Origin: Bacteriovoracaceae bacterium
GTDB taxonomy: Bacteria; Bdellovibrionota; Bacteriovoracia; Bacteriovoracales; Bacteriovoracaceae
Direction of reading: 5' to 3'
Assembly: GCA_016784965.1 (NCBI GenBank)
Contig: JADHTQ010000044.1
Coordinates: 1 to 37,243 of the forward strand
DNA length: 37,243 bases
Part shown: positions 1 through 37,243 of the stretch, in pieces
Numbering within the stretch: the stretch's first letter is position 1
Layout of the letters: each line of letters starts with the position of its first letter
Notes under the pieces: generated by a model
Seen by the model: the letters and a program-made list of their open reading frames with translations, nothing else
What the model was told of the DNA's origin: nothing
The model's database searches: none
Program-made: the position numbers and the translations under genes

Positions 1-325
1 CAGGGAGCTGTGCCCCTTTCTCATATCGACAAACTCGTTATAAAAAAATATCTGGTGTTTTTTAGGATTAAATATCATACAGGCGACATAGCACATCTAA
101 AATATAAAATCTACAACCTGGAATACGCCCAACTTACGTCAATTTTTTAGTTAACCCAAGATGGTAACTTTAGCTTCTTAAGAAATTTTCTTATCTGTTT
201 AGTGAACTCAATCATATTGAGCACTACCTCTTATAGGGAGTGCTCTAACTTAAAAAGGATGTTTCCTCATTTTATCGTTGACTTAATGTCTTACATATGA
301 GACACTGCTTGTTGGAGTTATATGT
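1..325. other. Gene-free left edge with alternative stem-loops
   Basis: I see no supportable coding region here. The notable structure is at 201-245. The segment GAGCACT (219-225) can pair with upstream AGTG/CTCAAT sequence (hairpin 201-225, CAT loop, two-base bulge) or with AGTGCTC at 239-245 (7-bp stem plus a few inner pairs). The two hairpins are mutually exclusive. Closer to the toxin gene, GTCT at 288-291 and AGAC at 300-303 flank CATATG, a possible operator for the downstream antitoxin. A TTGACT at 278-283 could be a -35 box, but no convincing -10 follows it. Confidence 0.4.
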
Positions 326-643
326 ATGGATATTGTAATACTTGATACATGCAAAAAGGAGTTGAAAGATTTTTCTGAGAATATTATCAGTGATTTTTTA
401 GATGCTTTGGCAAAGCTAAAAAATGGAGTCAATTTATCAATGCCTTTGTCACGTAAGATGGAGGGGCTTGAGGGTAACGTACATGAACTTAGACTAAAGG
501 ACTCAAGTGGGATTTACAGAGTAATTTATTTAATTATCAAAAAGGATGCTATTTACATTGTCCATGCTTTTAAAAAGAAGACAAATAAAACTCCAAAGAA
601 AAATTTAGATTTGGTGAGAAAAAGGATTAGGAGGCTTCTATAA
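326..643 (+). CDS. RelE/HigB-family (Gp49-like) toxin
   Basis: A 105-residue basic protein of the phage-derived Gp49/HigB branch of the RelE superfamily, whose members cleave mRNA on the ribosome. The core shows the usual HELR motif (about residues 53-56), the IYRVIY strand and the VHAFKKKTNKTPKK region, where basic residues contact RNA. The length is typical. GGAG at 313-316 lies 9 nt before ATG 326. The stop codon overlaps the start of the antitoxin gene (TAATG), so the two are translationally coupled in toxin-first order, as is usual for higBA. Family assignment is by motif reading; activity is inferred. Confidence 0.82.
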   Translation: MDIVILDTCKKELKDFSENIISDFLDALAKLKNGVNLSMPLSRKMEGLEGNVHELRLKDSSGIYRVIYLIIKKDAIYIVHAFKKKTNKTPKKNLDLVRKRIRRLL

Positions 644-933
644 TGAAGAAAAAAACCTATAAAAAAATAAGTGATATCGCCAAAGATTTAGGGGTATCTC
701 CTGAAGTTGGCCATGTTGCTGAAGTTAAGGCAAAACTTACTCGTGAGATTATTAAGATTACTAAAAAGCAGCAATTAACCCACCAGCAAGTTGCGGACTC
801 TTCCGGTGTTCCAAGGTCTGCAATTACTGGAATTATAAATGGAAGTCTGCAAAAAGTTTCTTTGGACCGCCTTGTCAAAATCATATGCTCTCTTGGAAAA
901 AGCGTTGATGTAAAAATTAAAGATGCAGCTTAA
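643..933 (+). CDS. XRE/HigA-like antitoxin
   Basis: A 96-residue protein with a helix-turn-helix at about residues 43-85 (QQLTHQQVADSSGVPRSAIT followed by a recognition helix and a VSLDRLVKII helix), typical of HigA antitoxins of the HTH_37/XRE type. The N-terminal 35 residues are basic and probably help bind the toxin. It begins on the last base of the toxin stop codon. HigA proteins normally neutralise the toxin and repress their own operon, so the small inverted motif at 288-303 is the natural candidate operator. Assignment is solid from context plus HTH; the exact subfamily is less so. Confidence 0.82.
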   Translation: MKKKTYKKISDIAKDLGVSPEVGHVAEVKAKLTREIIKITKKQQLTHQQVADSSGVPRSAITGIINGSLQKVSLDRLVKIICSLGKSVDVKIKDAA

Positions 934-980
934 TGTAATTGTAACTCCCACATGTAAGAATTTCTCACAACATCAAGTAC

Positions 981-1002
981 TTTCTAATTTTTGGGAGCCA
1001 CA
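981..1002. repeat. 22-bp direct repeat, left copy
   Basis: This 22-bp sequence, containing TTTTTGGGAGCCACA, recurs perfectly and in the same orientation at 3192-3213. The flanking bases differ on both sides. The two copies bracket 2.2 kb with the DUF4160/DUF2442 pair and the transposase. They could be att-like borders of an inserted segment or the product of homologous exchange; direct orientation argues against transposon terminal inverted repeats. Confidence 0.75.
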
Positions 1003-1044
1003 AGTCATTAAAGCTAGGAAAAGTTGAAAACGGGCCAGATTTTA

Positions 1045-1068
1045 TAGATTAGTTTAGTGACTAATCTA
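1045..1068. promoter_or_regulatory. 9-bp inverted repeat upstream of the DUF4160 pair
   Basis: A perfect inverted repeat: TAGATTAGT (1045-1053), six-base spacer, ACTAATCTA (1060-1068), ending 40 bp before the start codon at 1109. This position suits an operator or a leader hairpin. No T-run follows, so it does not look like an intrinsic terminator of the upstream toxin-antitoxin operon. Confidence 0.4.
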
Positions 1069-1108
1069 CAAGTATTTGATAACGATAAAGTTAATTGAGG
1101 AGGTTCAT

Positions 1109-1375
1109 ATGCCTAGAATTTCAGAGATTTTTGGAATTGCAGTATATATGTATTGGTATGATAATAAAAAACACAAATGTGCCCATATTCATGCTATATT
1201 CGCGGGTAGACAAGTTGTTATGGGACTCGATGGACAAATATTAGCGGGGTCTATCGGCAAAAGAGGTGATAACCTTGTGCTAGAATTTGTTAAAGAAAGA
1301 AATCAAGAGTTAAACGAAGCCTGGAACAAGGCCACTAACGGTGAGGAGCTTCCATGGATCAAGCCAATATCGTAA
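1109..1375 (+). CDS. DUF4160 protein
   Basis: An 88-residue DUF4160 protein. The family is recognised by the opening MPRISEIFGI, the YWYDNKKHKCAHIHA segment (two His in a cation-binding-like HxH) and the end in WNKATNGEELPWIKPIS. ATG 1109 is chosen over an in-frame ATG at 1076 because GAGGAGG at 1097-1103 sits 5 nt before it and the family begins MPxIS. DUF4160 genes are almost always followed by a DUF2442 gene, as here (22-nt overlap). The pair is considered toxin-antitoxin-like in the literature, but biochemical function is unsettled. Confidence 0.85.
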   Translation: MPRISEIFGIAVYMYWYDNKKHKCAHIHAIFAGRQVVMGLDGQILAGSIGKRGDNLVLEFVKERNQELNEAWNKATNGEELPWIKPIS

Positions 1376-1620
1376 TACAGTTTGTAAAGGCACTTACTAT
1401 GCCACAAATTGAAATTATTGCTAGTAATGGGATACGCTATATATCTGATTTGAAAGAGTATTCCTCTATAAAATGCTTCCCAACATCCCAGAAAGATTGG
1501 GAAAAAGTGGGAGTTACGACATACGGTTTCAACCTTACTTGGGCATCAAGGTTTGAAGTTCATGTTGATCAAGTAATTGCTTGCGCCATTTCTGAGGAAA
1601 GTATTAAGCTCCAAGCTTGA
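1354..1620 (+). CDS. DUF2442-like protein
   Basis: An 88-residue protein whose start lies inside the DUF4160 gene (22-nt overlap), implying coupling. It fits DUF2442 in layout: an N-terminal strand pair (PQIEIIASNGIRYISDLKEY), a variable centre, and a C-terminal half (YGFNLTWASRFEVHVDQVIA) in which DUF2442 proteins carry the hallmark W. DUF2442 proteins fold as small NE0471-like domains and usually accompany DUF4160. Sequence conservation is modest, so the family call leans partly on context. Function is unknown. Confidence 0.7.
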   Translation: MDQANIVIQFVKALTMPQIEIIASNGIRYISDLKEYSSIKCFPTSQKDWEKVGVTTYGFNLTWASRFEVHVDQVIACAISEESIKLQA

Positions 1621-1921
1621 TTATCATACACAAGATTTTTGAAATAGAATCATATTCTAAGACACAGAAATTATGAGTACGGCTAAATACTCGAGTCCCA
1701 TGTAACATCAAGTCGTTTCATCTCTATTTCAAAATAGCATAAAAACTACTTCGATGGTATATAGCAATACTGAAATACTAAGTTCACGTCTCTCTGCACA
1801 AACCTTGAAAGTACCGCAGCTGACCTCTTAAACAAAAAAACTTGCCTGTTGCAGGCCACAGTTATTAAGGATAAACCATTATGAAACTTAAAATACATAG
1901 GTTGCAAACAAGGCCCAAGTT
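1621..1921. other. Gene-free spacer with nested inverted repeats
   Basis: No coding region can be supported. TTTTGAAATAGA (1637-1648) is perfectly complementary to TCTATTTCAAAA (1723-1734), a 12-bp stem enclosing 74 nt. Inside and overlapping it are TAGAAT-CAT-ATTCTA (1645-1659) and GAGTA/TACTC (1675-1679/1688-1692). A small hairpin, GCCTG-TTG-CAGGC (1844-1856), is next to A7 on the plus strand, which would read as stem plus U-run on the minus strand. The 98-bp folded unit resembles a cassette recombination site in size, but the core motifs of an integron attC are not visible. Confidence 0.4.
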
Positions 1922-2965
1922 ATGAAATATAGAATCTACCAATTTTTCAAGTCTCTATACTCTATCATGTTTAAGAGTGCTTTGGATAAAGACATTGAGA
2001 TAATGGCATTAAGACAACAACTTGCCAATTATCAAGTAAACAAAATTAAACCACAAATAAACAATTATGATCGGCTTTTCTGGATTGTCCTTAGTAAGTT
2101 TTGGAATAGATGGGAGCAAGTCTTAAATATTGTAAGCCCCCAAACGGTGATCAGTTGGCATCGCAGAGGATTTAGATTGTTTTGGAAGCTTAAATGCCGA
2201 CATAAAAAAGTTGGACGTCCAAAGATCTCTAAGGAAATTATAGTGTTGATTAAGAAAATGAGGTCGGAAAACAATTGGGGAGCACCCAGAATTCACGGAG
2301 AGCTTTTAAAGCTCGGATTTGATATCTCTGAATCAACCATTTCAAACTACATACCCAGATGGTCTCCAACTGGTCTGCAACGACAAAATTGGAAAACATT
2401 TTTGCATAACCATATTCACAATACTGTATCGATGGACTTTTTTGTTGTTCCCACCATTACTTTTGAATTGCTATACTGTTTAATTATCTTTGAACACTCA
2501 AGAAGAAGAGTTATTCATTTTAATATCACAGATCACCCCTACTCTGAATGGATAGAGCAACAAATTAGAGAAGCATTCCCTTATAAGCATAATTATAAAT
2601 ACTTTATCCATGACAATGATAAAAAATTTGGCATCAATGTGAAGAAAATAATTGAGGATTTTGAGTTGATCGACAAACCCACTTCATTCAGATCTCCGTG
2701 GCAAAATCCATATTGCGAAAGAATGATTGGCACAATAAGGAGAGAATTATTAGACCATATTATTGTTATGGGTGAATCACACTTGCAAAGATTATTAATT
2801 AGCTATTTTGATTATTATCACAATGACCGAACTCATATGGGCATTAGCAAGGATTCACCATGCTCAAGAGAAACATCGCGAAGAAAATCGGAAAAAGACA
2901 ATGTTGTTTCAATCAACAAAGTTGGTGGGCTTCACCATCGGTATGATTGGTCCACAGCTGCCTGA
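1922..2965 (+). CDS. DDE transposase / integrase-core protein
   Basis: A 347-residue single-ORF transposase with an rve (integrase core) fold. An N-terminal helical region leads into an HTH (about residues 95-145, GRPKISKEIIVLIKKM onward). The catalytic triad is readable as D172 (SMDFF), D231 (HDNDKKF) and E266 (NPYCERMIG), giving the DD-34/35-E spacing of IS3/IS481-type enzymes. The C-terminal YHNDRTHMGISKDSP motif is also typical. The frame is intact. I could not find terminal inverted repeats or a target duplication, so the element boundaries are unknown and it may be an orphan. Confidence 0.85.
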   Translation: MKYRIYQFFKSLYSIMFKSALDKDIEIMALRQQLANYQVNKIKPQINNYDRLFWIVLSKFWNRWEQVLNIVSPQTVISWHRRGFRLFWKLKCRHKKVGRPKISKEIIVLIKKMRSENNWGAPRIHGELLKLGFDISESTISNYIPRWSPTGLQRQNWKTFLHNHIHNTVSMDFFVVPTITFELLYCLIIFEHSRRRVIHFNITDHPYSEWIEQQIREAFPYKHNYKYFIHDNDKKFGINVKKIIEDFELIDKPTSFRSPWQNPYCERMIGTIRRELLDHIIVMGESHLQRLLISYFDYYHNDRTHMGISKDSPCSRETSRRKSEKDNVVSINKVGGLHHRYDWSTAA

Positions 2966-3303
2966 CTTTTTAATTTGAAAGCATGTATCTACTACGGTGC
3001 CCTTCTAAGCTTACTACAATTGATTTTTATTTTATTGGCCACTCCATTTGAATTTCATATACAAGTTCCTTCAAAATTAACAATAAATTACAGCAAAAAT
3101 ATCCGTAAAATATTTATTCTGTATGTTTTTTCCTTCTTGAACACTGTTTTTGCAGTACTAATTTTCAACCTCTAAAAGTCGATTGCAAATATTTCTAATT
3201 TTTGGGAGCCACAGTCTAAGTTGAAATAAAAAAAGTGTAAAATTATTGGGAAATCTGGAAAAAGGTCAATTGACAGTAAATGACAGTACGAAAAACTATT
3301 AAC
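2966..3303. other. Spacer between transposase and tRNA-Val
   Basis: No convincing gene. An open frame at 2975-3175 has no ribosome binding site and reads as low-complexity hydrophobic sequence. The stretch carries the right 22-bp repeat (3192-3213). At 3270-3288, just outside the 3' end of tRNA-Val, TGACAG occurs twice around AGTAAA. An inverted, slightly longer version lies at 3396-3414 on the other side of the tRNA. Such short repeats beside a tRNA gene recall integrase arm-binding sites. Confidence 0.4.
3192..3213. repeat. 22-bp direct repeat, right copy
   Basis: Perfect same-orientation copy of 981-1002. It sits 91 bp before the encoded CCA end of tRNA-Val and so marks the right edge of the repeat-bounded 2.2-kb segment. 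Confidence 0.75.
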
Positions 3304-3379
3304 TGGTGGGCGATAGAAGACTCGAACTTCTGACATCTACCTTGTAAGGGTAGCGCTCTACCAACTGAGCTAATCGCCC
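3304..3379 (-). tRNA. tRNA-Val (anticodon UAC)
   Basis: A 76-nt cloverleaf on the minus strand. The acceptor GGGCGAT pairs with ATCGCCC, with discriminator A and encoded CCA. The D arm is GCTC/GAGC. The anticodon stem CTACC/GGTAG holds the loop CTTACAA, so the anticodon is UAC (Val, GUA). The T stem AGAAG/CTTCT holds loop TTCGAGT. It closely resembles enterobacterial tRNA-Val(UAC). I see no good promoter in the 90 bp directly upstream; the likely promoter lies beyond the truncated second copy, so this gene is probably expressed by read-through. Confidence 0.95.
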
Positions 3380-3471
3380 AATTAATTTTGTTTTTCTGTC
3401 AATTTTACTGTCACACAATTTTTTCAAACCATACTGCCTTAAATTCTGCAAGCTTACTGGACTGAGCGTTT

Positions 3472-3517
3472 CCTTGTAAGGGTAGCGCTCTACCAACTGA
3501 GCTAATCGCCCAATTAA
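3472..3517 (-). pseudogene. Duplicated 5' half of tRNA-Val
   Basis: Positions 3472-3517 repeat 3340-3385 exactly (46 bp, offset 132). The duplicated part covers the tRNA 5' end through the anticodon loop into the 3' side of its stem, plus six flanking bases. After that the sequence is unrelated, so this copy lacks the T arm and acceptor 3' strand and cannot fold as a tRNA. The breakpoint beside the anticodon loop matches a common crossover point of tyrosine recombinases. It may be an integration/excision scar or a simple tandem duplication. Confidence 0.85.
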
Positions 3518-3540
3518 AATTATCCTCGTGTGGTCTGTTG

Positions 3541-3569
3541 AGAGTAATAACACCTCTGTTTTATGTCAA
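3541..3569 (-). promoter_or_regulatory. Putative promoter for the tRNA-Val locus
   Basis: On the minus strand TTGACA (3569-3564) is followed by a 17-bp spacer and TACTCT (3546-3541). A start near 3534 would give a short leader ending at the truncated tRNA copy (5' end 3511) and then the intact tRNA. The -35 is consensus; the -10 is weak. Confidence 0.5.
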
Positions 3570-3583
3570 CAAATTTTTGTAGA

Positions 3584-4054
3584 TTATTTACAACTTCGAA
3601 TAATCTGCAGCAACCTTGGATCTTTTGCGATAACGTGATCTCTAACTTGATTGACAAGGCCTGGATTTGTTTTAATTACATTTACAAAGCGACAAAAATT
3701 GGCATCCCGGCTGCCAGTTGAGTCAACAAACTCCCAGTCGGTGACATTATACTTGGTATCATAGAACAGCTTAAAAATATGCTCGATGTAAGTAAGCTTG
3801 ACTCTGCGCCCAGAATGTACAATCAGCTCATTTCCCAAATCTTTATCATGAATCGAAAATTGCCAGGTTAGCTGATCTCCACTACCCAGATCTAAAGTGC
3901 CCTCATAGGTTGTAATAAGAAATCCTTTTTTTGATAATTTCACCAGTTTGCCAGTTCTGACACCACGGGAATAGCTATAATTTAACACTATATAGATACC
4001 CAAACCGGCAAGTGCTAACAAAATAATCAAAACCAAGAATAGTTTCTTTTTCAT
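3584..4054 (-). CDS. Single-pass membrane protein of unknown function
   Basis: A 156-residue protein with an N-terminal membrane anchor (residues 4-26, after MKKK) and a soluble region with the pattern YSRGVRTGKLVKLSKKGFLITTYEGTLDLG. The SxGxRxGxLxKxSxKGxxxKTYEGxLNLG signature recurs in small Bacteroidota and Bdellovibrionota proteins that databases often mislabel as 6-phosphogluconate dehydrogenase. Nothing here resembles that enzyme. AAGGGAA lies 5 nt before ATG 4054. The C-terminal part, with two Cys (residues about 121 and 155), is longer than in most relatives as I remember them. Function unknown. Confidence 0.7.
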   Translation of the reverse strand: MKKKLFLVLIILLALAGLGIYIVLNYSYSRGVRTGKLVKLSKKGFLITTYEGTLDLGSGDQLTWQFSIHDKDLGNELIVHSGRRVKLTYIEHIFKLFYDTKYNVTDWEFVDSTGSRDANFCRFVNVIKTNPGLVNQVRDHVIAKDPRLLQIIRSCK

Positions 4055-4133
4055 AATTTCCCTTAAATTGAGTCTAACCCTTTAATAAGATTATAAAAAT
4101 GTATTATAGCTTTTAGATTCTACAAAAACAATC

Positions 4134-5420
4134 TCAAGTGATTGAATATTTTTTGAGAGTTTCAAAAAAGCTGGGATAGGAAATGTCCACCGTTTGGGAG
4201 TCTATTATCTCAGTGCTACCCTTTGCGCCCAGTGCTGCTATAGAAAACGCCATGGCAATGCGGTGATCATGAAATGTTTCAATCTTTGCTCCACGCAACG
4301 CTTGTGGGCCTTTGATACATAGGCCATCTTCATAAGTCTCAACCTTTGCACCCATTGATTTTAAATTGCTGGCAACTGCTTCGATTCTGTCGCTTTCTTT
4401 AAACCGCAGCTCTTTTGCACCCGTAATTTTAGTTTCTCCTTCGGCGTAGGTTGCAAGGACCGCTAAAATCGGGATTTCGTCAATTAGAGAAGGGATCTCC
4501 TCTTTGGAAATGGTGACACCGGCAAGGGGGGCATACTCAATTCGAAGGGAGCCTATCGGTTCGGGTTTTTCGACCTCAATCTGATAGTCGACTTTGGCCC
4601 CCATTCTTTCTAAGACTTTTAAAAAACCGACTCTGGTGGGATTTAGTGAGATATTGTCAAACTCCATCCACGAGCCCTTATGAATGCACGCTGCTGCCAT
4701 CCAGAAGCTTGCAGATGAAATATCGCCGGGGATATGGATAGACCCTGCACTGCTAAGTTTTTGCCCCCCCATTATGGAAATGTGAGAATCTGTGGTATCA
4801 ACATTGACCCCAAAAGCAGGCAGCAGCCTTTCGGTATGATCGCGGCTTTGAATCTTTCCGGTAAGTGTGGTTGCTCCATCTGCAAACAGTCCGGCCAACA
4901 ACAAGGCGGTTTTGACCTGAGCAGATGCTTTGGGCAATTGATAGTTGATACCCTTAAGTGGAGCCCCTTTAATATTAATTGGGGCAAAGTTACCATCTGT
5001 TAAGGTAATTTGGGCACCCATTTGAGCTAGTGGATCTGAAACTCTACTCATTGGACGCTTAGAGAGGGACTCATCCCCTATTAAAGTGGTCGAAAAGGAA
5101 AGTGCGGATAAGGGGCCCATTAATAAGCGTATGGTTGTCCCGGAATTTCCACAGTTTAGGGCACCACCTGGGACCTTGAAATTGCTGGCCCCCAAACCTT
5201 TGACTAAAAGATCATTTCCTTTATCTTCAAACTGAACCCCCATCGAGGCCAAACAATTTTTGGTGGATAAGACGTCAGCACCTTGTAATAAATTTGAGAT
5301 CTTAGTCTCTCCACCCTGGGCGAGGGCCCCAAAAATTAATGCTCGATGGGATAGAGATTTATCTCCAGGCAGTGGTACATTGCCTTCAAGTCTTTTTATT
5401 GGATTAATTGTAAAATTCAT
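4134..5420 (-). CDS. aroA: 3-phosphoshikimate 1-carboxyvinyltransferase (EPSP synthase)
   Basis: Transfers enolpyruvyl from PEP to shikimate 3-phosphate in chorismate synthesis. Recognised by LPGDKSLSHRAL near the N-terminus, GNSGTTIRLLMG, the DESLSKRPM loop, ASAQVKTALLLAGL, RDHTER, LRFKESDRI and FHDHRIAMAF. The SAQVK/RDHTE pattern places it nearer class II enzymes, but the active-site loop reads GNSGT (Gly retained), unlike the Ala-bearing CP4 type. ATG 5420 is preferred over ATG 5444 because GAGG lies 5 nt upstream and the protein then starts directly before the first strand (428 aa). Divergent from the aromatic operon, so the two share a control region. Confidence 0.96.
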   Translation of the reverse strand: MNFTINPIKRLEGNVPLPGDKSLSHRALIFGALAQGGETKISNLLQGADVLSTKNCLASMGVQFEDKGNDLLVKGLGASNFKVPGGALNCGNSGTTIRLLMGPLSALSFSTTLIGDESLSKRPMSRVSDPLAQMGAQITLTDGNFAPINIKGAPLKGINYQLPKASAQVKTALLLAGLFADGATTLTGKIQSRDHTERLLPAFGVNVDTTDSHISIMGGQKLSSAGSIHIPGDISSASFWMAAACIHKGSWMEFDNISLNPTRVGFLKVLERMGAKVDYQIEVEKPEPIGSLRIEYAPLAGVTISKEEIPSLIDEIPILAVLATYAEGETKITGAKELRFKESDRIEAVASNLKSMGAKVETYEDGLCIKGPQALRGAKIETFHDHRIAMAFSIAALGAKGSTEIIDSQTVDISYPSFFETLKKYSIT

Positions 5421-5461
5421 AATAACCTCATGTAAATACTTCAATTATTTATATCTTACTA

Positions 5462-5490
5462 TTGAATAAATTCACAAGCAATGGTATAAC
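5462..5490 (+). promoter_or_regulatory. Putative sigma70 promoter of the aromatic amino acid operon
   Basis: TTGAAT (5462-5467), 17-bp spacer, TATAAC (5485-5490), about 55 bp before the first start codon. It lies in the 125-bp region between divergent aroA and the DAHP synthase gene. I see no leader-peptide ORF rich in Phe or Tyr, and no T-box. Confidence 0.5.
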
Positions 5491-5545
5491 GTTGTGTGTT
5501 AACCAATGTAAATAATTTGCATGTAACTATCCTCTGGAGTTAGCC

Positions 5546-6631
5546 ATGAACATCGTGTCATTAAATAAGTGGATTCCAAACCTAAAAGATCCACTGGTAA
5601 TTGCAGGTCCTTGCAGTGCCGAAAATGAAGAACAAATAATTAATACTGCCAAAGAACTAGCAACACAACCTGCTGTAAGAGTTTTTAGAGCAGGAATTTG
5701 GAAACCAAGGACTAGACCTAATAACTTTGAAGGAGTTGGTGAAGTGGGGCTTCCTTGGCTACAAAGAGTTAAAAGAGAAACAGGTCTTTTAACTGCAGTT
5801 GAAGTTGCAAACACCTCCCATGTAGAGCTGGCACTTAAATATGATGTCGACATTCTTTGGCTCGGGGCCAGAACTTCTGCTAACCCTTTTTCAGTACAAG
5901 AAATTGCCAACTCCTTAAGAGGTGTTGGGGTTCCTGTAATGGTCAAAAATCCAGTAAATGCCGATTTGGCCCTTTGGATTGGTGCTTTAGAGCGCATCAA
6001 CAATGCAGGAATTAATAAGCTAGCGGCCATCCATCGCGGCTTTTCAACTTATGAAAAAAGTAGACACAGAAACCCTCCAATGTGGAACATCCCTATTGAA
6101 CTTAAAAGATTATTTCCAAACTTACCGGTCATTTGTGATCCAAGCCATATTACAGGCAATAAGGATCTAATCCCAGGCATCTGCCAAAAGGCGATGGATG
6201 TGGATATGGATGGATTAATGGTGGAAAGTCACCTGGACCCAACTGTGGCAATGAGTGATGCTTCTCAACAAATTACTCCAACTGAGCTTGGTACCATTTT
6301 GGATAACCTGGCCTGTCGAACTCAGTACTCAACTGACAGAAATTTTGAAAGTGAGCTTGAGCAGTTGCGTGGGCAAATTGATCGGATCGATAATGAAATC
6401 ATCGAATCTCTCCAACACAGAATGAGTATCGTAGAAAAAATTGGTATGGCAAAAGTCACTAGCAACATTACGGCCCTTCAGGTTGGGCGAATGGATGAGC
6501 TAATGAAGCTAAGAATGGCAAAAGGTGAATCTATCGGGCTTAGGCCTGAGTACATAAAAGAGATTTATAACAGCATTCATGGAGAGTCAGTACAGGTACA
6601 AACTGAACTCATGAAGGAGCACAAAAAGTGA
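5546..6631 (+). CDS. Bifunctional DAHP synthase / chorismate mutase
   Basis: A fusion of a type I-beta (KDO8P-like) DAHP synthase (residues about 10-265) and an AroQ-class chorismate mutase (about 270-355). The first domain joins PEP and erythrose 4-phosphate; its motifs are VIAGPCSAE, RAGIWKPRT, WLGARTSANPF, MVKNP, AIHRGF, CDPSHITG and MVESHLDP. The second begins ESELEQLRGQIDRIDNEIIESLQHRM and makes prephenate. This domain order is typical of Bacteroidota. GGAG lies 7 nt before ATG 5546. The 3' end overlaps the next gene by 4 nt. In such fusions the mutase domain can carry feedback control. Confidence 0.93.
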   Translation: MNIVSLNKWIPNLKDPLVIAGPCSAENEEQIINTAKELATQPAVRVFRAGIWKPRTRPNNFEGVGEVGLPWLQRVKRETGLLTAVEVANTSHVELALKYDVDILWLGARTSANPFSVQEIANSLRGVGVPVMVKNPVNADLALWIGALERINNAGINKLAAIHRGFSTYEKSRHRNPPMWNIPIELKRLFPNLPVICDPSHITGNKDLIPGICQKAMDVDMDGLMVESHLDPTVAMSDASQQITPTELGTILDNLACRTQYSTDRNFESELEQLRGQIDRIDNEIIESLQHRMSIVEKIGMAKVTSNITALQVGRMDELMKLRMAKGESIGLRPEYIKEIYNSIHGESVQVQTELMKEHKK

Positions 6632-7785
6632 AGCTCTCAGAAAGGGTCAACAATATAACCGAATCAAAAACAGTAGGCCTTGCCTCCATTGTTGATAGCT
6701 TAAGGCAAAAAGGAGAGCAGATCATCTCTTTAAATGTAGGAGAGCCGGATTTTAAAACTCCAACCAGCATTTTAGAGGCCACCAAAGCTGCACTAGATGA
6801 AGGTCAAACCCTTTATTCACTAGTTCCAGGCATTAGACAGTTAAGAGAAGCTTTGGTTGATAAGTTAAAAAAAAATAATGGCATTGATGTCACAATTGAT
6901 AATATTGTCGTTTCCAACGGATCAAAGCAGTCACTTTACAACATCTTTCAGACCATTTGTGATCCAGGGGATGAAGTAATTGTACCAATACCATACTGGG
7001 TGACCTTTCCAGAAAGCATCAAGCTAGCAGGTGGCAGGCCAGTACTGGTTGAAACAAGCACACCTGATCACCAACTAGATTTAGAAAAGATCAAAGCGGC
7101 CATCACCAAAAACACCAAGGCCATTTTGTTTAATAGCCCAAATAACCCAACCGGAGCGGTTTACTCAAAAGAAAGCCTAGAGCAGTTGGCAGAACTTTGT
7201 ATTAAACACGATTTATATTTAATTGCAGATGAGGCCTATGAACTTTTGGTTTATGACCAAAAAAAGCACTTTAGTGTTGCCTCCCTCAGTAAGGAAGTTT
7301 CAAAGCGCACAATTACGGTCCAATCGTTTTCTAAAAGCTACTGTATGACAGGATTTCGCATCGGTTATGTGGTTGCAGACCAAAAAGTTATAAAAGGCAT
7401 TAATAAGTTGCAAAGTCACCTAACTGGAAACAATTGTACCTTCGCTCAATTTGGGGCATTGGCCGCTATCAATGCAGATCCAATGCAATATGAAAAAATG
7501 AGAGTTGAGTTTGAGATGCGTAGAGATCTAAGTTATGAGCTCACATCCAAAATTTTTGATTGTGCAAAACCTACGGGTGCTTTTTATCTTTTTCCAAATG
7601 TACAAAAATATTTAGGCGAGCGCTTTAAAACCTGTACTGAACTAGCTGAATATATTCTACAAGAGGCCAAAGTTGCAGTTGTTCCAGGATCTGCTTTTGG
7701 AGCTCCTGGGTATTTGCGTATCTCATTTGCAAATAGTCGGGATAATTTACAAAAGGCACTCACCCAAATTAAAGAGGTATTATAA
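6628..7785 (+). CDS. Class I aminotransferase (aspartate/prephenate type)
   Basis: A 385-residue PLP fold-type I enzyme starting at GTG within the GTGA overlap with the previous stop. Motifs are LNVGEPDF, NNPTGAV, IADEAYELL, SFSKSYCMTGFRIGY (PLP lysine in SFSK) and a C-terminal LRISFANS that supplies the carboxylate-binding Arg. It belongs to the aspartate aminotransferase subgroup 1-beta, several members of which transaminate prephenate to arogenate. Placement between chorismate mutase and a plant-like TyrA supports prephenate as substrate, but this cannot be proven from sequence alone. It could also serve as the final Phe/Tyr transaminase. Confidence 0.88.
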   Translation: MKLSERVNNITESKTVGLASIVDSLRQKGEQIISLNVGEPDFKTPTSILEATKAALDEGQTLYSLVPGIRQLREALVDKLKKNNGIDVTIDNIVVSNGSKQSLYNIFQTICDPGDEVIVPIPYWVTFPESIKLAGGRPVLVETSTPDHQLDLEKIKAAITKNTKAILFNSPNNPTGAVYSKESLEQLAELCIKHDLYLIADEAYELLVYDQKKHFSVASLSKEVSKRTITVQSFSKSYCMTGFRIGYVVADQKVIKGINKLQSHLTGNNCTFAQFGALAAINADPMQYEKMRVEFEMRRDLSYELTSKIFDCAKPTGAFYLFPNVQKYLGERFKTCTELAEYILQEAKVAVVPGSAFGAPGYLRISFANSRDNLQKALTQIKEVL

Positions 7786-8514
7786 ATGAAAGTTGGACTC
7801 ATCGGTTTTGGTAGACTTGGGAAGTTGTTGACAAAATACTTGACTGAGGATTGTGACCTCTATGTGTATGATAAGATTTTATGCAGCAAAGAGGTTAAGC
7901 ATTTAGGTGCCATCCCAGCATCTTTAGAAGAAGTATGTAAATTACCAATTATAATTCCAGCTGTACCAATTTCGCTTTTTGAAGAAGTAATTCAAAACAT
8001 ATCTAGCTTGGTTGATCCACACTCATTGATTGTTGATGTCTGCTCTGTTAAACAACACCCAGTCGATGTCATGGAAAAATACTTACCAAAAAGTGTCTCG
8101 ATTTTGGGCACTCACCCTATGTTTGGTCCAGATAGTGCTGCAGATACTCTGTTTGGTACTAAAATCGTTTTATGTAAAGTAAGAATGCGGGATAAATTAT
8201 ACAGCGATATAGTGATCTACTTAGAAAAACACGGCATTAAAGTTATTGAGTCAACGCCTAGTGAACATGATGAACAAATTAGCTCCTCTTTATTTTTAAC
8301 CCACTTGATTGGCAGAACTTTGATTGAATTTGATGCTAAAAAACTATTGATTGATACTATGGGATATAGAAGGCTTAGAAAAATATTACTAACAGTTGAA
8401 AATGATACCTGGCAATTATTTGAAGATATGGAAAAGTATAACAGCTATGCAAAATGTACGATGGATAATTTCAAAAGAAGTCTTGAAAAAACCATAGAGC
8501 ACATTGAGGGGTAA
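7786..8514 (+). CDS. tyrA: Prephenate/arogenate dehydrogenase, plant-like short TyrA
   Basis: A 242-residue dehydrogenase beginning right after the aminotransferase stop. The N-terminal Rossmann motif is GLIGFGRLGKLL. The substrate region carries DVCSVKQHPV, LGTHPMFGPDSA and FLTHLIGR. The C-terminal helices (MGYRRLRKILLTVENDTWQLFEDMEKYN) resemble plant and algal arogenate dehydrogenases more than E. coli TyrA. No ACT or mutase domain is attached. The product would be Tyr directly (from arogenate) or 4-hydroxyphenylpyruvate (from prephenate). Cofactor: no acidic residue is clear at the end of strand 2 (LYVYDK has D), so NAD is plausible. Confidence 0.88.
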   Translation: MKVGLIGFGRLGKLLTKYLTEDCDLYVYDKILCSKEVKHLGAIPASLEEVCKLPIIIPAVPISLFEEVIQNISSLVDPHSLIVDVCSVKQHPVDVMEKYLPKSVSILGTHPMFGPDSAADTLFGTKIVLCKVRMRDKLYSDIVIYLEKHGIKVIESTPSEHDEQISSSLFLTHLIGRTLIEFDAKKLLIDTMGYRRLRKILLTVENDTWQLFEDMEKYNSYAKCTMDNFKRSLEKTIEHIEG

Positions 8515-8519
8515 CCATA

Positions 8520-9341
8520 ATGAAGGCCGCATTTCAGGGAACAAATGGTGCATATAGCGAAGTTGCTTTAAATAAGTACTTCCAAAACGTAATTGAAGGC
8601 ACTGGATACAACACCAGTGAAGAGGTTTTTGATGCCTTAAAGACACACAAGGTAGATTATGGGTTTCTTCCAATTGAAAATAGTATTGTGGGTAATGTGA
8701 ATGTCAACCTCGATCTATTTTATAAATATAATTTCCAAATTATTGATGAAGTGTACTTACCTATTCAGCACTGCTTGCTAGCGCACCCTGGCACCAAGCT
8801 TAAAGAGATTAAAAAAGTTTATTCTCACCCTGTAGCACTTGATCAATGCCGCCAATTTTTTATAAAGTATGGAATTGAAACCATTGTTGATTATGATACC
8901 GCAGGATCGGCAAAAAATTTATCTAAGCGAGAAGAAAAAGATGCAGCCAGTGTTGCATCTTCACTTTGTGCTAAATATTACAACTTAGATGTTGTGCAAA
9001 CAGATATTCAACAGGTCAAAAACAATATCACTAGGTTTTGTGTTTTTGTCGATAAAGACAAGGTCCCAAGTGACCTTGTGAAACAAAAAACTAGTCTTAT
9101 CTTTTCAGCAGGCCACGGTCCTGGTGCTCTTTTAAAGTGTCTGGAGCAATTTGCCAAATATGATATCAACTTGACTAAAATTGAAAGTAGACCAATTCCT
9201 GAAAATCCATTTGCGTATGTTTTTCATGTGGACTTCTTGGGTAACACAGACGATGATAATATTGCTAGGTGCTTACAAGACTTAAAAAAGGTTACCGGCA
9301 TGATTAAAATACTCGGTAGTTATCCAATAGGGAAAAAATAA
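8520..9341 (+). CDS. pheA: Prephenate (or arogenate) dehydratase with ACT domain
   Basis: A 273-residue enzyme with a periplasmic-binding-like dehydratase domain (residues 1-180) containing FQGTNGAYSE, FLPIENSIVG and the catalytic TRF motif in NNITRFCVF. The C-terminal ACT domain (about 190-270) has GALLKCL and ESRP, the two Phe-binding motifs. Feedback inhibition by Phe is therefore expected. It lacks the chorismate mutase found in E. coli PheA; that activity is in the first gene of the operon. It starts 5 nt after the tyrA stop. If the aminotransferase makes arogenate, this would act as arogenate dehydratase. Confidence 0.92.
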   Translation: MKAAFQGTNGAYSEVALNKYFQNVIEGTGYNTSEEVFDALKTHKVDYGFLPIENSIVGNVNVNLDLFYKYNFQIIDEVYLPIQHCLLAHPGTKLKEIKKVYSHPVALDQCRQFFIKYGIETIVDYDTAGSAKNLSKREEKDAASVASSLCAKYYNLDVVQTDIQQVKNNITRFCVFVDKDKVPSDLVKQKTSLIFSAGHGPGALLKCLEQFAKYDINLTKIESRPIPENPFAYVFHVDFLGNTDDDNIARCLQDLKKVTGMIKILGSYPIGKK

Positions 9342-9349
9342 TTAAAAAA

Positions 9350-11083
9350 ATGCTTTTTGAAAATTTATGTGATTATTTAAAACAAGTTGACTTATCTAGC
9401 TGGTCCGCTATGGGCCAGGCCCTTGACAAACTCAAGCAAAATAGCAAGAAAGACTGGAGTTTTAAAACTTCCTCTTTTTCTTTGTTTAAAAAAAACTTAA
9501 GCCAGGGCATTGCATTTATTACCTTTGACAATGGAATTGATGGCGTTTCAATTGAAATCTCCAAGTATGCCAAGGCGTTTGAGGCAATGATTGGTAAAGA
9601 TAATTTGGTGCCTGAAATCCACCTAATCGCTGGTAAATTCTATAAGGAGGCAGATGGGGTAATGTTGCCTCGGTGGCGTCGATTTTTATTAAAGGGGGCC
9701 TATGGCTTTGACCATTGGGATGGTTATCAAGAGGCCTACTTTCGTAGACTTACTAAAGACAGTGCAAAGTACAACTTGCTGGCAGATAAAATCAAAACCC
9801 AAACAATAGACTTAAGTATTAATTTAGGGCAGTACATTGATCAAAATAATATCCAATTATTGGTGCCAGTTAATGCTTGCTCAAATCCTGGAAACATTCC
9901 TTTGGCCTTTGCTATAGTTTTAGTATCTGAGCTGATGCAGATACCGGTCCTTAATAGCTGCCATGATTTCTACTGGGAAAGTGGTGATAGTGAACCTAAG
10001 GCAAGACCGCAACTTAGAGACCATTTTTTTACAAATTGTGATATCAAAGAGTTTTTTAGCATTATTGAAAAGCTCTACCCTTGGCAGTCAGAGGCGTGGT
10101 TTAATGCCACTATAAATCAGGTACAAACTGATACCTTAATTGATAAGTTTTCTCACAATCCGCAACTCTTAGGTGAAGCCCCCACGGCAATAGATGTTAC
10201 AAGGTTTTGCCCCCTTGAAATAAAAGAGATTGAGGATGTTCGGGATAAATTGGCACTGATTCTCTCAAATGGTAAAAGGCCGCTCAAAAGCAAAAGGGCG
10301 AAGGATTTTTTACATACTGATTTAACCTGGGTAGTAAAACAGACTCCTGTTTTGCTTGGTCTAAAATCAGGTATTGAGAACAATTATAAAACCAATAATA
10401 TTCTACTAATTCAACCTACACGAATATTAAAAAGAAAAAGGATTTTAAAAAACATTGAGCTAATAGAAAAGCTACTAAAGCACCCAAATTTTGTTAACCA
10501 CTTTGAATGCAATCCTTTGCTCAAATTAACTCTTCAAATTACAGGTCCCGCAACTGCAGCCCACTATGAATATGCTCAACAAATAGTGTCCATCTATCTT
10601 GCAATGATTTATAGGCTGCCAAAATTTCTACAAGAGAGAGTGTTTTTGGCCTTTTCATTTGGAATCGAAACCCATCGTCGTTTTAGTGAATTGAATTTAG
10701 AAAAACTTGGCATAAATCAAATTATAGCAGCAGGTGATCTCGTTGTGCTACCAAGTGAACAGGAAGGTCGCGGTTTGCCAATCATAGAGAGCTCTGCTTG
10801 CGCTACCCCAATCATCACCAATCGATATCATCCGGAAGTTGTATTTTCTAAAGTTATAGGAGAGCACTTGGATGAATCTTTGAAACTAAATGTCTTCGAA
10901 TTTCCCAAAAATGAATACACTCCTGAGCTTCTGGACTCCATTACCAAAGCAATATTTAAAGCAAAGTCACAGCAATTAAAAGCAATTCACAATCGCCAAG
11001 TAGTAAAAAACAGATATAGTTGTGAGGCCTTAACAAGCAACTTCGAGCAGTTTTTAAAAACTTTATGGATTGGCCCGACTTAA
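9350..11083 (+). CDS. Glycosyltransferase, GT4-like C-terminal half
   Basis: A 577-residue protein. The last third has the GT-B donor-site signature LPSEQEGRGLPIIESSACATPII, containing the E-x7-E motif, with LIQPTRILKRKRI earlier as the start of the C-terminal Rossmann domain. The N-terminal half includes NGIDGVSIEISKYAKA (a glycine-loop acceptor domain), followed by a region I do not recognise. No signal peptide or membrane segment, so cytosolic. It starts 8 nt after pheA without a clear Shine-Dalgarno, so it is probably read as the last gene of the aromatic operon. The sugar substrate is unknown. Its 3' end overlaps the convergent kinase gene by 21 bp. Confidence 0.75.
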   Translation: MLFENLCDYLKQVDLSSWSAMGQALDKLKQNSKKDWSFKTSSFSLFKKNLSQGIAFITFDNGIDGVSIEISKYAKAFEAMIGKDNLVPEIHLIAGKFYKEADGVMLPRWRRFLLKGAYGFDHWDGYQEAYFRRLTKDSAKYNLLADKIKTQTIDLSINLGQYIDQNNIQLLVPVNACSNPGNIPLAFAIVLVSELMQIPVLNSCHDFYWESGDSEPKARPQLRDHFFTNCDIKEFFSIIEKLYPWQSEAWFNATINQVQTDTLIDKFSHNPQLLGEAPTAIDVTRFCPLEIKEIEDVRDKLALILSNGKRPLKSKRAKDFLHTDLTWVVKQTPVLLGLKSGIENNYKTNNILLIQPTRILKRKRILKNIELIEKLLKHPNFVNHFECNPLLKLTLQITGPATAAHYEYAQQIVSIYLAMIYRLPKFLQERVFLAFSFGIETHRRFSELNLEKLGINQIIAAGDLVVLPSEQEGRGLPIIESSACATPIITNRYHPEVVFSKVIGEHLDESLKLNVFEFPKNEYTPELLDSITKAIFKAKSQQLKAIHNRQVVKNRYSCEALTSNFEQFLKTLWIGPT

Positions 11084-12193
11084 AACAATTTGCTCAAATT
11101 TATCTTTTTGATTTTCTAGAGATTCTACCAATTTAAATTGAACTAAAGCACGATTTAAATTTTGCTCTTCATTGTCGCCGATTGCAAAATATACATTGCC
11201 ATTTAAATAGTCGGTAAAAAACCTAATCCCCAGCTCAAAAGCAATCAATCTGGTTGCATCAAAAATATACTCAAAGTCTACTTTGGTTAAAAAGTTCACA
11301 TGAGATAAGTATCCGTCTAAAATTTGTTCAAACAGCTCCAAGTTAAACTGCACTTTATGCAAAGAAGAGGCGTCCTCTTTTGTGGGATTACAAGCAGATC
11401 GCAAGCAGTCTCCCAAATCGTAATGAATTAAGTTATGCTTGATGGTATCTAGATCTATAAATGCTGTTGCAAGCTTTGAATTTTTATCAAACAAGATGTT
11501 AGAGACTTTGGGATCACCATGAATAATACAGGTGGTAAGTAAATTTTGTTCTTTGGCATTTTCTAAAATATGCGCCAAATCCCTTCTTTGATCGATGAAG
11601 TTATGACAATAATCTATATTACTCTTTTTTGTTAAATTTTTCTTTGCCACCAAATCGTATTGCTCTAAATACTTAGGTGTAACATGGAAGTTTCTTAAAG
11701 TATCATGAAATTGCTTGGCATCCATGGTAAAAACCAGACTATGAAATTTACCAAGGGCCGCCCCTACTTGATAGGCATAATGCAGGTCGGGTGTGGACTC
11801 AAAAGATTCTGCATTTTCAATAAAACTCATCATGCGCCAGTAATCGCCTTGCATATCTACAAAGTAGTCCTTTCCCTCATCTTTGGTTTTAATAAGTTGA
11901 GGTATTTGCCAAGCTTCAAATGTAGATATTAGTTCATTTTGGTTTTTCAGATTTGCCAAATGGTCGATGTACTGCCTAATGTTGGCAATATTTAACTCTG
12001 GTGACACAAATATGGACTTATTGATCTTTTGCACGACATATTTATTTGCATTTTTTACGTCGCCACTTGTGTTTTCTTGTGTTGATATAAAATAGGTGTG
12101 ATTGATAAGCCCAGTAGTACAGTGGTCCACATCGACTAACTCCCCTTCTATTTCAAATTTTTTACAAATGTCTGAAACTTCATTTCTATCCAT
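11063..12193 (-). CDS. APH-fold sugar kinase, NahK-like
   Basis: A 376-residue aminoglycoside-phosphotransferase-fold kinase. N-terminal TGLINHTYFIS and YVVQKINKSIF resemble the nucleotide loop of N-acetylhexosamine 1-kinases (NahK) and related Bacteroidota proteins. Catalytic residues are in CIIHGDPKVSNILFD (HGDxxxxN) and AFIDLDTI (metal Asp); LGDCLRSACNP is also family-like. NahK makes hexosamine 1-phosphates for nucleotide-sugar synthesis. AAGGGA precedes ATG 12193. Tail-to-tail overlap with the glycosyltransferase suggests the two have travelled together. Family fairly sure; substrate inferred. Confidence 0.75.
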   Translation of the reverse strand: MDRNEVSDICKKFEIEGELVDVDHCTTGLINHTYFISTQENTSGDVKNANKYVVQKINKSIFVSPELNIANIRQYIDHLANLKNQNELISTFEAWQIPQLIKTKDEGKDYFVDMQGDYWRMMSFIENAESFESTPDLHYAYQVGAALGKFHSLVFTMDAKQFHDTLRNFHVTPKYLEQYDLVAKKNLTKKSNIDYCHNFIDQRRDLAHILENAKEQNLLTTCIIHGDPKVSNILFDKNSKLATAFIDLDTIKHNLIHYDLGDCLRSACNPTKEDASSLHKVQFNLELFEQILDGYLSHVNFLTKVDFEYIFDATRLIAFELGIRFFTDYLNGNVYFAIGDNEEQNLNRALVQFKLVESLENQKDKFEQIVLSRANP

Positions 12194-12304
12194 TGTGAAT
12201 CCCTTTTTAAAGTTAACTTCAATCGTCAGGGTTTTTAGTAAACACTACTAGAAATTTTGTTCCATAATGATAACTTATGTGGAATACATTGAATATACCT
12301 ATTC

Positions 12305-12338
12305 GGAGAAAAGGATCTCATATAAAACCCTTTTCCCC
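12305..12338. other. Imperfect stem-loop downstream of the lipoprotein gene
   Basis: GGAGAAAAGG (12305-12314) is complementary, with one mismatch, to CCTTTTCCCC ending near 12338. It lies in the 180-bp gap between two minus-strand genes. It could end transcription of the lipoprotein gene, but on the minus strand no U-run follows. Confidence 0.3.
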
Positions 12339-12373
12339 TTTTGGCTTGAGTCATTGATAGGTTAAGAAGAAAG

Positions 12374-13159
12374 TTATCTTCTGTGATGAGGATGGCATCG
12401 ACTCTTAAAAGTATAAATCTTGTCAGTATCTTTTCTAGATCCTGTAAATGTTGCTTTATCATCTCCTGATTGCATAATTGTCAGATCAAGGTGTTTTGTT
12501 GTGTACTTATAATAAAAAGATACATCTTGAGTTCCATGAACTAAAACCTCTTTCATTTCACAAACTCTTCGGCGACCATTATCTCTGTCTCCACGACCAC
12601 GTCCGCGTCCACGCCCACGACCTCTATCGCCGTCAAGATCCCGATCACGTCCGTTACCATTGTTGGCCACCATACGACATACGCGCTTTTTCTTGTAAAA
12701 TGAACAACTTTCAACATCTTCATATTCATCTGATTCTTCCACTTGCGTATCAATAGTGCCCATCATGTCAAATGGCTGCCCACTCTCACCAGCAGTTAAC
12801 CTGAAGTCTCCACTATGAGATGGAAGTTGCCTACCTTTTGGGATATTCAAAGTAATATCTTGAGTATCGTGTCTGCCAGTTTTAACTTGTATTAAAACTT
12901 CTCTTTTTGATACAAAATCAACTTTGGCACTGTAAGTACCGGCCCTAAGTGAATCAATCTTATAAACAATTTCAGTGTTATCATCTTCATCATCACATAC
13001 CGAGGAGCCAAATCCACCTATTGGATTACAAGTTCTCACTGACTCATCTTGTACCTTAACCTTTAGGGAACTAAGCACCTTTAAAGTTCCTTTAATTGGT
13101 TTACAGGCCGACAAAGCAACCATACCTAAAAGCATTATTGCTAAATGTAATCTATTCAT
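12374..13159 (-). CDS. Lipoprotein with Arg-Gly repeat segment
   Basis: A 261-residue exported protein. ATG 13159 is preferred over 13189, as GGAG lies 7 nt upstream and the signal peptide then begins MNRLHLAIMLL. The lipobox LSAC puts lipidated Cys at about residue 19; the following KP does not forbid outer-membrane sorting. Residues about 25-120 look like an all-beta carbohydrate- or carboxypeptidase-regulatory-like domain (LRAGTYSAKVDF, DITLNIPKG). Then come a Cys pair (ESCSFYKKKRVC), a DRD/RGRGRGRGRG low-complexity stretch and another Cys, and finally a beta-rich end. Function unknown. Confidence 0.75.
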   Translation of the reverse strand: MNRLHLAIMLLGMVALSACKPIKGTLKVLSSLKVKVQDESVRTCNPIGGFGSSVCDDEDDNTEIVYKIDSLRAGTYSAKVDFVSKREVLIQVKTGRHDTQDITLNIPKGRQLPSHSGDFRLTAGESGQPFDMMGTIDTQVEESDEYEDVESCSFYKKKRVCRMVANNGNGRDRDLDGDRGRGRGRGRGRGDRDNGRRRVCEMKEVLVHGTQDVSFYYKYTTKHLDLTIMQSGDDKATFTGSRKDTDKIYTFKSRCHPHHRR

Positions 13160-13195
13160 GCAAGGACTCCTTTTTTCACAACGTGTCATCTATTT

Positions 13196-13212
13196 GAACA
13201 AAGTGTTTGTTC
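13196..13212. promoter_or_regulatory. 7-3-7 palindrome upstream of the lipoprotein gene
   Basis: GAACAAA-GTG-TTTGTTC is a perfect inverted repeat 37 bp before the lipoprotein start, the usual place for a repressor or activator site. The regulator is unknown. The rest of the 253-bp gap to 13413 has no supportable gene; a 62-codon minus-strand frame with several Cys lacks an early start codon. Confidence 0.45.
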
Positions 13213-13412
13213 TGCATACATTTGCAACATGAGCAATTAACATGCCAGACCCGACGCATTGGCCGCAGCGCTTCTTCTGTTTGAAAACAGGTTTCAAAGA
13301 TCCTTCAAAACAAGTATCATTGTGTTCTAAAAGGTAACCAGATGCATTTTGAGACCACAAATAAGCAGTGCCATAAAGTCACTATTTGTGATATATAAAT
13401 GTAGAAAAAATT

Positions 13413-13853
13413 ATGAAAAAACTATTTGTTCGATCTATTCATGTCCGTTTGTTTATAGTGATGGCACTTTATCTACTTGTGTTTTATCTTTTTGCAAGAC
13501 ATGGTGCTAATTCGTGGCAGATTGTATTAGATAATGTTGCCGGTGTTTTGTTCATCGTTATCATTGGTCAGGTTACAGCTTTATTTATTGCTCGCCAGAT
13601 ATCTTTTCAAATAATATATCTACTGTTGTCAAATATATATATTTACAAAAGTGCTACTCATCTCATTGAAAACACTACCAACAGAGACATTTGGACTTTT
13701 GTCCAAATCGCTTTATTATACCTGCCCATTAGTCTTTTATTTTGGCCAGTGGTAAGACCTTCAAAATTCCAAACTTCCCGTGAATTGAGATTGGTACTTA
13801 TTTCGTTTTGGGCCCTATTAACTGGAACTTATTTTATTTTTATAAATATATGA
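13413..13853 (+). CDS. Small four-helix membrane protein
   Basis: A 146-residue hydrophobic protein with about four membrane segments (residues 12-30, 40-62, 95-113 and 125-145) and short polar loops. The N-terminus is basic, consistent with a cytoplasmic start. No clear Shine-Dalgarno precedes ATG 13413. It ends 11 nt before galE, so it is probably the first gene of the galE-tdh-kbl-MFS operon. I do not recognise the family. Confidence 0.6.
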   Translation: MKKLFVRSIHVRLFIVMALYLLVFYLFARHGANSWQIVLDNVAGVLFIVIIGQVTALFIARQISFQIIYLLLSNIYIYKSATHLIENTTNRDIWTFVQIALLYLPISLLFWPVVRPSKFQTSRELRLVLISFWALLTGTYFIFINI

Positions 13854-13864
13854 AGGAGTATAAC

Positions 13865-14854
13865 ATGCAAGAAGTATATGGATTAATCACAGGTGGTGCA
13901 GGATACATCGGCTCGCACGTTGTGAAGCTTTTGGGTGAGTCAGGATATAAAACAGTTACCTATGATAATTTAAGTACAGGCAATAAAGATTCAGTTTTAT
14001 ATGGTGAGTTTGTAGAAGGTGACTTGGCAGACCTAGAAACCCTAGATGGCGTTTTTAAAAAATACAAAATTGGATATGTTATTCATTTTGCTGCTAGTAT
14101 CATTGTCCCAGAATCCGTAGAAGATCCGATGAAGTATTATCAAAACAATACCCAAAATTCCGCAAACCTCATTAACATGTGTATTAAACATAATGTAAAT
14201 AACTTTATTTTCTCTAGCACTGCTGCCACCTACGGCTTAGGTGATGGCAACCCAGATGGCGTCGATGAAAAATGCCTTCCTCTTCCAATTAATCCTTACG
14301 GCCGCTCTAAACTGATGACTGAGTGGATGTTAGAAGATGTTGCCAACATTACACCTGACTTTAACTACATCGCTCTTCGCTACTTTAATGTCTCCGGAGC
14401 CGATTTAGATGGCAAGATAGGCCAGATGTCTGAAAAATCAACTCTACTGATCAATGTGGCCTTACAAACTGCCCTGGGCAACCGAGAGCAGCTGGAGATC
14501 TTTGGCACTGATTACGATACACCAGATGGCACTTGTATTCGCGATTATATTCATGTGGTAGATTTAGCACAGGCCCATCTCGACGCTTTAAAATATCTTG
14601 AAAAAAATCCACAATCACACATTCTAAACTGTGGATATGGTAGAGGCGCGAGTGTAAAAGAAGTAGTAAAAGCAGTTAAAGAACTTTTGAAAATTGATTT
14701 TAAAGCTGTAGAATCTCCTAGAAGAGCTGGGGACCCACCGGTTTTAATTTCTAAGGCCGAAAAAATTGGTGAAGTTATAGGCTGGAAGCCTAAACATGAT
14801 AATTTAACAAAAATTATAGAATCTGCTTACAATTGGCAAAAGGCAAAAAATTAG
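13865..14854 (+). CDS. galE: UDP-glucose 4-epimerase
   Basis: A 329-residue extended short-chain dehydrogenase. The NAD-binding GGAGYIGSH is near the N-terminus, followed by YDNLSTGN. The catalytic elements are SSTAATYG (Ser) and NPYGRSK (YxxxK). The C-terminal NCGYGRGASVKEVV and RRAGDPP are typical of GalE. Start 13865 is chosen over 13808 because GAAGGAG precedes it and NAD-binding begins at once. It interconverts UDP-glucose and UDP-galactose and would supply precursors for surface polysaccharide. Directly followed by tdh (no spacer). Confidence 0.94.
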   Translation: MQEVYGLITGGAGYIGSHVVKLLGESGYKTVTYDNLSTGNKDSVLYGEFVEGDLADLETLDGVFKKYKIGYVIHFAASIIVPESVEDPMKYYQNNTQNSANLINMCIKHNVNNFIFSSTAATYGLGDGNPDGVDEKCLPLPINPYGRSKLMTEWMLEDVANITPDFNYIALRYFNVSGADLDGKIGQMSEKSTLLINVALQTALGNREQLEIFGTDYDTPDGTCIRDYIHVVDLAQAHLDALKYLEKNPQSHILNCGYGRGASVKEVVKAVKELLKIDFKAVESPRRAGDPPVLISKAEKIGEVIGWKPKHDNLTKIIESAYNWQKAKN

Positions 14855-15880
14855 ATGAAGGCGCTGATAAAAAAATATGATAAACCGGGTCTTTGGCTTG
14901 GTAATGCGGATCTTCCCAAGCTTAATATACATGAAGTATTAATTAAGATAAAAAAAACGGCCATCTGTGGTACAGATCTTCACATATACAACTGGGATGC
15001 ATGGGCACAAAAGACAATCAAAACTCCTCTTGTCATCGGTCATGAATTTGTGGGCGAAGTAGTGGATGTGGGCAGTGACGTCAAGGCCCACAAACCAGGA
15101 GAGCTTGTCAGCGGTGAGGGACATATAGTCTGTGGGCGCTGTCGAAATTGTCTAGCAGGTAGGCGGCATCTTTGTCAAACGACCTATGGTGTAGGGATTG
15201 AGCGGGCCGGATGTTTTGCCGAGTATTTGATCATCCCTGCCACTAACGTTTGGCCTGCTGATCCTAAAATTCCAACAGATGTTACCGCTTGTTTTGATCC
15301 CTTGGGAAATGCTGCCCATACGGCATTATCTTTTGATGTCTTGGGGGAAGATGTACTAATAACAGGAGCTGGGCCCATTGGAATGATGGCAGTGGGAATC
15401 GTCAAACATGCAGGGGCAAGACATATTGTCATTACAGATGTAAACCCCTATCGCCTAGAGCTTGCCAAAAAAATGGGAGCAACACGTACTGTAGATGTCA
15501 GGTCTAAAAAACTTGAAGATGTAATGAAACAACTAGATATGAAAGAAGGGTTTGACGTAGGCCTTGAAATGTCAGGCAATGCCCAAGCCTTCAACGATAT
15601 GATCTCCACGGTCTGCCATGGAGCCAAAATTGCAGTCCTTGGCATTTTACAACCTGGTACTGTTATTGACTGGGACAAAATTGTTTTTAATGGACTAACA
15701 ATAAAAGGAATATACGGCAGAGAGATGTTTGAAACCTGGTACAAGATGACTATGATGGTGCAAACTGGGCTAGATATCACTCCAATTATCACCCACAGAT
15801 TTCATTATGAAGAGTTTGAAAAGGCATTTGCCCTAATGAATACAGGAAACTCCGGTAAAATTATACTAAATTGGGAATAA
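14855..15880 (+). CDS. tdh: L-threonine 3-dehydrogenase
   Basis: A 341-residue zinc medium-chain dehydrogenase, the same length as E. coli Tdh. Catalytic zinc ligands lie in [13 protein letters not shown] and GHEFVGEV; the structural zinc Cys cluster is [15 protein letters not shown]. The Rossmann motif is GAGPIGMM, with [11 protein letters not shown] as NAD-binding acidic strand. It oxidises threonine to 2-amino-3-ketobutyrate, the substrate of the next gene product. The start codon abuts the galE stop. [15 protein letters not shown] is a strong Tdh signature. Confidence 0.97.
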
Positions 15881-15901
15881 ATATCAAAAGCGAGGCAATA
15901 G

Positions 15902-17086
15902 ATGTTTGGGACAATGAAAGATCACTTACAAAATGAGCTACTAGAAATAAAACAAGCAGGACTTTATAAAGATGAACGAATCCTTGAGGGACCTCAGTCC
16001 TCTCAAATTCAAGTCTCTGGTAAGGAAGTGTTAAACCTTTGTGCCAATAATTACTTAGGGCTCTCCTCCCACCCCGAGGTGATACAAGCGGCTAAAGATA
16101 GTTACGATGAGTGGGGTTATGGGATGTCTTCGGTGCGCTTTATTTGCGGAACTCAATCTATTCATAAACAACTCGAAAACAAAATTTCAAAGTTTTTAGA
16201 AACAGATGATACCATCCTCTATACCTCCTGTTTTGATGCCAACGGAGGACTTTTTGAAACGCTCCTTAACGCCGAGGACACTGTCATTAGTGATGAGTTA
16301 AACCACGCTAGCATTATTGACGGGGTAAGATTATGTAAAGCAAAAAGGCTTCGCTACCACAACAACAATATGGAAGACCTGGAGATGAAATTAAAACAAG
16401 CGAGTGACAGCCGCTTTCGCTTGATAGTCACAGATGGCGTTTTTTCCATGGACGGGTATATCGCCAACTTAAAAGGAATTTGCGATCTTGCCCAGAAGTA
16501 CAACGCCCTCGTTATGGTTGATGATTCCCATGCCGTAGGATTTATGGGAGAGCATGGAAAGGGAACCCATGAATTGTGTGATGTCTTGGGCCGAGTTGAT
16601 ATTATAACCGGCACACTTGGTAAGGCCCTCGGTGGGGCCAGTGGCGGTTACACCAGTGGCAGAAAAGAGATCATCGAGATACTTAGGCAAAGGTCAAGGC
16701 CTTATCTTTTTTCAAATACTGTGGCCCCAAGTATTGTAGCGGCTTCAATAAAAGTTCTAGATATCCTTTCAAGCTCCAGTGACTTAAGAGTTAGGCTCAT
16801 GGAAAACACCAAGTTTTTCAGAGAAGAGATGACCAAAAATGGTTTTGATATTTTACCGGGCACTCACCCAATAGTTCCAGTTATGCTGGGAGACGCCAAG
16901 CTTGCCGGCTTGATGTCTTCAAAACTACTAGAGCGAGGAATCTATGTAATTGCCTTTTCTTTTCCAGTTGTACCAAAACAAAAGGCAAGAATCCGTGTCC
17001 AAATGTCTGCTGCCCACACACGAGCTGATTTGGAGTATACAATAGAAAAATTCATAGAGGTAAAAAAGTTATTAGATGATCGATAA
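15902..17086 (+). CDS. kbl: Glycine C-acetyltransferase (2-amino-3-ketobutyrate CoA ligase)
   Basis: A 394-residue alpha-oxoamine synthase (E. coli Kbl is 398). The pyridoxal-binding motif [14 protein letters not shown] contains the Schiff-base Lys; [22 protein letters not shown] and [15 protein letters not shown] are family signatures. It splits aminoketobutyrate with CoA into glycine and acetyl-CoA. GAGG precedes ATG 15902. With tdh it forms the threonine utilisation route; its 3' end overlaps the transporter start by 11 nt. Confidence 0.97.
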
Positions 17087-18239
17087 AACCATCAACTGGA
17101 AGTACCTGGGCCTTGCATATTTTACTTTATTCTCCTTGGGTTTTATCGACAACATGAGAGGGCCTGCCTACCCAGAAATCTTACAGCACTTTCAAATAGC
17201 GCCTAACTTTGGCTCGCTAATTTACACCTTGGCATCACTGGCCGGGCTCATTATCACAGTAACTGCTCGCTGGTGGCTATTTCCCCTGGGTACCTTGGCC
17301 AGCATACGTATTTTCTTGTTTACCATCTCAAGTAGTTCTTTTTGTATGGGGTGGGTGATAAGCAGCAACTATCAATTTTTTTGGTTTTTGGCCTCCTCCT
17401 TTTTGCTCGGCTGCTCTCTTGGAGGAATTGGTGTCGCGGCCAATATTATGATCACTCAAAGTACCCCCATGTTATATCGAAGAAACGCCTATTCTGGCTT
17501 TCACGCCATGTATGGTATCTCCTCCCTTTTGGCCCCTTTGTTTTTTACCCTTTCTCAGCTTTACTTGAAAATATCTTGGAGCACTCCTTTTAAAATTATT
17601 GCTGCAGCTCCAATACTTCTGTGTATCTACTCATTTTTTATCCCCAAAATTCAAACAAAAGATGACCCAAGTGTGCAAAATACAACAAGTAATGTTAAGT
17701 GGTCTCACAGGCTAAGTATTGGTCTGTTTTTTGGATTATATGTTGCCGCCGAGCTTTCGCTGTCATCAAGGCTTGTCTATTACCTAAAAAACTCTCTTGC
17801 CTGGGACATTAGTCTTTGTGCATTTTATCTCTCACTCTTTTTTACATCCCTTTTGAGCGGGCGTTTGATTTTTACCTTTTTTAGATTTTCCTGGAAAAGC
17901 TACCATGTACTCGTCACATCGGCAGTCTTATCTTTTTTCCTATATTTGTTTGGTCTACTATACTTTCCAATTTTGCTACCCATCTGTGGTTTTTCTATGT
18001 CAATATTTTTCCCAACCGCTATGACCTGGCTAGCAGAAAACTATAAAACTGATTTTGCATTTATGATTTCATCTGTAATGACAGCAGTTGGAGCTTCTTT
18101 GATCGGCATGCACTGGCTTATTGGTTTTTTATCCAGCAACTTTGGCATCGGCAATGCCCTTTTTGTAGGCCCAATATTTTTGATCTTTGCAATGATTTTT
18201 TTGCTTATAGCAAATAAAATTCATGGCCAAAAATGCTAA
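17076..18239 (+). CDS. MFS permease
   Basis: A 387-residue protein with about 12 hydrophobic helices and a central loop near residues 185-205, typical of the major facilitator superfamily. Motifs such as [14 protein letters not shown] in helix 1 and [15 protein letters not shown] recall fucose-permease-like members. It overlaps kbl by 11 nt, so it is translated with the threonine genes. It may import threonine-derived or other small substrates, or a sugar used by galE, but substrate cannot be read from sequence. Confidence 0.82.
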
Positions 18240-18272
18240 CAGCGCAAACTTTCATGGTAGCAATTGAACTTA

Positions 18273-18302
18273 TTGACTATGCTGCCCATAGTCTGCTATA
18301 CG
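18273..18302 (+). promoter_or_regulatory. Putative promoter of the metalloprotease gene
   Basis: TTGACT (18273-18278), 18-bp spacer, TATACG (18297-18302), 44 bp before ATG 18346. Its position after the MFS gene suggests the protease is its own transcription unit. Confidence 0.45.
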
Positions 18303-18345
18303 AATTCTTGAAAGTTCCTTTTTTAAAAAAAACGGAGAAGAATTT

Positions 18346-19359
18346 ATGAAAACATTGATATTTGTAATTGTGTTTGCCCTATCATCTTTTTCGGCTTCGG
18401 CCAATCTTTGTAAACGCTCAAATATATTAAAGCGGCACCGTGACGAGGCCTCTCTTTTGAGAAATGAAAACTTCTCTATCGGACATTTTGCTGGTGATGA
18501 GACTTACGATGCACACGTCATTGCATGTAATAGAAAAAGGGATGATAAAAAGAAAGCGATAGAAAAGACAGCTGCAGATCACCAATTTTTGTCAACTCTT
18601 GCACCACGTTTTGTAAAGGGACATATCAAATATCTAAATTTCGCAAAAATGAAATATGGCTACAAAGTTCAAAGAAGTAGAGGTGTGTGGATGGTTACAG
18701 TTGCAGCACAATTTCATTTCCCTAAACATAAATTTCCAAAGAAATTAGATATTCCTATGACCTTAGCTCGTGAACTAGGCATAGGCACCACAATTTGTGC
18801 GAGGACAACTAGACGATTTGGCAGCATCTCTCGAGGGTATGTTAATTTGGGAAATTCTTCTCGTTTACTTAATGCTTGTCGAGTAAAGCGTAAAGAGAAA
18901 TTTAATGGGATAGTTATCACCACTCATTTGATGAAGTACTGGAAAAGAAATATAGAGCAGTATTGGAGCCATGATGGAATTAAGGTAAGATTTAGGATTG
19001 TAAATCTAAATGAGCTCTCTTCCAATGAGTTAAAAAAATATAAAAGACGTAAGATTATTTGGCATATTAGAATGAATCATAACAAAACTTCTCGAGCAAT
19101 GTATCGGGCTTCAATTGGCAAACCTCATCCGCTATATGCCGGTCTCAATCACTTTATAATCAGACATGAATTTGGCCATATTGTCGGTCTTGATGACGAA
19201 TACCCTGAGGGTAACAATCCTCCTAGTTGGAGAAAATGTAGTGAAAATGGTGGAGCGGATTATATAATGTGCAACAGCTGGGGGAACAATAAAGATCACG
19301 TCAAAGGAACCTACCCCTGGATAGTCACCAGAAGATACTACACTGGAAAAACTTTATAG
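18346..19359 (+). CDS. Secreted metzincin-type metalloprotease
   Basis: A 337-residue exported protein. The signal peptide (residues 1 to about 19, ending ASA) is preceded by GGAG. The zinc site is HEFGHIVGLDDEY: H274, E275, H278 and, at the third-ligand position of HExxHxxGxxH/D, D284. M308 in YIMCNSWG fits the Met-turn 24 residues on. The Asp third ligand is like snapalysin-type enzymes. Residues 20-260 are basic and match no domain I know; they may form a pro-region. The Arg/Lys-rich composition is unusual for a secreted enzyme. Likely degrades protein outside the cell or in the periplasm. Confidence 0.82.
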   Translation: MKTLIFVIVFALSSFSASANLCKRSNILKRHRDEASLLRNENFSIGHFAGDETYDAHVIACNRKRDDKKKAIEKTAADHQFLSTLAPRFVKGHIKYLNFAKMKYGYKVQRSRGVWMVTVAAQFHFPKHKFPKKLDIPMTLARELGIGTTICARTTRRFGSISRGYVNLGNSSRLLNACRVKRKEKFNGIVITTHLMKYWKRNIEQYWSHDGIKVRFRIVNLNELSSNELKKYKRRKIIWHIRMNHNKTSRAMYRASIGKPHPLYAGLNHFIIRHEFGHIVGLDDEYPEGNNPPSWRKCSENGGADYIMCNSWGNNKDHVKGTYPWIVTRRYYTGKTL

Positions 19360-19428
19360 GCTTCACTTTTATTTACTATCATCAATCAGGTTATCATACT
19401 GCTTTTTCCATGAGATAGAGCGATGTGA

Positions 19429-20373
19429 CTAATTAACATTGTTTAGATAGCTAACAAGGTTTATTTTTTTGTTAGCAATACCTAGTTTACGTCTGATGCT
19501 TTCTCTATGCCTGCTGACCGTATCTGGTGATATTTTTTTCATAATGGCAATATCCTTTGTAGAAAAACCATTTTTTATCATATTGCAAACCTGTATTTCA
19601 GCTGGACTCAGTTTCAATATCATACCATGCTCTTTATCTACAAATGGGCCGATAATATTTTTCAAATTGGATTTAATGAGGTCTAAATATTTATTTTGCT
19701 GAGGATTTAGGTCCTTCTCCAAGGCATAAAGAATTGGAAAAATAACTTTATCTATGTTTGCCTGAATGGAAACACCAATCATCTTTTTTTCACCCTGAAT
19801 TTTATCAAGAACATCATGTAAAGCAATATTGGTGTTTTGCAACGAAAGTTTCTCAATCGCAAGCTGCTCACTAGTATAAATTCTCTCAACTACCTTGCCA
19901 AGTCTTTCACTTACTGCGTTTATCAGCTTCCTTTCATCTTCAAGAAAAGGTCCTTCATATAGTGAAGGCATTTTTTTCGAGTAAAAGACCTCTACTTTTC
20001 CAGCAGATTGGCCTCCGACTGAAATTAGAGATTCCTGCACCCATCTTGATTGCCGAAAGTTTAATGTTTTATATTCATCTTTCTTAAATATAATTCTTGC
20101 ACAAGCTATTTCTGGATATTGCCATGATACTGGCAAAAGAGAGACCACCTCCCTAAATATTTTATCTAAAGAATCTCCATATAACTCTATAAATTCTGAA
20201 ATTTTATATAGGCAGTTAAGCTCTTTAATTCTTTCTCGCAATGATATTTTAAGCTCTTCTTGTTCTTTCCAAAGCCTAGAGTTTCTATTGTTCTCTTTTT
20301 CGAGTACCAAAACACGCTTCCGTAACATTTTAAGTTCTTTAACGAGTTTAATGTCTGGTGTACTATCTTCCAT
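19429..20373 (-). CDS. LuxR-type transcription regulator with GAF-like sensor domain
   Basis: A 314-residue regulator. ATG 20373 is favoured over a TTG at 20403, since AAGGTGGGAG lies just upstream. Residues about 10-60 form a coiled coil. The next region (SWQYPEIACARIIFKKDEY to FLEDERKLINAVSERLGKVVERI) matches a GAF-like input domain common in histidine kinases of delta-type proteobacteria. The C-terminus is a LuxR HTH: LSPAEIQVCNMIKNGFSTKD then TVSRHRESIRRKLGI. No receiver domain, so the signal is probably a ligand or partner protein. Divergent from the ferredoxin gene, with tandem 11-bp repeats between them. Confidence 0.82.
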   Translation of the reverse strand: MEDSTPDIKLVKELKMLRKRVLVLEKENNRNSRLWKEQEELKISLRERIKELNCLYKISEFIELYGDSLDKIFREVVSLLPVSWQYPEIACARIIFKKDEYKTLNFRQSRWVQESLISVGGQSAGKVEVFYSKKMPSLYEGPFLEDERKLINAVSERLGKVVERIYTSEQLAIEKLSLQNTNIALHDVLDKIQGEKKMIGVSIQANIDKVIFPILYALEKDLNPQQNKYLDLIKSNLKNIIGPFVDKEHGMILKLSPAEIQVCNMIKNGFSTKDIAIMKKISPDTVSRHRESIRRKLGIANKKINLVSYLNNVN

Positions 20374-20455
20374 CACTCCCACCTTGAATATTTTTAAAGA
20401 CAATCCTTGCTTGTCTCTAGAAATTACCTCTCTACCATTTATTATGTTTGCATAT

Positions 20456-20477
20456 ATTTTATAGGCATTTTATAGGC
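20456..20477. promoter_or_regulatory. Tandem 11-bp direct repeat between regulator and ferredoxin
   Basis: ATTTTATAGGC occurs twice in a row (20456-20466, 20467-20477), spaced one helical turn, followed by another ATT. The site is about 85 bp upstream of the LuxR-type regulator start and 175 bp upstream of the ferredoxin start. Helically phased direct repeats often bind activators; self-regulation or control of the divergent ferredoxin gene is plausible. Confidence 0.4.
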
Positions 20478-20650
20478 ATTAATACTTCATTTTCTTATCT
20501 TTTGTCAATTAGTATATTCTTTTGCATAGACAACAACAAAAACTCACAAAGTATTATGAACATCGTGGACAAAAAGAAGTCGAAAACAATGAGACGTTTA
20601 TTTTAAAATATCTTGGCAATAATTTAATTAAATAATTTATGGAGAATGAA

Positions 20651-20911
20651 ATGGCAAATTCCAATGCAAAACATAAATTAAATATCTCTGGAACATGGTA
20701 CTGTACCGACCCAGACGATGAAAATGGTGAAGGCTGTGTCGGTTGTAGTGTCTGTTCTGCAAATGCAGATGACTTTTTTGCGGAAGATGATAATGGAAAT
20801 GCATATATAAAAAGACAACCAATAACTGCTAATGAAATAGAGTTATGTGAAGAACAAAAAGAGGCTTGTATAGTATCTGCAATCGGAAATGATGGCCAAA
20901 GCGATACTTAA
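20651..20911 (+). CDS. Ferredoxin, single 4Fe-4S type, atypical
   Basis: An 86-residue acidic protein. ATG 20651 is chosen since GGAG lies 6 nt upstream. It aligns by eye with small ferredoxins of the pattern ISGTYY...CxxCxxC...KQPET...CPVEAIGDDG. Cluster ligands are C29, C32, C35 (GCVGCSVC) and C73 (EACIVSAIGNDG). The usual Pro after the fourth Cys is Ile, and an acidic insert (DPDDENGEG) precedes the first Cys. Two extra Cys (18 and 66) flank the cluster. Cytosolic electron carrier; redox partner unknown. Confidence 0.8.
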   Translation: MANSNAKHKLNISGTWYCTDPDDENGEGCVGCSVCSANADDFFAEDDNGNAYIKRQPITANEIELCEEQKEACIVSAIGNDGQSDT

Positions 20912-21461
20912 TGCTTCCTAACTAAAGCGAATTATTTAAAATATGAATCAAGTTCACACAGGACGAATAATAAGCTCAATGTTTACAGTTGCACCATTTC
21001 TCATTGCAATTTTAATATTTGTGTTTTTCTTTTTGAAAAATGTATTAAAAAAAAAATAAAAGCATTTGATGACTGTACAATGAACAGCAATGGCTTGGCA
21101 CAGCATGTACATGAGTGCTCTTTCTTCATATAAACTGATTGAATATTCAATCCAGAGCGTTTTCTTTTCTTATTAAGAATTGACAATCGACAAAAAACTT
21201 TTAAATAGAAATCTGAGCAAAGTGATCCGCGTTTTTCAGATGACTTAGACCACCAGTAAATAATGTTTTGAAATTGAACATATTACAATATCACCAGGAG
21301 ACACTGATTACGTGCACTATAAGCTTATTAAAAAACATTTTGTCGGGTAATTAGATGTAATCCTAACAACTTGAAACGAATTTGTTATTATATCGATAAT
21401 ATAAAACTTTTAACCAATTTAAAGTGGTACTATCCAAATCCATCCTTATCCAAGGAAAACC
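20912..21461. other. 550-bp region with one possible mini-ORF
   Basis: Apart from the 38-codon frame at 20943-21059 I see no gene. The stretch is very AT-rich, with a T-rich/A-rich segment at 21015-21060 and an 8-bp palindrome TATCGATA near 21387-21394, upstream of the dehydrogenase gene. No recognised riboswitch or terminator was found. Confidence 0.4.
20943..21059 (+). CDS. Possible 38-residue membrane mini-protein
   Basis: ATG 20943 opens a frame MNQVHTGRIISSMFTVAPFL followed by a strongly hydrophobic run (residues about 13-31) and a basic end, then TAA. The layout (short polar start, one membrane helix, Lys-rich cytosolic tail) is that of real small membrane proteins, and it lies 31 nt after the ferredoxin stop. 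No good Shine-Dalgarno is visible and AT-rich DNA gives such frames by chance. Confidence 0.3.
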   Translation: MNQVHTGRIISSMFTVAPFLIAILIFVFFFLKNVLKKK

Positions 21462-22601
21462 ATGTTTAAAATAGGTGTTATCGGAACTTCAAAAAAACCA
21501 AATGAACGACGAGTGCCAATTCATCCAGACCACTTGCCACGTCTTCCTGAAATTGTAAGGCGCCAATTAATATTTGAAGAAGACTATGGAAAACCATTTA
21601 ATGTCTCAAATGAAGAAATTGCAGGTCTAACTAGTGGCAAAACCATGAAGCGACAGAAGCTGTTAACTGAGATTGGAAATGTTATTATAGCAAAACCTGT
21701 GTTATCTGATCTTCAAAATTTAAAAATCGGAGGGGCCCTTTGGGGATACCCTCATTGCACTCAACAACGTGAGATCACTCAAATTGCCATCGAAAGAAAA
21801 CTAACCCTTATTGCTTTTGAAGAGATGTTCGTTTGGGGACCTCAGGGCAATATCGGACGACATACCTTCTATAAAAACAATGAGCTTGCTGGCTACTGTG
21901 CAGTTCTGCATGCATTAGAACTTATGGGTATCGACGGACATTATGGTGATCAAAGAAAAGTTTTTATTTTTAGTTTCGGTGCTGTCAGCAGAGGAGCAAT
22001 ATATGCTCTTAAAGCACGTGGCTATAGGGATATTACAATTTGTATTCAAAGACCTGACCATGAAGTAAGGGAAGAAATACTTGATTGCCACTATCTCAGA
22101 CTTATAGATGGAAAAGAAAATGAACCAAGACTTATAGCGATTGAACACGACGGAACAAGGAAGCCTTTTCATGAACTGATTAGTGAAGTAGACATAATTG
22201 TCAATGGAAGTTTTCAAGATACAGATAACCCTTACATGTTTATAGATCACGATGAGTTACATCACTTAAAACCCAAAAGCCTAATTATTGATGTTAGCTG
22301 CGATGAAGGAATGGGGTTTTCTTTTGCAAAACCAACTTCCTTTGATAATCCCATGTTCAAAGTAGGAACCATTGATTACTATGCTGTTGATCACACTCCA
22401 TCCTACTTGTGGGAAAGTGCTTCAAGAAGTATCTCAGCAGCACTAATCGTTTATTTGCAAACTGTTTTGGAGGGGCCTGATAGTTGGCATGGAAGTGAAA
22501 CGATTAGACGAGCTATAGTTATCGAGAAAGGGGTAATAAGACTTCCTCAAATCTTATCTTTTCAAAATAGGCATCATGAATTTCCGCATGAACAGCTTTA
22601 G
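21462..22601 (+). CDS. Alanine dehydrogenase/transhydrogenase-family enzyme, CEOS-like
   Basis: A 379-residue two-domain dehydrogenase of the AlaDh/PNT superfamily. The N-terminal ERRVPIHPDHL and later LWGYPHCTQ resemble N5-(carboxyethyl)ornithine synthase and saccharopine-dehydrogenase-like members. The nucleotide loop reads VFIFSFGAVSRGAIYALKARG, where the usual GxGxxG is changed to FGAVSRG. IVNGSFQDTDNPYMFI and LIIDVSCDEGMGFSFA are CEOS-like. AAGGAA precedes the ATG. It likely makes or splits an amino-acid/keto-acid conjugate; the substrate is uncertain. It appears to be transcribed alone. Confidence 0.75.
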   Translation: MFKIGVIGTSKKPNERRVPIHPDHLPRLPEIVRRQLIFEEDYGKPFNVSNEEIAGLTSGKTMKRQKLLTEIGNVIIAKPVLSDLQNLKIGGALWGYPHCTQQREITQIAIERKLTLIAFEEMFVWGPQGNIGRHTFYKNNELAGYCAVLHALELMGIDGHYGDQRKVFIFSFGAVSRGAIYALKARGYRDITICIQRPDHEVREEILDCHYLRLIDGKENEPRLIAIEHDGTRKPFHELISEVDIIVNGSFQDTDNPYMFIDHDELHHLKPKSLIIDVSCDEGMGFSFAKPTSFDNPMFKVGTIDYYAVDHTPSYLWESASRSISAALIVYLQTVLEGPDSWHGSETIRRAIVIEKGVIRLPQILSFQNRHHEFPHEQL

Positions 22602-22832
22602 ATTAAACTACAAACTATAATTGCGGTATAAAAGACTGGAATGCATCGTTTACTTGGAATAATTAAACTGGTTATCAGGATTTTAGCACCAATACTTGCA
22701 ATAAATGCCACCTTATTGAACATTCGATGCACTTTTTATATATTCTGTAACTCCAATAATTGAGTAAATTTGCTACGTAAAGTATTTGGCATCCTTAAGA
22801 GGTTAATATTACTAGCGTGAGTGCTGCCGTTA

Positions 22833-22868
22833 ACATATATATGTACATATATATGTACATATATATGA
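22833..22868. promoter_or_regulatory. Three tandem 12-bp palindromes, probable toxin-antitoxin operator
   Basis: ACATATATATGT (itself a perfect palindrome) is repeated head to tail at 22833-22844 and 22845-22856, with a third copy at 22857-22868 changed only in its last base. The array ends 21 bp before the toxin start codon. TGTACA at 22854-22859 with TAATAT at 22877-22882 (17-bp spacer) would be a promoter overlapping the array. Such arrays in front of toxin-antitoxin operons usually bind the antitoxin cooperatively. Confidence 0.6.
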
Positions 22869-22888
22869 AAGAGTGATAATATAAAAAG

Positions 22889-23203
22889 ATGAAATGGAAT
22901 GTAGTTTTTTCAAGACAGGCTAGGAAATCAATACGATCAAACAAGACACCTCAAGAAATAAAAGATCTTGCGGAGGCACTTGCTGATGAATTGGAAGATC
23001 TTGGCCCAACAAGAAATCATTGGGCAAATTATGGCAAGTTTAAAGGTCTACCTAGAGGGGTTGATAAAAGACATTGCCTCCTTAGAAAAGGCAACCCCAC
23101 TTGGGTTTGCTGCTGGCAAGTTGAAAAGAAACGAATAACCATCGAGGTATATTATGTCGGTACACACGAAAATGCTCCTTACTCAAAAGAAAGAGATCAT
23201 TGA
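22889..23203 (+). CDS. RelE-superfamily toxin
   Basis: A 104-residue basic protein. The C-terminal pattern KRHCLLRKGNPTWVCCWQVEKKRITIEVYYVGTHENAPY matches RelE-like cytotoxic translational repressors that carry HCHLKxGxPTxVxCW and YYxGTHExAPY. These inhibit translation through ribosome-dependent mRNA cleavage. The Shine-Dalgarno is weak (GAAAGAG at distance) and the start is close to the proposed promoter, so initiation may be inefficient. It overlaps the antitoxin gene by 50 nt. Toxin-first order suggests HigBA-like control. Confidence 0.82.
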   Translation: MKWNVVFSRQARKSIRSNKTPQEIKDLAEALADELEDLGPTRNHWANYGKFKGLPRGVDKRHCLLRKGNPTWVCCWQVEKKRITIEVYYVGTHENAPYSKERDH

Positions 23204-23528
23204 AAAAATTGAAAAAATTGATACTAGTAAAGATTTAGCATTACTCAATTCAATTATCGATAAAATGTTTCCAGAAAAAACATTTTCCAAGGAAGAGGTT
23301 TTTGGAAATAAAGATCAAGGCCCTCTCGCCAAAAATGGTCGATATCTAAAAAGCATGAGGTTAAGAGAAGGATATGACCAGGTATCATTATGTAAAAAAT
23401 TGAAGAATATCAAGCAACCAAATATATCTGCTTGGGAGAATGGAAGAGAGCCCATTCCAAATGAGCAAGCAAAAGCTCTTTCGAAAATTTTAAAATGCGA
23501 ATTAAAACTTTTGACAAGGAAGTCGTAA
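23154..23528 (+). CDS. XRE-family antitoxin
   Basis: A 124-residue protein with N-terminal helices (residues 10-45, KKEIIEKIEKIDTSKDLALL) and a C-terminal XRE helix-turn-helix (about 65-120: LKSMRLREGYDQVSLCKKLKNIKQPNISAWENGREPIP). ATG 23154 is preceded by GAGG at 6 nt; an internal ATG at 23172 is possible. The long overlap with the toxin gene couples translation. It is the likely binder of the 22833-22868 palindromes. A terminator follows directly. Confidence 0.82.
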   Translation: MSVHTKMLLTQKKEIIEKIEKIDTSKDLALLNSIIDKMFPEKTFSKEEVFGNKDQGPLAKNGRYLKSMRLREGYDQVSLCKKLKNIKQPNISAWENGREPIPNEQAKALSKILKCELKLLTRKS

Positions 23529-23529
23529 A

Positions 23530-23573
23530 ATCAATTTCTATTCAATAACTTCGAGAAATTGATCATTTTTGTT
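23530..23573. terminator. Rho-independent terminator after toxin-antitoxin operon
   Basis: ATCAATTTCT (23530-23539) and AGAAATTGAT (23554-23563) form a perfect 10-bp stem with a 14-nt loop, followed on the plus strand by CATTTTTGTT. On the minus strand TTTTA follows the stem, so it may serve both the toxin-antitoxin operon and the facing MTH1187-family gene. Confidence 0.6.
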
Positions 23574-23654
23574 AAATTAAGTATTGGACATTACTACATA
23601 TTATCACCACAAAGCAAAACGACTTACTTTTTCTCGAGGTTTGAAGCCTAAGTT

Positions 23655-23957
23655 CTATGACACAATTTTTTTATTAACTGACTCAAGCTTTGCTTTCATT
23701 GATTCTTCTTTATCTAGCCGAAGGGATAATTTTAGTGAGGTTGAAATTCTTTTTACTCCCTCATCGACCAATAACTCATTACAACTTTTGACTGCAGACA
23801 TAACCTCATCCCACTCACCCTCTAAATTTGTTCCCATAGAGTGCTCCTCAAGCTTCAATCCAGTCTGTCTGAGATGTCCAATTACTTTTGCAACGTACTC
23901 AGAAAGTGAGATACCGACATCTAGCGGGACAATTGTTAACTGTGCTAAAACTTTCAT
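23655..23957 (-). CDS. Thiamine-binding protein, MTH1187/YqgV family
   Basis: A 100-residue protein with the ferredoxin-like fold of the MTH1187 family (PF01910). It shows the VLAQLTIVPL start, SLSEYVAKVIGHLRQTGLKLEEHSMGTNLEGEWDEVM core and GVKRISTSLKLSLRLDK end typical of the family. Members bind thiamine or a related ligand and form tetramers; the physiological role is unclear. AAAGGAGG at 5 nt makes start 23957 certain. Located 39 nt downstream of the beta-helix protein gene on the same strand. Confidence 0.88.
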   Translation of the reverse strand: MKVLAQLTIVPLDVGISLSEYVAKVIGHLRQTGLKLEEHSMGTNLEGEWDEVMSAVKSCNELLVDEGVKRISTSLKLSLRLDKEESMKAKLESVNKKIVS

Positions 23958-23996
23958 GTATCCTCCTTTAAATTATACTAAATTCACCCTTACTTA

Positions 23997-24923
23997 TTAA
24001 ACACACTTTGTTCTTTCTCGTTTTTTTGTATGTTTACTTGCTCTGGTTGATAAGAAATTATGAAACTCATCATTCCCATCAATAATAGTGTTTGAAAAAT
24101 CAACATCTGTCACTGAAATATCACTTAGATCTAGATTTACAAATTTTGTTCCAGATAAATCACACTTTTCAAACTTACAATCAGAAAGCGTCGAGTTTAC
24201 AAGACTGATAGAATTTAAATTAACACCAATAAACTTTGTGTCACTTAGCTCACAACAATCAATGATCGCATCATTTGCACTGACGCCACTTAAGTGCATA
24301 TCTGACAAAGAGCTGCCAGCTTTAACGCTAAAGTTTTTAGCACTAAATCCATTAAACGATACATCTGATATATCACTGCCACCTACTAACATAAATTTAG
24401 AAAATTTGCCTCCATGAATTGAAACATCACTCATGTTGGACCCTTCAGATAACACAATATCATTCAATGCACTTCCTTTAACTGAGCAATCAGTAAAACT
24501 ACTACCAGCTTTTAAAATAAACTGTTTTATATTTGAGGCACTAATCTTGTTATCTGTAAAAGAGGCTCCATCGTATAACTCTATACCTGATAGTGAAGAG
24601 ACATTAATTTTATTATCGGAAAAATCAAATGATCCATCACCTTTTGGTCCTTCAAACTTGGACATCTTAATTGAGTTATCTTCTCCATAGGTAAATTTTC
24701 CGATGGCCTCTTTAACTTTTTTCTTAATTGTATTTGCCAGTATATCTGTGAAATCTAGATCGGGTTGCTCATCTTGAGAGTCCACTTTTGGCTCCTCGAC
24801 ATTCTCTTTTTCAACCTTCTGCTTCGGCCCAGAGGCCAAGGCCTGGATTAATTCGGCCATTTGATCATCTGTAATTTTACCATTTTTATTCATTTCCATT
24901 AGTTTTAAAATTTCTTCTTTCAT
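23997..24923 (-). CDS. SHOCT-like/YvlB-type N-terminus plus beta-helix repeat protein
   Basis: A 308-residue acidic protein. Residues 1-30 (EEILKLMEMNKNGKITDDQMAELIQAL) match the short helical domain seen at the start of YvlB/LiaX-like proteins. After a polar linker (31-90), residues 98 to about 280 form a right-handed beta-helix: six units of exactly 21 residues (starts at 98, 119, 140, 161, 182, 203, keyed by G-S-x-x-S/T-D) pass into 20-residue pentapeptide-like units (224, 244, 264). No signal peptide. The start ATG overlaps the DUF2089 stop (ATGA). Role unknown; perhaps a scaffold or polymer-forming protein controlled by its partner. Confidence 0.8.
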   Translation of the reverse strand: MKEEILKLMEMNKNGKITDDQMAELIQALASGPKQKVEKENVEEPKVDSQDEQPDLDFTDILANTIKKKVKEAIGKFTYGEDNSIKMSKFEGPKGDGSFDFSDNKINVSSLSGIELYDGASFTDNKISASNIKQFILKAGSSFTDCSVKGSALNDIVLSEGSNMSDVSIHGGKFSKFMLVGGSDISDVSFNGFSAKNFSVKAGSSLSDMHLSGVSANDAIIDCCELSDTKFIGVNLNSISLVNSTLSDCKFEKCDLSGTKFVNLDLSDISVTDVDFSNTIIDGNDEFHNFLSTRASKHTKKRERTKCV

Positions 24924-25297
24924 AACTTTTTCCCCAATATGTTGGACATCACCTCTTCATAGCTCATCTCACCATTATTTAATTTATCTAATAAATCAGA
25001 TTCCTTTGGTTGTTCATTTGTACTTTGAGGTGTTAGTTGTAATTGTTTTTTAAATGTAGAAAGCTTGGCCTTCACAGTCGGATAGCTGATACCCAGAGAT
25101 TTTTCCATATCTCTAATTCTGCCCTCACAGTGAATGAAGATTCTTAAAAAGTGCAAATCGTCTTCACATAGATTAGCAAACTCATTTTCTTCAAAATGGG
25201 CCTCAATTTTTAAATCACACTTGGAACAACCCATGACTCTTGGCATCATGCTGCCCTCACAAGATGGACATCTCAATTTCGACTTTTGGACTGGCAA
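24920..25297 (-). CDS. DUF2089 zinc-ribbon regulator
   Basis: A 125-residue protein. The N-terminal zinc ribbon has two CxxC pairs (CPSCEG and CSKCD). Then comes the DUF2089 core LCEDDLHFLRIFIHCEGRIRDMEKSLGISYPTVKAKL, a winged/HTH-like DNA-binding region. The tail (LLDKLNNGEMSYEEVMSNIL) again resembles the short helical module of the downstream protein. Start codon is TTG 25297, with GGAGG 6 nt upstream. DUF2089 genes commonly precede YvlB-like genes, so this is likely the operon repressor or activator. Confidence 0.87.
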   Translation of the reverse strand: MPVQKSKLRCPSCEGSMMPRVMGCSKCDLKIEAHFEENEFANLCEDDLHFLRIFIHCEGRIRDMEKSLGISYPTVKAKLSTFKKQLQLTPQSTNEQPKESDLLDKLNNGEMSYEEVMSNILGKKL

Positions 25298-25330
25298 ACC
25301 TAAACCTCCATTTATTAATTTACTGCGACC

Positions 25331-25359
25331 AATTTATTTATTTTTTTAATTTTTGTCAA
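25331..25359 (-). promoter_or_regulatory. Promoter of the DUF2089 operon
   Basis: Minus-strand TTGACA (25359-25354), 17-bp A/T-only spacer, TAAATT (25336-25331), about 35 bp before the TTG start codon. The -35 is consensus and the spacing ideal. Confidence 0.55.
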
Positions 25360-25439
25360 GCTGCTTATTAATTATTTTAACTTCCAGGCTTATTTGCTCA
25401 AATAGTGTGTCGCTGCAAGGCAAATTGGTTGAGCTTAGA

Positions 25440-25892
25440 TCAGTTAAGGGGAAGAATCATAAGCTTACAGTCCATATCAAAGAATTGATTTTTTTCATAA
25501 AATGCAATGGAATAAGTTTCATTATTACCCGCGCCTACTAAAATATTTGAGCAACGGTGTAGTATCGCTTCTTCTTTGGCGGCGCTGATAAGGGCCCGTC
25601 CTATTCCAAGACCTCTTTTTTGTTTGACCACATAAAAATCATCCGCATATGCAAAGGGAGCATTTTGATAACTACTTTCTCCGATGGTAAGCGAAATCAT
25701 TCCCAGCAAGCAGTTATCTAAAGCTGCAACCAAAAACAGTAAGTTGGTATCATCTTTAAGGGCCTTGTTAAATAAATCAATGATTACCTGAGGTTTTTCA
25801 CATTCTCCACTTGATTATTCATAAAACTCATTCATCAAGGTAGCAAAACTGTTGGCATCACCTTTCAATAAACCTCTGACATTAAAATCCAT
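25440..25892 (-). pseudogene. GNAT acetyltransferase interrupted by one in-frame TAA
   Basis: A 151-codon frame from ATG 25892 (GGAG upstream) encodes a normal-length GNAT enzyme: MDFNVRGLLKGDANSFATL start, VVKQKRGLGIGRALISAAKEEA (acetyl-CoA loop R/QxxGxG/A) and SIAFYEKNQFFDM end. Codon 26 is TAA (25817-25815) between FYE and SSGECEKP. No frameshift is needed; all else is open. The part after the stop could start only at internal codons and would lack the first strand and helix. It is either a recent nonsense mutation, a sequencing error or suppressed read-through. Confidence 0.8.
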
Positions 25893-25947
25893 TACTTCTC
25901 CTCAACCTCAACATCAACATCAAATTCCAAACACCGTTGCGGGGAAA

Positions 25948-26640
25948 CTACTCATCTGTTTCATCATCCAAGTAAGCAAGAAAATCATCCTCTTGCTCTT
26001 TATCTATAGTAACATTACTTTCACTTACTTTCTCTTTGCTTGACTTAGGTTTGCTTGCTTTAGGTTTGCTTGCCTTAGGTTTGCTTGGTTCATCTTCATC
26101 TAACAAGTAAGCATTAAGATCAGCTTCTTTCTCTTTGTCTTCACTCACTTTAGCTTCACTTTCTGCTACTTCATCTAAATCTAGCGCTCCCACAAATGTC
26201 ATCTCTGACACATCCGGGACATCTGTAGCACTCTGGGTACTGGTCGCCATATCATCACGCTCAATGGCAAACTCAAAATCATTTATTATGGATTCTATTA
26301 CTTTTTTTGTAATTGGCTTTGCCAGATAACCATCTGCAGCATGTAAGCTCTTTTGGTGTTTGATAAATCCCTTTGTTGACATACTACTGGAAACGATGAC
26401 TCGCTCAGCCATGTCATAACAAATTAATGACTCATTTAGTTTTCTCACCCCTATATCATCATCGTCCTCATCGGCTTCAGTAGCTTCCCTATCGAAATCT
26501 AGCATTACAAGGGAGAATTCATCCTCACTTATATTCTCTTTCACCTCTTGGGCAGTACTGCAAACGCAGGGGTCAAATTCTTGCTGCTCCATGACAACTT
26601 TTATTAGTTTGCTATCTTCACTAAATAAAATGAGCTTCAT
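25948..26640 (-). CDS. Receiver-domain protein with acidic/SKPK repeat tail
   Basis: A 230-residue protein. Residues 1-125 read as a CheY-like receiver: ILFSEDSK (acid pocket), MLDFDRE with D48/D50 at the phosphorylation site, SSS (83-85) at the Ser/Thr switch position and K108 in YLAKPIT. An acidic insert (EATEADEDDDDIG) follows the phospho-site. The C-terminal 100 residues are charged, with a repeated SKPKA unit and two related motifs LNAYLLDEDEP and FLAYLDDETDE. No output domain, so it likely acts by protein contact. AAGGAA precedes the ATG. The PilZ gene lies 100 bp upstream. Confidence 0.78.
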   Translation of the reverse strand: MKLILFSEDSKLIKVVMEQQEFDPCVCSTAQEVKENISEDEFSLVMLDFDREATEADEDDDDIGVRKLNESLICYDMAERVIVSSSMSTKGFIKHQKSLHAADGYLAKPITKKVIESIINDFEFAIERDDMATSTQSATDVPDVSEMTFVGALDLDEVAESEAKVSEDKEKEADLNAYLLDEDEPSKPKASKPKASKPKSSKEKVSESNVTIDKEQEDDFLAYLDDETDE

Positions 26641-26740
26641 AAGTTAATTCCTTGCAATTACTCTATCTTTTTATAATAGCAAGACCTTGCAAAACATCAA
26701 ACTGTGTAAAAAAATGCAGCAAAATTGGGAATACTTCTAC

Positions 26741-27079
26741 TCAGTCAATTTGGGCCTGCTCTGCTTCAGCAATAATGTTAGTTATACAACTAAAAATTTT
26801 GCCATCCATTTCAACAAATCTTATACCCATACCATTTTCTGTGGTTCTCATCACAATGCTTTTAAGCATTATCAAGTTTTTTGTATCACCGTGGTCAGCA
26901 ATATTAATCTCGACAATACACTTTGTCTTCGGCGGCAATGTTTCAGTTGTCTCAACAAAAATCCCACTTAAACTAATATCTTTTGAAAAAAAGGGCCCAG
27001 TTGTGCCCTCTTTTGTCCTAAGCCACACTTGTTTTTTGATATTAATTCTACGTTGTACTCTATCACCACGATTAGGCAT
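26741..27079 (-). CDS. PilZ-domain protein
   Basis: A 112-residue single PilZ domain. The basic QRRINIK start and SKDISLSGIFVET, 24 residues later, correspond to the RxxxR and (D/N)xSxxG motifs that bind cyclic di-GMP, and GIRFVEM is the usual last strand. The first motif is not a clean RxxxR, so ligand binding is uncertain. GAAGGG lies before ATG 27079. It may act with the adjacent receiver protein in motility or surface regulation; this is inferred from proximity only. Confidence 0.82.
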   Translation of the reverse strand: MPNRGDRVQRRINIKKQVWLRTKEGTTGPFFSKDISLSGIFVETTETLPPKTKCIVEINIADHGDTKNLIMLKSIVMRTTENGMGIRFVEMDGKIFSCITNIIAEAEQAQID

Positions 27080-27168
27080 ATTTTTCCCTTCAAAGTTTTC
27101 TTAATTATCATTATAGTTAATTTATTCAATATGTTCAAATTGATACAGTACGGATTCTAGCACAACCA

Positions 27169-27840
27169 TCATTGTAAAATTGGCAATAATTCTGTTAGAC
27201 AGTTTATTTCGTGGGTTGGATGATGATTGGTTTTATTTTCTTTTGTAAGTCTATTTATCCAGACAGAGGTCATGCCCATATCATTTGCACCCCGAACATC
27301 ATTTTCAATAGAATCACCTATATGAACAACATCTTCAGGGTTTACACTAGCAAGTTTTAACAGTTGTCTAAAAATCCTCTTATCTGGTTTTTTATAAGGG
27401 TAGTGTTCTCCTAGTATTATTATATCAAAATATTTTCCAAAGCCCATTTGTGATGGATCACTATTTCCATTAGTAATTAATGCCGTTTTATATCGAAACT
27501 TAATTTTTTTTAAAACCTCTAACGTTTCTGGGTAAAATACGATGTTATTAAAGCGCTTCTTCTTAAATAACTCCATTAATTCTTGCACAAAGGACTGATT
27601 ATAGCCTCCTACATCATCAAGGATTTTTATAAAACTCATTTCTCTAAGAGTTAACATTGCTATTTGTTTTTCTTCATAACGTTTTGCAATTTGATCCCTA
27701 GTCTTTGTAAGGTCATCCTTTGAGATATTTGCTGAGGGATATTTTTTATTTATTTCAAAAGCTACCGCCTCAAGTGCACTGTCTCTAATCGCAAAAAAAT
27801 CTATTAATGTTTGATCGGCATCAAAGGATATTAATTTCAT
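27169..27840 (-). CDS. HAD-family hydrolase (phosphatase)
   Basis: A 223-residue HAD enzyme of the YjjG/phosphoglycolate-phosphatase-like type with helical C1 cap. Motif I is SFDADQTL (nucleophile D7, D9), motif II ALITNG, motif III Lys in YPYKKPDKRIF, motif IV VHIGDSIENDVRGA. Likely a soluble phosphatase of nucleotides or small phospho-metabolites. No clear ribosome binding site is seen before ATG 27840. Confidence 0.86.
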   Translation of the reverse strand: MKLISFDADQTLIDFFAIRDSALEAVAFEINKKYPSANISKDDLTKTRDQIAKRYEEKQIAMLTLREMSFIKILDDVGGYNQSFVQELMELFKKKRFNNIVFYPETLEVLKKIKFRYKTALITNGNSDPSQMGFGKYFDIIILGEHYPYKKPDKRIFRQLLKLASVNPEDVVHIGDSIENDVRGANDMGMTSVWINRLTKENKTNHHPTHEINCLTELLPILQ

Positions 27841-27912
27841 AATGTACTAGGCTACTAATAGTTACTTGTTTTGTCATTAGGAAATAACCCTTGTAGGTAG
27901 CCGTTAACATGT

Positions 27913-28392
27913 CTATTTTATAATTTGCACAAGTTTTTTAGACCATACACCATCTTCTTCAAAATCTTCAACTGTTTCAAATCCAACCTTTTGTAAACAT
28001 TTTATCGAAGCAACATTATTAGTAAATGTATATGCAAAAAGCTTTTGAAGATCATACTTATTTTTAAGAATATTCACAAAATCTTTTATTACCTTACTCC
28101 CAAGTCCCTTCTTCCAGTATGATTTATTAAAAATAACAATACTTAAATATCCAGACTTATTTTGTGCGTCTATACAATAGGCCCAAATATCTCCGATGTA
28201 TTTATCATCAATGTGTATGCAACGACCAAAGCTGGTTGTTTCATCCGTTGAATATTTTTTATAGTTTTTGATTGATTCATCTAATGACTTTGCATCAAAG
28301 GGAAACATTTCTTGAATTTCTTTATCTTAAGTAGCATTCCAAAATGTAGTTACATCTTCAATACTTTTAGGTAATAAAGTTAAGTCATTCAC
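27913..28392 (-). pseudogene. Second GNAT acetyltransferase interrupted by one in-frame TAA
   Basis: From GTG 28392, overlapping the methyltransferase stop, a 160-codon frame encodes NDLTLLPKSIEDVTTFWNAT, then TAA (28329-28327), then DKEIQEMFPFD and the rest of a RimJ-like GNAT: SYWKKGLGSKVIKDFVNIL (CoA loop) and NVASIKCLQKVGFETV. The N-terminal strand and helix typical of the family lie before the stop, so the stop interrupts a real domain. Restart at ATG 28308 would give a 131-residue protein lacking that piece. The start and coupling with the upstream gene are inferred. Confidence 0.75.
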
Positions 28393-29113
28393 TAGCAAAG
28401 TCCTTCATTTCATCAGGCAAAGAGGATATTTCCCAAATACCTAGAGACTTGTCTGAGTATGCCCCATCAACTTCAGTACATTTCTCATTAATTAGATTTA
28501 TTGGTTTTTTAAAATTAAATGGAGGCATCTCCAAATTAATGGGCCTCCAATCACCGTCTTCAATATCAACATTTGAAGAAAGACTCGTAAAAGTAGTAGT
28601 AACTAGATATTTTGAACCACTATTTTTTAAATTACTAATTGCACAACTTACTGATTCATAACAGAAGTGAACAAGACAATCACGACAAAAGATGACATCC
28701 ACTACAGGAAGTTTACTTTGGATAATATCTAGAACTTTAAAATCGTATAAAGTATTCCCTCTCTCTCCTGAGTATTTAACTTTAAGGTTTGAGATGATCG
28801 AATTTACAATATCCCCTCCGATATACTTCTTTAATGGTAAATTTATTTCCTTCATCCAAGAAAAGTCCCCACAAGGAAGGTCTAACATTGACTCTGCTTC
28901 AAGTTCTTTAAGTAGCTTGGGCAAATTTAATCTAACAATTGAAGTCGACTCTAGTTCACTACCTAACCCTGAATTAGAACTAATTGCTCCCCAAATATTA
29001 TATTGATTAATGAAGTTAAATATATCTTTTTGACATTTTCCTCTCAACTTATCGGAATATTTTTTAAAATTAATTTCGGCCAAAGCCGGTGGGCGACCAT
29101 GTTTTGTCTTCAT
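28385..29113 (-). CDS. Class I SAM-dependent methyltransferase
   Basis: A 242-residue protein. SMLDLPCGDFSWMKEI is the SAM-binding glycine-rich motif I (changed to LPCGD), YIGGDIV is the acidic post-I strand, and VDVIFCRDCLVHF is motif II/IV. The N-terminal KTKHGRPP is basic. ATG 29113 is chosen over an upstream TTG at 29149. Substrate unknown; the motif set resembles methyltransferases found near sugar or lipid genes. The stop overlaps the start of the interrupted GNAT gene. Confidence 0.78.
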   Translation of the reverse strand: MKTKHGRPPALAEINFKKYSDKLRGKCQKDIFNFINQYNIWGAISSNSGLGSELESTSIVRLNLPKLLKELEAESMLDLPCGDFSWMKEINLPLKKYIGGDIVNSIISNLKVKYSGERGNTLYDFKVLDIIQSKLPVVDVIFCRDCLVHFCYESVSCAISNLKNSGSKYLVTTTFTSLSSNVDIEDGDWRPINLEMPPFNFKKPINLINEKCTEVDGAYSDKSLGIWEISSLPDEMKDFASE

Positions 29114-29187
29114 GTCAACCAAGATAATATGAAATAACCTGTAAGGCAAATAATATAATGTTAGTGTTGTGGTTGTGGTTTAAAAAC

Positions 29188-30267
29188 TTACAACTCCATC
29201 ATCTTTGGAGCTTGAGTTAATACTTCAACTCCTTTATCTGTCACTAAAATATCATCTTCAATCCGCACTCCTCCTGTTTGCGTATATACTCCAGGCTCAA
29301 CTGTTAAAAGCATACCTTTTTTAATTCGGTTTTTTTCCCATGGAGACAATATAAACGCTCCTTTTAATAGTCCTAGTTGATGGCCCAAAGTATGGAAGTA
29401 GTAATCTTGAAATCCATACTTTCTAATTACCTCTCTAGAGACAATATCAATGGACTTCCCTGATTTTCCTGGCCTAATATCGCCTAAGCATCTTTTTTGA
29501 GCTTCAAAAACAGCTTGCCACATTGTTTTTTGCTCTTTACTGGCCTTGCCAAATACAAACGTTCGTGTGATATCAGAACCAACTCCATTGAGCACAGCAC
29601 CAAAATCAACCATAACCAAGTCATTTTTTTTCAATGCATTTTTGTTGCTAGTAGCATGAATTTGGTTTGTATGATTTCCAAAGGCCACAATCGTAGGGAA
29701 AGTATTAGATTCTGCACCATGATCATACATTAATTCATCAATCTTAGTTCGAATTTCTATTTCAGTTACATTTTCTTTTAGTTCACCGAGGATTTTTTCA
29801 AAAACAGTGTCAACGATGTTAGCCGCTTTTTTAAGAGCGTATTGCTCCTGAGTTGTTGAAAGATCGGCCATAGATATTAGTGGATTACTACTCACAGGTT
29901 CGACTTCAACTTTTCCCAATTTTAAATTTTTATGATGATAATTGAATATAATTAATTTTTCTATTTTTTCTTTTTTTACAACGGTTTTAATTTCACTTAA
30001 AAACACCATTTCATTTTTCATGAACTTAAATCCATCACCATCTAATAGCGAGATATTTTCAGGGAGGTTTTTTTTAATCAGTCGTTTTGTTAGAGGATCT
30101 GTAATTAAATAAATTTTATCCTTAGTAACAATAAGGTTGCCCCTAGCTTCTCCACGGGGTATTGTTTGATAAATTTCCAAAGCATATTGTACTTGAGAAA
30201 ATGAACTAATCAAAGCAGCATCTGCCTTATGGTCACTGAGTGTTTTTCTAATTTTTTTTATAAACAT
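29188..30267 (-). CDS. M24 metallopeptidase (Xaa-Pro aminopeptidase-like)
   Basis: A 359-residue peptidase. The N-terminal creatinase-like domain (1-135) is followed by a pita-bread catalytic domain with all five metal ligands: D221, D232 (VDFGAVLNGVGSDITRTF), H296 (HTLGHQLG), E324 (VEPGVY) and E337 (RIEDD). H204 (NQIHAT) is the conserved substrate His. AAGGTGG lies 6 nt before ATG 30267. Cytosolic proline dipeptidase/aminopeptidase activity is likely. It lies 52 nt after the padR-like gene on the same strand and is probably co-regulated. Confidence 0.92.
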   Translation of the reverse strand: MFIKKIRKTLSDHKADAALISSFSQVQYALEIYQTIPRGEARGNLIVTKDKIYLITDPLTKRLIKKNLPENISLLDGDGFKFMKNEMVFLSEIKTVVKKEKIEKLIIFNYHHKNLKLGKVEVEPVSSNPLISMADLSTTQEQYALKKAANIVDTVFEKILGELKENVTEIEIRTKIDELMYDHGAESNTFPTIVAFGNHTNQIHATSNKNALKKNDLVMVDFGAVLNGVGSDITRTFVFGKASKEQKTMWQAVFEAQKRCLGDIRPGKSGKSIDIVSREVIRKYGFQDYYFHTLGHQLGLLKGAFILSPWEKNRIKKGMLLTVEPGVYTQTGGVRIEDDILVTDKGVEVLTQAPKMMEL

Positions 30268-30305
30268 GGTGCCACCTTACAATAAAATAACGCATTTTTA
30301 TGTGT

Positions 30306-30327
30306 CTGCCTAATCACCTTCAGGCAG
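30306..30327 (-). terminator. Hairpin overlapping the PadR gene stop
   Basis: Minus-strand CTGCCTGA and TTAGGCAG (with one G-U pair) form an 8-bp stem that includes the padR stop codon (30320-30322). No U-run follows (ACACAUAAAAAU), so it may act as a partial terminator or mRNA processing element between padR and the peptidase gene. Confidence 0.3.
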
Positions 30328-30664
30328 GCAATTTTGACAAAACGTTATTAATTCTTTTTTGTTCTTGTTCTAATTTTTTTATTAATTTTTTTCCCTTTGT
30401 GGAGATAGAAAAAAATTTCACCTTTTTTTTAACTCTAGGATTTGAAGAAATTCCCCAGGAAGCAGTTAAATATCCACTATCACAAAGATAGTTTAATTTT
30501 GAGAAGACTAGGCTTTTACCTGCTCCTAGTTGACTTTTTTCTTCAATTTCTTGAGTAATCAATGCAGCAAATGGATACATACCTACTTCGGGCTTTTTTT
30601 CGACATATTTTAAAATATAGAGAGTCAAAAAACCCAAACGAATATTACCAAGCTCTTTTTCCAT
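30320..30664 (-). CDS. PadR-family transcription regulator
   Basis: A 114-residue winged-helix protein: IRLGFLTLYILKYVEKKPEVGMYPFAALITQEIEE is helix 1-2, LGAGKSLVFSKLNYLCDSGYLTASWG the recognition helix and wing, and FFSISTKGKKLIKKLEQEQKRI the C-terminal dimer helix, all in PadR order. GGAGG is ideally placed before ATG 30664. The gene has a consensus promoter with a palindromic spacer that is probably its own operator. Target genes beyond itself and the following peptidase are unknown. Confidence 0.85.
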   Translation of the reverse strand: MEKELGNIRLGFLTLYILKYVEKKPEVGMYPFAALITQEIEEKSQLGAGKSLVFSKLNYLCDSGYLTASWGISSNPRVKKKVKFFSISTKGKKLIKKLEQEQKRINNVLSKLPA

Positions 30665-30704
30665 TCTCTACCTCCAAAACAAAAGACCTGTACTACATTT
30701 TTAT

Positions 30705-30733
30705 ATTATAAATTTATATTATAAATTTGTCAA
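30705..30733 (-). promoter_or_regulatory. Consensus promoter with 17-bp palindromic operator in the spacer
   Basis: Minus strand: TTGACA (30733-30728), exactly 17 bp, TATAAT (30710-30705), both full consensus. The spacer 30711-30727 is a perfect odd palindrome (AATTTATA, T, TATAAATT). A second, degenerate copy (6 of 8 matches in one arm) is centred 13 bp further at 30698-30714 and overlaps the -10 box. A protein bound to either site would block RNA polymerase. Located 41 bp before the PadR gene. Confidence 0.8.
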
Positions 30734-30822
30734 CAAGACACTGTTTACTAGTGCTAATGAGATACAAAAACATTATATTGGCAATTCTACAAATATTTTA
30801 CATAGATGTTTTTTTTGCTTAT

Positions 30823-31734
30823 TTACTCTTTTAGATCATTTACAACATGAATCAAAGATTTCCTGTCATCAATGGTCCAAACATCAATTGTAGGATCACT
30901 GTCAATATTTCCTATGGCAACAGCTTTAAATCTTTCTTTATTGGCAAAACAGTCTGAGCAGAATCTTTTAAACAAAGCTGATGTATCAGTAAAACCAAAT
31001 TTATAGAACTTCATTCCTGTTGGTTCAAAACCTATATTAATTAAGTCAGACGAATATGTCCCTTCTTCAGCATGATTTTGCATTTGAGCAACATAAATAG
31101 AAGCAAGACCTATTTTTGCCTCTGATGTTTTTGATTTGCTCTGAACTTTCTTTAAATTAGGAATTAAAAGAGCAGAAATGACACCTAAAAGCATTATGCC
31201 GCCAAAAAAACCTACAATAGCAAATAAAAATCCAGCAATGGACCAGTTTTTTTGTACTCGATTGAAATGGGCAGCATCTTTCCATGTACCATTTTTCCAT
31301 GCCCACTCTCTTCCCCTAAACAACAAGACGATAGATATTAGAATATTGAGTCCTGGAACTAACCCCAGTAAGGATATCCAAGTTTTATTAAAGATTCCCC
31401 ATATAAAAGTAAGAAAAAATCCCCCCCAGCAAAGTCCCTTGAGATTATTTGGTTGATCTTTGTTCATGCTTTTTGATGCTATTGTTTTGCGACTACTATT
31501 TGCACCAATTTTAAGTGTTGTAGGACGTCTTAGACTGGGTTTTTTGACCTCATTTTTGCTTTCTTTGCTACCAGAATCACTTTTTTTGGACGTACCTTGT
31601 TTATCATTACTGACTGAAGAACTGGCGGTAATTTTTACTACTGCTGAACATTCTGGGCATTTTGTCCGTTTTCCAATGTACTCATCTTTAACTTTTTTCT
31701 TAATATTACAAGATTCGCAGTACAAAATGGCCAT
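30823..31734 (-). CDS. Zinc-ribbon membrane protein with pilin-like C-terminal domain
   Basis: A 303-residue protein of unusual order. Residues 1-35 form a zinc ribbon (YCESCNIKKK...KCPECSAVV). Residues 36-95 are a Ser/Lys-rich linker. Residues 100-190 hold three or four hydrophobic helices around FRGREWAWKNGTW. From about 175 the sequence MLLGVISALLIPNLKKVQSKSKTSEAKIGLASIYVAQMQ copies the N-terminal helix of type IV pilins (IPN, SEAK, AQ), followed by a Cys pair (CSDC). No prepilin peptidase site or Glu5 is visible, so it probably stays in the membrane. GAGG precedes the start. Function unknown. Confidence 0.75.
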   Translation of the reverse strand: MAILYCESCNIKKKVKDEYIGKRTKCPECSAVVKITASSSVSNDKQGTSKKSDSGSKESKNEVKKPSLRRPTTLKIGANSSRKTIASKSMNKDQPNNLKGLCWGGFFLTFIWGIFNKTWISLLGLVPGLNILISIVLLFRGREWAWKNGTWKDAAHFNRVQKNWSIAGFLFAIVGFFGGIMLLGVISALLIPNLKKVQSKSKTSEAKIGLASIYVAQMQNHAEEGTYSSDLINIGFEPTGMKFYKFGFTDTSALFKRFCSDCFANKERFKAVAIGNIDSDPTIDVWTIDDRKSLIHVVNDLKE

Positions 31735-31844
31735 TGTAATTACCTCGGTTTAAAAGTAATAATATTTAATATGATATCACCACTTTGGTCTCTGTTGAAA
31801 AAAATTATAAAATGAAATTACTTGTTTCTTGGATTGATTCTTTT

Positions 31845-32402
31845 CTATCGAATTCGTTTTGCAAAAAAAATGTCTGGCTTTCCAAAACCATTTGCATCTG
31901 GTAAACATCCCGCCACCGAAAAACCCATCTTTTTGTAGAAACTAATTGCATGACCTCCAATATTTTCAATTGATTGTAAATGTTCGATTAGGTTCGGGTA
32001 TATGTTTTTACCAGAAATTGAGGTTAGACCTTGCTCATCATCAGCTCCAAGCCAAAGAGTTTTTCCACCTTTTTGTTTTATATTTTCTTCTAACTTTTCA
32101 ATCAAGGCCTTACCAACGCCTCTTTGTCTTGCGCTAGGTTTAACTACAATGGGGTGTAATTCCCAAACATCACCCGGATAAGATAGATGAAAGGCACCCA
32201 CTAACCCAAGGACTTCTTCATTGATATCTACTGCAATTAAGGCAATCTTGCCAAGACTAAGAAGCCCGCGAACTTCTCTGCCGGCATCAATCTCATTTTC
32301 CCAAGAATTTGTAATACCTTTAAAACCTATTTGCATTAGTTTTGTTGCTTTTTCAACAAGATGGATATTTTCGTTGGAAAAATCTCTTACTTCAAATTGC
32401 AT
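31845..32402 (-). CDS. GNAT acetyltransferase, AAC(6')-like
   Basis: A 185-residue intact GNAT enzyme. Unlike the broken copies in this window it matches the aminoglycoside 6'-N-acetyltransferase branch: VWELHPIVVKPSARQRGVGKALIEKLEENIKQKGGKTLWLGADDEQGLTSIS, then ISFYKKMGFSVAGCLPDANGFGKPDIFFAKR. GGAGG lies 6 nt before ATG 32402. In chromosomal homologues the natural substrate is often unknown, so resistance should not be assumed. It is flanked by unrelated minus-strand genes. Confidence 0.8.
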   Translation of the reverse strand: MQFEVRDFSNENIHLVEKATKLMQIGFKGITNSWENEIDAGREVRGLLSLGKIALIAVDINEEVLGLVGAFHLSYPGDVWELHPIVVKPSARQRGVGKALIEKLEENIKQKGGKTLWLGADDEQGLTSISGKNIYPNLIEHLQSIENIGGHAISFYKKMGFSVAGCLPDANGFGKPDIFFAKRIR

Positions 32403-32478
32403 GGGTACCTCCGAAGTTAATGATATTATACTTACCTAAACTCGTTAGTAACATCTCTTGCTTCCCATTTTCCAGGAT

Positions 32479-33525
32479 TCATAAATTCAACGCGCTCAAG
32501 GACAACATTTTTGGTCCTTTTTTATGAGGTTTAATCCTACTCTCTCTTGTCCACGAAGAGATGATGTCATATACTTCCCAAGAAGTGGTAAGTCCTACAT
32601 GACTTAATCCTCTAATCTGTTTTAAATGTTCGGGATAAAAATGGAGATCTTGGTTTTCATCCTCGGATTGCCCAAAAGCACTCTTGGAAGTTACCATTGA
32701 ATCTCCCACCATTTTGGCCAGAAAATTTTGTGGATTTTTTATAATGATGCTGGAGATGGCAAAATGGACAATGTCTGGGTGAAGTGGAACACTTACTTTA
32801 GTATTTGAAAAAAGAGAATCGGGGTTTTTGCCTTTCCACTGATCATCAACTAAATATCCATGTCGCAGATCTTTTATTCCTGAGCTTCTTAAATTGATAA
32901 TGTTTTTGGCCATATTGGTAAATGGATAGGGCAATATGTTCAAAATAGTAGTTGCCATGTTTCCAAATTTTTCCAGAGGTGCACCCAAATGAGGGCAACC
33001 AAGATAGAAAATCCTCGAAACTTTTTTGGGCCATTTTAAATGCTTACCATAATGACAAGCACTTCTGCTAACCAGACCTCCCATGCTATGAGCAATAATA
33101 ATGATTTCACTGATAGAACTGCAAAACAGGCGCTCAAGTTTTTCCATTAACTTAGAAAGTGACCTTCCATTTTGTGAAATATGCAAGCCGGTGTTGTAGC
33201 GTAAGTAAAGAGGAATAAATCCAAATTCCTCTTTTAATAATTGACCATAATCACTGCAGCCTTCAGGCTTCCACGTTTGATGATCATCCATAACCCCATG
33301 GACTAAAAGACATATTTTAATATTTTTTTGATCTTTGAAAATACTTTTTAAACTTCTCTTATTAAGTGGAATCAATTTATTATTTGAATACAACCCCATT
33401 TCAATGTTAAGTTGCTCAAATCTCCGATCGCCCAAAAGACCGTTAAAGATGCTCTGTGGTCTTTTCAGTAAGTCCATAGAGCATTCTTTAACCCTGGATA
33501 TCTTTTGTTTTAAATTTGCTGGCAT
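32479..33525 (-). CDS. Alpha/beta-hydrolase, lipase-like
   Basis: A 348-residue hydrolase without signal peptide. ICLLVHGVMDDHQTW is the oxyanion strand, IIIIAHSMGGLVSRSA contains the catalytic Ser (AHSMGG), and IFYLGCPHLGAPLEKFGN is typical of PGAP1/LipA-like esterases. A catalytic His is likely in GLSHVGL near residue 325. The ATG is 3 nt after the stop of the Cys-repeat exported protein, so the two are coupled. Substrate probably a lipid or ester; an effector role is speculation. Confidence 0.82.
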   Translation of the reverse strand: MPANLKQKISRVKECSMDLLKRPQSIFNGLLGDRRFEQLNIEMGLYSNNKLIPLNKRSLKSIFKDQKNIKICLLVHGVMDDHQTWKPEGCSDYGQLLKEEFGFIPLYLRYNTGLHISQNGRSLSKLMEKLERLFCSSISEIIIIAHSMGGLVSRSACHYGKHLKWPKKVSRIFYLGCPHLGAPLEKFGNMATTILNILPYPFTNMAKNIINLRSSGIKDLRHGYLVDDQWKGKNPDSLFSNTKVSVPLHPDIVHFAISSIIIKNPQNFLAKMVGDSMVTSKSAFGQSEDENQDLHFYPEHLKQIRGLSHVGLTTSWEVYDIISSWTRESRIKPHKKGPKMLSLSALNL

Positions 33526-33528
33526 TAA

Positions 33529-34176
33529 TTAAAGTTCAAAGCACTGAATTGTTCCACTAGCAGTAGTCATAGAATCGCAGTCCATTACATGTCTAGACGT
33601 ATAACGTCTACCCATAATAACTCGAGCACAACTTAAAGCCTGACTATCATCATTAATTCTTGCACAGGCCTTGGCGGCATCGTCTTGCATTCTTTCATTT
33701 GCAGTTACCATCATACATTGAGTAGTAGCTGTCGCTGTTTTCAATTGGTCACAAAAATCTATTGCTGATGGTTCATAATAATTATTCATAGCATTTGAAA
33801 TACAGTTTATTGCTTCTGTATCATCATTAATGCGAGCACATGCCTTTTGGGCAGAATACTCTAAGTCCTGATCTCTTAAAATTCTCATACATCTAACCGT
33901 AGGTGTGGCATTTTTTAGCTGGTCGCAAAACTCGATTGAACTTTGAGCAAAATAGTAATTTCTGACAACCAGAAAGCACTCTAGTTTTATTTCATCATCA
34001 TTAATTCTTCGACAAACATCTCTTGGAGATTTGTTTACTGCTTTGTTGAATAAATATTGGATATGTTCTGATTTTCCTGACTCTTGTTGCCCTAAAGAAC
34101 TATCATCCTTTGCTGTGGCAATTGAAGTTGTTAAAATTACAGCAGAAAATATTAATAACAAAAGTTTCATTTTCAT
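33529..34176 (-). CDS. Exported protein of six 29-residue Cys repeats
   Basis: A 215-residue protein with a signal peptide (cleavage near ATA-KD, residue 22). After a short linker the 12 cysteines are at 55, 67, 84, 96, 113, 125, 142, 154, 171, 183, 200 and 212: spacings alternate 12 and 17 without exception. The repeat is therefore 29 residues (C-x11-C-x16). Odd units read ARINDD, even units FCDQLKTAT. Helix-turn-helix pairs stapled by disulfides are likely. GGAG lies before ATG 34176; ATG 34170 is an alternative. I do not recognise the family. Directly coupled to the lipase-like gene. Confidence 0.82.
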   Translation of the reverse strand: MKMKLLLLIFSAVILTTSIATAKDDSSLGQQESGKSEHIQYLFNKAVNKSPRDVCRRINDDEIKLECFLVVRNYYFAQSSIEFCDQLKNATPTVRCMRILRDQDLEYSAQKACARINDDTEAINCISNAMNNYYEPSAIDFCDQLKTATATTQCMMVTANERMQDDAAKACARINDDSQALSCARVIMGRRYTSRHVMDCDSMTTASGTIQCFEL

Positions 34177-34327
34177 GTCTCCTAGTTTAAAAAGTTATTC
34201 AAATTAGGATTAGTCTATTAATAAACAATTCGATAAGCAAATAATGTGTTCATTTGTAATAATATGTTTAATAAATTGGATTTAAGATAGCTGCACGGCA
34301 TAAACTGGAGTCATTTTGAGACCAATT

Positions 34328-34840
34328 TTACATCTTGGCGAGGGAGGCCAAAGTCTTGGCCCATTCCCACATAGCCCCACAAGAGTGGGAATCTACATAT
34401 TCTTGAAATAGATTAATTGATTCATTTCTTAAAATTCCACCTTCAATTTTTGGTAATGAATATCCTGGAATATCATCCTCTTTTCGATGCCACTTTTGGG
34501 CCATTTGTACTGCTCCATCTCCTGGTGATTCAAGAGCATAATAAACATTACCCAAAAAAAAGGACATGCATGTCCCTAGACACATCATGCAAGGTTCAAG
34601 AGTAGTAAATAGTTGAGATTTTTTTCGATCTTTGTATGATAGGTTTTTCCTATCCGCTTCTAACAATGTATGAAGTTCAGCGTGTACTAAAAACCTTTTA
34701 TCTCTAACTTCGGTAGTAAATCCGGAAGCGATAATCTCGTTATTTAAAACAAGAACTGATGCGATAGGCAGCTCACCCTGATTGATGGCCTCCTTTGCAA
34801 CCCTTATTGCCTCCCACATAAATTTTATCTTATTTTCCAT
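34328..34840 (-). CDS. Cytidine/deoxycytidylate-deaminase-fold zinc enzyme
   Basis: A 170-residue deaminase. Zinc motifs are VHAELHTL (HxE) and TTLEPCMMCLGTCM (PCxxC). EAIRVAKEAINQGELPIASVLVLNNEIIASG is the usual first helix and strand. It could be guanine/adenosine- or cytosine-deaminase-like; the family is broad. The true start is ATG 34840, a codon after an upstream TTG at 34843, adjacent to the AraC-type gene stop, so the two form an operon. Confidence 0.85.
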   Translation of the reverse strand: MENKIKFMWEAIRVAKEAINQGELPIASVLVLNNEIIASGFTTEVRDKRFLVHAELHTLLEADRKNLSYKDRKKSQLFTTLEPCMMCLGTCMSFFLGNVYYALESPGDGAVQMAQKWHRKEDDIPGYSLPKIEGGILRNESINLFQEYVDSHSCGAMWEWAKTLASLAKM

Positions 34841-34843
34841 CAA

Positions 34844-35704
34844 CTAATTCTCTCTTTTTAAAATAGGCACCCAAATGTCCAATTCGCCATCCATCGTTTC
34901 AGGATTAAATCGCTCGTCGTATAGCTCAAAATCGATAGCACCATATTTATATCCACATTTAGGCAACCATGAACCCCAGATATAGTTGGTGGTTTCACCT
35001 AGTTTATCAAGGGATCCTTTATGGGTGAATACAGCATATTCGCTTTTGGGTATCACTTTTTCAATCAAACCTTGGGGGACTTCATCTAAGTTATCTACTT
35101 CAACACATGCCATGTACATAAAGTTCTCATCATTTATATCTTTAGGATTTCCTTCACAGACACCAAAATAGTGTTGGCCTTTGCGGTTAGGTATTTTGTC
35201 TATCAATGGAACAAATTGATCCCACAACTGTGGGATATTGCAACTAGTTTTATGAGTATATTCTTCTTCCATACCAACAACTAGAAATTCATCTTTTTGT
35301 TTAATTACAGGCTCCATTGTGACTCCCCATTTTAAATGATTTAAATTATCTATTGAAAATCTTTCTTGAAATAAAAACTGCATCGGGTCGGTAAATTTTC
35401 TATACTCACCCGGAGTAGCTTGAAACATTTTTTTAAAGGCCCTGGTGAAAGCTTCTTGAGATTCAAATTGGCAATCAAAGGCCAAATCAATTATTCTAAC
35501 CTCTGCGGCTGAAAGTAGCTTCCCCGCCGCGATGGTCAGTCTTCGTTTTCTAATATACTCCTTGATAGTTTGACCAACAACTATTAAAAATGTTCTAGAA
35601 AAGTGATAAACAGAGTATCCTGCTGCTTTGGCAACATCATGTGTTGTAATTGGTTCATTTATCTTTTGCTCTATGAAATTTATAGCTTTAATCACAGGGT
35701 GCAT
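34844..35704 (-). CDS. AraC-type regulator with GyrI-like effector domain
   Basis: A 286-residue regulator. The N-terminal AraC double HTH (residues 5-105) includes YSVYHFSRTFLIVVGQTIKEYIRKRRL and QEAFTRAFKKMFQATPGEYRK. The C-terminal half (about 125-286) is a GyrI-like domain that binds small hydrophobic or cationic ligands (VMEPVIKQKDEFLVVGME, ELDIWVPI end). GGAG precedes ATG 35704. The downstream deaminase gene starts 4 nt after its stop and is likely its target. Confidence 0.9.
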   Translation of the reverse strand: MHPVIKAINFIEQKINEPITTHDVAKAAGYSVYHFSRTFLIVVGQTIKEYIRKRRLTIAAGKLLSAAEVRIIDLAFDCQFESQEAFTRAFKKMFQATPGEYRKFTDPMQFLFQERFSIDNLNHLKWGVTMEPVIKQKDEFLVVGMEEEYTHKTSCNIPQLWDQFVPLIDKIPNRKGQHYFGVCEGNPKDINDENFMYMACVEVDNLDEVPQGLIEKVIPKSEYAVFTHKGSLDKLGETTNYIWGSWLPKCGYKYGAIDFELYDERFNPETMDGELDIWVPILKREN

Positions 35705-35912
35705 ATTTACTCCAAAATATTAAACTAAGGTTAACATGTTAAAAATCTCTTGTTTTGATATTTTTTGCTATTAATATGATTAACAGAATTTTGGCAAAAG
35801 CTAAAGATACAAGCGAAGCTAATCTGCTTGTTTGCCAAATCTTACTAAAGTGAATTTCAGTCTGAATTGAAGAAAAAGAACCAGTGGATGCTCGAATCTA
35901 TTCATTTTTAAT

Positions 35913-36563
35913 TCAATATTGTTGTTCTGGCCCATCAATATACACTTCTGTATCATCATCAGAAATAGATTCTGAATCGCCAAACCAATCAATATCATAA
36001 AATTTGATAGGTAATCTAAAAATTACTGAATCCCGCTCACTATGAATCCCTAACCCTATTCCTAGCCCCACTTTTTCATTTTCCACCTTATCTTCGTAAT
36101 CATGACTTCTATACCCACGCAATTCATGAGAGTCATCACGTTTATATTTACTCACAAATTGCTTATTCTTTGAGGACAACAGTATGCCAATTACAGTTTC
36201 ACAAGCTATATGGACACAAAAGTTATCTGTTTCTGCATACATAATAAGTTCATCGATTACCGATCTATCCATATGTATCTCAGAGTAGTTTAAGTTGATG
36301 GCACCACCCATACCAAAACCATTACCAAATGAGGCCATCGGAACGAAGTGCATTTCCAATACTATACCAGAGTCTCTATCCCTTGTTTTACATATTGCAA
36401 AATCTAATTCGACTGCAATGCCAATCAACACAGCTACATCAACGCTTGCACCTAAAGCATAGCAATTTACAGAAGTATTCTCATCTGATCGCTCTACATC
36501 AGTTGCATGAGCAAAACTCAAAAAAACTAGTAATATGATGAAAAAAGTAGTCGTAAACTTCAT
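35913..36563 (-). CDS. Exported protein of unknown function
   Basis: A 216-residue protein with a clear signal peptide (MKFTTTFFIILLVFLSFAHA, cleavage after AHA). The mature part has four Cys (about residues 34, 58, 114 and 120), Gly-rich strands (GNGFGMGG and GLGIGLGIH) that could form a beta barrel, and a very acidic end. GGAG lies before ATG 36563. No family recognised. Confidence 0.65.
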   Translation of the reverse strand: MKFTTTFFIILLVFLSFAHATDVERSDENTSVNCYALGASVDVAVLIGIAVELDFAICKTRDRDSGIVLEMHFVPMASFGNGFGMGGAINLNYSEIHMDRSVIDELIMYAETDNFCVHIACETVIGILLSSKNKQFVSKYKRDDSHELRGYRSHDYEDKVENEKVGLGIGLGIHSERDSVIFRLPIKFYDIDWFGDSESISDDDTEVYIDGPEQQY

Positions 36564-36751
36564 TAAGTGCTCCTTTTATAACGTTTAATAACGGGTAACT
36601 TACAGGCAAATAACGCGGAGCGCAAATCAAAAGTTATTATATGTAATATTTACATCATTTAATAATAGCAATAAAGTAATTATCTTTAGGGATAAGCACC
36701 ACATAATCCCATCTCACTAGGATCGATAATATTAATTTTTTAGCGGGTGAC

Positions 36752-37243
36752 CTATACTTTAAGCTCAGCTTGAAGCCTTTGGGCAAGTGGAGCAATCACA
36801 TCTTCACCAAAACTTAGTTTTGTACCAAATTCTTTATAGATTTCAGGAACTGTTTTAGATGCTCCCAAAGAGCAGCCCTGCTTATACCTAGCTATTGCAT
36901 CTTTTGGGTCTTGTTTATATCTATCCCAAATAGTTAATGCTAACAATTCACTAATTGAATAATCTATTAAATAAAATGGCATCCTAAGAATGTGTGTGAA
37001 TTGCCAGCCTGTTTTTGACTGTTGCTCTTCATATCCTTCACGATCAATGCCTCTGGCATAAATATTACTCAATTCAAGCCATTTATCTCTGCGCATTTGT
37101 GTGCTGTGACGGTCGTTTGACATCTGCCTAATTAAAGTAGTGCAGCTTTTTTTGAAAATTATTCCAATCTTGCGTAAAACTTCTTCGTTGAAATGTTTTC
37201 TATTATACAATACTTCTTGAAAGCATTTACTGGTCGAGGCTTC
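36752..37243 (-). CDS. M3-family oligoendopeptidase, C-terminal part
   Basis: The frame is open to the window edge, so only the last 163 residues are seen. The segment EASTSKCFQEV is the family's post-catalytic (A/S)SxS motif; FTHILRMPFYLIDYSISELLALTIWDRYK and the final FGEDVIAPLAQRLQAEL are typical of the oligoendopeptidase F (M3B) C-terminus. The zinc HExGH motif would lie beyond the edge. Cytosolic peptide degradation is expected. Confidence 0.82.
   Translation of the reverse strand, partial: EASTSKCFQEVLYNRKHFNEEVLRKIGIIFKKSCTTLIRQMSNDRHSTQMRRDKWLELSNIYARGIDREGYEEQQSKTGWQFTHILRMPFYLIDYSISELLALTIWDRYKQDPKDAIARYKQGCSLGASKTVPEIYKEFGTKLSFGEDVIAPLAQRLQAELKV

Follow-up and report, generated by a model that had tools for sequence, protein, structure and literature searches.

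A conserved array of AAATTT boxes in the promoter of a divergent, stand-alone PadR-like gene of Bacteriovoracaceae, most likely used for autorepression

The gene for a 114-residue PadR-like protein (padR below), found in the 37,243-bp stretch of Bacteriovoracaceae DNA analysed here (the whole stretch is called the window in what follows), is preceded by a full-consensus promoter on which lies an element of three self-complementary AAATTT boxes spaced at a 13-bp pitch. Directly established are the promoter, the three-box element, the conservation of that element in five lineages and the lack of any other conserved neighbour. The best explanation, to which we give a probability of roughly 0.7, is that the protein is a stand-alone divergent PadR-like autorepressor that binds this iterated operator in its own promoter; the DNA site is unlike those known for the PadR family, and the gene most likely shuts itself off through it.

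The promoter and the three-box element

The two promoter hexamers, TTGACA (30733–30728) and TATAAT (30710–30705) on the minus strand, are separated by 17 bp and match the consensus in 12 of 12 letters. A search of both strands of the window for TTGACA-N15..19-TATAAT gave this match only, which bears out an earlier reading of the DNA (the sequence-only reading below) that had called it a full-consensus promoter. The same reading had described the whole spacer, AATTTATAATATAAATT, as one perfect 17-bp palindrome. It is palindromic, and it gains one base in each direction to become a 19-bp palindrome that reaches one base into each hexamer (the last of the −35, the first of the −10) and is the only odd-centred perfect palindrome in the window with arms of at least 8. 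The second copy that had been reported over the −10 also exists, but it is not degenerate as had been thought; rather, it is part of an exact tandem repeat with a period of 13 (100% match). What did not survive was the choice of the single spacer palindrome as the operator, since palindrome and tandem repeat are both parts of the three-box element, which covers about 32–40 bp. Table 1 lists these features.

Table 1. Positions of the features of the padR promoter region in the window
Feature	Position	Strand	Basis or remark
Full-consensus sigma-70-type promoter, TTGACA-17-TATAAT	30705..30733	−	Consensus match
Weaker overlapping promoter-like site, TAAACA-18-TATAAT	30718..30747	−	−10 between box 1 and box 2
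19-bp perfect palindrome, AAATTTATAATATAAATTT (box 1 + N7 + box 2)	30710..30728	strand-neutral	Palindrome scan
13-bp exact tandem repeat, TTTATATTATAAA x 2.2	30700..30728	strand-neutral	Repeat search
Box 1, AAATTT	30723..30728	strand-neutral	Minus-strand first base is last base of −35
Box 2, AAATTT	30710..30715	strand-neutral	Minus-strand last base is first base of −10; invariant in five lineages
Box 3, degenerate, AAAAAT (4/6)	30697..30702	−	AAATTT in the other four lineages
40-bp gap-free conserved element (three boxes + 4 bp each side)	30693..30732	−	Alignment
padR-like gene, 114 aa	30320..30664	−	Predicted winged helix-turn-helix + one C-terminal helix

Taken alone, the palindrome in the window could be a by-product of a 13-bp repeat in AT-rich DNA; the element is more than chance because it is kept in relatives (below), and not because it is palindromic.

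Other repeats were seen elsewhere in the window. A second tandem-palindrome array, 2.9 copies of ACATATATATGT (22833–22867), holds a 34-bp perfect palindrome (22834–22867) and is followed some 20 bp downstream by a 104-aa ORF (22889–23203) that has the look, by eye, of a HigB/RelE-type toxin but no Pfam match, and that overlaps a helix-turn-helix gene (23154–23528, PF01381). This array is probably the operator of a toxin-antitoxin pair; elsewhere in the genome it is matched at one place only, with 3 mismatches. At 26035–26087 a 15-bp tandem repeat, TTTGCTTGCCTTAGG (3.5 copies), encodes KPKAS repeats in the 3′ part of a 230-aa ORF (25948–26640, minus strand) whose product resembles a response regulator.

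Conservation of the element in relatives

The genes compared with that of the window are those of Halobacteriovorax marinus (L004, 83% identical), a Bacteriovoracaceae MAG (L005, 75%), a Bacteriovorax MAG (L006, 56%, frameshifted) and a fourth lineage (L009, 71%), the first three being the closest named relatives of the window's genome; loci L007, L008 and L010 are on the same contigs as L004, L005 and L006, and each contig was counted once. Upstream of padR the 40-bp block aligns without gaps in all five lineages, which belong to the same bacterial family. The letters that match AAATTT in boxes 1, 2 and 3 number 6, 6 and 4 in the window, 6, 6 and 6 in L004 and L006, and 5, 6 and 6 in L005 and L009. 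These 86 matches of a possible 90 at the 13-bp pitch compare with at most 71 at other spacings from 7 to 21; none of 1000 dinucleotide-preserving shuffles reached 86 (their maximum was 69 with the pitch left free), and none of 1000 reached the three-box score of the window alone. Mean pairwise identity is 0.72 in the 40-bp element versus 0.30–0.33 in non-overlapping 40-bp flanking stretches, which were compared at fixed offsets without gaps, and inside the element it is 0.91 in the boxes versus 0.56 outside them. We conclude that the window element is a diverged member of this set, in which the boxes were kept and the spacers were not. The sequence-only reading would have been contradicted by absence of the palindrome upstream of orthologous padR genes, and AAATTT-N7-AAATTT is found there in all four other lineages.

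AAATTT reads the same on both strands, and an even array of such boxes therefore has symmetry axes both at box 2 and between boxes. Averaged over the lineages, 10.8 of 13 pairs match around box 2, 10.4 around the axis between boxes 2 and 3, and 9.0 around the axis between boxes 1 and 2, which is that of the palindrome noted earlier. The best axis is the centre of box 2 in the window, L005 and L006, whereas L004 and L009 have it between boxes 2 and 3. The L006 element is a perfect 40-bp palindrome even though the padR gene there (362–712) is broken by frameshifts; the far end of the L006 contig resembles its inner part in reverse complement, and mis-assembly is possible.

Promoter candidates in the relatives, scored with promoter weights, are weaker than that of the window at their best and are placed elsewhere. 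The best ones in L004 (TTGTCT-18-TATATT) and L005 (TCCACA-18-TATATT) place the −10 in the gap that separates boxes 1 and 2, close to the weaker overlapping site of the window, and L006 and L009 have weak candidates only. The −35/−10 consensus is not conserved, and the full-consensus promoter is peculiar to the window's genome. The best-scoring candidate nevertheless overlaps boxes in five of five lineages, which is what promoter occlusion requires, though AT-rich DNA favours such overlap anyway.

Distribution and neighbourhood of the gene

When genomes of the order were searched with a profile of four of the proteins, 5 of 129 carried the gene at E ≤ 1e-4, every one from a single family; across the phylum 6 of 368 did so at E ≤ 1e-6. 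The gene is thus rare and patchy. A search for a mobile origin found no relative in viral contigs (92 pattern matches, 0 confirmed), phages or plasmids. Neighbourhoods were compared by blastp (E 1e-4) of all ORFs of at least 50 aa from the window, L004, L005, L006 and L075, the last being the 19-kb neighbourhood of L009. The only gene to match among the five loci was padR, in the four where it is intact (window, L004, L005 and L075). In L004 and L075 the next downstream gene is convergent, so that padR stands alone there. Because padR is the sole common gene and is followed by a convergent gene at these two loci, the element goes with padR itself.

One homologue that is 44% identical (G158) is preceded by neither the three-box element (it scores 14 of 18 at best) nor a long dyad; with G158 included, 5 of the 6 homologues found with at least 44% identity have the element upstream. 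Three distant homologues, L011, L012 and L003 (27–31% identical; E values 5.7e-5, 0.003 and 9.6e-6, respectively), were left out of this count as ordinary-looking PadRs. A different dyad lies upstream of L012, some 58 to 30 bases ahead of the match, and this gene and likewise L011 and L003 have CATAGTAT/ATACTATG-like inverted repeats upstream that are unlike the AAATTT array.

Search for further targets

In four of five genomes the three-box pattern, sought with a tolerance of 2 mismatches, is matched best by the padR site alone; the exception is the genome of the window, where another place differs from the pattern by 1 mismatch and the padR site by 2. A model of all five elements (R1) ranks the padR site first in five of five genomes with 21.5–28.9 bits, and gives the best non-padR place 16.7; R1 was trained on the same five padR sites and was applied to 150 first-pass candidates per genome, so true targets could escape it. 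A model of the other four elements (R2) gives the window element 9.5 bits (E 8.35) and rank 21 of 23 in its own genome, and the four best competitors under R2 (L058, L073, L022 and L043) are inside predicted ORFs. Leave-one-out weight matrices placed the held-out padR site first in four of five sets and second in the L004 set, the DNA scanned being 37 kb for the window, 400 kb for each of L004 and L009, 27 kb for L005 and 16 kb for L006; the first-ranked site of the window has 21.2 bits in this simple matrix, from scores given without positions.

A genome scan with the palindrome had been suggested as a way to find other targets. The 17-mer has no second match with up to 1 mismatch in its own 4.59-Mb genome, and AAATTT-N7-AAATTT occurs there at 15 other places versus 11 for a reversed control. 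The matches to this pair of boxes, to R1 and to the three-box pattern that were turned into loci in the five genomes gave 46 non-padR rows, which include some places found twice; 31 are inside predicted ORFs, and comparison of the ORFs downstream of the 15 others gave one place found twice as the sole match. The scan therefore yielded no target recurring across genomes among the 46 rows. It is biologically odd for a regulator to have no visible target other than itself.

The PadR-like protein

The predicted single-chain model, made from four sequences, has a pLDDT of 81.5 and the order of elements H-H-H-E-E-H, and thereby shows, as a prediction, the PadR-s2 architecture of about 110 aa with a winged helix and a single C-terminal helix. 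Its best fold match is the small PadR Rv3488 (5zhc; Z 13.5, 2.1 Å over 100 residues), and replication terminator protein is lower among the matches (1f4k, Z 10.6; 2dqr, Z 10.7). Scores against family models fall below their cut-offs, both for Pfam PF03551 (17.1 bits versus a gathering cut-off of 27, E 0.0057) and for NCBIfam TIGR03433 (35.5 bits versus a curated cut-off of 101.8, E 8.4e-9), and a six-frame search of the window's own genome with the Pfam PadR model gave nothing at E 0.01.

The orthologues were aligned with the G158 homologue and the three ordinary PadRs. The signature tyrosines described for PadR proteins at the YGxE and EGTLYP positions (PMC6457526) are both absent, and the two positions hold A/S and F in four of four orthologues; G158 and the three ordinary PadRs have Tyr at both. 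That G158 has both tyrosines and no element gives a hint, from this one case, that protein and operator may have changed together. The recognition-helix motif EGTLYPxLxRLE reported for PadR-s2 (PMC3506622) is also absent; GKSLVFS(K/R)(L/V)NxLC is present instead, with GKSLVFS standing where ordinary PadRs have KEGTLYP. The wing/helix-4 motif, given as G(P/R)RKYYx(L/I)TxxG for PadR-s2 (PMC3506622), is recognisable with an insertion, PR-(VKKKV)-KFFSIS-KG, and these five extra residues leave the wing more basic (NPRVKKKVKFF). The central Trp that the same source places in the C-terminal helix of PadR-s2 (PMC3506622) is missing, and the single Trp70 is in the first wing strand; Trp70 and Cys61 are the sole Trp and the sole Cys and are invariant in four of four intact proteins. 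The fold is predicted to be PadR-s2-like with a longer basic wing. The site had been said to differ from the ATGT/ACAT sites of typical PadR proteins, and we agree, as none of the five lineages has ATGT-N6..12-ACAT within 150 bp upstream of the gene.

Among characterized PadR-s2 proteins, cdPadR1 of Clostridioides difficile R20291, as described in PMC5050560, is alike in being small with one C-terminal helix and in having more than one inverted repeat with an AT-rich core in its own promoter; it binds two, one of which lies over the −35/−10. Its half-sites, however, are TACT/AGTA with N11–12, in contrast to the N7-spaced AAATTT boxes, and its genome is reported to contain about 200 motif matches, whereas no recurring second target was found here. 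LmrR of Lactococcus lactis is similar in its length of about 110 aa, and the account in PMC5428041 has it autoregulated from an operator that two dimers can share, but it differs in its ATGT/ACAT half-sites 8 or 10 bp apart and its transporter target lmrCD (PMC5428041), and in the Trp of its C-terminal helix (PMC3506622), none of which has a counterpart here. The operator of Listeria LftR was likewise found by a palindrome search in its own promoter and its wing is needed for binding, but according to PMC6457526 it has both signature tyrosines, which the window protein lacks. The 13-bp box pitch is close to the 12–14 bp from centre to centre that, by our arithmetic, ATGT-N8..10-ACAT implies. 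Among the literature matches listed, no Bdellovibrio/Bacteriovorax PadR protein or AAATTT PadR operator stood out.

Alternative explanations

Could the element instead be bound by a global DNA-binding protein (a nucleoid protein or an unrelated regulator) for which padR is just one target among others? As an AT word with a narrow groove AAATTT is generic, and the spaced pair of boxes is somewhat more frequent in the genome than its reversed control (above); the box should then recur, yet two thirds of the non-padR rows (31 of 46) are inside ORFs, the ORFs downstream of the other 15 are not common between genomes, and the padR site tops the five-sequence model in each of the five genomes, albeit after training on these very sites. 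We consider such a protein an unlikely binder. An equally unlikely origin, in our estimate, is a recent 13-bp slippage duplication in a strong AT-rich promoter, with no operator function in the window. The exactness of the period-13 repeat, the degenerate box 3 and the low rank of the window site under the other-four-lineage model would all fit such a duplication, but the relatives hold the same pitch with different N7 spacers, so that the pitch predates the exact repeat, and the three-box score of the window by itself was out of reach of the shuffles.

An RNA-level role for the dyad, as a hairpin in the leader that governs padR translation, would suit the perfect 40-nt inverted repeat of L006 and also L005, where about 16 bases separate the end of box 3 from the start codon. 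With a hairpin a single stem should persist, however, and the best symmetry axis varies between lineages while boxes and pitch persist, which favours a DNA-bound array over a fixed RNA hairpin; most of the window element, moreover, is upstream of the transcription start expected from the −10, and we regard a hairpin as very improbable. Still less credible is a replication-terminator (RTP)-like factor with the element as a Ter-like site beside its own gene. RTP is autoregulated from sites beside its own gene and is among the fold matches of the protein, but PadR entries score higher, and GC skew has the same sign for at least 180 kb on both sides of padR in genomes G092 and G098, so that the gene is not at the terminus in either; the idea of a terminus site was rejected, as no sign change occurs at padR in these genomes.

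Proposed mechanism and significance

Under the preferred explanation, autorepression through the iterated operator, dimers of the 114-aa protein would bind pairs of boxes 13 bp apart in the AAATTT array. The bound array would extend from the −35 end past the −10 as far as roughly the transcription start, and the dimers on it would keep RNA polymerase off, so that the gene would be repressed by its own product and the concentration of that product held down. Two dimers could share the array, for which LmrR offers a precedent in the account of PMC5428041, and the lengthened wing (NPRxKKKxKF) may recognise AAATTT through its narrow minor groove. The tight auto-repression released by a signal that the sequence-only reading had suggested is likewise an inference, and it is speculation that a ligand, or oxidation of the lone Cys61, brings the release about.

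More tentatively, these genes could represent a Bacteriovoracaceae branch of PadR-like proteins that lost both tyrosines and lengthened the basic wing and of which several dimers share AAATTT boxes at the 13-bp pitch, each gene being self-contained, controlling nothing but itself, and moving from place to place together with its operator and with no conserved partner gene. The circuit is of an ordinary kind; the conserved operator on a divergent stand-alone PadR-like protein is what is unusual. If this explanation is true, there would be a mode of reading DNA that differs from the ATGT/ACAT code ascribed to PadR proteins, in a minimal system of one gene and about 40 bp, and with neither a conserved partner nor a visible second target it raises the question of what the regulator is for in these bacteria.

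Follow-up and report, generated by a model that had tools for sequence, protein, structure and literature searches.

The window analysed here, a stretch of 37,243 nucleotides from a Bacteriovoracaceae bacterium, carries on its minus strand a gene whose predicted product holds 12 cysteines at strictly alternating distances. The locus raises the question of what kind of protein such a spacing describes, whether the rule is confined to this protein, and which cysteines might be paired with each other.

A twelve-cysteine repeat protein

Translation of positions 33529-34176 on the minus strand confirmed the 12 Cys, at residues 55, 67, 84, 96, 113, 125, 142, 154, 171, 183, 200 and 212, and the strict alternation that had been reported for them, since the intervals are exactly 12, 17, 12, 17, 12, 17, 12, 17, 12, 17 and 12 (11/11 alternating). 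If 12 Cys were placed randomly in the mature chain, the probability of this pattern would be about 1e-17. An AGGAG box lies upstream of the ATGs, with a spacing that is better for Met3 than for Met1, and all 12 Cys are kept by orthologues from two other genera; together these observations show that a real gene is present. An orthologue in another genus is 48% identical to the window protein. The signal peptide proposed earlier is likewise evident at the N-terminus, and the features of the gene are as follows:

33529..34176 (-), gene for the 12-Cys, predicted exported helical repeat protein of 215 aa, or of 213 aa with Met3 as the start
34111..34176 (-), putative type I signal peptide, residues 1-22, read from the sequence: basic MKMK, hydrophobic core and A-x-A, cleavage likely after ATA
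33952..34038 (-), unit 1 (odd type), residues 47-75, Cys55/Cys67
33865..33951 (-), unit 2 (even type), residues 76-104, Cys84/Cys96
33778..33864 (-), unit 3 (odd type), residues 105-133, Cys113/Cys125
33691..33777 (-), unit 4 (even type), residues 134-162, Cys142/Cys154
33604..33690 (-), unit 5 (odd type), residues 163-191, Cys171/Cys183
33532..33603 (-), unit 6 (even type; stops 3 residues past its second Cys), residues 192-215, Cys200/Cys212

The original prediction described this array as six 29-residue repeats without an indel. While the spacing is exact, the units are not six equivalents. Units 1, 3 and 5 are of an ARINDD type and units 2, 4 and 6 of a CDQLK type, and with Cys excluded the identity is 30% between units of the same parity vs 8.7% between units of opposite parity. 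When the orthologues from the two other genera were considered, identity was ~45% between equivalent units, 28-29% within the same parity and 9% across parities. The gap between 30% and about 9% indicates that the true period is 58 residues, the repeat being 3 x 58 residues in two-hairpin modules, and the ARINDD/CDQLK alternation noted earlier is borne out as this super-repeat. Because the odd/even alternation is kept in the orthologues, it predates the split of the genera. No DNA-level tandem repeat was detected within the gene by TRF, which argues that the duplications are old.

Structure prediction, one of two checks suggested with the original prediction, was run with AlphaFold2 on an alignment of two sequences only (the window protein and the orthologue at locus L013) and returned a confident all-helix array, with pLDDT about 90 (83-95) over residues 51-215. 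The model comprises 12 short repeat helices (H78-85, H90-100, H107-114 and H119-130 among them) and one low-confidence helix preceding them; the orthologue, modelled from its single sequence, gave a largely similar pattern of helices, though with less confidence. Foldseek against the PDB returned nothing below E 0.078, with designed helical repeats dominating the top, and the best VIA-align Z was 5.7, a common value for helical arrays. That neither program found a natural fold match is in itself no proof of a new fold. The designed repeats (DHR8, 5cwf; O43_129, 8v2d) share with the window protein the overall short-helix arrangement alone (Foldseek E 0.08-0.2, VIA Z up to 5.7); these scores are typical of helical arrangements, and the proteins are not homologous.

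A repeat family in Bdellovibrionota and its relation to known families

Used as the sole query, the window protein found few relatives, with one close orthologue, in a Bacteriovoracia MAG, among 84,980 genomes. Nothing credible was matched by sequence in Pfam, NCBIfam, PHROGs, PADLOC or PDB, tblastn of the plasmid and phage collections and a search of viral contigs with this single protein gave no match, and no description of this Cys-hairpin repeat was found in the literature. The other suggested check, a profile HMM search, was carried out with two profiles of three-unit segments in 369 Bdellovibrionota genomes at E up to 1e-5, and matches were obtained in 77 (profile A3) and 74 (profile A6) of them. 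The spacing rule is not confined to the window protein; it is shared by a broad family, most members of which have a short interval of 12, with a range of 10-16 overall and often a uniform value inside one protein. As judged from sequence, the window protein is a member of a widespread, undescribed Bdellovibrionota repeat family, and it is the single copy of that family in its source genome.

The fetched loci yielded 83 distinct family proteins with at least seven architectures. A hydrophobic N-terminal segment is present in 78 of the 83, and among the remainder at least three seem to be truncated or to have a wrongly placed start. The family has tandem C-x(9-15)-C hairpins of ~29 residues in exported-type proteins, and in the profile of 245 units the commonest unit reads F-D-x-x-A-L-x-V-C-x-x-I/L-S-F-D-S-D-K-L-x-C-L-x-x-I-x-N-K. 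Architectures include repeats alone, three units followed by a C-terminal segment with Cys 38-39 apart, a coiled coil with at least four units, four to five units with Cys-containing C-terminal domains, three units with one further domain, and two repeat blocks with a linker between them. Two loci stand for larger arrangements:

L084:938-5594 (-), four tandem Cys-hairpin paralogues (343-441 aa), each with an extensive C-terminal part of unknown type
L093:2977-7227 (+), 1415-aa fusion that joins an ArsP-like permease to many Cys-hairpin repeats, FG-GAP repeats and ASPIC-UnbV

In the fusion, where another Cys-repeat stretch sits between FG-GAP blocks, the position of the repeats between the ArsP-type permease and FG-GAP/ASPIC-UnbV is the one that an extracytoplasmic location would predict.

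The original remark that no named family is known to follow the 12/17 rule holds for the window protein itself (Pfam, NCBIfam, PHROGs, PDB), but some relatives exceed the cut-off of DUF4476 (PF14771), a Pfam domain of unknown function. The family may therefore be a Cys-stapled branch of DUF4476 in which two buried hydrophobic hairpin positions became Cys after export, an account of origin that fits our preferred explanation and that we place just short of even. Two relatives score 30.6 and 24.6 bits against a cut-off of 22.5 bits, the others lying under it; 5/12 segments reach E 0.1 or better, the lowest value being 1.3e-6; and among 689 sequences the six ranked highest by a DUF4476 profile built from the phylum are family members, with both Cys columns aligned in a matching F-x-F / K-L register. 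However, the window protein itself is unmatched by DUF4476 at E up to 1, profile-profile comparison by hhalign was not significant (E 0.22 and 0.79), and the best score of the phylum-built profile was just E 0.011. The 24.6-bit relative also passes the PAN_1 cut-off, so that Cys-rich cross-matching is possible. The C-terminal domain of one relative and the N-terminal domain of a DUF4476 protein showed no similarity. DUF4476 resembles the family in its helical hairpins and a similar F-x-F-x-x-x-K-L register, whereas the members found in Bdellovibrionota are without Cys pairs. A common origin is, on balance, about an even call. DUF4476 has been mentioned in spiralian lophotrochin (PMC7441323). 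Among other Pfam matches, PAN_1 in the protein at locus L007 (30.4 vs a cut-off of 21.4) was rejected as a Cys-rich cross-match, and weak matches to CEP104_ZnF, Muskelin_N, TMV_coat, DUF6184 and others fell under cut-off.

Helicobacter HcpB and HcpC, which are Sel1-like, consist of tandem alpha/alpha hairpins, each disulfide-bridged, with a 36-residue repeat (PMC2581425). Like the window protein they are exported bacterial arrays of such hairpins, the disulfide per hairpin being described in Hcp and predicted here, but their helices are TPR-like, whereas the window protein has short helices in 29-residue units with a 58-residue super-period. At E up to 1, neither the window protein nor any of 13 relatives was matched by a Sel1 or TPR Pfam model, and the period is 29 rather than 36. 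The CagY repeats of H. pylori consist of A and B motifs with regular Cys, the A motif having 38-39 residues, and disulfides have been proposed for them (PMC2581425). CagY is similar in that its repeat region is an extended alpha-helical tandem array whose Cys recur at regular positions, and its A-motif Cys28 and Cys41 are 13 apart, near the 12 of the window protein; it differs in its Lys/Glu-rich A motif, its DNA-level repeats and its being part of a type IV secretion protein. No CagY model was among the Pfam matches of the window protein or its relatives, in a library that may not include such models. The window protein's family is a new repeat family of known design, namely an alpha-hairpin array that is probably disulfide-bridged.

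Pairing of the cysteines

Cys retention was scored in 244 units with a Cys-neutral unit profile, and both Cys were present in 230 of them. Six single-Cys calls proved to be alignment shifts, every segment holding both Cys. Cys pairs have been lost jointly in one unit of the protein at locus L075, in two units each of L006 and L011 and, by inspection, in three of L087. The positions are then occupied by I, L or A, which are hydrophobic or small, and inspection of the relatives showed no clear loss of a single Cys in a unit. A disulfide inside each 12-residue interval is most likely, because pairs are lost together with no clear single loss, although the losses represent few independent lineages. 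Of the disulfide-stapled alpha-helical solenoid first envisaged, the all-helical, solenoid-like array and the export signal are supported by the AlphaFold2 model and the N-terminal sequence; the staple is favoured indirectly by the joint Cys-pair losses and by genes for oxidative folding.

Alternatively, in the same fold, disulfides could span the 17-residue interval and rivet neighbouring units, leaving the two terminal Cys free or inter-chain. AlphaFold2 helix boundaries, taken alone, are compatible with this arrangement, and some family members carry one extra Cys 14-18 residues beyond the last unit. However, the proteins at L006, L011 and L087 have pairs only in every second unit, with intact units separated by a Cys-free one, so that pairing across 17 residues would strand Cys without a partner; moreover, linkers widen the 17 interval to 29 in several members while the 12 interval is unchanged. 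We consider this pairing unlikely.

Genes that could serve oxidation are present in the source genome, in which one open frame combines two relevant domains:

G000:C49:186960-187997 (locus L128), VKOR and DsbA domains in one 388-aa open frame

This frame is likely a VKOR-DsbA fusion oxidase. Further DsbA-like genes were found and DsbB had no match in this genome; the VKOR and DsbA domains together with the DsbA-like genes make it plausible that the genome is able to oxidise such proteins.

Our preferred explanation, which we consider probable, is that the window protein is an exported helical repeat rod of the Bdellovibrionota family, with one disulfide per 29-residue unit and three 58-residue modules, serving as an envelope scaffold. 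In each unit a short helix would lead through a turn of 4 residues into a second helix. One Cys would lie close to where the first helix ends and the other close to the middle of the second, the two being joined by the unit's one disulfide. Paired units would make up a 58-residue module, three of which may build a rigid rod with two alternating faces, and oxidation would be carried out by the VKOR-DsbA system. The family as a whole could provide a building block of envelope proteins across Bdellovibrionota.

Possible roles and neighbouring genes

The most likely function of such a rod, as we infer, would be that of a stable scaffold, either for protein binding or as a spacer, located in the periplasm or at the outer surface. 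Neither a conserved neighbour nor a partner or phenotype that would favour a particular function was found, nor any evidence tying the window protein to predation. More tentatively, stapled short-helix solenoids might be an undescribed, standard and expandable building block of the envelope and secreted proteins of this predatory phylum, and may serve prey contact or life inside prey; we regard this broader proposal as possible but doubtful. The family is mostly missed by present protein libraries and follows clear rules (hairpins of 29 residues, a single Cys pair in each unit, gain or loss of units in register). Designed helical repeats with built-in disulfides have in it a counterpart from nature, and it gives exported proteins to test in predatory bacteria, whose secreted proteins often have no assigned role.

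The gene downstream suggests a more specific role:

32479..33525 (-), PGAP1/LCAT-like alpha/beta hydrolase, beginning 3 bp past the repeat-gene stop

The hydrolase has no evident Shine-Dalgarno, and this together with the 3-bp gap suggests that the two genes are possibly translationally coupled, as would suit a rod that is a partner or regulator of the enzyme. However, a signal peptide is not evident on the hydrolase, and the gene neighbours differ in the two closest relatives of the window protein, where the hydrolase is not conserved; it is for this latter reason a lead only, and we judge the partnership improbable. Least probable of all is binding of a cofactor or of a metal such as copper or zinc by the Cys pairs, in place of disulfide formation: the strict pairing of the Cys in an exported protein and their joint loss would fit, but the profile of 245 units has no other conserved ligand (His or Met at a fixed site), hydrophobic or small residues stand in for lost Cys, and no metal-binding family was matched.

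Three other frames of the window were recorded. A 216-aa ORF at 35913-36563 (-) was unmatched in Pfam and appears to encode a signal peptide. The 303-aa protein encoded at 30823-31734 (-) carries a zinc-ribbon-like CxxC...CxxC at its N-terminus, and its match to type IV pilin (PilA) is weak and under cut-off. At the window start, an ORF at 1922-2965 (+) is integrase/transposase-like, as read from its sequence.
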